From Thermincola ferriacetica (lineage in GTDB: Bacteria; Bacillota; Thermincolia; Thermincolales; Thermincolaceae): a stretch of 64,000 bases of DNA. The DNA is taken from assembly GCF_001263415.1 (NCBI RefSeq), contig NZ_LGTE01000011.1:33772-97771 (forward strand), written 5' to 3'. A model generated the notes under the pieces. The model saw only the letters and a list, made by a program, of their open reading frames with translations. It had not been told where the DNA came from and made no database searches. Positions 1-64,000 of the stretch are shown here, one piece after another; the stretch's first letter is position 1; each line of letters opens with the position of its first letter. Both the position numbers and the translations under genes were made by a program.

Positions 1-193
1 TATCAAATGGCCAAGGTGTATCGGGTTAAAAGTTCCTCCCATCAATCCAATTCTTCTTTCATTAGCTTGTATCATGCAAAATCAACCCCTGTTAATGACA
101 GTTATAACAGGTTCCAGAGTATTACAGGCAAAAAGAAGCAACCAATTTCCTTACGAGAACCGGCAAGGGATATTAAGAAACAAGGTGATTTTC

Positions 194-424
194 ATGCTGA
201 ATATCCGGGACTATCTCGAGGATATCCACCATATTTTATCTGTCCAAAGCCCAGCCCAATTTAAAATGTTTATTTACCGGTATATGCCCAATGACCCACG
301 GGCTCAATATCTGTTATCACTGGACCGAAATGAACTCAAGTTATATATGAACCGGCTCAAAAAGCAAATGCTCCCATGGATTGAGGAATCATTGGAAATT
401 ATGTCTGATGACCCTTTGCACTAA
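194..424 (+). CDS. small hypothetical protein
   Basis: A 76-residue ORF starting MLNIRDYL, preceded by an AAGGTG ribosome-binding-like sequence. The same frame stays open back to an ATG at 74, but that start has no convincing ribosome site. The product is soluble, mixed charge and probably helical (LDRNELKLYMNRLKKQM). I recognise no family. It converges with proA, whose stop lies 30 bases away, and stands alone on the + strand at the window edge. It could be a real small gene or chance; the neighbouring + frame at 7-264 is not supported. Confidence 0.45.
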   Translation: MLNIRDYLEDIHHILSVQSPAQFKMFIYRYMPNDPRAQYLLSLDRNELKLYMNRLKKQMLPWIEESLEIMSDDPLH

Positions 425-453
425 TCCGGCCAGGGACGGTCGGTGGCCGCCGA

Positions 454-1713
454 TTAACCCCTCACCTGTCCATTGCCAAAAATAATATACTTTGTTGTTG
501 TTAACTCGGGCAGGCCCATGGGGCCGCGGGCATGGAGCTTCTGGGTACTGATACCGATCTCGGCACCGTAACCGAACTGGAAACCGTCGGTAAACCGGGT
601 GGAAGCATTGACATAGACAGCCGCTGCATCGACTTCCTCCGTAAACCGGCGGCTCTTATTGTAATTGTTGGTAATAATGGCCTCTGAATGCTTAGTCCCG
701 TATTTATAGATATGGTCTATTGCTTCATCCATATCCCGCACAACTTTTACGGCCAGAATCAAATCAAGAAATTCTGTATAATAATCTTCTTCTGTGGCGT
801 CTTTAACCCAGGGAACAATCGCTTTTGTTTTTTCACAACCCCTGATTTCCACATTATATTCATCCCTCAATTTGTTGAGCAACGGCGGTAAAACTTTATC
901 GGCCACCTCTTCGTGCACAAGCAGTGTTTCCATGGCATTGCAAACGCCGGGCCGCTGTGTCTTGGCATTAATAACGATATTCATGGCCATATCCAGGTCG
1001 GCTTCATTATCGATATATACGTGACAGTTGCCTACCCCCGTTTCAATAACAGGTACCGTGGCATTTTGTACCACCGTTTGAATCAGTCCCGCTCCGCCGC
1101 GGGGAATGAGGATGTCAATGTATTCGTTTAATTTAAGCATGACATTCACGGCTTCCCGATCGGTGGTTTCAATTAACTGGATAGCGCCCGCAGGAATACC
1201 GGCAGAAGTGGCGGCATCAGCAATAATTTCAGCTATCCGCTTGTTGGAATTGAAAGCCTCTGATCCGCCTCTTAACAAAACGGCATTTCCCGTTTTCAGA
1301 CACAGCCCCGCCGCGTCTACTGTTACGTTGGGCCTTGCTTCGTAGATCAAGCCGATAACCCCTACCGGCACTCTGATTTTACCTATCTGAAGTCCATTGG
1401 GCCGTTTCCACATATGAATAACTTCTCCAACGGGGTCCGGCAGAGCGGCAATAGCCCTTAATCCATCCGCCATTTCCTTAACTCTGTCGTTGGTTAGCAA
1501 CAGCCTGTCCAAAAGGGCCGTGGACAGTTTCTTTTCACGGCCGGCCTGCATATCAATGCTATTGGCTTCCAAAATGTCATCCGTTCTGGCTTCCAAAGCA
1601 TCTGCCATAGCCATCAAAGCCTTGTCTTTGACAGCCGAAGACAGATGGCCCAGTTTGCGGGCCGCCTCTTTTGCCTTTTGGGCCTGAGCAATTACCTTTT
1701 CTTTTACCATCAC
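454..1713 (-). CDS. proA: gamma-glutamyl phosphate reductase
   Basis: Second enzyme of proline synthesis: NADPH-dependent reduction of glutamyl-5-phosphate to glutamate semialdehyde in the cytosol. The 419 residues match the usual length and show the aldehyde-dehydrogenase-type fold, with YEARPNVTVDAA near residue 124 and the catalytic cysteine C258 in TQRPGVCNAME. It lies 10 bases downstream of proB, the kinase that supplies its unstable substrate, so the two are co-transcribed, probably with yhbY. Nothing is missing from the sequence. Confidence 0.97.
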   Translation of the reverse strand: MMVKEKVIAQAQKAKEAARKLGHLSSAVKDKALMAMADALEARTDDILEANSIDMQAGREKKLSTALLDRLLLTNDRVKEMADGLRAIAALPDPVGEVIHMWKRPNGLQIGKIRVPVGVIGLIYEARPNVTVDAAGLCLKTGNAVLLRGGSEAFNSNKRIAEIIADAATSAGIPAGAIQLIETTDREAVNVMLKLNEYIDILIPRGGAGLIQTVVQNATVPVIETGVGNCHVYIDNEADLDMAMNIVINAKTQRPGVCNAMETLLVHEEVADKVLPPLLNKLRDEYNVEIRGCEKTKAIVPWVKDATEEDYYTEFLDLILAVKVVRDMDEAIDHIYKYGTKHSEAIITNNYNKSRRFTEEVDAAAVYVNASTRFTDGFQFGYGAEIGISTQKLHARGPMGLPELTTTKYIIFGNGQVRG

Positions 1714-1723
1714 ACTTCTCCCC

Positions 1724-2863
1724 CTAAATACATATTACCAGGTTATCACGGTGAATTACCTCATCGTAGTCTTTATAACCCAAGATGTTTTCAATATCTT
1801 TTGTTTTGGCGCCTTTTATCTGCATAAGATGGTTATGGTCATAGTTCACAACGCCGCGGGCTATCTCTTCTCCTGTAGTCCTGGCCAGGCTGACGGTATC
1901 ACCGGCCAGAAAATCGCCCTGTACATCGACAATTCCGGAAGGCAACAGGCTTTTCCCTTCATCAATCAATGCCTTGCACGCGCCTTCGTCAATGACTATT
2001 TTACCTTTTACAGCGGAACCGAAAGCAATCCATTTTTTCCTGGTTTGCAGCCGGTTGTGTTTGGGCAGAAACAGGGTGCCGATTTCTTCCCCTTTCACAA
2101 TATCTGAGAGAACCTGCCTCCTGCGTCCATGGGCAATAATAACAGGTACTCCGGAGGTCATGGCCAGTCTGGCGGCGTGAATTTTGGTGGCCATGCCGCC
2201 GGTCCCCAGGTCAGACCCGGCACCGCCCGCCAACTGTTCTATGGCCGGCGTAATTTCCTCTACCACATTGACAAGTTGGGCATGCGGGTCGGTCTTCGGA
2301 TTACCTGAATACAGGCCGTCAATATCTGATAAAATCACCAACAGGTCCGCGTTAATAAGACTGGCCACCATGGCAGACAATGTATCGTTATCACCAAAAC
2401 GTATTTCCTCTACGGCTACCGTGTCATTTTCATTAATAATAGGCAGCACATTCATTTTCAAAAGAGCGCTTAAGGTATTCCTGGCGTTGGAAAACCTCTT
2501 GCGGTCCATCATGTCTTCACGGGTCAACAACACCTGGGCTACGGTGCCGCCATACTCGGCAAACATTTTTTCGTACATATGCATGAGAATTCCCTGACCC
2601 ACAGCGGCTACAGCCTGTTTTTCGGGAATGGACCTGGGCTTTTTGCCCAGTCCCAGGCGGCCCATTCCGGCCCCTACAGCGCCTGAGGAAACCAGGAGCA
2701 CCTCTTTTCCTTGATTCCTCAGATCCTGCAGCTCCCTTACCAATTGTTCCATCTGCCGCAGGTCCAGCTTTCCTGTATGGTGGGTTAACGTACTGGAGCC
2801 GATTTTCACCACTATTGTTTTGGCGTCCTGAAAATTCCTGAAACTCTTTATGCCGGTTTCCAT
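1724..2863 (-). CDS. proB: glutamate 5-kinase
   Basis: Phosphorylates glutamate to glutamyl-5-phosphate, the committed, normally proline-inhibited step. The 379 residues contain an amino-acid kinase domain from about residue 14 (TIVVKIGSSTL; SSGAVGAGMGRLG; NENDTVAVEEIRFGDND) and a C-terminal PUA domain from about residue 285. This is the long, PUA-containing bacterial form. It precedes proA and follows yhbY by 38 bases. The strong match leaves no realistic alternative. Confidence 0.97.
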   Translation of the reverse strand: METGIKSFRNFQDAKTIVVKIGSSTLTHHTGKLDLRQMEQLVRELQDLRNQGKEVLLVSSGAVGAGMGRLGLGKKPRSIPEKQAVAAVGQGILMHMYEKMFAEYGGTVAQVLLTREDMMDRKRFSNARNTLSALLKMNVLPIINENDTVAVEEIRFGDNDTLSAMVASLINADLLVILSDIDGLYSGNPKTDPHAQLVNVVEEITPAIEQLAGGAGSDLGTGGMATKIHAARLAMTSGVPVIIAHGRRRQVLSDIVKGEEIGTLFLPKHNRLQTRKKWIAFGSAVKGKIVIDEGACKALIDEGKSLLPSGIVDVQGDFLAGDTVSLARTTGEEIARGVVNYDHNHLMQIKGAKTKDIENILGYKDYDEVIHRDNLVICI

Positions 2864-2901
2864 CTCTGGTCACTCCGCTTTTACAGATTAGGCTATCTGT
2901 A

Positions 2902-3216
2902 CTAGTTGGGCAGTTCTATCTGAGGTTTGGTCTTTGAAGGCCGGTATAACAAAATGACGTGCCCGATAAGCTGAATGAGATGAGCATCCGTTGCGCTGGC
3001 CACCCTTTCAGCTATCCGGTCGATCTCTTCGGCGCAATTGTTTAAAACCCTTATTTTGATTAATTCACGGGCCTCCAGGGCATCATCGATTTGCTTAATA
3101 ACATTGGGCGCCAAAGCGCCTTTGCCAATCTGAATGATGGGGTCTATGCCGCTTCCCATGGCTCTCAGAAAACGCTTGTGTTTACCTTTCAGGTCCCGTG
3201 TACTAGCGTCATTCAT
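2902..3216 (-). CDS. yhbY: YhbY/CRM-domain ribosome-associated RNA-binding protein
   Basis: A 104-residue single CRM-domain protein: LKGKHKRFLRAMGSGIDPI at the N-terminus, then the GKGALAPNVIKQIDDAL segment. Family members bind RNA and associate with pre-50S ribosomal particles. An AGGAGGTG sequence lies 12 bases upstream of the ATG. It has its own promoter-like sequence at 3280-3285 and lies just past a terminator that closes the obgE transcript, so it probably leads the yhbY-proB-proA operon. Confidence 0.9.
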   Translation of the reverse strand: MNDASTRDLKGKHKRFLRAMGSGIDPIIQIGKGALAPNVIKQIDDALEARELIKIRVLNNCAEEIDRIAERVASATDAHLIQLIGHVILLYRPSKTKPQIELPN

Positions 3217-3279
3217 CTACGCTAGCCGCACCTCCTTGCATTCCTGTGAGGAAATTTCTTTCCCCAATTAATACCTATT

Positions 3280-3309
3280 ATTATAGCACAATTTAATAAA
3301 TAAAACACA
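3280..3309 (-). promoter_or_regulatory. putative promoter of yhbY-proB-proA
   Basis: On the minus strand, TGCTATAAT gives a perfect -10 with the TGn extension. Its complement ATTATA lies at 3280-3285. The -35 region is only AT-rich. The position between the obgE-side terminator and yhbY fits a promoter. Confidence 0.55.
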
Positions 3310-3326
3310 GAAATAAAACAAAAGTT

Positions 3327-3353
3327 GAAAAAAGCAGGCTGAAAACCTGCTTT
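3327..3353 (-). terminator. intrinsic terminator after the small CxxC gene
   Basis: The minus strand reads AAAGCAGG, a 7-base loop, CCTGCTTT, then more T. It follows directly on the stop of the gene at 3355-3558 and closes the obgE transcript. Confidence 0.8.
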
Positions 3354-3354
3354 A

Positions 3355-3558
3355 TCACCCAATTTTTCTCATATCATCCCGGTCCTTCCGGGTTTTGCGG
3401 CGCCGGTTTTCGTAACCGGGCTCTCCTTTTTTCCAACCGCTGTTCATTTTGCTTCGCTCAATGACTAAATTTTCTTCCTTGATGACGAAGTCATTCCTGG
3501 CAGTACAATAGTACGTACGGTCTCCCTGCCTGCAGTTGCCACACTCCAAGCAATCCAT
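3355..3558 (-). CDS. small CxxC zinc-finger-like protein, conserved hypothetical
   Basis: A 67-residue basic protein. The N-terminus MDCLECGNCRQGDRTYYC holds four cysteines (CLEC, C, C) spaced like a treble-clef zinc or iron ligand set, followed by a lysine/arginine-rich tail (RRRKTRKDRDD). A GGAGGT site sits 11 bases upstream of the ATG. It lies 34 bases downstream of obgE and ends at a clear terminator, so it is co-transcribed with that ribosome-assembly GTPase. RNA or ribosome binding would fit the charge and context, but this is inference; I cannot name a family. Confidence 0.75.
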   Translation of the reverse strand: MDCLECGNCRQGDRTYYCTARNDFVIKEENLVIERSKMNSGWKKGEPGYENRRRKTRKDRDDMRKIG

Positions 3559-3592
3559 TGAAAAGTTATACCTCCATTCAAGCGACTATCTT

Positions 3593-4864
3593 CTAAATAA
3601 CATATTCAAATTCCAGGTCTTTAATACGTACAACATCACCGTCCTTGATGCCTCTCTTTCTAAGTTCGTCTTCTACGCCCATCCTGCGCATGATCTGTTG
3701 AAAACGCTTGACGGCTTCCTCGTTCTCAAAATCAGTCATGGCAAAATGTTTTTCGACTTCCCTGCCTTCAACCACATAAACACCATCTTCATATCTAACG
3801 GTAAACCTTGGCGCTTCGCTTACCTTGGTAACTTTCAAATGTTCTACCTGAGTGGGAGCATCGGTAAGTTCATCCAATAGTTCGGCCAGTCTGTACACAA
3901 GAGGCTTTACCCCTTCAGCAACTGCGGCAGACATGGGAAATATTTCGTGCTTATCCCCTAAATACCCCTGTAAGCGGGCCAGGTTTTCTTCCGCTCCGGG
4001 CAGGTCCATTTTATTGGCAGCAATGACCTGGATCCGTTGAGCTAACTCTTCGTTATATAATTGTAATTCGTGGTTAATCGTTTTGTAGTCTTCAATGGGG
4101 TCCCTTCCTTCGGAACCCGATATATCAAGTACATGCACCAAAACCCTGGTTCGCTCGGTGTGGCGTAAAAAATCATGACCTAAGCCGGCCCCGGCGTGGG
4201 CTCCTTCAATAAGGCCGGGTATATCAGCCATGACAAAACTTTTACCTTCGTCAACAATGACCACTCCCAGATTGGGGACCAAGGTAGTAAAATGGTAATC
4301 GGCTATTTTGGGTTTAGCCGCCGAAACTACCGAAATTAACGTGGACTTACCGACATTGGGAAAACCTATCAGGCCCACGTCGGCCAAAACCTTAAGCTCC
4401 AATTCCACCCAGCGTTCTTCACCCGGTTCGCCCTTTTCCGCAAAAGCAGGAGCCTTATTCTGGGCCGTAGCAAAACGGGCATTGCCCCGTCCGCCGCGAC
4501 CGCCCCGCGCTATGACGGCAGTCTGCCCGTGTTGGGTGAAATCGGCCAGGAATTCTCCTGTTTCCGCGTCTTTAACCACCGTCCCCACGGGAACCCGGAC
4601 GATAAGGTCCTCGGCATTTTTCCCATGCATGTTTTTTCCGCCCCCGTGTTCTCCACGGGCAGCCTTATAATGGCGCTGGTAGCGGAAATCCACCAGTGTG
4701 CGTAAACCTTCATCAGCCTGGAACACGACATTGCCGCCCTTTCCCCCGTCGCCGCCGTTGGGCCCTCCTTCGGGGACATATTTCTCCCGCCGAAAAGCAA
4801 CAACGCCGTTTCCCCCATCGCCACCTTTTACATAAATCTTCGCCTGATCATAAAACATCATCAA
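3593..4864 (-). CDS. obgE: Obg-family GTPase
   Basis: Essential GTPase of late 50S assembly and stress/sporulation control. The 423 residues have three parts: the glycine-rich Obg domain ([20 protein letters not shown]), the G domain (G1 [12 protein letters not shown]3 [10 protein letters not shown]4 NKMDLPG) and a C-terminal OCT domain ending in [19 protein letters not shown]. Three consecutive ATG codons make the start uncertain by two residues; AGGGGAT precedes them. A sigma-A promoter (4883-4910) lies just upstream. In Bacillus obg follows spo0B and rpmA; here the ger operons lie between rpmA and obgE. Confidence 0.97.
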
Positions 4865-4882
4865 ATCCCCTATCTAATTTCA

Positions 4883-4910
4883 ATTATATTGACAAATTTG
4901 AGCCTGTCAA
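4883..4910 (-). promoter_or_regulatory. sigma-A promoter of obgE
   Basis: The minus strand reads TTGACA (complement at 4905-4910), 16 bases, TATAAT (complement at 4883-4888). Both hexamers are perfect. The obgE start lies about 20 bases downstream. Confidence 0.8.
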
Positions 4911-4947
4911 ACGTTAATTGACGTGCTACTAAAGATTTCTCTTCCGT

Positions 4948-4967
4948 TTAAAAGGTTCCTGCCGAAC
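4948..4967 (-). terminator. weak terminator-like hairpin after the first ger operon
   Basis: The minus strand has GGTTC, a 5-base loop, GAACC, then TTTT, a few bases past the last gene of the ger operon. The stem is short, so the call is tentative. Confidence 0.4.
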
Positions 4968-4979
4968 CCGGTAAAAGCT

Positions 4980-5207
4980 TTATTGCAAAAGTCGAGTAAT
5001 AGCCTCACTGACAGGTTCGAACAGTGTCTCAACAACCGTAGAAATATTCGGTACCGGCAGCCTCAGGACTGCCAGGAAGCTGAATAACATGGCCGCCAGC
5101 ATTAAAGTGCCAAACACAGCCAGCACCCGCCATTGTTTCTCCCTGATCAGGGGCGGGACTTCATAAGCTATTATCAGGATAAAAATTGAAATTAACAGCG
5201 GAATCAA
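4980..5207 (-). CDS. small two-TM protein of the ger operon, possible D subunit
   Basis: 75 residues with two hydrophobic helices, about residues 2-20 (LLISIFILIIAYEVPPLI) and 29-48, and a C-terminal amphipathic tail. The start is TTG, 6 bases after GGGAGGAC. It lies 33 bases downstream of gerC in the minus ger operon. Many Bacillus germinant receptor operons encode a short two-TM 'D' protein that modulates receptor function; size, topology and position fit that, but I see no diagnostic motif. The divergent second ger operon has no counterpart. Confidence 0.6.
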   Translation of the reverse strand: MIPLLISIFILIIAYEVPPLIREKQWRVLAVFGTLMLAAMLFSFLAVLRLPVPNISTVVETLFEPVSEAITRLLQ

Positions 5208-5240
5208 ATCTTGTCCTCCCAGAAAATTTCACAGAATTGA

Positions 5241-6440
5241 TTATTTTATCGTAAAAGGATCCGAGATGATATTCGTTCTCCTGACCTTTCCCTCAACTTT
5301 AATGGTTACCGGTAAATCAGGGTAAATATCATACCAGTCCTTTTCAATTTCCCGCCAATAATCGGGGTACCGGCGGTGAATGGAGACACCAAACCCGAAA
5401 ACATCTGCTCTCAGTTTTTTCTGGGCCTTTCGGAGGGTTTTCCAGGCCAGTCCTTTCACTGCGCGGGAAAAGGTGGCATTTAATTTTTTCAAGACCTTTG
5501 GGTCCCCTACCTGTACATCTCCATCTACTTCCCCAATATTGGCCTCCGCATAAATGTTGACTTCCATGACTATACGCCCATTTTTTATAATAGGTTTAAA
5601 GCGGCTGTCGGAACTTATCTGCAGAAAGGACAGTTTTCCCTTGCCATTCTCTGCACTTGCAGGAATAATGCCGCCCTGCGCCTTTCCCAGAATATACAAA
5701 AACCCCTTGGTTTCCTCGGGCGTCAATCTGCCCACCATTTTTTCCCCGCGGAACACGGCCAAACCATCCAGGGCTATCGTCTGCCGGGGCTCCATCTGCT
5801 TTCTCTGGCTGCCGGCAGCTTCCGAGGAAGCAATGGTTCTCACCATGGGAGCTACAGCATCCCAGCCCGGTTCTAGGAGCGCTTGGGTAAATAAATTTAA
5901 ATCCACGGGATAGGATTCCGAGACCAGGGGGCTGGTCTTGGTTAGAATTTCCGTAATTTCATTGGTGAGGGTTTGTTCAAGTTCCGGCATATTTGCCAAA
6001 ATGGTCCGGGCATCCTCCTTTCCGACAAGAACCCAGTTTCTGAGCCGGATATCTTTGTGCCGCTGCAGGTAATCAAGGATATCGCCGATACCCTGGCGGG
6101 CTGTTTTCTGTCCGATCAATATGATATCACTGTGGTATAAGACAAGGGTCCGCGGAGCCCGATGAGTCATATTCCGCTCAGCATCGTAAAGAGTATTGCC
6201 AACTTCGGCAACCAGCCAATCGGGGTTTTTTTCTTCCGCCGGCTGCTGCCTGCCGCCCAACTGGCGGGACCTGACCACCAGGGCGCTGGTCCGGTATTTC
6301 TGCCGGTTACCTTCTTTAAACCGGTCTATCCCCAGGGCGGAAACAATGGATAAGTCCTCCACTTCCCGCCGGCTCCAGCACCCGCCAGTAAATATCATAG
6401 TAAAAATCAGAATTACTGTAACAACAATTTTTCTAGGCAT
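5241..6440 (-). CDS. germinant receptor C subunit (Ger(x)C lipoprotein), operon 1
   Basis: 399 residues from the ATG at 6440; the longer GTG start at 6452 would lie on the ribosome site GAGGGGTGG. An N-terminal hydrophobic segment ends in a lipoprotein-type cysteine (FTGGCWSRREVEDL), then the GerAC-type fold with VSALGIDR and a C-terminal region ending KDWYDIYPDLPVTIKVEGKVRR. In spores the C subunit is a lipid-anchored partner of the A and B membrane subunits on the outer face of the inner membrane. The start overlaps the end of the B gene by 8 bases. The ligand cannot be told from sequence. Confidence 0.93.
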   Translation of the reverse strand: MPRKIVVTVILIFTMIFTGGCWSRREVEDLSIVSALGIDRFKEGNRQKYRTSALVVRSRQLGGRQQPAEEKNPDWLVAEVGNTLYDAERNMTHRAPRTLVLYHSDIILIGQKTARQGIGDILDYLQRHKDIRLRNWVLVGKEDARTILANMPELEQTLTNEITEILTKTSPLVSESYPVDLNLFTQALLEPGWDAVAPMVRTIASSEAAGSQRKQMEPRQTIALDGLAVFRGEKMVGRLTPEETKGFLYILGKAQGGIIPASAENGKGKLSFLQISSDSRFKPIIKNGRIVMEVNIYAEANIGEVDGDVQVGDPKVLKKLNATFSRAVKGLAWKTLRKAQKKLRADVFGFGVSIHRRYPDYWREIEKDWYDIYPDLPVTIKVEGKVRRTNIISDPFTIK

Positions 6441-7539
6441 TCCGCCGACCACCCCTCATTCTGATTGTTGCTACCAGCAACAAAAACGCCGGAATGAAAA
6501 GTTCAAACACAAAGGCATATATGGGAAAAACCTTCGATATAAAATCTACCAGTTCCCGGGAATTTCCAAACATCGATACAGAGAAAACCAGGGTGATAAT
6601 ACCCATCGGATAAACCAGCGGCCGTTCATTTTCCACTTTAAAAAACTGGGCGCAGGCCAGGACCGCCGCCAGGTAAAAAACCGCCACCTTGATGGTAATG
6701 CCGGCCACCCAGACAATTACGATAACCGCTTCCACCCTTTCCAAAAACTCCCCCAGGCTTATGTATTTAGCCAGTTCCAGAGTTGGAAACATAAAATGGG
6801 AATCCTGTAGAGATCCAAAAACCATGGTGCTGGCCATAATCAAAGCACCCAGGATAATCGCTATAAGAAGAACAGCAATAATTAATGTGTTTCTGGCTTC
6901 TTCGGATTTATTCAGGTACGGCAGCAACATCAGGATCACCGCCACTTCACCCCGCCAGGCGCTTGGCGTCAACGAACCGAGAATAACAGGCTTAATACCT
7001 CTTTCCAGCACCGGCAGTAAGTTGCCCGGGTTCATTTCGCCAATGTTGAGGGTAATTATTATAAGCAAGACCCCGATAAAAAGCGGAAACACAAACTGGT
7101 TCATCCGTACTACTACTTCAAACCCGTTCCTCACCGCGGAAGCCGCCAGCATTACTACCACAATATTAAAAACCAGCAGCGGCGTTTCCGGCAAAAAGGC
7201 AGTAACCAGAAAATCGCCAAACTCCCTGACTATAATGGCATTAACATGGAGAAAAAAAATAAAGTAAAGCAGGCCGATTGTTTTCCCCAAAACAGGGCCC
7301 ACCAATTGCGGCGCATATTCAATAATGGTTTGATCGGGGAAATACAAACCCAGTCTGGCACAAACCAGGGACACGGTAACGCCAAAGCCTGTGGCCAAAA
7401 AGAATACGGAAATCCAGCCATCTCTTCCGGCCGTCTCGCTGGTTATAGCCGGAACAAACAGGAACGCCGTTGCTGAAACTACGGTTACCAGCAAAAAAAG
7501 CATCTGGGTACTGGCTATTTTTTCGTCTTTCAAAATCAC
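6433..7539 (-). CDS. germinant receptor B subunit (GerB-type permease), operon 1
   Basis: 368 residues with about ten hydrophobic helices, the APC-superfamily spore germination permease type that forms the germinant-binding subunit. The N-terminus (KIASTQMLFLLVTVVSATAFLFVPA) is typical of the family. It starts with GTG, and the GTGA overlaps the stop of the A gene, so translation is coupled. The order A-B-C-small protein is the standard germinant receptor layout. Expression in the forespore is suggested by the sigma-G-like promoter upstream of the A gene. Confidence 0.93.
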   Translation of the reverse strand: MILKDEKIASTQMLFLLVTVVSATAFLFVPAITSETAGRDGWISVFFLATGFGVTVSLVCARLGLYFPDQTIIEYAPQLVGPVLGKTIGLLYFIFFLHVNAIIVREFGDFLVTAFLPETPLLVFNIVVVMLAASAVRNGFEVVVRMNQFVFPLFIGVLLIIITLNIGEMNPGNLLPVLERGIKPVILGSLTPSAWRGEVAVILMLLPYLNKSEEARNTLIIAVLLIAIILGALIMASTMVFGSLQDSHFMFPTLELAKYISLGEFLERVEAVIVIVWVAGITIKVAVFYLAAVLACAQFFKVENERPLVYPMGIITLVFSVSMFGNSRELVDFISKVFPIYAFVFELFIPAFLLLVATIRMRGGRRNA

Positions 7540-9188
7540 TGTGGTTTCCTCCTGGCAATTTTACGTGAAATACGATTTTCATTATTTTCGTTTCTTTTTC
7601 TTTCTTCCGGCGCCTTCGGCTTTTGGCCGTATTTCTGGCGCGCCGCGTCTTTATAGCCGTACGTCCGGGGCCGAACAAACATGGACCACCAGGGCGCCCG
7701 GAAAAACATATCCTTCAGGTCGCGCAAACTGGTAGGGGCCAGCGGTGAAATATACGGAATACCAAAAGACCTCAGGGCGCATAAATGGATCAAAATGGCC
7801 AGTAACCCCGTCATGATGCCGAATAAACCCAAAAAAGCAGCCAGAACCATCAGGGTAAACCTCAGAATTCGAATGGAAAATGAGCCTGAATAAGACGGCA
7901 GCGTAAAGGAGGCTATCGCCGTCAGCGCCACTACAATAACCATAGCCGGTGATACCAGGCCCGCTGTTACAGCCGCTTCCCCAATTACCAGAGCGCCAAC
8001 AATACTGACCGCCTGACCGATAGTTTTGGGCAGCCGGACGCCCGCTTCCCTCAACACTTCAAAAGTACCTTCCATTAAAATGGCCTCCACAAAAGCCGGA
8101 AAAGGCACCCCTTCCCTGGCGGCGGCAATGGAAATCAGTAGAGGGGTGGGTAGCATTTCCTGGTGGTAAGTAACTATGGCTATGTAAAAAGCCGGTAGCA
8201 GCAGTGCACTATTAAGCGCTCCAAAACGGATCAGTCTTATAAAGGTGGCAAAAGGCCATCGTAAGTAGTAATCTTCACTGGCCTGCAGCATCTGCGGAAA
8301 GGTTACGGGAAGCAGCAGGACAAAAGGAGTAGTATCAACCAGAATGGCCACCTGCCCTTCCAACAGCCCCCCCGCCACTTTATCAGGTCGCTCCGTAGAA
8401 TTTACCGTTGGGAAAATCGACAGAGGGGCATCCTCAATGAACTCTTCAATATAACCACTCTCCAGGATGCCATCCACCTTGATCCTCTTTAACCTTTCTT
8501 TGACCTCCGCCACTATTTTCTCATTCACTACCCCGTCTATATATGAAATGCATACGGCTGTGTTGGTCAGGGTACCGATTTTAATTGTCTCAAATTTTAA
8601 GCGGGGCGACTTAATCCGCCGCCTGATCAGGGTAATATTGGTCTGCAGACTTTCTGTAAATCCTTCCTTGGGCCCGCGCACCACCGATTCCGTTTCCGGT
8701 TCCGTGACTGCCCGCTGAACCCAGTTCTGCGTTGAAACAGCAAAATAATTGTCCAGGCCGTCTACCAGTAAAACCGTTTCGCCGGTAAGTACGGCTGCCA
8801 ACAGGTCCTTCATGTTGTTGGAAGTTTTTACTTCCGTAAAGGCCAGCAGTTCTTCAGCAAAAACATCTTTGTTCTGCAAGGCAGGTCCTTTGTTTTTCAA
8901 CTGGACCGCGTCATACATAAAGGTCTTGACCATGTCGTCTGTTAGCATCTTTTTGTTGACCAGCCCGTCAATATAAGCCATAGCTGCTTTCACCGAAGGC
9001 GTGGTCCCAACCACAAACTCCCTGAGGACAAAATCGCTGCACCGGTCAAAAGCTGCCCGCAAATAACTGATATTTTCTTCTAAATTGGCAGAAAGACTGA
9101 CCTTTTCCAGTTTATCATAGGATATACTTTTTTCCGGCGCCGGTTTGGCAAATATTCTTTTTAGTATCCGTTTCCACTTTTTCAGCAT
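7536..9188 (-). CDS. germinant receptor A subunit (GerA/SpoVAF family), operon 1
   Basis: 550 residues. A soluble N-terminal half (about 1-290) contains DFVLREFVVGTTPSVKAAMAYIDG and the family signature ERPDKVAGGLLEGQVAILVDTTPFVLLLP, followed by a membrane half of four to five helices. It has a basic C-terminal tail (KYGQKPKAPEERKRNENNEN) longer than that of the paralogue at 9346. GCAGGTG precedes the ATG by six bases. Its divergent neighbour is a second A subunit, so the two operons are probably an inverted duplication that has since diverged. Confidence 0.95.
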   Translation of the reverse strand: MLKKWKRILKRIFAKPAPEKSISYDKLEKVSLSANLEENISYLRAAFDRCSDFVLREFVVGTTPSVKAAMAYIDGLVNKKMLTDDMVKTFMYDAVQLKNKGPALQNKDVFAEELLAFTEVKTSNNMKDLLAAVLTGETVLLVDGLDNYFAVSTQNWVQRAVTEPETESVVRGPKEGFTESLQTNITLIRRRIKSPRLKFETIKIGTLTNTAVCISYIDGVVNEKIVAEVKERLKRIKVDGILESGYIEEFIEDAPLSIFPTVNSTERPDKVAGGLLEGQVAILVDTTPFVLLLPVTFPQMLQASEDYYLRWPFATFIRLIRFGALNSALLLPAFYIAIVTYHQEMLPTPLLISIAAAREGVPFPAFVEAILMEGTFEVLREAGVRLPKTIGQAVSIVGALVIGEAAVTAGLVSPAMVIVVALTAIASFTLPSYSGSFSIRILRFTLMVLAAFLGLFGIMTGLLAILIHLCALRSFGIPYISPLAPTSLRDLKDMFFRAPWWSMFVRPRTYGYKDAARQKYGQKPKAPEERKRNENNENRISRKIARRKPQ

Positions 9189-9204
9189 TATTTACACCTG
9201 CCGT

Positions 9205-9235
9205 TATTTATGATGCCCATGTCTACCAAATTCAT
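9205..9235 (-). promoter_or_regulatory. sigma-G-like promoter of ger operon 1
   Basis: Minus strand: ATGAAT (complement 9230-9235), 17 bases, CATAAATA (complement 9205-9212). This resembles the forespore consensus TGAATA-N17/18-CATACTA. It is a motif match only, but a mirrored one precedes the divergent operon. Confidence 0.5.
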
Positions 9236-9266
9236 TCTATAAAAGGCAACTTATGCCACAAAAACA

Positions 9267-9298
9267 TAAATAATCTAAAATTACCAGGGGCATAATTA
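9267..9298 (+). promoter_or_regulatory. sigma-G-like promoter of ger operon 2
   Basis: TAAATA (9267-9272), 18 bases, CATAATTA (9291-9298), close to the forespore sigma-G consensus, 48 bases upstream of the A-subunit ATG. It is a motif match, strengthened by the function of the operon. Confidence 0.5.
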
Positions 9299-9345
9299 AA
9301 TTTAAACCCTGTGGTTTAAAAATTAGGTGTGAGGGGAAGACATAA

Positions 9346-10860
9346 ATGTTCCGGTTGTTAAAACATATGGCTAAACAACTTGTAAAAAACAAAAACAACA
9401 ACCAGTCTTCTGAGACGAAAGAAAAGCTGGTTCCTTTCCCTGCAGTCAGAAAAAACCTGACCTGGTTCAAACAAGTTTTAAATGATTCTGATGACCTCAT
9501 TATCCGGGAATTCAGCAATGCCGACCTGGCGGGCATTGAAGGAGCCTTGCTGTACCTGGAAGGCATGGTCAACAACGACATAGTAAATAATGTCCTGTTG
9601 CCGGCCCTTTTGCGGGATGATATCCTGATCCACAGCCTGGGAGAAACAGAACCGGCCATCCGCAAGGACCAGATTGATAAAGAAATAGTGCCTGTAGGGG
9701 GCAGCAAATTGGTTGATGATTTGCATGCAGCCCTTTTGTCGTTGATGTCTGGAGATACCTTGGTATTATTGGAAGGAATCTGTCAAATTTACGTCTTTGA
9801 AACCAAAGGCTGGAAAGAAAGGGAAACGGCCGAGCCACACTCTGAACGTATTGTCCGCGGCCCGCAGATTGCTTTTGTAGAAAAATTAACCATTAATATG
9901 GCCTTGATCAGGCGGCGCTCCCGAAACCCAGAAATAACTTTCAGAAAGATGAACATCGGCAACGAATCTAAAACTGATATAGCTGTTGTTTATCACCGGA
10001 AAAAAGTTCGGCAGCAGGTGTTAAATGAACTGCTCCACCGGATTAACAGCTTAAACATAAACAACCTGCAGGATTCAGGTATGCTGGAAGATTATATCAA
10101 GGATAATCCCCTTTCCTTTTTCCCGCAATTACAATATACGGAAAGGCCCGATAAAGTAGTGGCCAGTATCATAGAGGGCAGAGTCGGCATTATTGTGGAT
10201 GGTTCTCCCATGGTCCTGCTGGCGCCGGCGCCTCTGGCCGTTTTTTTTCAAAGTGCCGAAGATTATTATGAAAACTGGCAGTTTGGCACCATTATCAGGT
10301 GGACCCGTTTCCTGGCTGCTTTTATTTCCACAAGCCTGCCCGCCCTTTATATAGCGATTATTTCTTATCACCCGGAACTGCTGCCCATGCGCCTTGCTTT
10401 TTCTATAGGGGCAACTCGCCTGACGGTGCCTTTTCCGGCCTTTGTGGAAGCTTTGCTGATGGAATCTATTCTGGAACTGTTGCAGGAAGCCAGCATCAGA
10501 TTGCCCCAGCCGGTAGGCCAAACTATCGGCATTGTCGGCGGTCTGGTTATCGGCCAGGCAGCCGTCCAGGCAGGAATCATCAGCCCGATTATGGTTATCA
10601 TTATTTCCATTACAGCCATTAGTTCTTTTGTCCTTCCGGCATATAACTTTAACCTGGCCACCAGGCTCATCAGGGTGCCTTTTATTTTATCCGCCGTATT
10701 CCTTGGCTTTTACGGTCTGGTCCTGGCCTGGTTAACCACCCTCGCCCATCTGTGCCAGTTAAAAACTATGGGCGCCAGTTATATGGAAGGTATCACACCC
10801 TTCAGCAAGAAGTCCCTGGATACCATTATCAGGACTCCCAAGCGGTTAACGGGCAAATGA
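9346..10860 (+). CDS. germinant receptor A subunit, operon 2
   Basis: 504 residues, clearly homologous to the A subunit at 7536-9188: DLIIREFSNADLAGIEGALLYLEG, ERPDKVVASIIEGRVGIIVDGSPMVLLAPAPL, and the same membrane half (PFPAFVEALLMESILELLQEA). GAGGGGA lies nine bases before the ATG. The C-terminal tail is short (RTPKRLTGK). It opens the + strand A-B-C operon. Together with the B and C subunits it should form an inner-spore-membrane germinant receptor; specificity is unknown. Confidence 0.95.
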   Translation: MFRLLKHMAKQLVKNKNNNQSSETKEKLVPFPAVRKNLTWFKQVLNDSDDLIIREFSNADLAGIEGALLYLEGMVNNDIVNNVLLPALLRDDILIHSLGETEPAIRKDQIDKEIVPVGGSKLVDDLHAALLSLMSGDTLVLLEGICQIYVFETKGWKERETAEPHSERIVRGPQIAFVEKLTINMALIRRRSRNPEITFRKMNIGNESKTDIAVVYHRKKVRQQVLNELLHRINSLNINNLQDSGMLEDYIKDNPLSFFPQLQYTERPDKVVASIIEGRVGIIVDGSPMVLLAPAPLAVFFQSAEDYYENWQFGTIIRWTRFLAAFISTSLPALYIAIISYHPELLPMRLAFSIGATRLTVPFPAFVEALLMESILELLQEASIRLPQPVGQTIGIVGGLVIGQAAVQAGIISPIMVIIISITAISSFVLPAYNFNLATRLIRVPFILSAVFLGFYGLVLAWLTTLAHLCQLKTMGASYMEGITPFSKKSLDTIIRTPKRLTGK

Positions 10861-10903
10861 ACGGATAATCCCCAAGCCTTGGATAAAAAGGAGTGCAAGT
10901 TTC

Positions 10904-11989
10904 ATGCGGAATAACAAAGTAATTACGAAGTGGCAGTGGTTTAGCGCTATCATTTGTAGTGTCATAGGCACCCACATACTTGTACTGCCACGTTTGGTGG
11001 CCCAGGTTTCTGAGCAGGATAGCTGGATTACTTTTTTAACTGCAGGCCCCGTTACCTTGCTGAGCGCCTTCAGCTACTATTATGTTTCTGCAAAGTTTCC
11101 CCAAAAAAACCTTTTTCAGTATTTGCCCCGGGTTTTGGGGAAATTTTGGGGCCATGTAATAACATTAGTAACACTAATTTACATTCTGCTCTATCTGGGC
11201 TTATCTACCCGGATGTTCGCCGACGGGATCAAGACTTACCTGTTAGAAAGTACTCCTTTGGCCATTATTATTTTTTCTTACATACTGGCAGTTGCCTATC
11301 TGGCCAAAGGAGGGGTTGCCGCCATGTGCAAGGTCTTTGATATCCTTTTACCGGGTATAATTTCAGGGGTGCTTCTGGTCATTATTCTGCCAATGAAGGA
11401 AGCCGACTGGGGACACCTGCTGCCCATTCTCCCCGAAGGCATAGGGCGGGTGTTTGCGGGCGTGCCGGTAGTCATGCAAGCCTTTATCGGCTGCAGTCTG
11501 ATAGGATTTTTTATGCCTTTTACCAAAAACCCAAAAACATCCCTTCCCCTGTTGAGCGGTCTTGTTTTGTCTATCTTATTACTAACCTTTTTGATGATAA
11601 CCATATCTACATATTTCGGAACCGAAGAATTAAAACACAGTCTATACCCCGTTTTGTCCATGGCCCGGGGAGTACAGTTTCCCGGCTCGCTAATCGAGAG
11701 AATGGATACCTTTTTTACATTGGTTTGGGTGCCTATTTCTTATTCCACCACAGTGGTACAATTCTATATTGCCGCAACCGGCATCTCGGGATACCTGCCA
11801 AAGATTAAAGAAACGGCGATATATTTGGGGCTGGCCGTTTCCATAATCATAATATCTTCAAGTCCTAAAAACGTATTACAAAATTTATCTTTAAATTTTT
11901 ATACAGATTTTGTGGGGATTCTTATATTTTTCGCCCTGCCGCCGGTAATGGTATTGGTTACCTTTATAAAAGGAGCGAAAAGCAAATGA
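10904..11989 (+). CDS. germinant receptor B subunit, operon 2
   Basis: 361 residues, ten hydrophobic helices, GerB-type permease starting RNNKVITKWQWFSAIICSVIGTHILVLPRL. AAAGGAG lies ten bases upstream of the ATG. It follows the A gene by 43 bases and overlaps the C gene by ATGA. It is markedly diverged from the operon 1 permease, which suggests that the two receptors sense different germinants. Confidence 0.93.
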   Translation: MRNNKVITKWQWFSAIICSVIGTHILVLPRLVAQVSEQDSWITFLTAGPVTLLSAFSYYYVSAKFPQKNLFQYLPRVLGKFWGHVITLVTLIYILLYLGLSTRMFADGIKTYLLESTPLAIIIFSYILAVAYLAKGGVAAMCKVFDILLPGIISGVLLVIILPMKEADWGHLLPILPEGIGRVFAGVPVVMQAFIGCSLIGFFMPFTKNPKTSLPLLSGLVLSILLLTFLMITISTYFGTEELKHSLYPVLSMARGVQFPGSLIERMDTFFTLVWVPISYSTTVVQFYIAATGISGYLPKIKETAIYLGLAVSIIIISSSPKNVLQNLSLNFYTDFVGILIFFALPPVMVLVTFIKGAKSK

Positions 11990-13182
11990 AAAAAAATGTC
12001 TTCGTAGCTATAGCGATGCTTTTTACACTGCTTTGTTCCGGATGCTGGGATATGCGGGAAATTGAGCAAAGGGGCTACATTATAGGATTGGCTCTGGACA
12101 CCTATCAGGATTTGCAAGACACCCTCACACCCGTGCAAAAAATGCGTCCGCAGTCGGGCAAAAAAAAATACGTCATGACCGCTCAAATCCCAATTTGGAA
12201 ACTGGGCCAGCCGATCGCGGGTGGGGCAGGAGGCGGCGGTGTCGGAAAACAGAAAGCAACCTGGAACCTGTCTGTGGAAGGTAATTCCCTCATGGAAATG
12301 AACAGGGAACTGGCTACCCGTTCAGCATACCCGCCCTTTTATGATGATATGGTTGCCGTAGTGATCAGCCAGGACTTAGCCCGGCAAAATATCGTACCTT
12401 TTTTGGATTTTATGTTGCGGGACATTGAATTTCGCCCTGCAGTAAGATTATTTGTGGCGGAAAAAAAGGCGAGGGATATCCTCTCCGTGATCCCGCAAAT
12501 AGATAGTTATTCGTCTCAGTACCTGTGGGGCATATCACAGAATAACTACAAAACGGGGCGTATGCTGTTTAACGTAACTTTAGGCGATATTTCCGAATAT
12601 CTTTATGCCGATCAGGATTTTGCCCTTCCCCTGGTCAGAAATGCCAGAAATGAAATAAAAAATGCCGGCGCTGTGGTTATCAGAAAAAACAAAATGGTGG
12701 GACAACTGAACGAGCTCGAAACAGCAGCCCTTAACATGGTTAATAATAACTTCAAAGGGGGCGTGGTTACTTTTACGTGTCCCGATCATCCAGAGGAAAT
12801 CATTACCTATGAGGTCCGGCAGGCCAAAACACTGATTTACCCGGAAATCAAAAAAGGCCGTTTCCATTTTCGGTTAGAAACGTACCTGCAAGGGAATGTG
12901 GCAGAAATAGAGTCTGCCAGGTTTCGCGACGCAGGCTCCCAGGCATTTCTGGAAAAAGTCAGCGCCGAAGTAAGTAAAACCACGGAGACAAATATCAGGC
13001 ATACCCTGACCAGGCTCCAGAAATATAAGGCCGATGCCGCACAGTTAATTACTCAGGTAAAACAGAAAAAGTACAAGGCATGGAAAAAGACAAAAAGCGA
13101 ATGGCGGGATAAATACTTTCCCCTCGCAACCTTTGATATCCAGGTAAAAGCACAGGTACAATACATCGGCACCACAAAATGA
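11986..13182 (+). CDS. germinant receptor C subunit lipoprotein, operon 2
   Basis: 398 residues. A signal peptide ends at a lipobox-type cysteine (FTLLCSGCWDMREIEQRGYIIG, cut after SG). An insertion near residues 45-85, rich in glycine (PIAGGAGGGGVGKQ), separates the first beta strands; the operon 1 C subunit has a shorter segment there (RQLGGRQQPAEEKNPD). The ATG overlaps the stop of the B gene. The C-terminal part (KTKSEWRDKYFPLATFDIQVKAQV) matches the GerAC fold. It ends at a strong terminator shared with the convergent rpmA. Confidence 0.93.
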   Translation: MKKNVFVAIAMLFTLLCSGCWDMREIEQRGYIIGLALDTYQDLQDTLTPVQKMRPQSGKKKYVMTAQIPIWKLGQPIAGGAGGGGVGKQKATWNLSVEGNSLMEMNRELATRSAYPPFYDDMVAVVISQDLARQNIVPFLDFMLRDIEFRPAVRLFVAEKKARDILSVIPQIDSYSSQYLWGISQNNYKTGRMLFNVTLGDISEYLYADQDFALPLVRNARNEIKNAGAVVIRKNKMVGQLNELETAALNMVNNNFKGGVVTFTCPDHPEEIITYEVRQAKTLIYPEIKKGRFHFRLETYLQGNVAEIESARFRDAGSQAFLEKVSAEVSKTTETNIRHTLTRLQKYKADAAQLITQVKQKKYKAWKKTKSEWRDKYFPLATFDIQVKAQVQYIGTTK

Positions 13183-13211
13183 AAACGCCTTTGGCAAAGC
13201 CAAAGGCGTTT
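13183..13211. terminator. bidirectional terminator between gerC and rpmA
   Basis: A perfect 13-bp stem, AAACGCCTTTGGC / GCCAAAGGCGTTT, with a 3-base loop. It ends in TTT on the + strand and TTTTCATTTT on the minus strand, so it can serve both convergent operons. Confidence 0.85.
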
Positions 13212-13235
13212 CGTGTACAAACATACCTTCATTGA

Positions 13236-13526
13236 TTATTGAGATACAGCCTGCGGATATACACTGACCTGTTTTTTATCTTTGCCTTTACGCTCAAATT
13301 TTACTACGCCGTCAATAAGTGCAAAGAGAGTATCGTCTTTGCCCTTGCCGACGTTATTCCCCGGATGAATTTTGGTCCCCCTTTGGCGAACCAGGATATT
13401 CCCGGCAGTTACAACCATGCCGTCATGACGCTTAACGCCCAGATACTTGGGGTTAGAATCACGGCCGTTACGGGAACTGCCGACTCCCTTTTTATGAGCA
13501 AACAATTGTAGATTTAACTTGATCAT
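13236..13526 (-). CDS. rpmA: 50S ribosomal protein L27 (with cleavable N-terminus)
   Basis: 96 residues starting [17 protein letters not shown]. This start is chosen because GAGGAGGTG precedes it and its ATG overlaps the prp stop (ATGA); an in-frame start three codons earlier lacks a ribosome site. The N-terminal peptide LNLQLFA before HKKG is the Firmicute extension removed by Prp before L27 can work at the peptidyl transferase centre. It is last in rplU-prp-rpmA. Confidence 0.97.
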
Positions 13527-13888
13527 GAGGTCCACCTCCTCTTTTTCAACTGAACATAATCGCCATAGTCCCTGACCAGTTCCTCCAAGCCCATAACCAT
13601 TGACCCCAGCAAGGCGTCTATCTGGCCCTTTCGCCGGTCATCCAGAGCCAGACTGCCATCTGGTGCAGTGGGCAAAACCAACCGTAACCAGCCGTCGTCA
13701 ACGGACAATTCTGCGGGCTGTACCTGCAAATAATCGGTAATACCGTTAGCCGTAGTTATGGTTAAAACAGAAACGGCACAGCAAATTAAATCGTATTTTT
13801 CAATTCGGTCAGGCCCCAGGCCATGCCCTTTAGCTTCAAAGCCGATTACCTGGCCCAGGTTATTATAAAAAACATCCACATTAATCAT
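13523..13888 (-). CDS. prp: L27 N-terminal processing cysteine protease Prp
   Basis: 121 residues, YsxB/Prp family. It shows the two catalytic residues: a histidine in FEAKGHG (about residue 22) and a cysteine in [10 protein letters not shown] (about residue 34-37). It cleaves the N-terminal peptide of L27, the next gene, which carries the matching LQLFA|HKKG site. Gene order rplU-prp-rpmA is conserved across Firmicutes. Confidence 0.95.
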
Positions 13889-13901
13889 AAACCAAACCTG
13901 A

Positions 13902-14213
13902 TTAAGCCTCGATTTTCTCTACCACTACCTTGGTATAAGGCTGGCGGTGTCCGGCCTTTCTACGGTAGTTCTTCTTGGGCTTATATTTGAAAACAATAAT
14001 TTTCTTGCCTTTAGTTTGTCCCAAGACCTTGAAAACTACTTTAGCGCCTTCTACCAGGGGAGTACCCACTTTCAGGTCTCCATCTTTGCTAACGGCAAGC
14101 ACTTCCTTAATCTCCAGGGTTTCGCCCTCATTAGCGTTGAGTTTTTCTACCAGGAGCACATCTCCCTCCTTAACCCTGTACTGCTTGCCTCCAGTCGCAA
14201 CGATAGCGTACAT
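13902..14213 (-). CDS. rplU: 50S ribosomal protein L21
   Basis: 103 residues starting [18 protein letters not shown], the universal L21 N-terminus, with GGGAGGTG seven bases upstream; the frame extends to 14252 but without family similarity. The basic C-terminus ([19 protein letters not shown]) contacts 23S rRNA. The first gene of the rplU-prp-rpmA operon, it is preceded by a structured leader of about 100 bases and a sigma-A promoter. Confidence 0.98.
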
Positions 14214-14318
14214 AGCGACACCTCCCTTACTGTACTCGCCGATTCCAGGCACGCAAAGCGTTTTGGAAAAGCCTGCCTCGAGCGGTTTTCAGGCACAAGC
14301 CGCCTAATGTGCCTACAA
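14214..14318 (-). ncRNA. putative L21 leader (autoregulatory 5' UTR)
   Basis: The minus-strand transcript between the promoter and rplU is about 100 bases and can fold: AGGCACA...TGTGCCT near its 5' end, then AGGCAGGC...GCGTGCCT closer to the ribosome site. Many Firmicutes have an L21-bound leader RNA here. Position and pairing support this; I could not match the covariance model. Confidence 0.5.
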
Positions 14319-14324
14319 TATAAC

Positions 14325-14353
14325 ATTTTAAATGAAGTAGCTGGCTTTGTCAA
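14325..14353 (-). promoter_or_regulatory. sigma-A promoter of rplU-prp-rpmA
   Basis: Minus strand: TTGACA (complement 14348-14353), 17 bases, TAAAAT (complement 14325-14330). Good consensus and spacing, about 110 bases upstream of rplU. Confidence 0.75.
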
Positions 14354-14397
14354 GGCTGTTAAATTGGCTGTGCGCCGGAATACGGAGGACGCAAAAT

Positions 14398-14425
14398 GTT
14401 CACAAAACGTTCACAAAATGTTCAC
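14398..14425 (+). promoter_or_regulatory. three phased GTTCAC repeats upstream of the ferredoxin-cytochrome operon
   Basis: GTTCAC occurs at 14398, 14409 and 14420, exactly 11 bases apart, each within AAAAYGTTCACAAA-like sequence. A possible -10 (TATCAT/CATATAT) lies about 12-18 bases downstream with no good -35. This is the pattern of an activator bound as a row on one DNA face. The regulator is unknown. Confidence 0.6.
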
Positions 14426-14487
14426 GAAGTGGGCATATATCATAGCTAAACTTTAATCAAGCCAACTAAAGAAAAGGAGCTGGAAAG

Positions 14488-15543
14488 ATGAACAATCAAA
14501 TAATAGTATCCACAGAAAAAACCGAAAAAATAAGAATTAGGCCTGCTGTATTAACCAAGTTTGTGACAAACATAACATTCAGAGCGGTATGCCAGTTTTT
14601 TATAATAGGCGTAATGATTTATGCAGGGTGGAACTTCTATGGTTTTTATGAATATCTTCGAGGAAATGGTGAAATTCTTGCCCCATACCGCCCACCGGTT
14701 GTCGAGGCATTTTTACCCTTTGCCGCGGTTGTTGCTTCAAAGGTGATGTTTGTAACTGGAGAAATTGATTCCGTCCACCCAGCGGGACTGGTAATATTCA
14801 TAGCAATTTTATTGACAGCGTGGATATTCAGGAGGGGTTTCTGTTCATGGATTTGTCCTATTGGAACCTTGTCCGAATACCTGGGCAAGTTAGGTCAAAA
14901 AGTAATGGGTAGAAACCTAATGATGCCCAAATGGCTGGACATACTTTTGCTGGTTTTAAAGTACGTGACATTGCTGGTGATACTAAAGTTACTCCTTTTT
15001 CTACCAACCACCGAGGCGGAAATTTTTATGCAGACACCATTTTACAAAATCAGCGACATCAAAATGTTAGAATTTTATTTGAATATTGGTCTGGTAGGTA
15101 TTTTGGTTATTATCATTCTTATGTCTTTGTCCTTTTTGTTTAAAACCTTTTGGTGCAGATATTTATGTCCCTATGGTGCACTCCTTGGTATCATCGGTAT
15201 TTTTAGTCCGGTTGTTTTAAAGAAAAACAATAACAGTTGTATCAAGTGCAATAAATGTAACCAAGTTTGTCCAAATAAAGTAAATATAAAAGAAAAAAAT
15301 CAAATTGTAATTTCTACCGAATGTATAGGATGCACCTCATGCGTCTCCACCTGCCCCCAACCGGATACATTGAAGTTTACGGCGTTCGGGCAACTGCAGG
15401 TTAGCCCCTTGGTATATTCTGTTGGTGTACTAGCAGTATTTTTCGGAGTAATTGTTATTGGAATGCTTACAGGACACTGGGAATCCAGTTTGGACATATC
15501 TGATTTTAAATCACTATACCAGCAGATGTTGGGAGGGTTCTAG
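14488..15543 (+). CDS. NapH/CcoG-type membrane polyferredoxin
   Basis: 351 residues with about five hydrophobic helices, two cytoplasm-side cysteine pairs (FCSWICPIGTLSEYL near 130, WCRYLCPYGALLG near 227) and two [4Fe-4S] motifs (CIKCNKCNQVCPN and CIGCTSCVSTCPQ). The NapH family passes electrons between the quinol pool or cytosolic donors and membrane c-type cytochromes. AAAGGAGC precedes the ATG. The next gene, 4 bases on, is a triheme cytochrome, so the two probably form one electron-transfer unit. The terminal acceptor cannot be told. Confidence 0.9.
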   Translation: MNNQIIVSTEKTEKIRIRPAVLTKFVTNITFRAVCQFFIIGVMIYAGWNFYGFYEYLRGNGEILAPYRPPVVEAFLPFAAVVASKVMFVTGEIDSVHPAGLVIFIAILLTAWIFRRGFCSWICPIGTLSEYLGKLGQKVMGRNLMMPKWLDILLLVLKYVTLLVILKLLLFLPTTEAEIFMQTPFYKISDIKMLEFYLNIGLVGILVIIILMSLSFLFKTFWCRYLCPYGALLGIIGIFSPVVLKKNNNSCIKCNKCNQVCPNKVNIKEKNQIVISTECIGCTSCVSTCPQPDTLKFTAFGQLQVSPLVYSVGVLAVFFGVIVIGMLTGHWESSLDISDFKSLYQQMLGGF

Positions 15544-15547
15544 TAAA

Positions 15548-16267
15548 ATGAATAGTAAAATGAAAAGGAAGGGCATTGTTTTTTCAATAATATTGGTGAT
15601 CTTAGCCGCACTGTATTTAAGTCTTGCACAATATTTTGATGTCGTGGAAGCAACCAAAACCCTTATCGCCGGTAATACGGAAGTAAGCGTTTGCGCCTCA
15701 TGCCATAATTTAGGCATGTATCTTAAAATGCCCAGAGAAACTCTTTGCAGTAGCTGCCACGAATACCGGTGGTCCGCAACTTCTGAATATGTTCATGAAA
15801 AGCACGTCCAGGAACAGAACTTTGACTGCAAATTCTGCCATTCTGAACAGGAAAATATAAACCAGGAACCAATCAATATAGATGAAGTTACCTCCTACAT
15901 AACCAAATATTTGGACCAAAAATTCCCCGGAGATTGGCAGGTATCCGGAACTACTCTTCAAAAAGGTTCCTATATAGAAAACGGTAACTACAGAATTGCA
16001 AAAGAAGTTGCCGGTCTCTACAAGGGCAGCATGGTCTCAATTTATGTCGGCCAGACCAGGATTTCCAGTTCTGTTACCGATCCAAGCGGCAGACCGCTAT
16101 TAGCCGGTTATCCTACGCCGGATACCGTAGCCCAGGTCATGAAAAGTGGTAAAGCGGTACTGACAAATACTTCTTCAATAGGGATAATCACTTACCAGAA
16201 AATATTTATGCCGATCAAAGCAAAAGGAAAAACCGTTGCAGTTATGAGCGTTTCCATTGTCCAGTGA
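15548..16267 (+). CDS. membrane-anchored triheme cytochrome c fused to a Cache-like sensor domain
   Basis: 239 residues from the ATG at 15548, which follows GGAGGG; the frame runs further upstream inside the previous gene. One anchor helix (about 10-28), then three heme c sites: C49ASCH, C67SSCH and C94KFCH. The remaining part (about 110-239) is not cytochrome: VAGLYKGSMVSIYVGQTRIS, DPSGRPLLAGYPTPDTV, then YQKIFMPIKAKGKTVAVMSVSI. This resembles the extracytoplasmic Cache sensor domains of chemoreceptors and kinases (ligand pocket, then the 'y..PIk...G..vgv..v' strand). A redox carrier joined to a ligand-binding module is unusual. The Cache call is by eye. Confidence 0.75.
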   Translation: MNSKMKRKGIVFSIILVILAALYLSLAQYFDVVEATKTLIAGNTEVSVCASCHNLGMYLKMPRETLCSSCHEYRWSATSEYVHEKHVQEQNFDCKFCHSEQENINQEPINIDEVTSYITKYLDQKFPGDWQVSGTTLQKGSYIENGNYRIAKEVAGLYKGSMVSIYVGQTRISSSVTDPSGRPLLAGYPTPDTVAQVMKSGKAVLTNTSSIGIITYQKIFMPIKAKGKTVAVMSVSIVQ

Positions 16268-16398
16268 TAAAAGCCTTTGGCACAATACACCGTTACCGGC
16301 CACTGATTTTTCCTCTTATCGGCAGGTATAGCCAAAACAACGTAGAAATTGAAATAATTAATACACCCTTACTTACAACCGGACAAGGAGTGAAACAT

Positions 16399-17052
16399 AT
16401 GCTTACCAAAGAGATTAAAATTCCTGCCGACGGTCGACCCATCGAAGCTTTTACCATGCACAAAAAAGCAAAACCCGACAGAGCCTTCCTGATTTTACCG
16501 GGCCGGGGCTACACTGTTAATCATTTTCTGCTGGACTTCCTCTGGCGCATGGCCGCCGAACAGGGCTTCTTCGCCGTCAAAGCCGAGTACAGAGGTTACA
16601 CTTACAGGCACCTGGGCCAACCTTACGACCATAACCATGCCACCAATGATGCCCGCTTTGTGCTGGATTACCTGGCCAGCCTGGGTTATGAAGCAGAAAA
16701 TACCGTATTATGCGCCAAATCTTTGGGCACTATAGCGACGTGCAACCTGGTGGTCGAACATAACAGGCGCTTTCATAAAGTTATCCTGCTTACTCCTGTG
16801 TTATATGTAAATAAAAATGACGGTGTTTTCCCGGCCTGGGTAGAGTTCAATGAAAAAGTTAGACAAGCCTATCTTGTTTTTGGCAGTAATGACCCCTATT
16901 GTGACCAGACAACAGCCAGGACGACTTTTCCCACCGCCCGGATCGATTGTTACGAGGGCGCAGACCATGGGCTGCACCTGGTCGGCAATTATGCGGAAAC
17001 AATAGAGATTAACCGGCAGATAATCGAGAAAGTCAAAGATTTTGTTAAATAG
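16399..17052 (+). CDS. alpha/beta hydrolase
   Basis: 217 residues from the ATG at 16399, eight bases after AAGGAG; a GTG start at 16264 overlapping the cytochrome stop would add an unrelated 45-residue tail. The fold is visible: ILPGRGYTVNHFL (oxyanion loop), nucleophile serine in LCAKSLGT, acid in FGSNDPYCD and histidine in EGADHGLHL. The nucleophile elbow is AKSLG rather than GxSxG. There is no signal peptide, so it is cytosolic. The substrate is unknown; it may be co-transcribed with the cytochrome genes. The next 760 bases are repeats. Confidence 0.8.
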   Translation: MLTKEIKIPADGRPIEAFTMHKKAKPDRAFLILPGRGYTVNHFLLDFLWRMAAEQGFFAVKAEYRGYTYRHLGQPYDHNHATNDARFVLDYLASLGYEAENTVLCAKSLGTIATCNLVVEHNRRFHKVILLTPVLYVNKNDGVFPAWVEFNEKVRQAYLVFGSNDPYCDQTTARTTFPTARIDCYEGADHGLHLVGNYAETIEINRQIIEKVKDFVK

Positions 17053-17057
17053 GAACG

Positions 17058-17403
17058 CTGCACGGTGCCGCTGTGGAGGTAAAACACACGTTGCTCCGAG
17101 GCTACGTCTTTCCAATCAAGGAAGGGTGGGTGGGGTCCTCCGTTACCGGGAGCTTGGTGCTGCAAAACCTGGCCCGGCAGGCAGTGTTCCCGAACTCGAT
17201 GGCTCATATTGCATTTCTAATAAGTTAGGCCGCCTCCCGTCCGGGCCACTCAACCAGTTTGAGCGCCGGACTTCCCGGCGGCCTTCGCCATCTTCGGACA
17301 TGCGGGAACCCTCTGCCTGCCCGGCTGCGGCTTTGCGGGCGCAGTCGCTCCTCAACGGTAGCCGGAGAACCCCACCCCACCCTTCCACCAGTACAGCGGC
17401 TAG
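17058..17403. repeat. long palindromic repeat type 1, copy A
   Basis: The core 17119-17386 is about 268 bp and ends in complementary arms (GGAAGGGTGGGTGGGG ... CCCCACCCCACCCTTCC). The centre holds a GGCCGCC ... GGCGGCC stem-loop (17229-17283). It is about 80-85% like copies at 50498-50766 and 61581-61848. Outside the core, a GCCGCTGTGGAGGTAAAACA unit with a GTTGCTCCGAGG end flanks the left side. No supported coding sequence lies within it. Confidence 0.85.
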
Positions 17404-17538
17404 TGTTCTGAAATGTTTCACCGGGCAACGGCCGCTTCCTCCCTTACCCGAGACAGAGCAGGCATGAGTTCCCACATGTCCAAGGATGGCGAAAATACCG
17501 GCTTGAGGCTTTAGTATTTACTCTGCAGAATATCAAAA

Positions 17539-17761
17539 AACCGCTGCACATTAAAGTAACAAGTTGCGACTTAGTGGAGGGCGGCAAGCCTGTGTTTACG
17601 ACAGTGAGGGCTTGAAATTGCCGTTTCCGACACGGACGTCGGAAACCCGGCCATTGAGTCACGGATGACGATTTGGCCGGGTTCGGCGATTTCAACCGAA
17701 CGGAGTTTACACTGTCTCTGCCCGTAACTTCTAAGCAACGGTTACTTTATGTGCAGCGGTT
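17539..17761. repeat. long palindromic repeat type 2, copy A
   Basis: A 223-bp palindrome bounded by inverted repeats, AACCGCTGCACATTAAAGTAAC at the left (17539-17560; one base differs) and its complement at 17741-17761. Internal hairpins: GTTTCCGACACGGACGTCGGAAAC (17623-17646) and ACCCGGCCA...TTGGCCGGGT. Copy B lies at 50824-51048. The region 17404-17538 between the two types holds only degenerate repeat fragments, and 17762-17878 holds nothing I can name. Confidence 0.85.
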
Positions 17762-17878
17762 TTCCCGACTGAGCCGTTAGGGGATGCCACGGAAAAAGTT
17801 TGCAATAAAGCGAACATTTTTATGCGCATATTAAATCTGGTTTTTACCAATACTAAGCCCAGTGAAAGGAGTAAAATT

Positions 17879-18328
17879 ATGACTGACCGATTTTTCCTGG
17901 GCGTTGTCGCCGGTTTGGCCGGAGCAGTGGTTATGGTTATTTTAAACTTCCTGCTTAATTTGATACCAGGCGTCCAAATGGAATTGATTTTCGGTATTTC
18001 CAAGTTATTTGTCCCCCAAAACCTGCTCGGTACCCTGGCCGGAGGAACCATTGGCGTTATTGCACACCTGATATGCGGCAGTCTGGTAGGTTTAATTTTC
18101 CTTGTCATCCTGGAAAAAACCGGACTGAGCTACCCTGTCTTAAAAGGTGCTATCCTGGGACTGGGTTGCTGGTTCGTCGTGAATGGCCTTATCGGCAAAT
18201 TTTTGGATCTTGGCATGCAGGATAAATTCATCGACAATATACTCATTATGCTTATTCATATTCCCTATGGTATCATTACAGCATGGATAATCTACCGGTA
18301 TCATCCGAAAACCTTTGCCCGGACGTAA
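17879..18328 (+). CDS. small four-TM membrane protein, unknown function
   Basis: 149 residues from the ATG at 17879, chosen because AAAGGAG precedes it; the frame extends to 17822 without a ribosome site. Four hydrophobic helices: about 5-27, 55-80, 95-115 and 122-142. Motifs are glycine rich (VVAGLAGAVVMVILN, LLGTLAGGTIGVIAHLICGS), as in small YqhR/DUF-type membrane proteins of sporeformers. No charged catalytic residues are obvious. It stands alone, convergent with rng. Function unknown. Confidence 0.7.
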   Translation: MTDRFFLGVVAGLAGAVVMVILNFLLNLIPGVQMELIFGISKLFVPQNLLGTLAGGTIGVIAHLICGSLVGLIFLVILEKTGLSYPVLKGAILGLGCWFVVNGLIGKFLDLGMQDKFIDNILIMLIHIPYGIITAWIIYRYHPKTFART

Positions 18329-18360
18329 CAGAAACTTACCGGAGATGCCTAAAAACAGAC

Positions 18361-20055
18361 CTATTTGTGCAAGTCTACAACCCGCGCTTTACAGTATGTC
18401 CGGTAAACCTTGGTTATCTCCACCGGGACCGTTTCCCCGATTAAAGCACTGGCGCCTTCCACATCCACAATGAAACCGTTAACCCGGCCTATACCGTCGT
18501 ATACGTTGGAAGCATGCGGTTCCTCAATTCTGACCTCCAAAATCTGCCCAGGGCGTACGGGAACACCTATAGCCTCAATTTCTGACTGGGAATAGAGAGC
18601 CCTGATATTTATAACTTCCTGGTGGTAGTGTTCGCATCCCCGGATAAGGATACTTTTCTTCGTTTTGGCTTCCAACTCCCTGAGTTGAGCACCACCGCTG
18701 CCTATCAGCAGAGAAGCTACTGATGGGTGGACCTCAACCAAAATCGCTTCCGCACTGGTATGCTGGGCAAGCTTAAAAATTTCATTCTTCGCCCGAATGC
18801 TTATTGTCTCTTCTGATAAAACTTTACCCCGGCCGTCACAATAAGGGCATGGTTTTAACAAGACGTTCTCCAGTCCTTGCCGGACTTTTTTCCTGGTCAT
18901 CTCAACTAATCCCAATTGTGTCAAGCCAAGTACGTTGGTCTTGGTCTTATCTTTGCGTACTTCCTCTTCCAGTTTCTGTAGTACCATCCGCTGGTGTTCC
19001 TGGTCAGGCATATCAATAAAATCTACGATGATAATGCCTCCGATATTTCTCAACCGAAGCTGGCGGGCTATCTCTACGGCGGCATCAAGGTTGGTTTTCA
19101 ATACCGTATCTGCCAGATTGGTGGACCCCACATATTTGCCCGTATTTACATCTATAGCTGTCAGGGCTTCTGTCTGGTCAATAACAATATATCCTCCACA
19201 CTTAAGCCACACCCTGGGCTTAAGAATTTTTTCAATTTCCTCGTCAACGCCAAACTTTTCAAATAAATTATCCTGTTCGTAAAGGGATACTCTGCTCTTT
19301 AACTGTGGCGTTGTAAGCTCCATTAATTCCAGTACTTTTTCATATTCATAACGGGAATCAATAACCAGGTTATCAATATCTTCTGTGAAAATATCGCGCA
19401 AAATGCGCTGGACCAATTCCAGGTCCTTATGTATCAGGTTAGGGACCGGACCGTGACATGACCGGTTCTGAATCTTTTTCCATAACTTGGTCAATACCGT
19501 GACATCCTGTACCAGTTCTTCTTCGTCCATACCCTCGGCAATGGTCCGGACTATCAACCCCATATTCGCCGGCTTTACTTTTTCCGCCAGGGCTTTTAGC
19601 CTCTCCCGCTCACTTTCATTCTCTATTCGCCGGGAAATTCCTATGTAGTCTACGGTAGGCATTAATACCAGGTATCGGCCCGGTAATGTAATATGAGTAG
19701 TAACCCTGGCCCCCTTAGTGCCAATTGGTTCTTTAGCAATCTGAACCAAAATTTCCTGGCCCTCTTTCAAAACATCGGTTATATTGACATGGTAATTGCT
19801 TTTAGCCTCTTCGTCTGTTGTCGTCCGGGGCGGCACCGCATCTTCCACAAACAGGAAGGCATTTTTTTCCAAGCCAATATCTACAAAAGCGGCCTGCATA
19901 CCGGGCAGCACATTTTCCACCTTTCCCTTATATATATTGCCTACAAGCCGTTGGTTCAGGGATCTTTCTATATATATTTCCACGACTACTTTATCTTCCA
20001 AAACGGCTACCCTGGTTTCCTCTTCCCGTACATTGACCAGTATCTCCTTTAACAA
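18361..20055 (-). CDS. rng: ribonuclease G/E family endoribonuclease
   Basis: 564 residues. The start is the TTG at 20055 (MLKEILVNVREEETRVA), after GAAGGGGGTG; an upstream TTG at 20082 is less likely. S1 domain at the N-terminus (GNIYKGKVENVLPGMQAAFVDIG), then the RNase H-like and DNase I-like catalytic core with IIVDFIDM and the CPYCDGRGK zinc-link. The C-terminus (VPVRPGQILEVRIEEPHAS...) looks like a TRAM-type beta barrel. It acts in rRNA and mRNA processing. In clostridia it commonly follows the two radical-SAM-associated genes, as here. Confidence 0.95.
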   Translation of the reverse strand: MLKEILVNVREEETRVAVLEDKVVVEIYIERSLNQRLVGNIYKGKVENVLPGMQAAFVDIGLEKNAFLFVEDAVPPRTTTDEEAKSNYHVNITDVLKEGQEILVQIAKEPIGTKGARVTTHITLPGRYLVLMPTVDYIGISRRIENESERERLKALAEKVKPANMGLIVRTIAEGMDEEELVQDVTVLTKLWKKIQNRSCHGPVPNLIHKDLELVQRILRDIFTEDIDNLVIDSRYEYEKVLELMELTTPQLKSRVSLYEQDNLFEKFGVDEEIEKILKPRVWLKCGGYIVIDQTEALTAIDVNTGKYVGSTNLADTVLKTNLDAAVEIARQLRLRNIGGIIIVDFIDMPDQEHQRMVLQKLEEEVRKDKTKTNVLGLTQLGLVEMTRKKVRQGLENVLLKPCPYCDGRGKVLSEETISIRAKNEIFKLAQHTSAEAILVEVHPSVASLLIGSGGAQLRELEAKTKKSILIRGCEHYHQEVINIRALYSQSEIEAIGVPVRPGQILEVRIEEPHASNVYDGIGRVNGFIVDVEGASALIGETVPVEITKVYRTYCKARVVDLHK

Positions 20056-20114
20056 ATTATCACCCCCTTCTACGACCAACAAATATCATGGTGAAACGCA
20101 GGCGAAAACTATTT

Positions 20115-20243
20115 ACCACAGAGATTTCCATGCCGCTAACGCGCCACCAACAGAGAATGAAAATGTTTATTCCCAGGGTAGGGCACAGAGAACACGCAGA
20201 AACACTTTTTACAATTCTCCGTGTCCTCTGCGTACTCTGTGGT
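20115..20243. repeat. CACAGAG-type dispersed palindromic repeat
   Basis: Left end ACCACAGAGA (20115-20124), right end ACTCTGTGGT (20234-20243). Inside, GGCACAGAGAACACGCAGAAAC faces CTCCGTGTCCTCTGCGTACTC as an inverted pair. This wording (ACCACAGAG..CTCTGTGGT) recurs between genes in many bacterial genomes as a non-coding palindrome. It fills most of the 199-base gap between rng and the DUF2344 gene. Confidence 0.7.
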
Positions 20244-20254
20244 TTAAATTGCTT

Positions 20255-20920
20255 TCACACACTGAATAACCTGGTTCTGTGCACCCGGGCAAAATCTTTA
20301 TCCAAGGGCAGGCCGAGGGAAATTAGTCCGCTTAAAACATCTTCCGGTCGGACATTACCCTCCGTACCTGTCTGCAAAACCATTTCCAGCATAATATCGT
20401 TCCCCTCCAGCCAACCCCGTAAAGAATATACTCCTTTTCTGATATCTCTCTCCCGCAAGCCTTTCTTGGTCTTTTTTTCCACAACAAGCGCATCTTTTCC
20501 AAGGAAGGATTTAATAGCTTCCTGCAATAACTGATAATGTATAACTGCGTCCGGAATGGCCTGCACACGCACCAGATATTCGGAACGGTTGATAACTGCC
20601 ATCAGAGCGGGTTGTTTGTCATGACAACGGTTCACTGCGTTGACCTTTATGCCGGGAGGCAGCGCCTTTTCCAAACGCTGCTTAACCTCCGCCGCCGGTA
20701 GTTCTTCCTGCAATTCTAAATCTACCAGTTCACAGGCGCTGGTTACCCCGACGGGTAATGCTGAAGCAAAGGCTATCTTCGGATGCGGGTTGAACCCTTC
20801 GGAAAAAGCCACCGGAATCTTCGCCCTGCGCAATGCCCTTTCAAAAGCCTTCATAAAATCCAGGTGGGATATAAACCGCACCTCTTCGCCTTTACAAATC
20901 TCCAACCTATACCGGGCCAC
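20255..20920 (-). CDS. DUF2344 / radical SAM-associated protein (TIGR03936 type)
   Basis: 221 residues from the GTG at 20920 (MARYRLEICKGEEVRFISHLDFM), which GGGGAGGG precedes by about seven bases; the longer frame lies within the upstream gene. Family features: ISHLDFMKAFERALRRAKIPVAFSEGFNPHPKI and ALPVGVTSACELVDLEL. It overlaps the end of the radical SAM gene by 14 bases and in clostridia the two almost always travel together, next to rng and rplU. The biochemical role is not established; a tRNA/rRNA maturation link is inferred only from neighbours. Confidence 0.9.
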   Translation of the reverse strand: MARYRLEICKGEEVRFISHLDFMKAFERALRRAKIPVAFSEGFNPHPKIAFASALPVGVTSACELVDLELQEELPAAEVKQRLEKALPPGIKVNAVNRCHDKQPALMAVINRSEYLVRVQAIPDAVIHYQLLQEAIKSFLGKDALVVEKKTKKGLRERDIRKGVYSLRGWLEGNDIMLEMVLQTGTEGNVRPEDVLSGLISLGLPLDKDFARVHRTRLFSV

Positions 20921-22778
20921 AGGCTTCCCTCCCCTTAATGTCCAAATCGACTCCCAGATTCGGGCAGACCCCACACCCTGTACACCTGTCAAAACGACAA
21001 TCAAGGGTAGTCGCTCCTTTAAGAGCGGCTTCATATTCCTTAGCTAAAAACTTCTTACCGACACCGGCATCGATATGATCCCACGGTAAAACTTCCTCCA
21101 CACCAAATCTACGGCAGGCAAAAGCTTCCGGAGTTAACCTCACATCAGCAAAGGCGGCCATCCATTTATCATAGGAAAACTGCTCATTCCAACTGTCGAA
21201 TTTGCATCCCCTGCGCCAGGCAGCCTCCAGTACCCGGCCCACTTTTCGGTTCCCCCGCGAAAACACTGCTTCCAAAAAACTCAGTTCCGCATCATGCCAG
21301 TTAAATTTAATTTTCCTGTTTTTTAACAAGCCGGCTAAAAACCTTTGCTTTTCTTTTAAAGTATCAATATCATTCTGAGGTTCCCACTGAAAAGGCGTAT
21401 GAGCTTTAGGTACAAAGGAAGAAGCGCTAACGGTAACCTTCAGCCTGCCTGCCTTTGCGCCAAGTTCGCGCTGACCCAAAGCTACGACCTTGCCGGCCAG
21501 CTCGGCAATACCCCGTAGGTCTTCCTCTGTTTCCGTGGGGAGACCAATCATGAAATATAGCTTAACAGCCGTCCACCCTTCTTTGAAAGCGGCACCGGTA
21601 GCAGCCAGTAGGTCTTCTTCAGTCACGCCTTTGTTAATCACATCTCTGAGTCTTTGGGTCCCCGCTTCAGGCGCAAAAGTCAGTGTGGGCCTCCTGACCC
21701 GCTGGACTTCTTTGGCCAATTCTATGGAAAAAGCATCTGCTCTGAGGGACGGCAGGGAAACGTTGACTCCATGTCCACTATAGATATCCAACAATTTCTT
21801 CAGGGTTTCCTCCACACAGGAATAGTCGGCGGTGCTCAGGGAAGATAAAGAAATCTCATCGTACCCCGTATTTGCCACCAGTTCCTCGGCCTGCCGCAGT
21901 AAGGTCTCCGGACTTTTCTCCCGTACCGGGCGATAAATCATACCCGCTTGGCAGAAACGACAGCCCCTGCTACAGCCTCTGAGCACCTCAAGCATGATCC
22001 GGTTGTGCACCACCTCCAGGTACGGCACAATAGGACTGGTAGGGAAATCAGCTTCATCAATATTTCTGACCAGGCGCTTGGTGACTTTCGCCGGAGCATT
22101 GGGGTTATTGGGTCTGATCCCGGCAATGGCAGCATCGTCTTTATAATCCACGTCGTAAAAACGCGGCACATATACTCCCTGCACCTGGGCCAACCGTTCC
22201 AGGAGGCCGGTTCTGGAGAGTTTTTCCTGTTTGGCTGTTTTCACGACATCCAAAACCTCGTAGAATACCTCTTCCCCTTCCCCGATAACAAAAGCATCAA
22301 TAAAGTCAGCCAAAGGCTCAGGATTGTAGGCACAAGGCCCGCCCGCGATTACCAGCGGGTAGGATTCGTCCCTATCCCCGGCCCTTACGGGAATACCGGC
22401 CAGGTCCAGCATATTCAGGATGTTGGTAAAACTCATTTCATACTGCAGGGTAAAGGCCACTATATCAAATTCCTTTACCGGTTTATATGACTCCAGGGCG
22501 AAAAGTGGTATATTTTGCTGCCGGAGCAATTCCTCCATGTCAACCCAGGGGGCAAATACCCTTTCCATCAAGGTGTCCGGGCGTTTATTAACTACATGGT
22601 ACAGTATTCTCAACCCCAGATGCGACATACCTATTTCATAAACGTCGGGAAAAGCGAAAACCACTTTCAGGTCCACCCGATCCCAATCTTTATGTATAGA
22701 ATTCAGCTCTGTCCCCAAATAACGGGCAGGTTTTAGAACTTTCGGCAGTAACCGGTTCCGAATAAAATCACGCATCAT
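20907..22778 (-). CDS. B12-binding-like radical SAM protein (TIGR03960 family)
   Basis: 623 residues; CAGGAGG lies eight bases before the ATG. The N-terminal half resembles a B12-binding Rossmann region (VVFAFPDVYEIGMSHLGLRILY, IAGGPCAYNPEPLADFID). The radical SAM core has CSRGCRFCQAGMIYRP, the CxxxCxxC ligand set for the [4Fe-4S]-SAM cluster. A C-terminal cysteine cluster (CRFDRCTGCGVCPNLGVD) may bind another Fe-S centre. Known as a conserved clostridial family whose substrate is unknown. Translationally coupled to the DUF2344 protein. Confidence 0.92.
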   Translation of the reverse strand: MMRDFIRNRLLPKVLKPARYLGTELNSIHKDWDRVDLKVVFAFPDVYEIGMSHLGLRILYHVVNKRPDTLMERVFAPWVDMEELLRQQNIPLFALESYKPVKEFDIVAFTLQYEMSFTNILNMLDLAGIPVRAGDRDESYPLVIAGGPCAYNPEPLADFIDAFVIGEGEEVFYEVLDVVKTAKQEKLSRTGLLERLAQVQGVYVPRFYDVDYKDDAAIAGIRPNNPNAPAKVTKRLVRNIDEADFPTSPIVPYLEVVHNRIMLEVLRGCSRGCRFCQAGMIYRPVREKSPETLLRQAEELVANTGYDEISLSSLSTADYSCVEETLKKLLDIYSGHGVNVSLPSLRADAFSIELAKEVQRVRRPTLTFAPEAGTQRLRDVINKGVTEEDLLAATGAAFKEGWTAVKLYFMIGLPTETEEDLRGIAELAGKVVALGQRELGAKAGRLKVTVSASSFVPKAHTPFQWEPQNDIDTLKEKQRFLAGLLKNRKIKFNWHDAELSFLEAVFSRGNRKVGRVLEAAWRRGCKFDSWNEQFSYDKWMAAFADVRLTPEAFACRRFGVEEVLPWDHIDAGVGKKFLAKEYEAALKGATTLDCRFDRCTGCGVCPNLGVDLDIKGREACGPV

Positions 22779-22916
22779 AGCAAAGCCTCCTGCATCAAGT
22801 GTTTACCTGGTTATCAGAAGTAATTCCTCAGATTAATATACCCAAATTTGAGCCTAATCAGGCTGGAAGCGCTTTAAAAAGTTTCTACAAAAAGTTATAA
22901 TTTCCTTTTTTCATTT

Positions 22917-23783
22917 CTACAGTTCTCCCAAGGTCATGTTTATTTTTCCCTCCAAAAGTTTACTTATAATCTCGTGCTCTGAAAAGACCCCGGTAATCCG
23001 CTGCCCGCTGTCTACCCTCACGACCAGGTTATATTTCTGGGGTACAAAATGCCGCACCAGTTCCTTTAATTGCACATCTTCCAGAGCAACCACATGCCGG
23101 GCAAGCATTAACCGGCGGACAGGCAGGTCCTGTTGCTTACGGTTTAGGTACCTGATAAAGGCAAACATGATTGAACCTTTGTCCCGAAAGTTTTCAAAGG
23201 CCAAAAAAACTCCTATCACAATCAAATTGATGCCGTTTAACCCAAGAACTAACCTGCCTACACCCAGGAAAACCATGAGCAGGGAAAGAATAAGGGAAAC
23301 CTTCCGGGCACGGTCAGTTGCTCCTGTCAGGCCGAACCTTTCCGTTAAAAGAGCGCGGTAAATCCTGCCGCCGTCTAAAGGATAGGCCGGAAGGAGGTTA
23401 AAAAGGCCTAAGGTGAGATTACACTCGATAAAAAAAGGAACCCACCGTTGGTTCCATATCCCTAACCCCTCCAGCATGTAAAGCAAACCGATAATCAGGA
23501 AGTTTGCTAAAGGCCCGGCTAAAGAAATAAATATTTCCGCGTAAGGATCTCCCTCCAACCCTTGTTCTAGCTTGGCTACTCCCCCATACGGCAGTAGTTC
23601 CACTTCTGTAACCCGGAATTTATAGTTCAAGGCGGTGACCACATGAGCCAGCTCATGTAAGAGGACCACGCCGAAAACAATTAAGCCTTCCCGGTACTTT
23701 CCGGTCAGAATTAGCACTAAAAATAAAACCAGAAAAAAGGTATTTACCTTGACATTAATCCCAAAAACCTTGGCAATTTTCAT
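22917..23783 (-). CDS. spoIVFB: SpoIVFB intramembrane zinc metalloprotease
   Basis: 288 residues. Site-2 protease motifs sit where they do in Bacillus: H43-E44-L-A-H47 and the LPAYPLDGG aspartate at 137. Six hydrophobic segments, then a CBS-like C-terminal region (ARHVVALEDVQLKELVRHF). In sporulation it cleaves pro-sigma-K in the membrane around the forespore and is held by SpoIVFA, which is the next gene upstream (18-base gap). The 138-base gap before the radical SAM gene shows nothing I can name. Confidence 0.95.
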   Translation of the reverse strand: MKIAKVFGINVKVNTFFLVLFLVLILTGKYREGLIVFGVVLLHELAHVVTALNYKFRVTEVELLPYGGVAKLEQGLEGDPYAEIFISLAGPLANFLIIGLLYMLEGLGIWNQRWVPFFIECNLTLGLFNLLPAYPLDGGRIYRALLTERFGLTGATDRARKVSLILSLLMVFLGVGRLVLGLNGINLIVIGVFLAFENFRDKGSIMFAFIRYLNRKQQDLPVRRLMLARHVVALEDVQLKELVRHFVPQKYNLVVRVDSGQRITGVFSEHEIISKLLEGKINMTLGEL

Positions 23784-23800
23784 GTTGACACTTCCTAAGG

Positions 23801-24619
23801 CTAACGGGTTGCCGCTGTAAAGACGCTGAAGGGATCGACGGGTTTACCAAACCGGATTACCTCAAAATGCAAATGATTTTCCTTGTCCTCACCGTCACCG
23901 GCAACTTTGCCGATTACCTGCCCGGCATGAATTTCTTCCCCTTTTTCGACCAGAACTTCGCCTACATTCACGTAATTTGTCATCAACTGCTCATCGTGCC
24001 TGACTAAGATGCACTTTTCCCCCTTGTCGCCCATGTAAATACGTTCTATATTTCCACCCGCGACAGCCTTAATGTCTTGATTGGCCTTTGCCACAATATC
24101 AATACCCCGGTGAAATTCAAAAAACTGCTTACTGTCATCAAAGACCCATCCGTAGGGAACCGTAATTTTCCCTCCTACCGGCAGTTGTGGGCCAATTTGG
24201 TCCGAAATCTTGGTTATAACCGGCTTAGGCTCCTCATTTACCGTGTTTTTACCATTTGGCAAAGTAAAATTAAGATATGGCGAAGCCAGCTCACCTATTT
24301 TATTTATCACAGGAGAAAAATCCATTTCTTTGTTGAGCAGGTATTTCACCCCACTGCCAACCTTTTTGGCCAGGGGAAAATGCAGGCTGTTTAAACCCCA
24401 AACCATTAAAAATATCAATATAGAAACCGTAATCTGCCTGGCCAGACGAAATTTATTATTTCGTTCATTTTTCAGGTAAGGAATCCTTTTCCGCTGGGGA
24501 AACCGGGGCAAATAGTTACGGTAGTTAAGAGCTTGAGGCTCCTCTGAAAAAATTTCTGAATCATGAACAAATCTTATCCGCGGTTTAGGTTTTACCAAGG
24601 CTTCCTGTTTTTCGCTCAT
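23801..24619 (-). CDS. spoIVFA: SpoIVFA-like M23 (LytM) peptidase-domain protein
   Basis: 272 residues from the ATG at 24619, preceded by GGAGGGACGG; the earlier in-frame ATG would overlap that site. One transmembrane helix near 62-80 (ARQITVSILIFLMVWGLN), then an extracytoplasmic LytM domain. Its zinc-ligand positions look intact: H-x3-D in FHRGIDI and H-x-H in NHLHFEV. In Bacillus SpoIVFA anchors and restrains SpoIVFB. The position directly before spoIVFB supports the call, although similarity outside the LytM domain is low. Confidence 0.85.
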   Translation of the reverse strand: MSEKQEALVKPKPRIRFVHDSEIFSEEPQALNYRNYLPRFPQRKRIPYLKNERNNKFRLARQITVSILIFLMVWGLNSLHFPLAKKVGSGVKYLLNKEMDFSPVINKIGELASPYLNFTLPNGKNTVNEEPKPVITKISDQIGPQLPVGGKITVPYGWVFDDSKQFFEFHRGIDIVAKANQDIKAVAGGNIERIYMGDKGEKCILVRHDEQLMTNYVNVGEVLVEKGEEIHAGQVIGKVAGDGEDKENHLHFEVIRFGKPVDPFSVFTAATR

Positions 24620-24719
24620 AGGCCGTCCCTCCATGAAATAGCAACTCTCTGGTAAATTAATTATATTGGAGAACCTGCCTGATTATGACAAGCCTTTTCT
24701 CTTCATGCTACGGACAAAG

Positions 24720-24770
24720 AAAAAAAGGCAGTGCCTTCTCCTCAAACTGAAAGGGAGAGGGCACTGCCCT
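24720..24770 (-). terminator. intrinsic terminator after rodA
   Basis: The minus strand reads GGGCAGTGCCCTCTCC ... GGAGAAGGCACTGCC followed by TTTTTTT. It lies just beyond the rodA stop and ahead of spoIVFA, so the latter needs its own promoter. Confidence 0.85.
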
Positions 24771-24787
24771 TTTGGGCTTGTTTTTCC

Positions 24788-25927
24788 TTAAAACATTATT
24801 TTTTCCCGGCGCAGGTTAACGTTCAGTAATAGCCCTATGGCCGTGAGATTTGTCAGCATGGCGCTGCCACCATAACTGAACAGAGGTAACGGGATACCGG
24901 TTATCGGCATTATACCTGCAGCCATACCAACATTGACCAGCAGGTGAAAGGTAATCATGGATACTATACCTGTAGCAATAAGAGTGCCAAACATATCTTT
25001 GGCATTATACCCTATCAGCACGCCCCGGTAAACCAGTATAAAAAACAATAACAGCAATGAAGCGGCTCCTGCAAAGCCAAGCTCTTCACCCACAACAGAA
25101 AAAATAAAGTCTGTCTGCTGCTCGGGAAGGAAATTTAATTGGTTCTGCGTCCCGTGATACAGGCCCTTGCCAAAAAGTCCTCCGGAGCCCAGCGCCACCT
25201 GAGACTGAATAACATGGTACCCGGCTTCCCTGGGGTCCTGATAAGGGTCAACAAATATGGTCAACCTTTTCAGTTGGTAGGGTTTGAGTGGTTTATCCCA
25301 TCCTAACTGGAGCTGTCCAAATAAGACAATACCAACCAATAATGCCCCAATTAATATCACTATTAGCAAATGAAGCGGACGCGCTCCACCGATGAACAGC
25401 ATCCCAAACAGAATACCGATGAAAACCAGGGCAGTGCCCAGGTCAGGCTGCGCCATAATAAGCAGCATGGGAATCCCTACATGGATAAAACATGGAATAA
25501 GATCCACAAACCGTTCAAGTTTCCCTTGCTTCTTATCAAGATAATTAGCAAAGGTAATGATGATAAACAGTTTGGCAAATTCGCCGGGCTGCAGCAGAAA
25601 AGGACCAATCGGAATCCATAATTTGGCCCCATGGGATTCTTTCCCCATTACGGGCACAAGTAATAACAGCAAAATATTTAATATATAAAGATACCTGGCA
25701 TAATTGCTTAAACTGTTATAGTTGATTCTAAGCACTATCGCAATGGAAATAAAACCAATGATGACCCAGAGAAGCTGTTTCTTCACATAACCGAAGGGGT
25801 CATCACCTTTACCGGCCGTAATGTGTGTGGCGCTGCTTAAAATAACCAGGCCAAAAACGATAATAATTAAAACAGTAATTAAAAGGGTGTAGTCAAAATT
25901 TCTCAACAGTTTTTTTTCCACAAACAT
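24788..25927 (-). CDS. rodA: rod-shape peptidoglycan polymerase RodA (SEDS family)
   Basis: 379 residues from the ATG at 25927 (MFVEKKLLRNFDYTLLIT), with GAGGAG about ten bases upstream; the frame extends to 26008 without family similarity. Ten transmembrane segments and SEDS signatures: LLQPGEFAKLFIIITFANYL, AQPDLGTALVFIGIL, GKGLYHGTQNQLNFLPEQQTDFIFSV and GIPLPLFSYGGSAMLTN. It polymerises glycan chains with the PBP2 transpeptidase (mrdA, 4 kb away in the same block). It follows minE, consistent with minCDE-rodA as one transcript. Confidence 0.95.
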   Translation of the reverse strand: MFVEKKLLRNFDYTLLITVLIIIVFGLVILSSATHITAGKGDDPFGYVKKQLLWVIIGFISIAIVLRINYNSLSNYARYLYILNILLLLLVPVMGKESHGAKLWIPIGPFLLQPGEFAKLFIIITFANYLDKKQGKLERFVDLIPCFIHVGIPMLLIMAQPDLGTALVFIGILFGMLFIGGARPLHLLIVILIGALLVGIVLFGQLQLGWDKPLKPYQLKRLTIFVDPYQDPREAGYHVIQSQVALGSGGLFGKGLYHGTQNQLNFLPEQQTDFIFSVVGEELGFAGAASLLLLFFILVYRGVLIGYNAKDMFGTLIATGIVSMITFHLLVNVGMAAGIMPITGIPLPLFSYGGSAMLTNLTAIGLLLNVNLRREKIMF

Positions 25928-26046
25928 GAATTGGAACGCTCCTCTGTTATTTTGGTAATAGCCTTTCGGCCCTACATTAATTATAACAGAAAAGCCTAAA
26001 TAGTCCACTTATTAAAAAGCCGGCGCCAAAAGGAAAAAATTGGGGG

Positions 26047-26334
26047 TTACCCAATTTTTTCTTCCAGATTGATTCTTTTCATCCCTAAGACGGGAATGTT
26101 TGCATATAAAGCCACACTGTGATCGTCCAAGTTATTGAAGTTTACTTCCAGCGCTTTTTCGTCAATATCCATATATTTGGATATAACCGCTATCAGGTCT
26201 TCCTTCAAATTTTCCAAAAGCTGCGGCGATACACTGGCCCTATCCTGAACCAAAACAAGGCGCAATCTTTCTTTGGCCACATTTTTACTGGCCGTGGACT
26301 CTTTTCCAAATACCCTGTATAAAAAATCCAGCAA
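26047..26334 (-). CDS. minE: cell division topological factor MinE
   Basis: 95 residues. The N-terminal membrane/MinD-binding segment (MLDFLYRVFG, KNVAKERLRLVLVQDR) and the C-terminal dimer domain are both present. MinE drives the pole-to-pole oscillation of MinD. Its presence marks the clostridial type of Min system (Bacillus uses DivIVA/MinJ). It follows minD by 28 bases. Confidence 0.96.
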   Translation of the reverse strand: MLDFLYRVFGKESTASKNVAKERLRLVLVQDRASVSPQLLENLKEDLIAVISKYMDIDEKALEVNFNNLDDHSVALYANIPVLGMKRINLEEKIG

Positions 26335-26362
26335 GACCCTTTCCTCCTCCCCGAATGGGTTT

Positions 26363-27157
26363 TTATCTGAACCGTATCAGGCTCTTTAACTTCTCAACAA
26401 AACCTCCCTCAGCTTCCAGGTTCATAAACGGAACATCCTGGCCCGTTATCCGCTTGGCGATATTACGATATGCCTGTCCTGCTTTGGAATTATTGTCCAA
26501 AACTGCCGGCTCGCCCCTGTTGGTTGATACCACAATCATTTCGTCTTCCGGTACAACCCCAATCAGGTCTATGGCTAAAATATCAATAATATCCTCAATT
26601 CCCATCATGTCGCCTTTCTTAACCATTTTCGGTCTTAACCGGTTGACTATAAGTTTGGGGCTTCTTAAATCTGATGCTTCCAACAAACCGATAATTCTGT
26701 CCGCGTCCCTTACGGCGGAAACCTCCGGGGTAGTGACCACAATAGCCCTTTCCGCACCGGCTATGGCGTTTTTGAAGCCTTGTTCAATACCCGCCGGGCA
26801 GTCAATGACTACATAATCAAATTCTTTTTTCAGTTCAGCGCAAAGTTCCTGCATTTGCTCCGGAGTTACTGCCGTCTTGTCCTTTGTCTGCGCGGCAGGC
26901 AGCAGGTGTAAACCCTCAAATCGTTTGTCTTTGATTAAAGCCTGCTTGAGACGACATTTTCCATGAGTCACATCAACTATGTCGTACACAATTCTGTTTT
27001 CCAGGCCAAGTACTACATCAAGGTTTCTTAACCCAATATCAGTGTCAACCAAAACAACTTTATATCCCAAAGCAGCCAATCCGGTTCCAATATTGGCGCT
27101 GGTAGTTGTTTTTCCAACCCCTCCCTTTCCAGAGGTAATTACCAGAACTTCTCCCAT
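26363..27157 (-). CDS. minD: septum site-determining ATPase MinD
   Basis: 264 residues. Deviant Walker A GKGGVGKTTTSANIG, switch segments DTDIGLRNLDVVLGLENR and VIDCPAGIEQGF, and a C-terminal amphipathic helix (GGFVEKLKSLIRFR) that binds membrane. It recruits MinC to keep FtsZ rings from the poles. It lies between minC (26 bases) and minE. Confidence 0.97.
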   Translation of the reverse strand: MGEVLVITSGKGGVGKTTTSANIGTGLAALGYKVVLVDTDIGLRNLDVVLGLENRIVYDIVDVTHGKCRLKQALIKDKRFEGLHLLPAAQTKDKTAVTPEQMQELCAELKKEFDYVVIDCPAGIEQGFKNAIAGAERAIVVTTPEVSAVRDADRIIGLLEASDLRSPKLIVNRLRPKMVKKGDMMGIEDIIDILAIDLIGVVPEDEMIVVSTNRGEPAVLDNNSKAGQAYRNIAKRITGQDVPFMNLEAEGGFVEKLKSLIRFR

Positions 27158-27183
27158 ACTTTTGTCCTCCTCTTTTCGTGATG

Positions 27184-27705
27184 TTAACCTATCTTCATTT
27201 GTTTATCCTGTCCGATTTGATATGCTTCGATCGTTACGACACCATCTTTGATTCTGGCTATTTCCGGCTGATCTGGAGAACCATAGTCTCCATCCGGTGC
27301 CCTCGTGATATGGTTAGCTATTCTGAGTTGGGTGGGCTGTAACTTAAAGGCAGCAACCGTTGCAGTTTCATCCCCGCCGGCTCCTGCATGAGCCACGCCC
27401 CGCAGAGAACCCATGATAATGATATTACCTCCGGCAATTACTTCGGCTCCCGGATTGATATCCCCCAACACAACCACATTGCCGTCAAATTTAATAGATT
27501 GGCCGGAACGCAGGGTTCGCTTAATCAGGATCGTATTTTCATCCCCATCAGGCGCGATTGCAAAAGTGTTTTTAGTTTGGAGGCCATGGTCATTTTTCTG
27601 GGAAGTCATCTCTTCACCCTCGCTGTCCATTTCCAGGGTAAGCTCACTGTTTTTTCCCTTCCGAAGCAATAATTTCTTAGCTTTGGAACTTTTGTTCTTC
27701 CGCAA
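27184..27705 (-). CDS. minC: MinC, short form lacking a recognisable N-terminal domain
   Basis: 173 residues. The start is a TTG six bases after GGAGGGG. The C-terminal beta-helix domain (about 58-165: TLRSGQSIKFDGNVVVLGDINPG, GGNIIIMGSLRGVAHAG) that binds MinD and dimerises is complete. The first 55 residues are basic and low-complexity (RKNKSSKAKKLLLRKGKN), not the roughly 100-residue FtsZ-inhibiting MinC_N domain of usual 210-230-residue MinC. The 167 bases upstream to mrdA cannot encode the missing domain. The adjacent minD and minE leave the identity in no doubt. Confidence 0.9.
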   Translation of the reverse strand: MRKNKSSKAKKLLLRKGKNSELTLEMDSEGEEMTSQKNDHGLQTKNTFAIAPDGDENTILIKRTLRSGQSIKFDGNVVVLGDINPGAEVIAGGNIIIMGSLRGVAHAGAGGDETATVAAFKLQPTQLRIANHITRAPDGDYGSPDQPEIARIKDGVVTIEAYQIGQDKQMKIG

Positions 27706-27818
27706 CCGAATCCCCTCCTGGGTTTATTCCCATTAACGTTTCAATATTTCCCATATTCACCAGCCAATTTCAAAAATTAATGTTCTACATGCGTGAGCCA
27801 AATCCTTCAAGTAAATAG

Positions 27819-27848
27819 AAAAAAAACGAGGTCTTTTTGCCCCGTTTT
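27819..27848 (-). terminator. intrinsic terminator after mrdA
   Basis: Minus strand: AACGGGG, 8-base loop, CCTCGTT (one G-T pair), then TTTTTT. It separates the mre-mrdA transcript from minCDE. Confidence 0.75.
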
Positions 27849-27872
27849 TCTCAAAAATTTAGACAAATTGCT

Positions 27873-29903
27873 CTATTCCTCTGCGTCCCTGCCGCTATTG
27901 TTTTGCTGCTGCTTGACTTTAAAATATGCGGCTAAAACATCCCGGGCCACATATCCCGCGGAACTCCCCCCGTGCCCGCCATATTCGACAATTGCCGCTA
28001 CTGCCACCTGCGGATTATCATAAGGGGCAAACCCGACGAACCAACCATGGTTATCACGTTCCAGGCCTGTTTTGGGGTCTTTGCCCGTCTGGGCGGTTCC
28101 TGTTTTACCGGCAACCTTTATAGGAAAACCGGCAAACACCGACGCTGCTGTACCACCCGGTTCCGTTACCGCTGCCATACCCCGGCGAATAACAGCCAGA
28201 GTCTGCGGAGACACATCAACCTTTTGCATTACCTCCGGCTTGTTCTGTTTGACAACCCTGCCCTGATAATCAGTTATCTTATCGACAATATATGGTTTAT
28301 AACGTATGCCCCCATTGGCAATAGTTGCGATGTAATTAGCCATCTGCAGCGGAGTATAGAGGTTATCACCCTGGCCGATAGCCATGATAACGGTCTCAAA
28401 TTCACGCCAATCTACCAGCCAGTATTTGTCGATCTTATACTGGGCCCGCTTCTGGCGCAATTCTGATTCTTTCTTCCTTTCGAGAGATTTTCTTTCGCGC
28501 TCAGACTGGGCATTGGCTATTAACTTATCATATTTTTCTTCTATGGCTTTATATTTCTTCTCGTATTTCGCCTTGAGGGGCCCCTCGTTTAATTGTCTCT
28601 TCCACTCAGGAGTAGGCACACGGCCTGTTTTTTCACCGGGCAAATCAATGCCTGTTTTCTGGCCCAGGCCATACTGCAGCGCATACTTCGCAATATTCTC
28701 CACTTTGGCCCTTAATCCCATCTGGTAGAAGTAAACGTTGCAGGATACCTGAATGGCTTTAACCAGGTCAACCCGGCCGTGACCCGACGGTCTCCAGCAT
28801 TTATAAGAACGCCCGTATAAAAATACGGAACCCGAGTCATAAATGGTATCGCTGGGCCGGGCTTTTTTCGTTTCCAAAACGGCCGTTGCAGTAACCATTT
28901 TGAAGGTGGACCCCGGTGCATAGGGCATCATGGCCCGGTTGTTAAAGGCAGGAAAAGGATTATTAGGGCTGAAAAGCGCTTCAGATTGAGCCTTAGTAAT
29001 TTTACCGTTAAATATATTAGGATCAAAACCTGGTTTACTGGCCATAGCCAATACCTTACCGGTCCTGACGTCCAGCAACACTACGGCCCCAGCCCTGGCA
29101 TTGGGATATTTTTTGTCGGTGCCCTTAGTCTGCAACCGATACAAAACCCTGTCGAGGGCTTCCTCAGCCGCCTTTTGCACGTTAAAATCAATATTGAGGA
29201 TAAGGTTATTACCGGCAACAGGCGGCCTTATATCCAGCTCCCTAACAGGATGCTGGTTCCGGTCCACTTCTACCTGTCGGTCCCCGTCCACGCCCCGCAA
29301 TACACTTTCGTAAGTATTTTCCAGTCCGGCCTGGCCGTACCTGTCGCCTAAATTATACCCTTCGTTTTTCTTGGCCTCCAACTGTTCTTTTTTGATCTCC
29401 TGAATATACCCCAATATATGAGGAGCAAAATTACCGTAAACATACTGCCGCATAGGTTCCACGTTTATTTCCACCCCCGGCAGTTCCTGTCGGCGTTCTT
29501 CGATTTTAGTAACAATGTCCAGGGGAACATCCTTTTTTATTTTTATAGGCTCGAATTTCCTGACATTGGCGTCATTTATAGCCGCATTTATTTCCTTTGG
29601 GTCCATACCTAGAATAGCGGCCAGTTTTTTTACCACTTCCTCCTGGTTCTTTAAACCAAGGTAGACAATAGAAACGCTATAAACAGGCCGGTCTTTCACC
29701 AGTACTTTTCCATCCCGGGTTCTGATTTCACCCCGCGGTGCAGGGATAGAGACAAATTTAATCCTGTTCTGCTCCGACATGGTTTTGAATTGTTCAGTCT
29801 GTATAAGCTGAAGATACCCCAAACGAGATATGAGGATAATAAAGATTACCGCAACCAACGCTAAAAATATTTTTAATTTCACTTTTACTACCTTTGTTGG
29901 CAT
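27873..29903 (-). CDS. mrdA: penicillin-binding protein 2 (elongasome transpeptidase)
   Basis: 676 residues. N-terminal anchor helix (about 10-30), dimerisation domain with RGEIRTRDGKVL, then the transpeptidase domain with SxxK (PGSTFKMV), SxN (VSCNVYF) and KTG (AGKTGTAQTG). It cross-links glycan made by RodA. An insertion of about 60 charged residues between the SxN and KTG motifs (KAKYEKKYKAIEEKYDKL, RERKSLERKKESELRQK) is predicted as a coiled coil. It ends a maf-radC-mreBCD-mrdA run and has a terminator behind it. Confidence 0.96.
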   Translation of the reverse strand: MPTKVVKVKLKIFLALVAVIFIILISRLGYLQLIQTEQFKTMSEQNRIKFVSIPAPRGEIRTRDGKVLVKDRPVYSVSIVYLGLKNQEEVVKKLAAILGMDPKEINAAINDANVRKFEPIKIKKDVPLDIVTKIEERRQELPGVEINVEPMRQYVYGNFAPHILGYIQEIKKEQLEAKKNEGYNLGDRYGQAGLENTYESVLRGVDGDRQVEVDRNQHPVRELDIRPPVAGNNLILNIDFNVQKAAEEALDRVLYRLQTKGTDKKYPNARAGAVVLLDVRTGKVLAMASKPGFDPNIFNGKITKAQSEALFSPNNPFPAFNNRAMMPYAPGSTFKMVTATAVLETKKARPSDTIYDSGSVFLYGRSYKCWRPSGHGRVDLVKAIQVSCNVYFYQMGLRAKVENIAKYALQYGLGQKTGIDLPGEKTGRVPTPEWKRQLNEGPLKAKYEKKYKAIEEKYDKLIANAQSERERKSLERKKESELRQKRAQYKIDKYWLVDWREFETVIMAIGQGDNLYTPLQMANYIATIANGGIRYKPYIVDKITDYQGRVVKQNKPEVMQKVDVSPQTLAVIRRGMAAVTEPGGTAASVFAGFPIKVAGKTGTAQTGKDPKTGLERDNHGWFVGFAPYDNPQVAVAAIVEYGGHGGSSAGYVARDVLAAYFKVKQQQNNSGRDAEE

Positions 29904-29932
29904 AGGTATAATACACTCCTGTTGAACAAATT

Positions 29933-30436
29933 TTAATAATCAGGTTGCCGGAAAAATCTCTTCTGGGTAGATTTATAAAACTTGCCGTAAATAAAAGGGG
30001 ATAAACAGGAATTATAAATAAGGGTGGGAAAAATAACATTTTGGAAAACAGCGACATAATTAGCAGGGAAACCTTCTATACTTAGGCCCAGCAAAAAGAC
30101 CAGGCTTTGGTTTAACCATGTGGCGGCAATAACCGTTAAAATAGGAATGAAAAAGTTTTCCTTATAAACCTTCTTTTCCAGCAGACCGAAAAGAAAGCCG
30201 GTCACTAACATAGGAAAGGCATTTAACCCAATAAAGTGTCCGAAAAATATATCTTCTGTCAAGCCACCGATCAATCCTGCCAAAACCCCTTCTTGGGGCC
30301 CTTTTAACAAAGCATAGAAAACCACAAAAATTAAAATTAAATCCGGCTTAACACCGGCAACGGGAAAAAAGGAAAAAACGGTGGATTCAATAATGTAGCT
30401 GATAATAAAAAGGAAAGTAAGAAAAGCGTAACGCAA
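29933..30436 (-). CDS. mreD: rod shape-determining membrane protein MreD
   Basis: 167 residues with five to six hydrophobic helices (MRYAFLTFLFIISYIIESTV; PDLILIFVVFYALLKGPQEG). It sits two bases after mreC and 30 before mrdA, the standard elongasome order. MreD and MreC link MreB to the periplasmic-side transpeptidase and RodA. Confidence 0.93.
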   Translation of the reverse strand: MRYAFLTFLFIISYIIESTVFSFFPVAGVKPDLILIFVVFYALLKGPQEGVLAGLIGGLTEDIFFGHFIGLNAFPMLVTGFLFGLLEKKVYKENFFIPILTVIAATWLNQSLVFLLGLSIEGFPANYVAVFQNVIFPTLIYNSCLSPFIYGKFYKSTQKRFFRQPDY

Positions 30437-30438
30437 CT

Positions 30439-31299
30439 TTACTCCCCCTCTGCCAGGCCGGAAGTTTCCGGAGCAAATATCTGCTTAATAATAAATACTT
30501 CTTCAAGCCGGTTAAAATCAACAAAAGGACGTATCAAAGCCACTTTTACCAGACCGTTGGATTGAGTCTGAATTCTTACTACCCGCCCTATAGGCAATCC
30601 CTTTGGAAATATTCCTCCCAGCCCGGAAGACACCACCACCTGGTTTTCCCTGATAGGAGCATCTTTGGGAATGTGAATCATCCTGACATAGCCGGAATTA
30701 TCAGATAATCCCTCTACAACGCCCGGCGTTCTGGTGACCTGGACAATACCGCCTACAGCGCTGTTGTTATCCAGGATTAAAAGGACATCGGAGGAATGTT
30801 CCGCCACATTGATAATTCTTCCGACCAATCCTTTATCAGTGACTACCGCCATATCTTTTTTGATGCCGTCCGCATTGCCCCGGTTTAAAGTGATGACCTT
30901 AAACCAGTTGCTGGGGTTATGGCCGATTACGGATGCCGCAACAAGCTGGTAATTACCGGCGATTGAATCTTTGAAGTCCAGCATTTCCCTCAATCTGAGG
31001 TTTTGGTATTCATACTCTTTTAGCAGGTTATTCTGTTTTTGCAGCTCCGCTATCTGCTTCTTCAGTTCATCATTTTCCTTTTTGATTTTGCCGAAGGATA
31101 ACAGAGCCGACATATTTCCCGATATACTATTGGTTACCTTCATAACCCCGGCCTGAATCGGAGAAATTAGGTCTTTTACTATCTCTTCCGCTTTGGTAAG
31201 GCCCTGCCTGTCGAATGACGTGTAATGTATAAGAACCAATACACCTATAACAACTACCAGGACCCCCATTGTATACCTGTTAAACAAGTACCGGAACAA
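30439..31299 (-). CDS. mreC: rod shape-determining protein MreC
   Basis: 286 residues: one N-terminal transmembrane helix (about 8-26), a coiled coil at about 72-110 (KIKKENDELKKQIAELQKQNN), then the paired beta-domain with GHNPSNWFKVITLNRGNADGI and VSSGLGGIFPKGLPIGRV. It bridges the cytoplasmic MreB filament and the external PBP2. It starts 16 bases after mreB. Confidence 0.95.
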   Translation of the reverse strand: MFRYLFNRYTMGVLVVVIGVLVLIHYTSFDRQGLTKAEEIVKDLISPIQAGVMKVTNSISGNMSALLSFGKIKKENDELKKQIAELQKQNNLLKEYEYQNLRLREMLDFKDSIAGNYQLVAASVIGHNPSNWFKVITLNRGNADGIKKDMAVVTDKGLVGRIINVAEHSSDVLLILDNNSAVGGIVQVTRTPGVVEGLSDNSGYVRMIHIPKDAPIRENQVVVSSGLGGIFPKGLPIGRVVRIQTQSNGLVKVALIRPFVDFNRLEEVFIIKQIFAPETSGLAEGE

Positions 31300-31314
31300 T
31301 GGGATCCCGCCTTT

Positions 31315-32361
<1,047 letters not shown>

Positions 32362-32388
32362 TCAATTATGGTGATTTTTGTTTTGACG

Positions 32389-33084
32389 CTAGATTAAACC
32401 CTCTTGTTTCAAGCTGGTAAAATTATTATCTCCCAATATTACATGATCAAGTACTTCTATACCAATTATTTCACCAACCTCAACCAGTCTCTTGGTAATT
32501 AAGATATCTTCTTTGCTGGGGTGCGGGTCACCACTGGGATGGTTATGTGCAACAATTAACGCTGCGGCGCTTTTTTTAATAGCGCTTTTAAAAATTTCCC
32601 GCGGATGGACCAAAGAAGCATTGAGATGCCCTATGGAAACGGTTTCAATGTTTAGTACCTGGTTCTTTGTATTTAACATGATGGCCAGAAAATGTTCCCT
32701 GTCGTAATGCCTCATCTTCTCCATAAGAATGCCCGCCACATCTTCCGGGGTCCTGATAGTATATTTCTTTTCCCCGGCTAAAAGGCTCAGTCTGCCGGCC
32801 AGTTCCAAAGCAGCTTTTACCTGGGTGGCTTTGGCCAGTCCAATTCCTTTAATGCTGCTTATTTCCTCCACGCTGGCTCCCACCAGTTCCTTCAGTCCTC
32901 CAAAGGCGCTGAGCAATTGGGACGCCAGTTGAACCGCAGTGCAGGTCCTGGTCCCGGTCCCCAACAGGATGGCGATCAGCTCAGCATTGGATAAACTGCC
33001 CGGCCCCTCAGTTAAAAGCCTCTCCCTAGGTCTTAGTTCCTGAGGCATTTCTTTAATTGTTACATGGTAACCGGTAACTCCCAA
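32389..33084 (-). CDS. radC: RadC-family JAB/MPN-domain protein
   Basis: 231 residues: N-terminal helix-hairpin-helix region (ISSIKGIGLAKATQVKAALEL) and a C-terminal MPN(JAMM) metal site, HNHPSGDPHPSKED. The old DNA repair assignment is not supported experimentally; the real function is uncertain. The maf-radC-mreB order is conserved in Firmicutes and is kept here, three bases after maf. Confidence 0.96.
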   Translation of the reverse strand: MGVTGYHVTIKEMPQELRPRERLLTEGPGSLSNAELIAILLGTGTRTCTAVQLASQLLSAFGGLKELVGASVEEISSIKGIGLAKATQVKAALELAGRLSLLAGEKKYTIRTPEDVAGILMEKMRHYDREHFLAIMLNTKNQVLNIETVSIGHLNASLVHPREIFKSAIKKSAAALIVAHNHPSGDPHPSKEDILITKRLVEVGEIIGIEVLDHVILGDNNFTSLKQEGLI

Positions 33085-33087
33085 AAT

Positions 33088-33696
33088 TTAAACGCCCTCT
33101 CTATTATTATCTTTCCTGAAACGAAGAATATCAACGCCAAATCCTTTGAGTATTTCTGCCAATAATGGAATAGGCAGACCTACCACATTAAAATAACAAC
33201 CTCTGATACCTGCCACAAATAATCCTCCTAACCCCTGAATACCGTACGCGCCGGCTTTGTCCATCGGTTCTCCTGTGGCAACATAAGCATTGATATCATC
33301 ATCTGATATGTTTTTAAAGCAAACTTCCGTTTCCTCAAAGGCTTGCACCGTCTTGCCGTCTTCGGCGTCAATCACAGCTAACCCTGTTATTACCTGATGT
33401 GTTGTACCTCGCAGTGCTTGCAGCATGTTGACAGCATCGGTTTTATCTTTCGGTTTGCCTAAAACATGGCCGTTTAAAACAACAATAGTATCAGCGCCGA
33501 TTACAATTCCGGAAGCAAACTTACCGGCCACATTTTGAGCCTTTTGCAAGGCCAAATTCATGGCCGTGTCAGCGGGAGTCATGGCAGCAGGTATTTTTTC
33601 ATCAATTGCACTGACCTGTACTTGATAAGGAAGACCGACGGCATCCAATAACTCTCTGCGCCTCGGCGAAGCAGAAGCCAAAATAATTTCTTTCAT
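33088..33696 (-). CDS. maf: Maf-type nucleoside triphosphate pyrophosphatase
   Basis: 202 residues. Maf signatures: LASASPRRRELLDAVGLPYQV, the GADTIVVLNGHVLGKPKD active-site stretch and the late GAYGIQGLGGLFVAGIRGCYFNVVGLP motif. Family members hydrolyse dTTP/UTP and modified NTPs and slow septum formation when over-produced. Follows the DUF4321 gene by 16 bases. Confidence 0.96.
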   Translation of the reverse strand: MKEIILASASPRRRELLDAVGLPYQVQVSAIDEKIPAAMTPADTAMNLALQKAQNVAGKFASGIVIGADTIVVLNGHVLGKPKDKTDAVNMLQALRGTTHQVITGLAVIDAEDGKTVQAFEETEVCFKNISDDDINAYVATGEPMDKAGAYGIQGLGGLFVAGIRGCYFNVVGLPIPLLAEILKGFGVDILRFRKDNNREGV

Positions 33697-33712
33697 TTAC
33701 TTAATCCCTGCC

Positions 33713-33970
33713 CTATAATTTACGGTATATAATATACGCCAAGAAAAAACCAAGCACAGTGGCTATATTTATTTTGAGGGTAAAACCCAGAGTAACGGAC
33801 ATAACACTAAGGTTTATAGTCGTGGGCGGGTTAATTCCCACAGAAATTGATTTCATAATCTGCGGGAACCGGTCACCCAGTAATTCACCGGCTATGCTTC
33901 CCAAAAGTCCGCCGATGACAAATAACAGCGCCAGCGCCCAGGGACCATGATAACTTTTCAAGCCCTTCAT
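33713..33970 (-). CDS. DUF4321 small membrane protein
   Basis: 85 residues: a glycine-rich helix (ALALLFVIGGLLGSIAGELLGD) at the N-terminus and a hydrophobic C-terminus (INIATVLGFFLAYIIYRKL). It matches the DUF4321 family, short proteins found next to maf in clostridia. Function unknown; position suggests a cell-envelope role. First gene of the maf-radC-mre transcript. Confidence 0.8.
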   Translation of the reverse strand: MKGLKSYHGPWALALLFVIGGLLGSIAGELLGDRFPQIMKSISVGINPPTTINLSVMSVTLGFTLKINIATVLGFFLAYIIYRKL

Positions 33971-34094
33971 CTAAAGCCTCCAACATAAAATATGTTTAGC
34001 CCTTCAACATAAAAATAGAGCCCTCACTTCTTATCTTCCCTTATGTGGGTTCAACTATGCCAAAATTCTTGATATATGGTTAGGCTCTCATTTC

Positions 34095-34123
34095 AGTGTA
34101 CCATTTTTGACATTTAATGACAA
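34095..34123 (-). promoter_or_regulatory. putative sigma-A promoter of the DUF4321-maf-radC-mre block
   Basis: Minus strand: TTGTCA (complement 34118-34123), 17 bases, TACACT (complement 34095-34100). It sits in the 247-base gap between this block and the upstream terminator. CCTTCAACATAAAA-like words repeat at about 33979 and 34000. Confidence 0.55.
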
Positions 34124-34216
34124 GCTAAACTGCAAATTCTTTAGTATTTTAACCCCGAATAAGTATGTACCTTTATAGGAGACAGTCAGCACGGAGGAAG
34201 GAGCAATCTTTCAACG

Positions 34217-34246
34217 CAAAAAAGCCAGGTAGAAATCTACCCGGCT
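34217..34246 (-). terminator. intrinsic terminator of the NuoEF-type operon
   Basis: Minus strand: AGCCGGGTAG, ATTT-type loop, CTACCTGGCT then TTTTTTG, 17 bases beyond the last gene. One G-T pair in the stem. Confidence 0.85.
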
Positions 34247-34263
34247 GCATCGAGAACAGGCCT

Positions 34264-34617
34264 TTAGGCAGGTAGTACCCATTCATGAACGGGCTGTTTT
34301 TTCATCAAGTGCTGGCGAACTATATGTTTTACTTTTTCGGGGTCCACATTTCCATATAATACCGTTGGCAGGCCAGGCAGTTTCACCTCTACCAGGGGCT
34401 CATAAGAACATGCCCCTTTGCAGCCAACAGGCACCAATACGGCATCACAACCCACCTGCTTCAGTTCCTCCCCGAACGCCTGGAACACATGGCGAGCGCC
34501 CGCTTTTATGCCACAAGTGCCCATGCCCACAGTGATGCGGGGTTGTGCTGAATCCGGGGCGAGTTGTTTCTCGGCCAGAGCGGTTTGCTTTAATTGTTCC
34601 AATTGTTGTAAATTCAC
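34264..34617 (-). CDS. thioredoxin-like [2Fe-2S] ferredoxin
   Basis: 117 residues from the GTG at 34617 (MNLQQLEQLKQTALAEKQ), with GGGGGGGTG just upstream; the longer frame starts without a ribosome site. Four cysteines in the thioredoxin-like ferredoxin spacing: MGTCGIKAG, VGCDAVLV-type, then VGCKGACSYEP. Such subunits appear as the fourth protein of multimeric NAD(P)-linked hydrogenases and formate dehydrogenases. Last of three genes and 136 bases after the NuoF-like gene, with the operon terminator behind it. Confidence 0.85.
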   Translation of the reverse strand: MNLQQLEQLKQTALAEKQLAPDSAQPRITVGMGTCGIKAGARHVFQAFGEELKQVGCDAVLVPVGCKGACSYEPLVEVKLPGLPTVLYGNVDPEKVKHIVRQHLMKKQPVHEWVLPA

Positions 34618-34753
34618 CCAATTCACCCCCCCGATAAAAGACAATTGTTTGAAAATTGTTACTAAAGCTTTCGACATCATTACGAAAAAACCTTTAAATT
34701 GTTCTCTGCCTTATTATGGGTAAGGTGGAAAAATAAAATTGGGTGGTTTGCGC

Positions 34754-36541
34754 CTACTTCCTTATTGCCCCAAAGGGGCATTTTTTAAGACAAGCTTCGC
34801 ACTTGGTGCATTTTTCCGGGTCAATCTCATGGGTCTCCCGCGGCTTGCCTTTAATGGCCCCAACGGGGCATTCCCTGGCACATAAACCGCACTTTTTGCA
34901 TTCTTCAGGAATTATCCTGATGCGCGAAAGTTTTTTGCAAACTCCTGCCGGGCACACCTTGTCCCGGACATGAGCCATATATTCGTCTTTAAAATAACGT
35001 AACGTGCTGAGAACCGGGTTTGGGGCTGACTGGCCTAATCCGCACAGGGACGTTTCTTTGATGCCCTCAGCCAGTTCCTGCAGCAGGGGAATATCATCTT
35101 CTTTCCCCCTACCTTCTGTAATGCGTTCCAGGATTTCCAGTAACCTCTTTGTACCGATCCGGCACGGCGTACATTTGCCGCAGGATTCATCACGGGTAAA
35201 CTCCAGGTAAAACTTGGCTATATCTACCATGCAATCGCTTTCGTCAAGAACGATCATGCCCCCGGATCCCATCATGGAACCGAGTTCCAGCAAAGTATCA
35301 TATTCGATGGGCGTATCCAGCAAATGGGCCGGAATGCAGCCGCCTGAAGGCCCTCCTGTCTGGACAGCCTTAAGGTTTTTCCCGTCGGGAATACCACCGC
35401 CGATGTCATAAATGACATGGCGCAGGGTTGCCCCCATGGGAACTTCTATTAAACCGGTGTTATTAATCTTACCGGCTAAGGCAAACACCTTGGTTCCCCT
35501 ACTTCGCTCGGTGCCAAATTGCGTAAACCACTCGGCCCCGTTTAAAATAATGGCGGGAATATTGGCCAGGGTCTCCACGTTGTTGATAAGTGTAGGGTTC
35601 CCCCAAAGGCCTTTTTGGGCCGGGAAGGGCGGCCTGGGGCGGGGTTCCCCCCGGTTGCCTTCTATGGAGGTTATTAAGGCTGTTTCTTCTCCACATACAA
35701 ATGCGCCCGCCCCCAGGCGCACCTCTATATCAAAGGCAAAATCCGTCTCAAAAAGGTTTTTCCCCAACAGCCCCAGTTCCCTGGCCTGCTCAATGGCATG
35801 GGAAACCCGCTCAACAGCAATGGCATATTCGGCTCTTACATAAACAAAGCCCTGGCGGGCCCCAATAGCATAACCGGCAATAGCCATTGCTTCCAGGACG
35901 GAATGGGGATCACCTTCTAAAATACTCCGGTCCATGAATGCCCCCGGGTCTCCTTCGTCGGCATTACATATGACGTATTTGGTGTCTCCGGAGGATTTGG
36001 CAGTCAGTTCCCACTTAAGACCTGTCGGGAACCCTCCTCCGCCGCGGCCTCGCAAGCCGGATTTTTTTATTTCGGCGATAACCTGATTCGGCGTCATTTC
36101 CTTTAAAGCCTTCCCCAAGGCCTTATAGCCGTCTTTGGCTATGTATTCGTGGATATCGTCGGGATTAATCTGGCCACAGTTGCGTAACACTACTCTGGTC
36201 TGGTTCCTGAAGAAGTTGATGGCATCAAAACCGGTCTTTTTCTCTTTAGTTTCCGGATCCCGGTACAGCAGGCGCTCAACAATGTTTCCCTTTTTTATGT
36301 GTTCCTCAATTATTTCTTTTACGTCACCCACGGATACTTCGCAATACATAACGCCCCCCGGGTGAATCAAGATAATAGGCCCACGGGCACAAAAGCCAAA
36401 GCACCCCGTATGCACAATCCGGACCTGGTCAGCCAGCCCCGCTTCATCTATTGCTTTTTCTAAAGCCTTGTATACCTCCCTGCTCTCCGAAGAAACACAG
36501 GCTGTCCCGTGACAGATCAGGATATGAGAACTCTTAGTCAT
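34754..36541 (-). CDS. NuoF/HydB-type NAD(P)H-oxidising flavoprotein
   Basis: 595 residues in three parts: an N-terminal thioredoxin-like [2Fe-2S] domain (ICHGTACVSSESREV ... HTGCFGFCARGP), the NuoF core with NADH/FMN motifs (GLRGRGGGGFPTGLKWEL, NADEGDPGAFMDR) and N3-type cluster CGKCTPCRIGTKR, then two [4Fe-4S] motifs (CKKCGLCARECPVGAIKG, CTKCEACLKKCPFGAIRK). This is the beta-subunit type of electron-bifurcating [FeFe]-hydrogenases and NAD-linked formate dehydrogenases. No catalytic subunit is encoded beside it, so the redox partner must lie elsewhere. Confidence 0.93.
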   Translation of the reverse strand: MTKSSHILICHGTACVSSESREVYKALEKAIDEAGLADQVRIVHTGCFGFCARGPIILIHPGGVMYCEVSVGDVKEIIEEHIKKGNIVERLLYRDPETKEKKTGFDAINFFRNQTRVVLRNCGQINPDDIHEYIAKDGYKALGKALKEMTPNQVIAEIKKSGLRGRGGGGFPTGLKWELTAKSSGDTKYVICNADEGDPGAFMDRSILEGDPHSVLEAMAIAGYAIGARQGFVYVRAEYAIAVERVSHAIEQARELGLLGKNLFETDFAFDIEVRLGAGAFVCGEETALITSIEGNRGEPRPRPPFPAQKGLWGNPTLINNVETLANIPAIILNGAEWFTQFGTERSRGTKVFALAGKINNTGLIEVPMGATLRHVIYDIGGGIPDGKNLKAVQTGGPSGGCIPAHLLDTPIEYDTLLELGSMMGSGGMIVLDESDCMVDIAKFYLEFTRDESCGKCTPCRIGTKRLLEILERITEGRGKEDDIPLLQELAEGIKETSLCGLGQSAPNPVLSTLRYFKDEYMAHVRDKVCPAGVCKKLSRIRIIPEECKKCGLCARECPVGAIKGKPRETHEIDPEKCTKCEACLKKCPFGAIRK

Positions 36542-36570
36542 TGCTTACCTCCTTTGCAACGTGCCAACAT

Positions 36571-37062
36571 CTATTTTTGCTGATATTCCCTGATAATTTC
36601 ACTAAATTGTTCAACGGTAAGCCGCCCCTTCACTTCCTCACCTATAGTAACCACGGGGGCCATACCGCAAGCGCCAACACACCTGGTCGTTTCCAGGCTG
36701 AACAGGCCATCTCTGGTTATTCCACCCGGTTTCAAGCCAAGCTCTTTATCAAGCCAGCCCACCAGCTCCCCTGCTCCTTTAACATAACAGGCTGTACCCA
36801 GACAGACACCAATATCATGCTTGCCTTTCGGAACTAATGTAAAACGACTGTAAAAAGTCACAACCCCGTAAACATCGGCAAGCGGCAGGCCCAAACCTTG
36901 TGAAATACGGTATTGAACCTCCTCCGGCAGATAGCCGAATATTTCCTGGGCCTTGTGTAAAACAGGAATCAGGGCCCCGGGCGTTCCCCTATACTCTTCT
37001 ATAACTTTATCAAGTTCCGCAAACTGCGTTTGTCGGCATTGGCCTTCACAATTTTCCCCCAT
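36571..37062 (-). CDS. NuoE/HydC-type [2Fe-2S] subunit
   Basis: 163 residues. N-terminal helical domain (LIPVLHKAQEIFGYLPEEVQ) and a thioredoxin-like [2Fe-2S] domain with CLGTACYVKG (residues near 104) and CVGACGMAP. Partner of the NuoF-like protein, 29 bases downstream. A NAD(P)H-linked diaphorase pair. The promoter region upstream carries an 18-bp inverted repeat. Rex, the NADH sensor, is the next gene on the far side of a terminator. Confidence 0.93.
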   Translation of the reverse strand: MGENCEGQCRQTQFAELDKVIEEYRGTPGALIPVLHKAQEIFGYLPEEVQYRISQGLGLPLADVYGVVTFYSRFTLVPKGKHDIGVCLGTACYVKGAGELVGWLDKELGLKPGGITRDGLFSLETTRCVGACGMAPVVTIGEEVKGRLTVEQFSEIIREYQQK

Positions 37063-37097
37063 TTTTTCACCCCTAAATATTAAAACTATTTATATAA

Positions 37098-37115
37098 CAA
37101 ACTAATTGTAGTTTG
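37098..37115. promoter_or_regulatory. 18-bp inverted repeat, candidate operator of the NuoE operon
   Basis: CAAACTA, 4 bases, TAGTTTG: a perfect 7-bp inverted repeat just upstream of a possible -10 (TATATA) on the minus strand, 36 bases before nuoE. It is the size of a Rex operator but the sequence differs from the TTGTGAA type. The operator call is inference. Confidence 0.45.
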
Positions 37116-37161
37116 CCTTATGTGCCGTTTTTGTATACTTTAGGTTTGCCGGGCGCACCAC

Positions 37162-37193
37162 AAAAAAAGACCGTGCCGGTTGGCACGGTCTTT
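37162..37193 (-). terminator. intrinsic terminator after rex
   Basis: Minus strand: AAAGACCGTGCC, AACC loop, GGCACGGTCTTT then TTTT. A 12-bp perfect stem, 34 bases after the rex stop. Confidence 0.9.
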
Positions 37194-37226
37194 GTTACAT
37201 TCGTCACATAAAAAACGATAAAACAA

Positions 37227-37865
37227 TTAGTATCCATCATTCTCCATACCTAAATGGAAGGTTAAAATCTCTAATTTAGTTGATAAATCAATGTTTCTTA
37301 CATGTACATGGTCAGGCACGTTCAACACGGTCGGCGCAAAGTTAAGAATGGCCTTGACCCCGCTTTTCACCAAAATATTCGCTACATCCTGTGCTGCGGA
37401 AGCAGGAGCTGTGATAACACCCATTTTCACATTATGTTCCTTAACTACCCTGGGAATCTCTTCCGTCCCCAATACCTCAAGGTCAAGAAGTTTTTTACCT
37501 ATTTTCGTAAGATCATTATCGAAAACGCCAACAATATCAAACCCCCGTTGTCTGAACCCGCGATATGAAACCAGGGCTGAACCCAAATTACCGGCGCCCA
37601 CGACAACAACGGACCATCTGTTGGTAAGTCCGAGGATCTTGAGGGTATGTTTCAAAAGGTCTTTAACGTTATAGCCCACCCCACGCGTTCCAAATTCACC
37701 AAAATAGGCCAGGTCTTTTCTGACTTGTGCCGGACTAACGCCGGTGCCTTCTGCTATTTCGCCGGAAGATATGGTAACAATACCCTTTTTATCTATGGCC
37801 TCTAAAAATCTCGAATAAACTGATAATCTGGTGATAGTAGCCTCCGGTATTTTCAGTGCCTTCAT
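37227..37865 (-). CDS. rex: redox-sensing transcriptional repressor Rex
   Basis: 212 residues from the ATG at 37865 ([15 protein letters not shown]), right after GGGAGGGAGG; the frame extends 14 codons upstream without similarity. Winged-helix N-terminus ([35 protein letters not shown]) and Rossmann domain ([28 protein letters not shown]). Rex senses the NADH/NAD+ ratio and represses fermentation and respiration genes. It ends the folC-SPOR-rex run, with a promoter-like extended -10 (TGTTATAAT) at 37892-37897. Confidence 0.97.
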
Positions 37866-37891
37866 CCCGTTCCTCCCTCCCTCTCTCCAGA

Positions 37892-37922
37892 AAATTATAA
37901 CACACAATATTAAAGGAGGACA
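37892..37922 (-). promoter_or_regulatory. putative internal promoter of rex
   Basis: Minus strand: TTGTCC, about 18 bases, TATAAT (complement 37892-37897) with a TGn extension. It starts inside the end of the upstream SPOR gene. Confidence 0.5.
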
Positions 37923-37925
37923 ATA

Positions 37926-38750
37926 TTAAGTTGTATCAGGCACTGCCAATTGGTCCCAGCAATTAATATAAGCCTGAACGAACTGGATTAGCCCCTTCGC
38001 CACCTGGTTATAATTGTCCTGATTCCATTGCGACTGCAGTTTAACCATATCGGCTTTTAATAACCTGGCCGAATCGGCTAAACCATTCACAGCCACGCCA
38101 AATTCGCCCGACTCGGGCATTTTTTTGTCCAGTTCCGCTATTAAAAAATCCAATTCTCCCATTATTGGGACCAAAGCCCTTTCAATCGCCTGGCGGTCGG
38201 CCCGTTCAAAGGACCCGAAACTGCAACTATTTCCCAATGATTTTATGAACAGGGAACATTTCTCCAGAAAAGGAGCCCATTTATAGACCAGCTCCGCTTT
38301 TTCTTCCGGAAACGATAATTCCGTGGCGTTCAACATATTAGCCTGAACAAAGGCGCCTACTTCTTTTTCTTTTAAATAATCTTTGAATTTGTATGCCTCT
38401 TCCCTGGTACCGAAAAAACCTATGTACAGGCGATAAGGAGCTTTTTCAGTTATAAACGGGTCCAGGCCCAAACTTAAAAAATCCCCGGCTGCCTGCCGAG
38501 CGCTTTCCAGGTCAGAATAGACCCCTCCCTGTAGATAAAAAACAGGTACAGGCGTTAACGCCACACTTCCTGCCTGTTTTTCAGCTACCACAGCCTTTGC
38601 ACCGGGAGGTTGGGAGGTTCTTTTCTCACCCCCGGATTTCAATATGCCAAGGTAAGCTTTTCCCAATATAGCGCTAAAAAAGATGGCCAGGGCGGAAACA
38701 GTAAAAAATATTACCATCGCAGCCACAAGCCTTTTCCTGTTTGGTCTCAT
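37926..38750 (-). CDS. SPOR-domain membrane protein
   Basis: 274 residues from the ATG at 38750, with GGAGGATC just upstream. N-terminal anchor helix (about 7-29: VAAMVIFFTVSALAIFFSAI), then a SPOR-like domain (about 66-135: FYLQGGVYSDLESARQAAGDF, YRLYIGFFGTREEAYKFKDYL). The C-terminal part (about 150-270) is helical and of unknown fold. SPOR domains bind denuded peptidoglycan at septa. It lies between folC and rex. Confidence 0.8.
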   Translation of the reverse strand: MRPNRKRLVAAMVIFFTVSALAIFFSAILGKAYLGILKSGGEKRTSQPPGAKAVVAEKQAGSVALTPVPVFYLQGGVYSDLESARQAAGDFLSLGLDPFITEKAPYRLYIGFFGTREEAYKFKDYLKEKEVGAFVQANMLNATELSFPEEKAELVYKWAPFLEKCSLFIKSLGNSCSFGSFERADRQAIERALVPIMGELDFLIAELDKKMPESGEFGVAVNGLADSARLLKADMVKLQSQWNQDNYNQVAKGLIQFVQAYINCWDQLAVPDTT

Positions 38751-38807
38751 AGAGATCCTCCGGCCGCATGACTTATTTATTACAATCATATGGCCGGAGT
38801 TTTCCCG

Positions 38808-40106
38808 TTAGAACTTGTTTTCCATAAAGTACTCCCTTGCTTCAGCCACCATGTACAGAGAACCGGTTATACAAACCAAATCGCCCGGTTCCGCAATTTT
38901 AACCGCTGTATCAACGGCCTGGTGAATATCTTCAATGACCCGCACATCGTTAACATATTTTTTCACTTCTTCGGCTACTTTATCCCACTGACCGGCCCTG
39001 GGAGAGTTGGGCCTGGTAATTACCACCTTAGCTGCCAAAGGCGCTAATTCTGCCACCACTTTTTCCCGCTCTTTATCGCCCAGCATACCGAAAACCAAAA
39101 TCAGTTTATCGTAGGAGAATACTTCTTGTAGAGCGTTTCTCAGGCTTTTGGCCCCGTGTACGTTATGAGCGCCGTCAATAATTACCATCGGCTGTCTTTG
39201 CATAATTTCCAATCTGGCCGGCCACTTGACCGACGCCATTCCGTTCTCTACGGCATCCTGCCCGATCTGCACGCCGAGCGTTTCCAAAGCTTCTACAGTT
39301 ACTATAGCAGTAACGGCATTGACAATCTGATGGTGACCCAAAAGGCCGATACGCACGTTTTTGTAAGTGCGGTTACTGGTGTTTAAATTAAAAGTTTGTC
39401 CCCAAACAGAAGAATCTGTTATTTCCCATTTGGCTTCTTTGTAAACCTCGATCAGACGGGCGTTTCTTTCCCGGGCCGTGCGTGAAATTACCTCTAAAGC
39501 CTCAGGGTCCTGTACCGCCGTTACGGCCAGCCCATTGAGTTTTATTATACCTGCCTTAACCTCAGCAATTTCCCGAATGGAATGGCCCAGGTAATCCATA
39601 TGGTCCATAGCCACATTGGTGATCACCGATACAAGCGGAACAACTACATTAGTGGAGTCAATAGCCCCTCCAAGACCCACTTCCAGGACCACATAGTCCA
39701 CTTTCTGGTCATAAAAATACTGGAAGGCCAGGGCCGTACATACCTCAAATTCAGTGGGGTGCTCATAACCGTCTTCTACCATCTTGTCAAGATAAGGTTT
39801 TAGAAAAACAATATACCTGGCCATTGCTTCCTCAGAAATGGTAACATTATTTATCGTATACCTCTCCGTATAAGAATGCAGGTGGGGAGAAGTAAAAACC
39901 CCGACCCGGTACCCGGCGGCCTGCAGGATGCCGCTTATGAAAGCCGTTGTAGAACCTTTCCCGTTGGTTCCACCCACGTGCACCACTTTTAATTTTTTGT
40001 GGGGGTTTCCGAGCCGGTTCAGCAGTTCTTCTATCCGCCCCAAACCAAAGTTAAACCCAAATTTAGTCAGGTCCTGTAAATATGTCAACGCTTCCTGGTA
40101 ATTCAT
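38808..40106 (-). CDS. folC: bifunctional folylpolyglutamate/dihydrofolate synthase
   Basis: 432 residues. Mur-ligase-type ATP motif VGGTNGKGSTTAFIS (about 44-58), FTSPHLHSYTER, and the C-terminal domain with VIDGAHNVHGAKSLR and TRPNSPRA. It adds glutamate to folates and may make dihydrofolate. In Bacillus it follows valS directly; here an XRE regulator lies between. The 166 bases upstream hold the XRE terminator and no clear promoter. Confidence 0.96.
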   Translation of the reverse strand: MNYQEALTYLQDLTKFGFNFGLGRIEELLNRLGNPHKKLKVVHVGGTNGKGSTTAFISGILQAAGYRVGVFTSPHLHSYTERYTINNVTISEEAMARYIVFLKPYLDKMVEDGYEHPTEFEVCTALAFQYFYDQKVDYVVLEVGLGGAIDSTNVVVPLVSVITNVAMDHMDYLGHSIREIAEVKAGIIKLNGLAVTAVQDPEALEVISRTARERNARLIEVYKEAKWEITDSSVWGQTFNLNTSNRTYKNVRIGLLGHHQIVNAVTAIVTVEALETLGVQIGQDAVENGMASVKWPARLEIMQRQPMVIIDGAHNVHGAKSLRNALQEVFSYDKLILVFGMLGDKEREKVVAELAPLAAKVVITRPNSPRAGQWDKVAEEVKKYVNDVRVIEDIHQAVDTAVKIAEPGDLVCITGSLYMVAEAREYFMENKF

Positions 40107-40225
40107 TCAAAAGACCTCCCAAAAATAAGATCACTTCTTAGTTTTCGACTTTTCGCGCAAAAAACCTGCTAAAAAAAAATCCGGCATATCCCGCCAGATT
40201 GAAACTATTAACAAAGGTTATTCCG

Positions 40226-40270
40226 AAAAATTCTGGGAGGTTAAATGTTTTCAAAATCGTTCAACCTCCC
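40226..40270 (-). terminator. terminator after the XRE regulator, GGGAGGTTAAATG type
   Basis: Minus strand: GGGGAGGTTGAACGATTTTGAA...TTTAACCTCCC then AGAATTTTT. Outer stem GGGAGGTT/AACCTCCC (40235-40242 with 40263-40270). The same arm and flank wording occur at 63801-63919. Confidence 0.75.
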
Positions 40271-40272
40271 CT

Positions 40273-41040
40273 TCAAATACGAGGATTTTTTAACATATCG
40301 GCAAAATTGAGCACTAACTTGAGCTTGTCTTCTTCCATGCGGCAAATAGAACCCAGCAACAGTTGAACCTTTTTATCCATAAGCAGATTTCTTAATTCAG
40401 GGCTTAAGCCGCCAATCATCGCTTCAACTTCTTCCCTGTCCAAAATCAGATAGCAAACAGAAACCCCCAGCACCTGACTGATTTTTTCTATGGTTTTTAA
40501 AGATGCATTGACTTTACCCATTTCTATCTGACCGACTAACCCAGGCGAAATCCCGGCCCGTACTGCCAGTTCCTTCTGGGTGAGGCCTCTCATCTTCCTG
40601 GCATACTGGAGTTTCTCGGCGATAATACTATTCTTCCGTTCGTTTTCAATAAACAGGCTCACAGGAACCCCCAGGCAGGCAGCTATTTTTTTCAGGGTAC
40701 CCACAGCAGGGACAGTAGTTCCGCGCTCAAGTTCGCTGAGATAAGTAAAAGACAACCCTGTTAAATTCCCAAAATCAACCAGGCTCAAACCTTTTTCTTC
40801 TCTTAATGCCCTGATACGGTCCCCTATGTTTAGTTTCCCTGTCTTAAAGTCTTCACAATCTTCTATGGTTAAGGCCTCAAAAACCCTGACCAGTTTGGAC
40901 ATCTGCCGGGCGGGAATCTCTTTCCCCTTTACCAGGTCGTCGGCAACCGATTCCGGCAACCGGGCTCTCCTGACAAGCTCTTCAGGAGTAATTCCCCATT
41001 TTTCCATAGATTCTAAAAGAGTTTTTACATTGGCCCTCAT
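40273..41040 (-). CDS. XRE-family regulator with tandem HTH domains
   Basis: 255 residues with three HTH-like segments: a divergent one at about 8-60 (GITPEELVRRARLPESVADDLVKGK), a canonical one at about 72-127 (IGDRIRALREEKGLSLVDFGNLTGLSFTYLSELERG in part) and another at about 140-195 (LTQKELAVRAGISPGLVGQIEMGK). No sensor or catalytic domain follows. Target genes unknown; the gene has its own promoter and terminator. Confidence 0.9.
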   Translation of the reverse strand: MRANVKTLLESMEKWGITPEELVRRARLPESVADDLVKGKEIPARQMSKLVRVFEALTIEDCEDFKTGKLNIGDRIRALREEKGLSLVDFGNLTGLSFTYLSELERGTTVPAVGTLKKIAACLGVPVSLFIENERKNSIIAEKLQYARKMRGLTQKELAVRAGISPGLVGQIEMGKVNASLKTIEKISQVLGVSVCYLILDREEVEAMIGGLSPELRNLLMDKKVQLLLGSICRMEEDKLKLVLNFADMLKNPRI

Positions 41041-41086
41041 TTACCTTATCCCTTCCCATGCAACGTAAATTTTTCTTTTATTTTAT

Positions 41087-41114
41087 ATTATAACACTAAT
41101 ACATTTTGAAGCAA
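41087..41114 (-). promoter_or_regulatory. sigma-A promoter of the XRE regulator
   Basis: Minus strand: TTGCTT (complement 41109-41114), 16 bases, extended -10 TGTTATAAT (TATAAT complement 41087-41092). About 45 bases upstream of the start. The rest of the 298-base gap to valS holds only the valS terminator. Confidence 0.7.
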
Positions 41115-41295
41115 GAATAAAATCAATTGTTCCAAATAAGTATAAACGAAATCCGGATTAAACACAACCAATAATCACAGGGTTTTTCGGGGAAAACACA
41201 AATTCGTTGCCAGCAATTATTTGTAGGATTGTTACCCAAGGGTTTTGTCCTCGAGGTTTGTGGGACTTTTCACTACTTAGCCATTCAGTAAAACA

Positions 41296-41316
41296 GGCTG
41301 CCCAAAAAGGGCAGCC
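41296..41316 (-). terminator. intrinsic terminator after valS
   Basis: Minus strand: GGCTGCCC, TTTTT, GGGCAGCC then TGTTTTA. Perfect 8-bp stem 23 bases after the stop. Confidence 0.8.
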
Positions 41317-41338
41317 CCACACATAGCATTTATTTCTT

Positions 41339-43990
41339 TTATTTAACGCCTAATTTGGCCAAACGTTCAAGTACAGCTTGTTTCTTCTCGGAATACTCTG
41401 CATGTTTGGCCTTTTCTTTGGCAATAACATCTTCCGGCGCCTTGTCCAGGAACTTTTGGTTGTTTAGCTTTCCGTTAACCCTGGCCAGTTCCTTTTCGAG
41501 AACATCCAGTTCTTTGCGGAGACGGGCCACTTCAGCCTGGATATCAACCAGTCCCTTCAGCGGCATATAAATTTCTACGCCTTTTATAATAGCGCTCATA
41601 GCATCTTCCGGTTCCGCATCCAGTTTTTCTTGCAGGGTCAAATTAGCAATATGCGCCAGGTTCACCAGGTACGGTTTACACCGGTTTAATACCTCCATGG
41701 CCGCACCTGAACCGGCATTGATAATCACATCGGCTTTACGGGAAGGCGCTACATTCATTTCGCTCCTGATATTTCTGACAGCTTTTATTACTTCCATGGC
41801 CATTTCCATCTCGGCTTCAGCTTTCTCATCTACCTCGGCGGCATTAAATTCAGGCCACTGCTGGGTCATTATAGTTTTGCCCTCATGGGGAAGATGCTGC
41901 CAAATCTCCTCGGTTATAAAAGGCATAAAGGGATGCAGTAACCGCATAGTTCCTTCCAGAACGGACCAGAGTACATACTGCGCCGTATACCTTGCTGCCG
42001 GGCTTTCTTTGCCGTAAAGCACAGGCTTCACCAGTTCAATGTACCAGTCACAGAACTCGTTCCAAATAAATTCATATAATGACTGGGCTGCCTCTCCCAG
42101 GTTATAAGCTTCCAAAGCATCAGTAACGGTCTTAACAGTTTTGCTAAATCTGGACTTAATCCATTTATCCGCCGGCGAATAGTCTTTAGGCGGTTCCCCT
42201 GGTTTGAAGTCTTCCAGGTTCATCAATACAAAGCGGGAAGCATTCCATATTTTATTGGCAAAATTTCTGGTGTTATCCAACCGTTCAAAATGGAACCGCA
42301 AATCATTACCGGGGGTGTTGCCGGTAATCAGCATGAATCGCAAAGTGTCGGCTCCATATTTTTCTATAACCTCAATGGGGTCAACCCCGTTGCCAAGGGA
42401 TTTGCTCATTTTGCGTCCCTGGGCATCGAGAACCAACCCATGGATGAATACCTCCCTGAAGGGAACTTCTTTCATAAATTCCATGGCCATAAATATCATT
42501 CTGGCTACCCAGAAGAATATAATATCCCGACCGGTTACTAATACGGAAGTTGGATAAAAGTACTCCAATTCAGGTTTCCTTTCCGGCCAGCCCAGGGTGG
42601 AAAAAGGCCATAACCCGGAACTGAACCAGGTATCCAAAACGTCCGGGTCTTGTTCCAATCTTGCACTGCCGCACTTTGGACATTTTTCCGGCGGATCCAG
42701 TTCACAGATTACTTCCCCGCAATCCTGACAGTACCAGACAGGAATCCGGTGCCCCCACCACAACTGGCGTGAAATACACCAATCCCTTATATTCTCCATC
42801 CAGTTCAGGTATATTTTCGTAAAGCGCTCGGGAATAAAACGCACCCGTTCCTCTTTAGCTGCCTGGATGGCCGGTTCAGCCAGAGGTTTCATTTTGACAA
42901 ACCATTGTTTGGAAACCAGCGGTTCTATAACTGTACCGCAACGGTAACAATGGCCGACAGAATGGGTGTGGTCTTCAACTTTGACCAGGAAACCGCCCTT
43001 CTCCAGGTCCTCAACAATCCTTTTGCGGCACTCATACCGGTCCAGTCCCCGGTATATTCCTGCCTCCTCATTCATTGTTCCGTCCTTGTTCATAACGGTG
43101 ATTTCGGGCAGGTTATGCCTTTTCCCCACTTCAAAATCATTGGGGTCGTGAGCAGGCGTTATCTTTACTACCCCGGTACCAAATTCAGGGTCAACGTATT
43201 CGTCAGCAATAACCGGGATTTCACGGCCAACCAGAGGCAAAATTACACTTCTGCCCACCAGGTGCTTATATCTTTCATCAGCGGGATGCACGGCGACGGC
43301 CGTATCACCCAGCATTGTTTCCGGCCTGGTCGTAGCCAGGTATACATATTCATCACTGTCTTTAACAGGGTACCTTATATGCCAGAAGTGACCCGCCTGG
43401 TCGGTATGTTCCACTTCTATATCAGATATGGTGGTACGGCAGTTGGTACACCAGTTGATGATATAGTTATCCCGATATATGAGCCCTTTTTTGTAAAGAT
43501 CAACAAAAACTTTTTGTACGGCGCGGGAGCAGCCCTCATCCATCGTAAACCTTTCCCGCTCCCAGTCACAGGATGAGCCAAGACTTCTTAACTGGGTGGC
43601 TATCCGGTTGTGATAAAACTCCTTCCATTGCCATACCCGCTCCAAAAATTTATCCCTGCCCAGGTCGTATTTGGAGAGGCCCTCCTTGGCCAGTTGTTCT
43701 TCCACCTTGGCCTGGGTAGCTATCCCGGCATGGTCGGTCCCGGGCAGCCAAAGGGCATTATATCCCTGCATACGGCGCCACCTGGTCAGAATATCCTGCA
43801 GGGTATTATCTATAGCATGTCCCATATGCAACGCCCCGGTTACATTGGGCGGAGGCATAACAATGGCGAAAGGCTTCTTTTCAGGATTTACTTCCGCATG
43901 AAAAAAGCCATTATCCTCCCAAAATTTATACCACTTTTTTTCAACTTCCCCAGGGTTGTAAGTAGTGGGCAAGTTCTTTTCCGCGCTCAT
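41339..43990 (-). CDS. valS: valyl-tRNA synthetase
   Basis: 883 residues, class I synthetase with HIGH motif ([15 protein letters not shown], about 48-62) and KMSKS motif ([14 protein letters not shown]), editing domain between them, and a C-terminal coiled coil ([22 protein letters not shown]) that grips the tRNA. CCPKCGS-type zinc cysteines occur near 440. Expression is controlled by the T-box leader just upstream, with a GUC specifier matching valine. Confidence 0.98.
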
Positions 43991-44039
43991 GCTTCATCCT
44001 CCTTAAGTATAAAATGGCTTATCACCGTCCGTTAAACAA

Positions 44040-44312
44040 AAAAACTTTTCATCCGTTTAAGGACGAAAAGCTCATTTCCGCGGTACCACCTTACTTCACA
44101 AGCGTTGTAGCGCCTGGAACTCTTTGGCTGTAACGGGCTGACCCGGTAAAGCTTACATAAGGGAGGGTTAATCCTTCCTCTTCAGCCTTACAGCTCCAGG
44201 GCGACGTTCAAAAGCCTTTTTCCCGGGGGCCTTTCAGCCAAGGGCACCCCTCTCTTTGGAGAAAGTACCTTTTACTCTTCCCTGTCATTGCCTGCAATAT
44301 CCATTAACGTAT
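44040..44312 (-). ncRNA. T-box leader of valS (valine-specific)
   Basis: The T-box sequence AAGGTGGTACCGCGG appears on the minus strand (complement 44079-44093). It is followed by the terminator CTTTTCGTCC...GGATGAAAAG-TTTTTTT (complement 44044-44070), which competes with the antiterminator. Stem I shows AGAGAG, then GAAC-GUC-GCCCUGGAG. The GUC (complement 44203-44205) is the specifier and codes for valine. Uncharged tRNA-Val should allow read-through. Confidence 0.92.
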
Positions 44313-44316
44313 ATAT

Positions 44317-44344
44317 ATTATACTAATTATTGGCTCGATGTCAA
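44317..44344 (-). promoter_or_regulatory. sigma-A promoter of the valS T-box transcript
   Basis: Minus strand: TTGACA (complement 44339-44344), 16 bases, TATAAT (complement 44317-44322). Both hexamers are perfect. Confidence 0.85.
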
Positions 44345-44354
44345 CCCGGACGGC

Positions 44355-45353
44355 TTAATAATGGGCCTTGAGAACAAGGGCTATAAATAAGCTGTAGAAT
44401 AACCCTCCTACCAGAAGTGTATATGCCCGCAGACGTTTCTTTGTTACAAGGTAAATAAGGATAATTCCGGCTGAAGCCAGGGCGATCACTGCAGACATAA
44501 AAGCTGCCGGTGTCAGGGCCCACGGGGTCAGTGCAATCCCGATAGCCGGTATTATGGAACTCTGAAAAACCATAGCCCCGGTTATATTGCCCAGGGCCAA
44601 GGTATCTTTACCCCTGCTGACCCAGATAATACTATTAAATTTTTCCGGCAGTTCAGTGGCTATAGGGGTTACAATTACCGAAAGCACAAAAGGCGCAATA
44701 CCCAAAGTCACAGCAACTTTTTCCATATTATGCACAAACACCTCGGCCCCACCCAAAATTCCGGCAATGGCCAGCCCCAACTGCAGCAACACTATGCGCA
44801 GACGGGGATACGAGCGGTTTTTGGCCAGTATTAAGGGAGCGATACTGGTTTCCCCCAGTTGGTCGCCATCTTTTATAGTGCGTATGACATAAACGCAATA
44901 AGCCAGGATTAAAACCAAAGCTATTATCTTTTTGAAAGTATGCCTGGTCAACAGCGAAGCCACAATGGCTCCTGAATATACTATAAGAAAAAAGGTCAGG
45001 TCCCTTTTCATGAGAGAATCGTCAACGAGCATAGTCGTCCGCCTTTTACCCATAAAGGCTAAAGCAAGAGCAGCGCTGCCCGTGACAAACATGGCCAGGG
45101 TACCCAGCATAAAGGGCGCGCCCAGAATGGCCCCTATACCGATTTCCTGGGCGGCAGCAGAATGGCCAAAGACTATGGCAATAATGGGAATAAGGGTTTC
45201 CGGCAGGGCAGTACCTACGGCTGCCAAAATGCTGCCGACAGCTCCCTCTGATAATTTCAGCATTTTACCCAACCATTCAACAGCGTTTGTGAACAATTCC
45301 GCGCTTAATAAAATAACCCCCAGGCTGATTAACAGTAACGCAACGTTTACCAT
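44355..45353 (-). CDS. sodium/calcium exchanger-family antiporter
   Basis: 332 residues from the ATG at 45353, after AAAAGGGGTG; the frame reaches 45410 without a ribosome site. Ten to eleven transmembrane helices in two inverted halves, each with the ion-binding alpha-repeat: AVGTALPETLIPIIAIVFGH and VTPIATELPEKFNSII. These acidic GTxLPE/TELPE motifs define the CaCA (YrbG-like) family. Ion specificity is not certain. It stands alone between valS and engB. Confidence 0.88.
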   Translation of the reverse strand: MVNVALLLISLGVILLSAELFTNAVEWLGKMLKLSEGAVGSILAAVGTALPETLIPIIAIVFGHSAAAQEIGIGAILGAPFMLGTLAMFVTGSAALALAFMGKRRTTMLVDDSLMKRDLTFFLIVYSGAIVASLLTRHTFKKIIALVLILAYCVYVIRTIKDGDQLGETSIAPLILAKNRSYPRLRIVLLQLGLAIAGILGGAEVFVHNMEKVAVTLGIAPFVLSVIVTPIATELPEKFNSIIWVSRGKDTLALGNITGAMVFQSSIIPAIGIALTPWALTPAAFMSAVIALASAGIILIYLVTKKRLRAYTLLVGGLFYSLFIALVLKAHY

Positions 45354-45439
45354 AGACGCACCCCTTTTCCGCAGGCTATTAATAGGGTATGCTGCGGCTG
45401 CAAATGCCATGTCAGGAAAAGCCTGTAAACTCCAAAGCC

Positions 45440-45470
45440 GGCCACCGTCCGATAAAGCGATGACCGGCTA
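45440..45470 (-). terminator. hairpin after engB
   Basis: Minus strand: AGCCGGTCATCGC, loop, GGTGGCCGGCT then TTGGAG. Stem good with mismatches but the T-run is poor. Confidence 0.35.
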
Positions 45471-45516
45471 TTGTTATCCCTTAAAAACAGCATTGCAATC
45501 TGCTACTTTAAGTTGG

Positions 45517-46134
45517 CTATCCTTCTGGAACCGCCCTGCCCTCTTCTTTTGATTTGACCATCTTATCCAAAATTCCCAGTAATTCTTCCCTTCCCTGTCT
45601 TGTTTCAGCAGAAAAGACTACTACCGGAGTTTCGGGGTCGGGCATCAATGATTGCCTGATTATTTTGGCATGCTGTGCCCATTTACCCCGCGTAATTTTA
45701 TCGGCTTTGTTTAAAACCAATACCGTTGGAATGCGGTAGTGTTTCAGCCACTGATGCATAGTAATATCGTCACGGCTTGGCGCATGCCGGATATCAATCA
45801 ACTGCACTACCGCCACCAGTTTCTCTCTGTTTTTAAGGTAGTTTTCGATCATCTTACCCCAATAACTCTTGGTTTCTTTGGATACCCTGGCAAATCCATA
45901 TCCGGGTAAATCCACAAAGTACAAACTTTTATTAATCAGATAAAAGTTTAACAGTTGGGTCTTTCCCGGCCTGCTGCTGGTCTTGGCCAAACCCTTCCGG
46001 TTAGTCAGCGTGTTGATTAAAGAAGATTTGCCCACGTTGGACCGTCCGGCAAAAGCAATTTCGGGATACCCTTCAACAGGGTACTGTTTCGGTCCCGGGG
46101 CGCTGATAATGAATTCAGCGGCAGTAATGTTCAA
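45517..46134 (-). CDS. engB: ribosome biogenesis GTPase EngB (YsxC)
   Basis: 205 residues. G1 GRSNVGKSSLINTL, G3 DLPGYGFA, G4 NKADKITRG. Acts in 50S assembly. It starts two bases after lonA, as in Bacillus (ysxC-lonA). Confidence 0.97.
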   Translation of the reverse strand: MNITAAEFIISAPGPKQYPVEGYPEIAFAGRSNVGKSSLINTLTNRKGLAKTSSRPGKTQLLNFYLINKSLYFVDLPGYGFARVSKETKSYWGKMIENYLKNREKLVAVVQLIDIRHAPSRDDITMHQWLKHYRIPTVLVLNKADKITRGKWAQHAKIIRQSLMPDPETPVVVFSAETRQGREELLGILDKMVKSKEEGRAVPEG

Positions 46135-46136
46135 AT

Positions 46137-48470
46137 TTAGCCCTCCTGAAGCGCTCTTGCTAAAACCTCATCCATGTGTTCCACCAGGACAAATTCCATT
46201 TTAGATTTCACCTTTTGCGGTATTTCCTCTAGGTCTTTTTTATTGTCTTTGGGCAGAATGACAACCTTAATCCCGGCCCGGTGAGCGGCCAGCACTTTTT
46301 CTTTTATGCCTCCTACAGGTAAAACCCGGCCCCGTAAAGTTATCTCGCCCGTCATGGCCACTTCGCGTCTGGTCTTCCTCTGCGTCAAAGCCGATGCCAG
46401 AGCTGTGGCCATGGTGATACCCGCAGAGGGGCCATCCTTGGGAATAGCGCCTTCCGGCACGTGGATATGGGTGTCGTATTTATCGTAAAAATCCGGGTCT
46501 ATTTTCAATTCCGAGGCCTTAGACCGAATATAACTGAATGCCGCCTGGGCCGATTCCTTCATCACATCGCCCAGTTTACCCGTCAGGGTGAGCTTACCGG
46601 TTCCCTTCATTACGGTTACTTCTACAGCCAGGACATCGCCGCCTGTTTCGGTCCAGGCCAGGCCAGTGGCAATACCCACTTCATCTTCCTTTTCAGCCAC
46701 GCCAAACCTGTAACTGGGGATGCCCAAAAACTGTTCCAGATTCTGTATGGAAACCTTAACCCGCTTTTGGTTTTTTTGCACAATCTGGCGGGCTGCTTTG
46801 CGGCAGATAGCGGCTATTTCCCGTTCCAGGTTACGCACACCGGCTTCCCTGGTGTATTCGCGGATAATTTTCCGGATTACATTTTCTGACATTTGCAGTT
46901 GCCCGGCTTTTAACCCATGTTCTTTCAACTGCTTCGGAATTAAGTGGCGCTGAGCAATTTGTACCTTTTCTTCTTCTGTATACCCGGAAATATATATAAC
47001 TTCCATCCTGTCCAGAAGCGGCCTCGGCACAGGATGCAGGGCATTTGCCGTAGTTATAAACATGACATCGGACAAGTCAAAGGGACTTTCTATATAATGG
47101 TCGCTGAAAGAGTTGTTTTGCTCAGGGTCAAGGACTTCCAACAGAGCCGCCGAGGGGTCTCCCCTGAAATCCATACTCATTTTGTCTATTTCATCGAGCA
47201 GGAACACTGGATTCCGTGAACCTGCCTGCTTAATGCCCTGAATAATACGGCCCGGCATAGCCCCTACGTAAGTCCTACGATGTCCTCTGATTTCCGCTTC
47301 ATCACGCACCCCCCCGAGGGACATCCGGACGAAATTTCGTTCCAGAGCCCTGGCAATGGATTTGGCCAGCGAAGTCTTCCCTACACCGGGCGGCCCTACA
47401 AAACATAAAATTGGGCCCTTCAGCTTTTTGGCCAGTTTTCTGATGGCTAAATATTCCAGGATACGTTCTTTGACCTTGTCCAAACCATAATGGTCTTCAT
47501 TTAAGACCTTCTCAGCCTGGTTAATATCAAGCCGGTCCCTGGTTGTCTTCCGCCACGGCAGGGCCAACAACCAATCCAGGTAAGTTCTGATCACTCCTGA
47601 CTCAGCGGCCATCGGAGGCATTTTATCAAGCCTCTCCACTTCCTTCAGGGCTTTTTCCTCGACTTCCTTCGGCATCCTGGCTTTTTTGATCTTGGCCCTG
47701 TATTCTTCTGTTTCGGCTGTTTTCTCATCCTTTTCGCCCAGTTCTTTCTGGATAGCCTTTAACTGTTCCCGGAGATAGTATTCCTTTTGGGTCTTTTCCA
47801 TCTGCTTGCGGACCCGGAGATTTATCTTTCTTTCCAACTCCAGGATTTCCATCTCCTTGGCCAGTATTTCACAGAGGATCTCCAGTCTCTTCTTGGCTTC
47901 TATTGCCTCCAGCACCCTTTGTTTGTCTTCAGTTTTCAGAGCCAGATGAGATACGATAATATCCGCCAGACGACCCGGATCCTCCAGGTTAACCACCGTA
48001 ATAACAGTCTCCGGCGGTATGCGCTTGCTCATTTTCACATATTGCTCAAACTGGTTGACAAGGCTTCGCATCAATGCTTCTATTTCCGGGGTAACCTCGT
48101 GCTGTTCAGCATACTCTTCTATCTCAACCTTAAAATAAGGTTCATGTTCGAGGAATTTAACGACTTTAGCGCGCGCCAAGCCCTCAACAAGAATTCTTAT
48201 AGTGCCCCCAGGCAGTTTCAATAATTGCTTTACTTCGGCCACAGTACCGGTGTGGTAAATGTCATTTTCTCCCGGTTCATCAGTATGGGCTTCCTTTTGG
48301 GTAGCAAGAAAAATAATTCTGTCCTGAACCATGGTTTCCTCGATTGCTTTCACGGACTTTTCCCGGCCAACATCCAAATGTATTACCATATAGGGAAATA
48401 CCAAAATCCCGCGCAAAGGCAAAAGTGGTAATGTTTTTGTAACCTTCGCTGCATCCGATTGGTCGGTCAT
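46137..48470 (-). CDS. lon: ATP-dependent protease LonA
   Basis: 777 residues: N-terminal substrate domain, AAA module (Walker [19 protein letters not shown], Walker [12 protein letters not shown]) and protease domain with serine in [14 protein letters not shown] and lysine in [15 protein letters not shown]. Degrades misfolded and regulatory proteins. A sigma-A promoter (48507-48535) precedes it. Confidence 0.98.
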
Positions 48471-48506
48471 AACGGTTCCTCCTTATTGTTCAATACCTGC
48501 CTTAAT

Positions 48507-48535
48507 ATTATATACTCTCTGGAAAAGCCCTGCAA
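48507..48535 (-). promoter_or_regulatory. sigma-A promoter of lonA-engB
   Basis: Minus strand: TTGCAG (complement 48530-48535), 17 bases, TATAAT (complement 48507-48512). AAGGAGG lies just before the lonA start. Confidence 0.75.
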
Positions 48536-48569
48536 GTCGTCCGGCTTCAGGGAAACCATCAACCAATAG

Positions 48570-48594
48570 GAAACCCCGTAACAAAACGGGGCTT
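48570..48594 (-). terminator. intrinsic terminator after lonB
   Basis: Minus strand: GCCCCGT, TTTGT loop, ACGGGGTTTCC. Two bases after the lonB stop. Confidence 0.7.
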
Positions 48595-48595
48595 C

Positions 48596-50278
48596 TTAAA
48601 CAGATAAAGCAGATAACACATCTACCTGGTGATAACTTTCAGGAGCAGACTTGGCGGAAAAAAGGGCTCTGCTAACTATTTCCTGTAAATTTTCTACCCC
48701 AATTACCTCTATTCCTTCCATTTCCCTGAAAATCGCCTGGTAGTTATCTTTAGGAATAAATACCGTTGTAGCTCCGGCCTGTTTAGCCGCTTCAACCTTT
48801 GCCACTATGCCGCCAACCGGTTTTACTTTCCCCTGGATAGACAGTTCGCCTGTCATCGCCACCTTGTTGTCTACCGGAATGCCTTTAATGGCAGACAAAA
48901 TGGCTGTAGCTATGGTGACTCCGGCGGAAGGCCCGTCTATAGGGATCCCACCGGGGAAATTCACGTGAATGTCATACTTATTGGGTTCAATTTTAAAAGT
49001 ATGCCTTAAAACAGTCAGCACATTTTCCACGGAACCCTTGGCCATACTTTTGCGTTTCATCACCTTGGAACCGTTGCCAATCTCTTCTTCTTCCACCATT
49101 CCTGTAACAGTCACTTTACCGCGGCCCGCCCCAACTTCAATTGCGCTAACTTCCACCTCAACCAGCATACCCATATTGGGGCCGTAAACAGCTAAACCGT
49201 TAACAACACCCACCTGGGGCAGCAAAGGTACTTTTTTCTCAGGCCGGGGCGAATATTGACCACTGTTCACCACCCATTCAATGTCACTAACCTTTATTAA
49301 CTGCCTGTTGTCAGTCATAGCTATACCGGCGGCAATCTGGACAATATTTACCGCTTCCCGGCCGTTATTGGCATACTTCTTGACCACATCCAGGGCGCCC
49401 GGTTCTGCCTCAAAGCCTATTTTCCTGCGCGCATTTTCAGCAATTATGCCAATTTCATCAGGCAGTAGCGCGCGAAAAAACACCTCCAGGCACCGGGACC
49501 GGATGGCCGACGGTATCTCGTGCGGCATCCTGGTTGTAGCTCCCACCAGTCGGAAATCAGCCGGTAAACCATTTTGGAAAATATCATGGATATGTACCGG
49601 TACGTTCCGGTCTTCTGAGCTGTAATAGGCGCTTTCCAGTATCACTTTCCTGTCTTCTAACACCTTGAGCAACTTATTCATCTGCACGGGGTGCAATTCG
49701 CCTATTTCATCAATAAACAGCATACCCCCATGGGCTTTTGTTACAGCGCCCGGTTTGGGCTGCGGTATGCCTGCCTGACCCATAGGCCCGGCCCCCTGGT
49801 AAATAGGATCATGCACAGAACCAATTAACGGGTCCGCTATCCCGCGCTCGTCAAACCTGGCCGTAGTAGCGTCAATTTCCACGAACTTGGCATCTTCCTT
49901 GAATGGAGAAGCCGGGTTTTTTTTGGCTTCCTCCAGCACCAACCGGGCAGCCGCTGTTTTGCCGACCCCGGGAGGTCCATAAATAATTACATGCTGTGGG
50001 TTGGGTCCGCATAAAGCTGCTTTTAGGGCCTTGATGCCTTCCTGCTGGCCTACTATTTCATTAAAAGTGCTCGGTCGGGTTTTCTCTGATAAAGGTTCCG
50101 TTAAAGAAATGCGGCGCATTTTCATCAGTTTTTCCATTTCTTTTTTTGATTCTTTCTCAACGGCATGTTTGTTACCCTGTTGGGCCCTTAACAAATTCCA
50201 AAAATACAGGCCAATCACAACAGCAAAAAAGATTTGGACAAAGCTCAAAAATCCTCCCAAACCGTTTAAAAAATCCAC
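48596..50278 (-). CDS. lonB: sporulation-type ATP-dependent protease LonB
   Basis: 560 residues: N-terminal membrane helix (about 8-28), AAA domain (Walker [35 protein letters not shown]) and protease domain with DGPSAGVTIATA serine and GGIVAKVEAAKQAG lysine. It lacks the LonA N-terminal domain. In Bacillus LonB is forespore expressed and membrane localised. Upstream there is a 870-base repeat-rich gap before clpX. Confidence 0.95.
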   Translation of the reverse strand: MDFLNGLGGFLSFVQIFFAVVIGLYFWNLLRAQQGNKHAVEKESKKEMEKLMKMRRISLTEPLSEKTRPSTFNEIVGQQEGIKALKAALCGPNPQHVIIYGPPGVGKTAAARLVLEEAKKNPASPFKEDAKFVEIDATTARFDERGIADPLIGSVHDPIYQGAGPMGQAGIPQPKPGAVTKAHGGMLFIDEIGELHPVQMNKLLKVLEDRKVILESAYYSSEDRNVPVHIHDIFQNGLPADFRLVGATTRMPHEIPSAIRSRCLEVFFRALLPDEIGIIAENARRKIGFEAEPGALDVVKKYANNGREAVNIVQIAAGIAMTDNRQLIKVSDIEWVVNSGQYSPRPEKKVPLLPQVGVVNGLAVYGPNMGMLVEVEVSAIEVGAGRGKVTVTGMVEEEEIGNGSKVMKRKSMAKGSVENVLTVLRHTFKIEPNKYDIHVNFPGGIPIDGPSAGVTIATAILSAIKGIPVDNKVAMTGELSIQGKVKPVGGIVAKVEAAKQAGATTVFIPKDNYQAIFREMEGIEVIGVENLQEIVSRALFSAKSAPESYHQVDVLSALSV

Positions 50279-50388
50279 AATAAAAGCCCCCTCGAAACAA
50301 TATGTATCATTGACAATTAATAGTATTGCCAGTGTCTTCCCCTTTTATCCTGCCCCCGCCCGGTACCTCCAACACTGTATCAATCGTT

Positions 50389-50480
50389 GCTCTGTAGCTG
50401 CGGTTTGCCGCTGTAGAGGCGAAACAACCGTTGCTCTATAGAAGGCCGCTACACCGGTGAAACAACCGTTGCTCCGAGGC
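50389..50480. repeat. tandem 36-38-bp arm repeats, copy B flank
   Basis: Two adjoining units, GCCGCTGTAGAGGCGAAACA... (50407-50444) and GCCGCTACACCGGTGAAACA... (50445-50480), both ending ACAACCGTTGCTC-like. The same wording forms the terminal arms of the type 2 repeat and flanks the copy at 61.6 kb. 50279-50388 shows no named feature. Confidence 0.75.
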
Positions 50481-50497
50481 TGCGCCTTCCCAGCTAA

Positions 50498-50766
50498 GGA
50501 GGGGTGGGTAGGGTTCTCCGCTACCAGGGAGCTTGGTGCTGCGAAACCGCAGACAGGCAGGCAGTGTTCCCGAACTCGATGGCTCATAATGATATCCTTA
50601 ATAGTTAGGCCGCCTCCCGTCCAGGACACTCAACATGAGTTGAGTGCCGGACTTCCCGGCGGCCTTCGCCATCTTCAAACATTCGCGAACCCCCTGCCTG
50701 CCCGGCTGCGGTTTCGCGGGCGCAGTCGCTCCCAAACGGTAGCCGGAGAACCCTGCCCACCCCTCC
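50498..50766. repeat. long palindromic repeat type 1, copy B
   Basis: 269 bp with complementary ends (GGAGGGGTGGGTAGGGTTCT ... AGAACCCTGCCCACCCCTCC). The centre contains GGCCGCC-TCCC-GTCC..CACTCAAC-ATGA-GTTGAGTG..GGAC-TTCC-GGCGGCC. Nearly identical to copy C in inverted orientation. It sits between lonB and clpX. Confidence 0.88.
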
Positions 50767-50823
50767 CTTTTGCCGGTAGGCGCTGTTCGGCGAAACAACC
50801 GTCGCTTTAAGAAAAACAGTAGA

Positions 50824-51048
50824 TACCGCTATGGAGGTAAAACAACAAGTTGCGACCTGGTGGAGGGCAGGTAGACAGTGTTAACGACAGTGAAGGCTTA
50901 AAATCGCTGTTTCCGGTACGGACGCCGGAAACCCGGCCATGAGTCACGGATGACGATTTGGCCGGGTTCAGCGATTTCAACCGTACAGAGTTTACACTGT
51001 CTCCACCCGTAACCTTGGAGCAACGGTTGTTTACCTCCATAGCGGTTA
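50824..51048. repeat. long palindromic repeat type 2, copy B
   Basis: 225 bp bounded by ACCGCTATGGAGGTAAAACA (from 50825) and its complement ending at 51047. Internal hairpins GTTTCCGGTACGGACGCCGGAAAC (50909-50932) and AACCCGGCC ... GGCCGGGTT. The core matches copy A (17539-17761) at about 80%, while the arms differ from copy A but match each other. Confidence 0.87.
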
Positions 51049-51116
51049 CAGCAACTCACGGCTGTGGTTTGGCAGCATAAAGCTCCGTGGTAGCGGAGAG
51101 CCTACCCATCCCCCAA

Positions 51117-51145
51117 ACAAAAAAGCCACCGGATTCGGTGGCTTT
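51117..51145 (-). terminator. intrinsic terminator after clpX
   Basis: Minus strand: AAAGCCACCG, AATC, CGGTGGCTTT then TTTG. Five bases beyond the clpX stop. Confidence 0.88.
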
Positions 51146-51149
51146 AGTA

Positions 51150-52409
51150 CTAAGCAGTAACTTCTTTTTTCTTTTTTCTATCTACCGTCACGAGAATGGG
51201 CGGTTCTTTTTTCAACACAACTTCTTTGGTTATAGTACATTTAGCAATATCATCTCTGGACGGTATGTCATACATAACTTCAAGCATAATATCCTCGATG
51301 ATGGCCCTGAGCCCCCGCGCGCCCGTATTTCTCTTCATAGCCTCCTGGGCAATTGTCCGGAGGGCATCATCCGTAAATTCCAGCGCGATATTATCCAGTT
51401 CAAAGAGTTTCTGATACTGTTTAATCAGCGCATTTCTTGGTTCGGTAAGTATTCTTACCAGAGCGTTTTCATCCAAAGCTTCCAGAGTAACAATTACCGG
51501 TAACCGGCCTACAAACTCGGGAATCAAACCAAATTTCAACAAGTCTTCCGGTAATATGTGTTTTAAAATGTCACCGACGTTCTTTTCCTTTTGGCTCTTT
51601 ATTTCGGCCCCAAAACCAAGGGTCTTTTTGCCAATCCTGTTTTGGATAATCTTTTCTATACCATCGAAGGCGCCGCCACAGATAAACAGGATATTGGTGG
51701 TATCCAACTGGATGAATTCCTGATGTGGGTGCTTACGTCCCCCCTGCGGCGGAACGCTTGCCACAGTGCCTTCAAGAATTTTTAGCAGAGCCTGCTGCAC
51801 ACCTTCACCCGAAACATCCCTGGTAATGGAGGGGTTTTCAGACTTGCGGGCAATTTTATCTATCTCGTCAATATAGACGATACCCTTTTCAGCTTTTTCC
51901 ACATCATAATCCGCTGCCTGAATCAGCTTAAGCAGGATATTTTCTACGTCCTCGCCCACATAGCCTGCCTCGGTAAGGGAAGTGGCATCGGCTATGGCGA
52001 AAGGCACGTTCAGCAATCGGGCCAAAGTTTGCGCTAATAATGTTTTACCACTGCCCGTAGGGCCAAGCATGACAATATTGCTCTTCTGGAGCTCGACATC
52101 ATCGATTTTATTACCCATATTTATTCTCTTGTAGTGGTTGTAAACAGCCACTGCCAACGCCTTTTTGGCAGGTTCCTGACCTATAACGTACTGGTCAAGA
52201 ATTTCTTTGATTTCCCTGGGCTTGGGAAGTTCACCAATCTCTACGCCGATATCTTCGTTTAGTTCCTCTTCGATAATCTCGTTACACAGTTCAATACATT
52301 CATCGCAGATATAAACTCCCGGCCCGGCCACCAGTTTTTTAACCTGGTCCTGTAACTTGCCGCAAAAAGAGCATTTTAGTTGCCCTTTATCATCACTGAA
52401 CTTATACAT
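51150..52409 (-). CDS. clpX: ClpXP unfoldase ClpX
   Basis: 419 residues. Zinc-binding N-terminus ([24 protein letters not shown]), Walker [16 protein letters not shown], Walker [12 protein letters not shown], and the GAR/IGF-type pore and ClpP-binding loops ([13 protein letters not shown]). Delivers unfolded proteins to ClpP. It starts 20 bases after clpP; tig-clpP-clpX run as one operon. Confidence 0.98.
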
Positions 52410-52429
52410 AAGATTTCACCTCTTGTTCC

Positions 52430-53014
52430 TTACTTCCTGACCGAGATCACCTCGTCGACAATGCCGTATTTCCGGGCCTCTTCCGCAGACATAAAGAAAT
52501 CTCTTTCCGTATCTCTGGCAATTACTTCCACAGGTTGGCCCGTATGCTTCGCCAGGAGTTCATTTAAAACAGATTTCATACGCAGAATTTCCTTGGCATG
52601 GATATCAATATCCGTCGCCTGTCCCTGAACACCGCCCAGCGGCTGGTGGATCATAATCCTGGTATAGGGCAAGGCATATCTTTTCCCTTTCGTCCCGGCA
52701 GCCAATAAGAAGGAACCCATACTGGCAGCCTGACCCATACAAATAGTTGAAACGTCCGGCTTAATATACTGCATGGTATCGTAGATAGCCATACCTGCTG
52801 TAACTACTCCACCGGGGGAGTTGATGTAAATATGAATGTCCTTATCAGGATCTTCTGCTTCCAGGAATAACATCTGGGCGATTACCAGATTGGCAACCAT
52901 ATCATCTATTGGCCCACCGATAAAAATTATACGGTCTTTTAACAACCGGGAATAAATATCGTAAGCCCGTTCACCACGGTTGGTTTGCTCTACTACTATA
53001 GGAACTAAATTCAT
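52430..53014 (-). CDS. clpP: ClpP serine peptidase
   Basis: 194 residues. Catalytic serine in [15 protein letters not shown], histidine in [10 protein letters not shown], aspartate in DTERDFFMS. Forms the tetradecameric proteolytic chamber used by ClpX. Lies 73 bases after tig. Confidence 0.98.
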
Positions 53015-53087
53015 ATATAGGACACCTCACTTTAATTATACACTTGTTAATAATTTTATGCAAAAATTCTCTTTGCCCTTAAATATT

Positions 53088-54377
53088 TTATTTAATCGTT
53101 GCATGGTCCACCAAAAACTGGACAGTTTTATTGATGGCAATTGACTGTTTAAGCGCTTCCATATTTCCCTGGTTTTCAATAAAGGTTCTCATTAATCCTG
53201 GCTCTGCGTTATATTGAGCAGCCATTGTTTTAATTTCCTCTTCAAGGTCTTCTTCTGTTGGTTCAATATTTTCTTTTTTCGCTATTGCTTCTAAAACCAA
53301 AGTGGCTTTTACTCTATTTTCAGCATCCGGGCGATGCTGTTCCCTGAGAGCCTCCATGTTTGAATTGGTAAACTTCAGATATTCTTCCAGGCTCAATCCC
53401 TGCAAAGATAAACGTTGGGCAAGACTTTGAATCATAGAATCAATTCTCTGCTCAACCATTATATTAGGTATCTCTACTTCGGCATTTTCCACCGCTTTGG
53501 CCACCAACAGGTCCTTCATTTCATGTTCTGCTTTTTGTTCGGCAGCTTCTTTTAGTTTATTCGAAATATCCTTCTTTAATTCCTCAAGGGTTTCAAACTC
53601 GCTGACATCTTTGGCCAATTCATCGTCTATGGCTGCAAGTTGTTTCCTCTTGATTGCCTTAACCTCTACTTTGAAGACGGCATCCTTGCCAGCAAGATCA
53701 GCAGCATGGTAATTCTCAGGGAAAGTTACTTTGATTTCCCTGGTTTCGCCAACCTTCGCCCCTACCAGTTGGTCTTCGAAGCCGGGAATAAAGGTGCCGG
53801 AACCCAGCTCCAGAGAATAGTCTTTGCCGCTTCCTCCCTGAAAAGCAACGCCGTCAACAAACCCTTCGAAATCAATGACGACAGTGTCATGAAGTTGGGC
53901 CTCTCCATCTTCAACATTAATAATCTGGGCATGGCGCTGACGGAGTTTCTCCAGCTCCTGTTCAATATCTTCATCGGTGATGCTGACTTCCGGCTTTTTA
54001 ACCTCGAGGCCTTTGTACTCCCCAAGCTTAACCTCCGGTTTGACTTCGACTTTTGCTTTAAAAATAAGAGGTTTTTCGTCCCCAATCTGAACAACCTCAA
54101 TATTCGGTTTATCAATGGGCTCAATTTTTGTTTCTTTTACGGCGTCAAAGTATGCCTCCGGTACTATGTACTCTAATGCCTCATCATATAAATATTCCTT
54201 GCCCACTTTTCTTTCAACCAAAACTCTTGGAGCTTTGCCCTTCCTAAAGCCTGGGATAGACACCTTAGAAGCCACTTTTTTAAAGGCCTTTTCCATAGCT
54301 TGGGCGAATTTTTCCTGCTCTACTTCAATTTCGAGGTTAACGAGATTCTTCTCTATCTTCTCCATGTTTACTTTCAT
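53088..54377 (-). CDS. tig: trigger factor chaperone
   Basis: 429 residues: N-terminal ribosome-binding domain with the GFRKGKAPR signature (about 44-52), an FKBP-type prolyl isomerase (LELGSGTFIPGFEDQLVGAK) and a helical C-terminal chaperone domain. Binds nascent chains at the tunnel exit. GGAGGAG-type site upstream. First gene of the tig-clpP-clpX run. Confidence 0.97.
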   Translation of the reverse strand: MKVNMEKIEKNLVNLEIEVEQEKFAQAMEKAFKKVASKVSIPGFRKGKAPRVLVERKVGKEYLYDEALEYIVPEAYFDAVKETKIEPIDKPNIEVVQIGDEKPLIFKAKVEVKPEVKLGEYKGLEVKKPEVSITDEDIEQELEKLRQRHAQIINVEDGEAQLHDTVVIDFEGFVDGVAFQGGSGKDYSLELGSGTFIPGFEDQLVGAKVGETREIKVTFPENYHAADLAGKDAVFKVEVKAIKRKQLAAIDDELAKDVSEFETLEELKKDISNKLKEAAEQKAEHEMKDLLVAKAVENAEVEIPNIMVEQRIDSMIQSLAQRLSLQGLSLEEYLKFTNSNMEALREQHRPDAENRVKATLVLEAIAKKENIEPTEEDLEEEIKTMAAQYNAEPGLMRTFIENQGNMEALKQSIAINKTVQFLVDHATIK

Positions 54378-54544
54378 TTATGCTCCTCCTTAGACCTTTA
54401 TTAATAATATGTAAAACAAAATTCAATAAGTGTCATTATAGTCTAGCCAGTATCTGCTAATTGTAACCGTTGGTAAAACCATCTTAACATTATTCAACAA
54501 TACATTCGGGTTTCCTGCATTTTTTTAAAAAATGTTAAGATATT

Positions 54545-54582
54545 AAAATACCCCGGCAGGTGAAGTAAATCACTACCGAGGT
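54545..54582 (-). terminator. putative terminator of the tRNA operon
   Basis: Minus strand: CCTCGGTAGTGA, loop, TCACCTGCCGGGG then TATTTTAATA. Stem has mismatches. It lies 116 bases past the last tRNA; nothing else is apparent in 54378-54697. Confidence 0.45.
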
Positions 54583-54697
54583 CTTATCGACAACGAAAAA
54601 TTTGTTGAAACCCCAAATCCTGCAGTTTATTACAAGTCAGCTTCAACCGATGTGGGTAGCTGATTTCAATTTAAACAACTCAAAATGATAAAAATAA

Positions 54698-54772
54698 TGG
54701 AGCGGAAGACGGGATTCGAACCCGCGACCCTCGCCTTGGCAAGGCGATGCTCTACCACTGAGCCACTTCCGC
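54698..54772 (-). tRNA. tRNA-Gly(GCC)
   Basis: 75 bases including encoded CCA. Acceptor GCGGAAG/CTTCCGC, anticodon loop TTGCCAA, T-arm GGTTCGAATCC. Last gene of an eight-tRNA operon. Confidence 0.97.
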
Positions 54773-54909
54773 ATAAGTTATCGGTTATTCATAATTGAAA
54801 TTTTATCCTAAAATATCAGGCTTGTCAATTTTTACAGCGCAATTTTTCGGCATAAATGAACAAAGCTTCAGCAAGTTTCAATTGGCATTAATTTAAGGTA
54901 CCCAAATTT

Positions 54910-54992
54910 TGGTGCGGATGGAGGGACTTGAACCCCCACGGTTTCCCGCCAGATCCTAAGTCTGGTGCGTCTGCCAATTCCGCCACATCCGC
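54910..54992 (-). tRNA. tRNA-Leu(UAG)
   Basis: 83 bases with encoded CCA. Acceptor GCGGATG/CATCCGC, anticodon TAG between CCAGA and TCTGG, and a short class II variable arm (CGGGAAACCG). Confidence 0.96.
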
Positions 54993-55164
54993 ACATCTTG
55001 GCCCTAACGCATAAATGATTCTAACATAGCTTTAAGGGGATGTCAAGGATACTCCGCAATTACCTTTAAGGCTTCAAATACCTTACTTCAAAATGAGACA
55101 CGACTATCGGTTTTCTGTACCAAAAAACCTTCGGAAAATCACTTCCGAAGGTTCAATTTCTAAA

Positions 55165-55240
55165 TGGTGAGCCATGCTGGACTCGAACCAGCGACACCCT
55201 GATTAAAAGTCAGGTGCTCTACCAACTGAGCTAATGGCTC
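55165..55240 (-). tRNA. tRNA-Lys(UUU)
   Basis: 76 bases with encoded CCA. Acceptor GAGCCAT/ATGGCTC, anticodon loop CTTTTAA. Confidence 0.97.
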
Positions 55241-55245
55241 ATAAA

Positions 55246-55321
55246 TGGCTGGGGCGGCTGGACTCGAACCAACGCATGCGGGAGTCAAAGTCCCGTGCCT
55301 TACCAACTTGGCTACGCCCCA
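55246..55321 (-). tRNA. tRNA-Gln(UUG)
   Basis: 76 bases with encoded CCA. Acceptor TGGGGCG/CGCCCCA, anticodon loop CTTTGAC. Only five bases from tRNA-Lys. Confidence 0.97.
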
Positions 55322-55412
55322 ACAACGAAACAATTGACAATTAAAATACCCTCAAACAAACCTCTATTAAACAATTGTCAATTGTACATTGTCAATTGTC
55401 AATTAACAACTT
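55322..55412. repeat. CAATTGTC-type AT-rich palindromic repeat inside the tRNA operon
   Basis: AACAATTGACAATT near the left and CAATTGTCAATTGTACATTG plus another GTCAATTGTCAATT near the right. The motif CAATTG(T)C occurs several times in both senses and can pair across the spacer between tRNA-Gln and tRNA-His. Confidence 0.55.
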
Positions 55413-55490
55413 TGGGGTGGCTGATGGGATTCGAACCCACGAATGCAGGAGCCACAATCCTGTGTCTTGAACCGCTTGACTACAGCCACC
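55413..55490 (-). tRNA. tRNA-His(GUG)
   Basis: 78 bases with encoded CCA. Acceptor GGTGGCT/AGCCACC, anticodon loop TTGTGGC. Confidence 0.96.
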
Positions 55491-55505
55491 ATAAATTAAC
55501 CCCAA

Positions 55506-55581
55506 TGGCGCGCCTAGGAGGATTCGAACCTCCGGCACACGGATTAGAAGTCCGTTGCTCTATCCACTGAGCTATAGGCGC
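55506..55581 (-). tRNA. tRNA-Arg(UCU)
   Basis: 76 bases with encoded CCA. Acceptor GCGCCTA/TAGGCGC, anticodon loop CTTCTAA. Confidence 0.97.
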
Positions 55582-55612
55582 ATGTAACAGAAGATAGGTT
55601 TTTGAAAATTAA

Positions 55613-55686
55613 TGGAGCGGGTGATGGGAATCGAACCCACGCGACTAGCTTGGAAGGCTAGGGCTCTACCATTGAGCTACACCCGC
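55613..55686 (-). tRNA. tRNA-Gly(UCC)
   Basis: 74 bases with encoded CCA. Acceptor GCGGGTG/CACCCGC, anticodon loop CTTCCAA. Confidence 0.97.
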
Positions 55687-55706
55687 ATAATCTAATTGTA
55701 TTTAGC

Positions 55707-55783
55707 TGGTCGGGATGGAGGGATTTGAACCCCCGACCCCTTGCTCCCAAGGCAAGTGCGCTACCAAGCTGCGCTACATCCCG
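55707..55783 (-). tRNA. tRNA-Pro(UGG)
   Basis: 77 bases with encoded CCA. Acceptor CGGGATG/CATCCCG, anticodon loop CTTGGGA. First gene of the operon. Confidence 0.97.
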
Positions 55784-55846
55784 CCGGACCTGACAATGAA
55801 AATGCATCGCTCCGTGACTTCACTGCAAATCAGCAGTGCAATGAAT

Positions 55847-55875
55847 AGTATAACGCAAATTGTCTGAAGCGTCAA
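55847..55875 (-). promoter_or_regulatory. sigma-A promoter of the tRNA operon
   Basis: Minus strand: TTGACG (complement 55870-55875), 17 bases, TATACT (complement 55847-55852). About 60 bases upstream of tRNA-Pro. The remainder of 55876-56055 is AT-rich with no further feature. Confidence 0.85.
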
Positions 55876-56055
55876 CACTTTTTAAAAGGAATGTTTTTGC
55901 AATAAAAACATTTAATAACTGTTAGCTTATTCTCTCTCGGATATACTTGTCCTGTATACTGTTTTCTTATTTTAGTAATTTACATAGCTTGGTATACGCC
56001 TATTGCGTTTTATTATTATAACATATTAAAAATAAATCCTCAACAACCTATATAT

Positions 56056-56535
56056 TTATCCGGAAATCTCTTTAATATACGGTTGCAGTCCATAATTTTT
56101 TAATTCAACTATCCCGTAAGTCCTGGTATTGCCCCGCCTGGGTTTGGCAATACTGCCGGGGTTAAATATGAAAGCGCTCCCCACGGGTAAAACTTCCGGA
56201 ATATGGGTGTGGCCGTATACGATAAGGTCGTAATTACCTTTTTTGATTTTTTCAATCAAACGGTCGTTGCCGCTTTTTACATTATAGCTGTGGCCATGTG
56301 TCAACAATATCTTACGGCCCGCAACTTCGATAACCTCCTCATCAGGACCGTTGACATGCCAGTCACAGTTGCCTGCCACAGCATAAACGGGTATGGTTAA
56401 TTCTTTTGCCAGGTCCAGAGCGTCTTTATAGTGGTCGCCGGCGTGCAATAACAGGTCGATTTCCCGCATCTCCTTAACAGCATCCCTGAGGAAGTCCATC
56501 CGCCCATGGCTGTCACTGACTACCCCAATCCGCAT
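56056..56535 (-). CDS. YfcE/YsnB-family metallophosphoesterase
   Basis: 159 residues. Calcineurin-like metal motifs: SDSHGRMDFL (D, H), HAGDH, GNCDW, THGH and GHTHIPEV. Members hydrolyse phosphodiesters; the natural substrate is unknown. It overlaps rdgB by 16 bases, giving the order rph-rdgB-ysnB also found in Bacillus. Confidence 0.93.
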   Translation of the reverse strand: MRIGVVSDSHGRMDFLRDAVKEMREIDLLLHAGDHYKDALDLAKELTIPVYAVAGNCDWHVNGPDEEVIEVAGRKILLTHGHSYNVKSGNDRLIEKIKKGNYDLIVYGHTHIPEVLPVGSAFIFNPGSIAKPRRGNTRTYGIVELKNYGLQPYIKEISG

Positions 56536-57146
56536 GTTTCCTTCTCAATCCTTTCCTTAAGGTCAAGCAAAATGCTTTTTGCCTTTTCCAGCGCCCTGGC
56601 CCGGTGGCTGATTCTGTTTTTTACTTCCAAATCCAACTGAGCAAAGGTTTTATCATATTCAGGCAGGTAAAACAATGGATCGTAGCCAAACCCCTTGTCC
56701 CCCGCCATCTCAAATCCAATAAAACCTTCACAGTTTCCTTCAGTAGTATAAATATCTCCCCATGGAGTAGCTATTGCAATAACACACCTGAACCTGGCCT
56801 TTCTCTGCTCCATTGGCAGGCCGTGTAAAAGGCGCAGCAGCTTGTGGTTATTTTCCGTATCGTTTTTATTCTCCCCGGCAAAACGGGCCGAATAGACTCC
56901 CGGGGCGCCGTTTAAATAGTCCACTTCCAGGCCGGAATCATCGGCCACAGCTACCAGATTAGTATATTCTGCCACTTCCCTGGCTTTTTTCACGGCATTT
57001 TCCTCAAAGGTTTGGCCGTTTTCAGCAACGTCGGGCATTTCCGGAAAATCTTGAAAAGACAGCACCTTTATCCCTTCAATACCGGCCAGCATTGCTTCTA
57101 ATTCCCTAACCTTACCTTGATTCCGTGTTGCCAACACAACCTTCAT
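56520..57146 (-). CDS. rdgB: XTP/dITP diphosphatase (RdgB/HAM1 family)
   Basis: 208 residues from the ATG at 57146 (MKVVLATRNQGKVRELEAM), eight bases after GGAGAG; a start six codons earlier overlaps that site. Substrate motifs VADDSGLEVDYLNGAPGVYSARFAG in part and FGYDPLF are present. It removes inosine and xanthosine triphosphates from the nucleotide pool. It lies 42 bases after rph. Confidence 0.96.
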   Translation of the reverse strand: MKVVLATRNQGKVRELEAMLAGIEGIKVLSFQDFPEMPDVAENGQTFEENAVKKAREVAEYTNLVAVADDSGLEVDYLNGAPGVYSARFAGENKNDTENNHKLLRLLHGLPMEQRKARFRCVIAIATPWGDIYTTEGNCEGFIGFEMAGDKGFGYDPLFYLPEYDKTFAQLDLEVKNRISHRARALEKAKSILLDLKERIEKETCGLG

Positions 57147-57188
57147 AAACCTATCTCTCCTCATTTTATTTAGGCGCCAGATAAAAGG

Positions 57189-57908
57189 TTACTCTCCCAG
57201 GACTTCCATCTGTGCCTGTATAAGCTGTTGAATTCCCTTTCCGGCCATCTCCAGAAACTTCTCCAACTCCTCTCTGTCAAAGGGACTACCTTCCGCTGTT
57301 CCCTGTATTTCTAAAAATTTACCGCCTCTGGTCATGACCACATTCATGTCTACCTCAGCGACACTGTCTTCACTGAAAGCCAGGTCCAGTAAAATTTCCC
57401 CGTTTACTTTTCCTACGCTGACAGCCGCCATATAATCAAGCACCGGAAATTTTTCCAATACTCCCTGGTCAACCTGATGTCGCAAAGCATCTACCAATGC
57501 CACAAAAGCACCTGTGATGGAAGCTGTTCGCGTTCCTCCGTCGGCCTGGATTACATCACAATCAACGGTAACAGTACGTTCACCAAGGGCTTCCAGGTCA
57601 ACCACAGCCCGGAGGGACCTACCAATTAAGCGTTGAATTTCATAAGTGCGCCCGCCTATTTTCCCTTTGGCAGCTTCCCTGGGGATGCGCGTCGCAGCCG
57701 ACCGGGGCAGCATACCATATTCGGCCGTAATCCAACCTTTTCCCTCGCCCTTCATGAAAGGCGGCACTTTATCCTCTACCGTAGCGGTGCAAATCACCTT
57801 AGTATCGCCCATTTCTATGAGAACAGAACCTTCTGCATGCTTTATATAATGCCTGGTTATTTTAACGGGCCTTAACTGGTCATTAGCTCTACCGTCATTT
57901 CGTTCCAT
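57189..57908 (-). CDS. rph: ribonuclease PH
   Basis: 239 residues; 3'-end maturation of tRNA by phosphorolysis. PDX-type motifs: [38 protein letters not shown] in part, [19 protein letters not shown]. It lies 43 bases after the MBL-fold gene. Confidence 0.97.
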
Positions 57909-57951
57909 ATCGGTAACCTCCCATTGTATTTTTTGTAAACCCTCAATGTTT

Positions 57952-58722
57952 TTATTTCATTTGTGCATTTTCTTCTTTTGTGTTTTCAATAGTAAAAACC
58001 TTACCTTCGCCCGCCAGCTCAACACGGTCGAAAACTGCCAAAGCCTCTGCCCGTATCCGCACCGGGTCATATTCAGGCCAGAAATGTGTTAAAACTAACC
58101 GGCTCGTTCCCGTTTCATTAGCAAGCTGAGCAGCCTGTCTAACGGTAAGGTGTCCTATCTCCGCATACTTTTTATCCTGTTCTAAGACACTGGCCTCAGC
58201 AACCAGCAGATTGCAACCCCTGAAAAAGTCCACCAATCCGGGAAAATATCGTGTATCCGCCGTATAGCCAAATTTCAGGTTTCCTTCCGCCGCCGTCAAG
58301 CCATAGGTCTCTAAAGCGTGTTCTGTCCGTATAAACCTGAAAACAAGGTCTTTAATGACAATACTGTTTCCCGGTTCAATTTTAAAAATTTGGAAAACAT
58401 CGGCATACCGGTTCAGTTGTTGGTATATCTTTTCAGGAGTACCCGGAATATACAAAGGCAATAGACCCCGCCTGGACCCGTCCCTCGTTGCTCCCATCAC
58501 CGCATGCCGGAGACAGAACAGGTCCAGGTAGTGGTCCGGATGGAAGTGAGAGATTATCACCGCATCCAAATGACGAAAATTTATGTACCTCTGTAAATTT
58601 GCAAAAACCCCGTTACCGCAGTCCAGTAAAACATTGGTATTCTCGCTCTGCAAAAGGTATCCTGAACAGGCTCCTCCCGCTTTCTGGTAAGGAGCCCAAC
58701 ATCCAAGCACAGTAAACTTCAT
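57952..58722 (-). CDS. MBL-fold metallohydrolase (RNase Z-like)
   Basis: 256 residues. HxHxDH at H59-F-H61-P-D63-H64 ([11 protein letters not shown]), later [19 protein letters not shown] and [10 protein letters not shown], in the order of the RNase Z-type/ElaC-like branch. It lacks the long exosite arm of tRNase Z. The genes around it, rph and rdgB, act in RNA and nucleotide metabolism, but it is also 18 bases behind the activator gene. Substrate unknown. Confidence 0.85.
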
Positions 58723-58739
58723 GAATGCGGGCGATCCTC

Positions 58740-59507
58740 CTATTCCAGTAGACTTCCCCCATATACGCAGCAGCCAATAGCCCCATTATATTGGGGATAC
58801 TGGGGTACAATAACCTCAACCTGCATTTCTTTTTCTACGATATTTTTTAATGCTCCGTTATGGGCTACCCCACCGGTGAAAATAATTTTATCACAGAGCA
58901 ACTGGCTCAACATAGGCTTGATGCGTTTAAAAATTGTATAGTTAACTCCTGCCGCTAGGGAAGCTATACTATGCCCTTCGATTATTTTCCCGATAATTTC
59001 CGATTCACCGAAAATAGCACAGGTAGAGCTAAGGTCTATAGGATCCTCGTGATATTTGGACAATTCTTCCAGGGTTATGCCCAGGACAGCAGCCATGTTT
59101 TCCAGATAACGCCCGGAACTGGCAGCACACTTATCGTTGGTCTGAAAATCCAAAAGTCTTCCTTTCCGCACCAGGACAACCTTGCTGTCCTGCCCGCCTA
59201 AATCCAGCAAAGTAAAATCTTCCAAACCTGTCTGCCACCTGGCTCCATATACGTGGGCCTTGATTTCCGGTATATCTTGGCCACCCTGTATCTGTACAGT
59301 ATTTCTGCCATATCCGGTAGAAATAATTTTCCCTGTCTCGCCAAATCCTAATCTGGCAAAATCTATAACCAGTGAATCCTGTTCCTTGCGGCCGAATTCC
59401 TTGTAAAATTCTATCGTTTCATATCTGTAGAAGTTAAAAGAATCCTCTGCCAAAGTAGCCAGTTTAACATACCGGCTGCCCAAATCAAACCCAAATATCA
59501 AGTGCAT
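58740..59507 (-). CDS. BadF/HgdC-type ATPase activator (reductase) with [4Fe-4S] cluster
   Basis: 255 residues, ASKHA-fold ATPase: FGFDLGSRYVKLA, LLDLGGQDSKVV, TGGVAHNGAL. Two cysteines, NDKCAASSGRYLENM and STCAIFGESE, would hold one [4Fe-4S] cluster across the dimer. ATP hydrolysis drives low-potential electron transfer to a partner in the 2-hydroxyacyl-CoA dehydratase family, here the preceding gene, whose stop it overlaps. GAGGTG abuts the ATG; a TTG two codons on would be better spaced. Confidence 0.9.
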   Translation of the reverse strand: MHLIFGFDLGSRYVKLATLAEDSFNFYRYETIEFYKEFGRKEQDSLVIDFARLGFGETGKIISTGYGRNTVQIQGGQDIPEIKAHVYGARWQTGLEDFTLLDLGGQDSKVVLVRKGRLLDFQTNDKCAASSGRYLENMAAVLGITLEELSKYHEDPIDLSSTCAIFGESEIIGKIIEGHSIASLAAGVNYTIFKRIKPMLSQLLCDKIIFTGGVAHNGALKNIVEKEMQVEVIVPQYPQYNGAIGCCVYGGSLLE

Positions 59508-60484
59508 CACCTCAGTATATCAAGAAAAGCGTCAATGCGCATTTTTGTCCGGGCGTCCAACCGGACAGGCCGGTCGCCTTCCAGCGTCAACACAGGCACC
59601 TTCAGCTCCTTGCGTATAATCAGGTCCTGAATGTGGCGGTAACAAAAACTTTGGGCGTAATGAATAATGCCGTGGAGATTTCGTTTCTCAATTTCCGCCG
59701 CAATATCCTGCAAACGCCAAAAAATATTATAAGGGTAAGTATACAGGCGGTATTGTTCTACCAGATCAGAAGTAGCAAAAGGCATAGTAAACTGGCGCTG
59801 CACTTCGTTAAAAACTACCCGGGCTCCTTTTTTTTCAAGGTATTCATAAAGGTCAGTCATAATAGGCGGCACGCCGATATAGCCCAACCTGATTTCATCC
59901 CCCGCAGGCAAAGGAGTTGACTTCTCCAATACCGCTTTCACTTCCTGAGCGAACAATTCCGGATTGCCGTTAAAATCGCTACACATCACCTGGTATAAAT
60001 GGTTATTAAAACCCGAGACGCTGTTTTCACGCCACGTTTTCTCATCAAGGAGCCAGACTTTCTCCCGGACCTTGTCCAGCCTCTTTTTCTGCTCAGCTAC
60101 CTGCTCCCAGTCTACCCCGAAAACCTGCATCAGTTTTTCAATCTGCAATTTTAACATATCGTAATCCCGGTCATAGGGGAAAGCGAAGGGAATAATTTCT
60201 ATGCCCTGTATATGTAATGTTTCCATCAGGGCATGGGTATTACTGCAGTCCCCCTGGGTAACGGCAATAACCCTTCTAATTTCCCGGTTGGCCAGAACAG
60301 TAGTATAGATACCCTTGATCCAGGCACAGATATTCCGGGGATAACCGGCCAATTCTGCTTCCTCAACCAAAGCGGCCGGGTTTTCAGCCGTTATAAAGAT
60401 ATTGTTTAAATCAACAGGTATACAGCCCGCTGCATAGATGACTTCCACAGGTATGGTAGTGGTAATGCCTATCTTCTCCAACAT
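59507..60484 (-). CDS. 2-hydroxyacyl-CoA dehydratase-like iron-sulphur protein (HGD-D family)
   Basis: 325 residues with five cysteines: C21 (YAAGCIPVDL), C53 (RNICAWIK), C80 (TQGDCSNTH), C168 and C281 (AQSFCYRH). Spacing fits the [4Fe-4S]-binding D/beta subunit fold. True dehydratases have two different subunits; here a single one is paired with an activator. That resembles the double-cubane cluster protein of Carboxydothermus and relatives, a small-molecule reductase with unclear natural substrate, but the assignment is inference. The GntR gene lies just upstream. Confidence 0.82.
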   Translation of the reverse strand: MLEKIGITTTIPVEVIYAAGCIPVDLNNIFITAENPAALVEEAELAGYPRNICAWIKGIYTTVLANREIRRVIAVTQGDCSNTHALMETLHIQGIEIIPFAFPYDRDYDMLKLQIEKLMQVFGVDWEQVAEQKKRLDKVREKVWLLDEKTWRENSVSGFNNHLYQVMCSDFNGNPELFAQEVKAVLEKSTPLPAGDEIRLGYIGVPPIMTDLYEYLEKKGARVVFNEVQRQFTMPFATSDLVEQYRLYTYPYNIFWRLQDIAAEIEKRNLHGIIHYAQSFCYRHIQDLIIRKELKVPVLTLEGDRPVRLDARTKMRIDAFLDILR

Positions 60485-60516
60485 TCTTTTCCTCTTTCTG
60501 TTTAACTTGTGTCAGT

Positions 60517-61485
60517 CTATTTCCCTTTTAATTCTATGAGAGCAGTCTTCACCACATTAACGGAACCTGTATCAGGTAAATAACGGAATTCGATTACAGG
60601 CTTGCCCCTCGGCGCCATCGGTATTACTTCCTTTTTACGGTTTGGTGAAACAACCACCACATCTACTTGACTCAAAAATTCTTTCAGTTCACTTTCGTTT
60701 TTGGTCGTGGTGGTTTGTATTTTAAGGTGGTCAATTCCGGCCTGGCGTAATGAATTACGCACTTTTTCGGTAAAAGTTGTGGAAAGACATATAATACCAA
60801 GTTTCTTCCCTGCCGGAATACGGGCAATTTTTACAATAGTCTCCAACTGGGGATTTAAAGCTATCCCGATAACTTCTTTTGATTTATCGGCCATCAGGCT
60901 CTTGACTTCCTGCAAATGAAAGAATGTGGTAATTATCAGTTCGGTAGAAGAAAGCTTTTCATTGACATCCTTTGTCCGGGACCGGAAGTCTTCCAACAAT
61001 ACAGGGACAATCGATACACCATAGCCCAAATGGAGTTCCTTTGAAAAATCATCCAACTGCTCTTTATTACATTCAACAAAAGCCACTTTGACGCGACTGA
61101 GCATTTCCTTCTTTTCCATCCCCCGGTTGTAAGTAATGGCCAAAAACTCTTCTATGGTAAAACCCAGTTCAATAGCTTCTTCCAGAGCCATATCAATGAT
61201 TTTTAGCAACCGTTCTTTTCGGGATTCACATTTAATTATGGCATCACTGTCCGTAACAAAGGTACCCTTCCCCTGGGTACTTACCAGTATTCCTTCAGCC
61301 TCCAGTTCCTTGTATGCGCTGCTTACAGTGTTGCGGCTGATGTTCAACTGCTCAGCCAGTTCACGTTCAGTGGGAATTTTGGTACCGGGCGGCCATTGGC
61401 CAATCTGGATAAGTCTTTTTATTTCGTCCTTTAATTTAAGGTAAACAGGAATACCTTTGGTACGGGTAACATCAATATCCATCAT
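60517..61485 (-). CDS. GntR-family transcriptional regulator with a C-terminal sensor domain
   Basis: 322 residues. The winged helix is at about 10-78 (GIPVYLKLKDEIKRLI; TERELAEQLNISRNTVSSAYKELEAEGILVSTQGKG in part). The C-terminal 200 residues (about 125-322) look like a periplasmic-binding-like or B12-type Rossmann fold with KVAFVECNKEQ and DVVVVSPNRKK. It is 33 bases upstream of the dehydratase-like gene, so it may control that operon. Effector unknown. Confidence 0.88.
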   Translation of the reverse strand: MMDIDVTRTKGIPVYLKLKDEIKRLIQIGQWPPGTKIPTERELAEQLNISRNTVSSAYKELEAEGILVSTQGKGTFVTDSDAIIKCESRKERLLKIIDMALEEAIELGFTIEEFLAITYNRGMEKKEMLSRVKVAFVECNKEQLDDFSKELHLGYGVSIVPVLLEDFRSRTKDVNEKLSSTELIITTFFHLQEVKSLMADKSKEVIGIALNPQLETIVKIARIPAGKKLGIICLSTTFTEKVRNSLRQAGIDHLKIQTTTTKNESELKEFLSQVDVVVVSPNRKKEVIPMAPRGKPVIEFRYLPDTGSVNVVKTALIELKGK

Positions 61486-61533
61486 TTACCACTCCACCAA
61501 TTGAAAATCCGGTCCGAACCACCTCTGCCAACT

Positions 61534-61564
61534 AGTATAACATTTTTATGCTTGTAATAACAAG
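61534..61564 (-). promoter_or_regulatory. promoter and candidate operator of the GntR gene
   Basis: Minus strand: TTGTTA (complement 61558-61563), 18 bases, extended -10 TGTTATACT (complement 61534-61539). The palindrome CTTGT-AATA-ACAAG (61551-61564) overlaps the -35 and could be the operator. It lies 17 bases from a palindromic repeat. Confidence 0.55.
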
Positions 61565-61580
61565 GTTGATATTAGATATT

Positions 61581-61848
61581 GGAGGGGTGGGCAGGATTCT
61601 CCGGCTACGTTTGGGAGCGACTGCGCCCGCGAAACCGCAGCCGGGCAGGCAGGGGGTTCCCGCATGTTTGAAGATGGCGAAGGCCGCCGGGAAGTCCGGC
61701 ACTCAACTCATGTTGAGTGTCCTGGACGCGAGGCGGCCTAACTATTAAGGATATCATTATGAGCCATCGAGTTCGGGAACACTGCCTGCCTGTCTGCGGT
61801 TTTGCAGCACCAAGCTCCCTGGTAGCGGAGAACCCTACCCACCCCTCC
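61581..61848. repeat. long palindromic repeat type 1, copy C (inverted)
   Basis: 268 bp, nearly identical to the reverse complement of 50498-50766. It has the same GGAGGGGTGGG end arms and the central GGCCGCC stem-loop with a CAACTCATGTTG tip. Located between GntR and the amidase gene. No type 2 element accompanies it. Confidence 0.88.
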
Positions 61849-61863
61849 TTAGCTGGGAAGGCG

Positions 61864-61975
61864 TAGCCCCGGAGCAACGGCTGTTTCACCGTTACAGCGG
61901 CAACTCAAGGGTAACGGTTGTTTCACCGGTGCAGCGGCTTTCCGCGGGGCAACGGCTGTTGTGCCGGGCAGCAGT
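61864..61975. repeat. tandem 36-bp arm repeats, copy C flank
   Basis: On the minus strand three degenerate units in tandem (GCCGCTGTAACGGTGAAACA, GCCGCTGCACCGGTGAAACA, GCTGCCCGGCACAACA), each followed by GCCGTTGC- or CCGTTACC-type ends. Same family as 50389-50480. Confidence 0.72.
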
Positions 61976-61986
61976 TTTGCGGAATA

Positions 61987-63660
61987 TCAGGGCTCGGTAA
62001 AGTAGGCCACCAATCCATCGACAATGGCTCTGGCCACCTTATCCCTGAATCCGCTGTCTTTTAGCAGCGCTTCTTCCGTTTTATTGGATAAAAACGCAGA
62101 CTCCACCAGTATAGATGGCATGCCCGTATTTCGCAACACTGAGAAATTGGCCGTCTTAATACCCAAATCCTTGATACCCAAGTTGGCCGCCAGTTGAGCC
62201 TGAACTTTCACAGCCAGTTTTCTCCTGGCATCTGCCTGGGCGTATAAGACAGGATCTGATTCGGGCGCGTAATAATAAGTGCTGGTTCCATTTAAACTGG
62301 CGTTTTCGGAGCTGTTGGCATGGATACTGACAAAAACATCAGCCTGCGCATTGTTGGCAATGGCAGCCCGGTCAGTAAGCGCGATAAAGGTATCCGTATC
62401 CCTGGTAATAATCGGGTTAGCGCCTAATTCCTTCAGGAGATTATAGACCCGCAAAGCAGTGTCCAGGTTATAATCCTTTTCCCGCAGACCGGTAACGCCA
62501 ATTGCCCCCGGGTCATAACCGCCATGGCCGGGATCAATTACAATGGTTTTACCATTGATAGAAGGTTCCTGAATTTCTATCCTAATTGATTTCTTGTCTT
62601 CCGCGTACTTAACCTTGTAACTGAGATACCTGGCAAGGTCGACAACCAGCCTGGCTTTTAAGGGTTCTAAACTATACTGGCTTAACCTAACTCCCTGAAC
62701 CCATTTGCCTGTTCCTGCAAAAGATTCCGGCAGGTCATCTTTTTTCATATTATTCAGGTCAATAACCAGGCGGTATGGTTCAGCCAACACATAGACAGTA
62801 TATGTTATCGTTGCGTCAGCGTTGACAGTAACTATGTCCTGCTCGCCGACAGATTCAACGCGGACTTCCGTAAGCCGACCGGCTTCCCCCGGTATATCGC
62901 CTCCACTGTTGCCGGTACCGGGAGTATCTCCACGTGACGGAACCTGGTTTTCCACCAACACAAGGTATTTGGCTATCCAGCCTTCCTTTCCGTCAGGCAG
63001 TGTTACTTTATACCATTCTGCTGTTTCCCGGGTTATTCTGACCCTGGTACCGTTAGTTACTTTAGCTGCTACCGGGTAAGTTGTACCCGGCCCTGAACGG
63101 ACATTAACAATGCCGCTCTTTACAACACCGTGTTTTTCTGTCGGGGTACCTAAATCAGCGCCCGGTGTCTCTGGCTTTGGCACTTGAGGATTTGGCTGAT
63201 TCAGATTTTTTACTGTTACGTAACCGGCAGCCACCCATCCGTTCCTACCATCGGGAAGTACCACGTTGTACCATCCGGTAGTTTGCCGGAGAACCTTTAA
63301 AACCATGCCTTTTTTTACTGTAGCTATGACTTTATATGTAGTTCCGGGACCGTTTCGGACATTCAAGGAGGTGGCAGTGATAACCACACTTTTGGAAGCC
63401 ACAGTAAAATTCCCGGGCAGTTTTTTACCTGGTCCGTAAAACTTATGCACATATGTCCCAATAATTTTACCGTACTTCCAGGGACCTGTAGGAAGGTCCT
63501 GAGCAAAAGCACCGGTCCCAAACATTAAAAAAGCCATAACAACCGGTACCGGTACCAATAAGCGCCAATATTTTGCGGACTTAAGCACTCTTGTCACCTC
63601 CAATTCCGTCGTCTTTTTCCGCAACTGGCCGGAAATGCCGGTATTTTCATTTTTCGACAT
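61987..63660 (-). CDS. N-acetylmuramoyl-L-alanine amidase with SH3 and AMIN domains
   Basis: 557 residues. Signal-anchor after a charged 30-residue leader (VPVVMAFLMFGTGAFAQ), two bacterial SH3 domains (about 93-152 and 175-235; LNVRNGPGTTYKVIATVKKG, VNVRSGPGTTYPVAAKV), an AMIN domain (about 262-350) and an Amidase_3 catalytic domain (about 372-555). Zinc and catalytic residues: IDPGHGGYDPGA, LREKDYN, FVSIHANSS, LVESAFLSN. It cleaves the peptide stem from peptidoglycan outside the cell. Two Spo0A boxes overlap its start codon. Confidence 0.95.
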   Translation of the reverse strand: MSKNENTGISGQLRKKTTELEVTRVLKSAKYWRLLVPVPVVMAFLMFGTGAFAQDLPTGPWKYGKIIGTYVHKFYGPGKKLPGNFTVASKSVVITATSLNVRNGPGTTYKVIATVKKGMVLKVLRQTTGWYNVVLPDGRNGWVAAGYVTVKNLNQPNPQVPKPETPGADLGTPTEKHGVVKSGIVNVRSGPGTTYPVAAKVTNGTRVRITRETAEWYKVTLPDGKEGWIAKYLVLVENQVPSRGDTPGTGNSGGDIPGEAGRLTEVRVESVGEQDIVTVNADATITYTVYVLAEPYRLVIDLNNMKKDDLPESFAGTGKWVQGVRLSQYSLEPLKARLVVDLARYLSYKVKYAEDKKSIRIEIQEPSINGKTIVIDPGHGGYDPGAIGVTGLREKDYNLDTALRVYNLLKELGANPIITRDTDTFIALTDRAAIANNAQADVFVSIHANSSENASLNGTSTYYYAPESDPVLYAQADARRKLAVKVQAQLAANLGIKDLGIKTANFSVLRNTGMPSILVESAFLSNKTEEALLKDSGFRDKVARAIVDGLVAYFTEP

Positions 63661-63671
63661 ATATGTCGAAA
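63652..63671. promoter_or_regulatory. paired inverted Spo0A (0A) boxes
   Basis: A perfect 20-bp palindrome, TTTCGACATATATGTCGAAA. It holds TGTCGAA, the exact 0A-box core, on both strands (63664-63670 on +; complement 63653-63659 on minus). It spans the ATG of the amidase and sits between the start codon and GGGAGGAC. Confidence 0.6.
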
Positions 63672-63738
63672 GTCCTCCCAGTAACCCTCCAATAAAACCA
63701 AAAAATTCATTTTTCTATCCACCGTTTCAAACAAATTG

Positions 63739-63768
63739 AGGGCTGCCTCACTTTTTTGAGGCAGCCCT
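63739..63768. terminator. intrinsic terminator
   Basis: GGGCTGCCTCA, 6-base loop, TGAGGCAGCCC; an 11-bp perfect stem. On the minus strand it would end a gene located beyond the window. Confidence 0.75.
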
Positions 63769-63800
63769 AAGCTGTTAATAAAGTAATTCTATAAAATTCA

Positions 63801-63919
63801 GGGAGGTTAAATGATTCCTCCGCTCCGGGCGAAATCTCCATCGGATAACCGCTCCCGCTTACGCGGCTCGCGGACCGATGGACGATTTAAGCCCCGCTCC
63901 GGAAAACATTTAACCTCCC
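63801..63919. repeat. nested palindrome with GGGAGGTTAAATG arms
   Basis: GGGAGGTTAAATG (63801-63813) and its complement CATTTAACCTCCC (63907-63919) enclose about 93 bases with a second hairpin, CTCCATCGGATAACCGCTCC...GGACCGATGGAC. The same arms appear in the terminator at 40235-40270. Confidence 0.7.
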
Positions 63920-63943
63920 TTATCAACATCCCGGGGCGCCCTA

Positions 63944-64000
63944 CATAAGTTGAGTGCCGGACTTCCCGGCGGCCTTCGCCATCTTCGAACATGCGGGTGT
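63944..64000. repeat. long palindromic repeat type 1, partial copy D
   Basis: AGTTGAGTGCCGGACTTCCC GGCGGCCTTCGCCATCTTC matches the right half of copies A-C (e.g. from 50637). The left half is absent, and the copy continues past the window end. Confidence 0.75.

Follow-up and report, generated by a model that had tools for sequence, protein, structure and literature searches.

In the 64,000-nucleotide stretch of Thermincola ferriacetica DNA that was analysed (hereafter the window), we found a gene for a protein in which three CxxCH motifs precede a Cache domain of the sCache_3_3 family, adjoining a gene for a NapH-like membrane iron-sulfur protein. The parts of this protein are known, while its architecture is new. 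Based on the results below, we suggest that the gene pair encodes a module for the exit of electrons at the membrane, in which the Cache domain would bind a small ligand and either gate the module or dock it, and we give this reading a probability of about 0.45. Electron transfer from the NapH-like protein to a triheme exit protein, with the Cache domain as a gate or a dock, is the most economical interpretation of the gene pair.

Fusion Gene and Its Domains

The open reading frame is complete, and the following features were assigned to it:

15548..16267, + strand: triheme cytochrome c-sCache_3_3 fusion protein, 239 aa (ORF call, Pfam, structure model)
15531..15537, + strand: GGGAGGG, similar to a ribosome-binding site, 10 bases ahead of the fusion ATG (sequence)
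15572..15628, + strand: one predicted membrane-spanning anchor at residues 9-27, with a mean hydropathy of 2.65 (the model shows a helix from 3 to 40)
15875..16264, + strand: sCache_3_3 domain, residues 110-239, without Cys or His (Pfam, model, solved-fold matches, sequence)

The N-terminal helix is probably not cleaved and would anchor the protein in the membrane. When the protein was shuffled 200,000 times with its composition preserved, one CxxCH motif appeared in 515 of the shuffles and two or more in none. The Pfam model Cytochrome_C7 (PF14522) matched two stretches, the best at residues 43-72, with 27.6 bits (cut-off 24.8), and sCache_3_3 (PF17202) matched residues 146-237 with 32.3 bits (cut-off 28.8). 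The NapC model of NCBIfam gave 13.3 bits against a cut-off of 349.

The structure model was confident from residue 111 to 239, and the heme part (residues 41-103) had a pLDDT below 50. The best solved-structure matches of modelled residues 96-239 were Cache sensor domains, with formate-binding ones on top, and the fold was a Cache fold. The profile match and the modelled fold agree on the Cache identity of the C-terminal part. An earlier note, made from the sequence alone, had described three CxxCH motifs before a Cache-like domain, placed the domain border at about residue 105 and called for a structure prediction of the C-terminal part; the motif positions, Pfam and the model bear out both the order of the domains and the border. 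A sequence search of solved structures found no relative of the fusion protein (2 chance rows with the protein itself and 9 with the alignment).

Heme Region

Heme attachment is expected at the three CxxCH motifs, and two further histidines are candidate ligands:

15692..15706, + strand: heme motif 1, CASCH, residues 49-53 (sequence)
15746..15760, + strand: heme motif 2, CSSCH, residues 67-71 (sequence)
15827..15841, + strand: heme motif 3, CKFCH, residues 94-98 (sequence)
15794..15805, + strand: His83 and His86, the sole histidines that belong to no CxxCH motif and candidates for distal ligands of the hemes (sequence)

Classical cytochrome c7 carries three bis-His hemes. Such an arrangement is impossible within one chain here, because six histidines would be needed and the whole protein has five. 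Since three of the five are proximal ligands in the CxxCH motifs, a distal His from the same chain is possible for two hemes only. One heme would be left with His/Met ligation, for which Met57 and Met61, standing after heme motif 1, are candidates, or it would be open, unless a partner supplies the ligand.

An open heme bears on another explanation, which we consider unlikely: the hemes and the Cache domain would sense the redox state, a ligand or NO and signal via the membrane partner, with electron transfer serving only as the input. One or more hemes without an in-chain distal His might indeed bind a gas, although Met57 or Met61 could be the missing ligand. The protein also has no output domain, and its predicted cytoplasmic tail comprises about 8 residues, which argues against signalling.

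In a genome search, the heme stretch resembled part of a protein with 11 CxxCH motifs in genome G128 (34%, residues 44-105) and a long frame in genome G013 (36%, residues 41-100). Because it resembles the end of the G128 protein, the stretch may be a fragment of a bigger multiheme cytochrome.

Distribution of the Fusion and of the Cache Lipoproteins

A search of 5.8 billion proteins with the whole protein yielded seven matches, namely P0001, which has both domains, and six lipoprotein-like sequences matching the Cache part only. P0001 lies on a contig of 1,852 bases, is 98% identical and differs by five substitutions in 239 residues (positions 45, 47, 76, 111 and 143), none of them in a CxxCH motif or a histidine. 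The heme part alone (residues 1-112, E up to 10) found only P0001 among proteins of 0.55-1.75 times the length of the full protein. A search with a 20-sequence alignment matched 144 proteins, 120 of which are listed, and P0001 was the only one with CxxCH among the matches listed. These matches were named cache domain-containing protein or hypothetical protein, or bore a lipoprotein guess (YifL, NlpE; three rows).

The 120 relatives besides P0001 were all 167-214 aa long, and a simple pattern detected a lipobox in 115 of them. Exactly one His was present in residues 21-70 of 108 of these 120 (P0002-P0121), in 78 cases within GHP. The fusion has the heme region, with its HEKH, in place of this single-His linker.

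At the genome level, 56 of 199 genomes (the own genome, G000, included) had a match, and outside G000 all matches below 1e-20 were confined to the Cache part (residue 99 onwards). At 1e-12, 18 of 398 genomes of the phylum matched: G000, 12 with lipoprotein-type proteins and 5 in which the match was weaker and fell in a longer frame. The stand-alone Cache domain occurs mostly in lipoproteins of Desulfosporosinus, Desulfitobacterium and Thermincola's order. A scan of genome contigs returned nothing with the fusion protein and four loci with the alignment. A possible second fusion, suggested by a 22% match to residues 49-232 in G013 and G059, was rejected, there being no CxxCH ORF of at least 80 aa in those stretches. 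In the own genome, the fused protein is the sole close member of the family, and the two other matches are a chemoreceptor and a regulator. A single species-level lineage is all that is known to carry the fusion, a point against the electron-exit reading.

This narrow occurrence, in the own genome and P0001, would also be expected of a recent accidental joining of two genes that left the Cache part without a role. We regard such an accident as very unlikely: the reading frame is intact, the family-invariant residues are kept, and P0001 carries the same fusion with its substitutions all outside the CxxCH motifs and histidines.

Putative Ligand Pocket

One residue of the Cache domain deserves attention:

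16058..16060, + strand: Arg171, invariant in the family and equivalent in position to the arginine of the formate site in related sCache domains of chemoreceptors (family alignment; motif spacing from PMC12501870)

Formate has been reported as a ligand of an sCache_3_3 chemoreceptor domain (PMC12415202), and in PacF, changes at R142, T145 and T158 affected formate binding (PMC12501870). Arg171 was mapped by the motif spacing R, R+3, R+16, as derived from PacF (PMC12501870) and from the rows of 8py0 and 8py1. Both of these rows conform to this spacing, as do, on visual inspection, two Cache proteins encoded in the own genome; in the chemoreceptor among the latter, the loop is shorter by one residue. 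Arg171 is present in all 133 family members (the window protein included), and Trp130, Glu144, Gly201 and Pro222 are among the other residues invariant across them. Receptors had Thr at both R+3 and R+16 in 10/10 well-aligned rows, the other 9 of the 19 rows dropping out as gaps or misfits. The window protein has Ser174 and Gly187 at these positions, as does most of the family (Ser at R+3 in 109/133, Gly at R+16 in 115/133).

Formate was considered as the ligand and is not claimed, given the incomplete motif. A small anionic ligand is plausible for the predicted pocket, and Arg171 would be the site of binding. Since the formate motif is incomplete, the pocket could also be empty. Moreover, a retained arginine need not imply ligand binding, because the R115A variant of Atu0526 still bound formate, and more tightly, while the chemotactic response was lost (PMC8698456).

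An alternative is a purely structural role, in which the Cache part, an adaptor drawn from the lipoprotein family, attaches the triheme cytochrome without any ligand to a partner such as a cell-wall cytochrome, the NapH-like protein or a dimer mate. The altered motif positions besides Arg171, the joining to a cytochrome in a single lineage and the relatives, which likewise have no signalling output (167-214 aa, 115/120 with a lipobox), are all consistent with docking. It is harder to reconcile with the invariance of Trp130, Glu144, Arg171, Gly201 and Pro222 in 133 sequences and with the position of Arg171 at the ligand-site arginine of formate sensors, a point that the Atu0526 variant weakens (PMC8698456). 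We hold docking without a ligand to be improbable, if slightly less so than signalling.

NapH-like Partner and Upstream Repeats

The electron-exit module that we prefer depends on the upstream gene, which is preceded by a set of short repeats:

14488..15543, + strand: NapH-like membrane iron-sulfur protein, 351 aa (Fer4_5 of Pfam, motifs)
14398..14425, + strand: three GTTCAC direct repeats with 11-bp spacing, candidate operator for an OmpR-type regulator (1 match, 0.01 expected in the window)

The end of the NapH-like gene and the start codon of the fusion are 4 bases apart. In the encoded protein, CX3CP occurs twice, at residues 119 and 223, and is followed by two ferredoxin-type 4Fe-4S motifs at 251 and 279. 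The earlier note had placed a NapH-type ferredoxin in the operon. Fer4_5, the two CX3CP motifs and the two clusters agree with that type, but the NapH/MauN model TIGR02163 of NCBIfam gave 90.9 bits and did not reach its cut-off of 213; for this reason, we call the partner NapH-like and not NapH. The ORF downstream of the fusion encodes an alpha/beta hydrolase and likely starts at 16399, with AAGGAG ahead of it. The G+C contents of the NapH-like and fusion genes (38 and 42%) are below those of five other genes measured (46-50%), which could reflect foreign origin or only the codon usage of membrane proteins.

The closest relative of the NapH-like protein (58%) was found in genome G006. No CxxCH ORF was present in the 14 kb around it, so the gene pair is not conserved in G006. 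The own genome has a second NapH-like gene (54%; C15:73712-74761) beside an apparent TetR-type regulator, and a NapH-like gene paired with an apparent TetR-type regulator, without CxxCH ORFs, also occurs in G006.

The GTTCAC repeats end 62 bases ahead of the NapH-like gene. Elsewhere in the genome, two exact repeats recur at a single site (C1:180765-180781), which has a DUF2680 gene on one side and a gene pair for an OmpR-type regulator and its kinase on the other. With at most one mismatch, two-repeat sites occur at six places genome-wide versus one for the control, and three of the genome's sites carry one mismatch. In genome G005, a regulator, a kinase, a DUF2680 protein and a Fer4_5 protein adjoin on one strand, and the regulators of the two genomes are 46% identical; no exact GTTCAC repeat was found at this G005 locus. 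Among 11 loci searched, only two-mismatch sites were seen besides the known L121 site. Control of the window operon by the OmpR-type regulator is an after-the-fact prediction from these sites. The idea of a ResD box was dropped, as no supporting paper was found in the open-access literature searched. Scans for promoters (9 versus 7.0 expected) and terminators (2 versus 2.9) remained near chance level.

Gene Neighbourhood of the Cache Lipoproteins

From the ORF starts, we read 13 lipoprotein loci spread over 12 genomes, and Pfam was applied to ten of the proteins. A gene for the hybrid cluster protein (hcp), an NO-related enzyme, was found upstream on the same strand in 6/13 loci (L034-L039), representing three families; hcp was identified by Pfam in L034 and a Zip-type gene by Pfam in L035, and the rest were assigned by similar ORF starts. 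In L034, L038 and L039, from three different families, hcp lies within about 1 kb, and in L038 a 199-residue ORF on the opposite strand stands between hcp and the lipoprotein gene. In L035-L037 (one genus), hcp is about 1.6 kb away with the Zip-type gene between. These neighbours are a further point for the sensing of NO by the hemes; in the own genome, however, hcp is found elsewhere and not beside the window operon, which counts against that explanation. A role in nitrosative stress was rejected on the same ground.

In L043, the lipoprotein gene closes a row of Fer4_5, ResB, CcsA and DsbD-type genes (DsbD below the cut-off), and in L108, DsbD-type and thioredoxin-like genes are found on the opposite strand at a distance of 1.4 kb. 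Judged by ORF starts, the ferredoxin-heme-assembly row is absent from the other 12 of the 13 loci, and no such neighbours were seen in L033, L040, L041, L042 and L109.

The median CxxCH excess was 3.4 in 12 genomes carrying the lipoprotein versus 1.9 in 20 non-carriers (p 0.002, 0.01 by family), the latter being the first listed rather than a random draw and including some incomplete genomes. The co-occurrence is loose, because two of the non-carriers, G005 and G013, equal the carriers in CxxCH richness.

Comparison with Known Systems and Proposed Mechanism

The partners of NapH/MauN and NosR-type ferredoxins are NapG/NapC/NapB or an FMN domain. The window protein shares with these ferredoxins Fer4_5, two CX3CP motifs, two 4Fe-4S motifs and a predicted redox partner outside, but it scores below the NapH cut-off and its partner is the triheme-Cache protein.

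The earlier note knew no characterised protein of this architecture, and no description of a triheme-Cache protein was found in the open-access literature searched. The nearest case is the fusion of sCache_heme, a different Cache family (DUF3365/Tll0287, PF11845), with a cytochrome c-like domain, described in Flavobacteria (PMC12889525). This family combines a Cache domain with covalent heme c, often stands alone, and its stand-alone or cytochrome-associated group has been proposed to be redox and not sensory (PMC12889525). However, its CXXCH is an insertion within the Cache domain that separates beta3 from beta4 (PMC12889525), whereas our protein has no Cys past residue 98; its three heme motifs precede a Cache domain of the sCache_3_3 family, and its neighbour is NapH-like. 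The formate-binding sCache chemoreceptors (8py0, 8py1; Atu0526, PacF) provide the closest solved folds, and their arginine has its equivalent in the fusion; unlike them, the fusion lacks a signalling output and has Ser174 and Gly187 in place of the threonines. ImdcA, a membrane decaheme cytochrome of Thermincola, is likewise a membrane-anchored multiheme protein of the same genus, and the quinone pool has been proposed as its source of electrons (PMC7911101). It differs in having ten hemes, and there is no NapH-like match on the ImdcA contig of the own genome.

We suggest the following scheme for the electron-exit module. By analogy with NapH, the NapH-like protein would transfer electrons to the triheme protein, which would form the outward half of the module and pass electrons from the membrane or the cytoplasm to the outside. 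A ligand on the Cache domain may gate or direct this flow; that binding would alter electron flow, rather than only assist docking, is a guess. The earlier note had likewise raised the possibility of an electron-transfer chain that is controlled by an external ligand or acts on one. The lipoprotein form probably acts beside cytochromes in trans, and in the present lineage the two are joined in cis. It is doubtful, though worth stating, that the Cache domain is a valve on a membrane cytochrome and that the stand-alone Cache lipoproteins of cytochrome-rich Firmicutes work likewise in trans.

The Cache domains known so far serve mainly as the input parts of signalling proteins. If the scheme is true, outside metabolites would be able to act directly on the respiratory exit of a Gram-positive genus whose extracellular electron transfer has attracted study. 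The fusion partner also suggests a link of the Cache lipoprotein family (144 proteins matched) to cytochrome-linked electron transfer.

Cytochromes and a Putative Formate Regulator of the Host Genome

The own genome (G000; 3.18 Mb, 78 contigs) had 612 CxxCH-coding matches versus 182 in the reversed control. It has been reported that T. ferriacetica has 35 cytochromes with at least three motifs, among which the fusion protein was not singled out (PMC4582578). Stretch C1 carries ORFs with 10, 12 and 17 CxxCH motifs, then ORFs of 214 and 321 residues and one with 6 CxxCH motifs, matching the published row of six genes that begins with TherJR_1117 (10 hemes) and ends with TherJR_1122 (6 hemes) (PMC7911101). 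OcwA, with nine CxxCH motifs, was found through PF13435 (TIGR04315 gave no match anywhere) and showed three differences in 496 aligned residues from the T. potens OcwA structure 6i5b; a difference at three residues between the two species has been published (PMC7911101).

It should be noted that locus L045 (positions 4937-6100; contig C23 of the own genome) encodes a one-piece membrane regulator with sCache_3_3, HAMP and helix-turn-helix parts and the full formate motif (R, T at +3 and T at +16). It lies upstream of a gene row resembling molybdopterin formate dehydrogenase and is predicted to be a formate-sensing one-component transcription factor. In addition, the window contains a T-box leader (44056-44297, - strand, 115 bits) and a cluster of eight tRNA genes (54698-55783, - strand).
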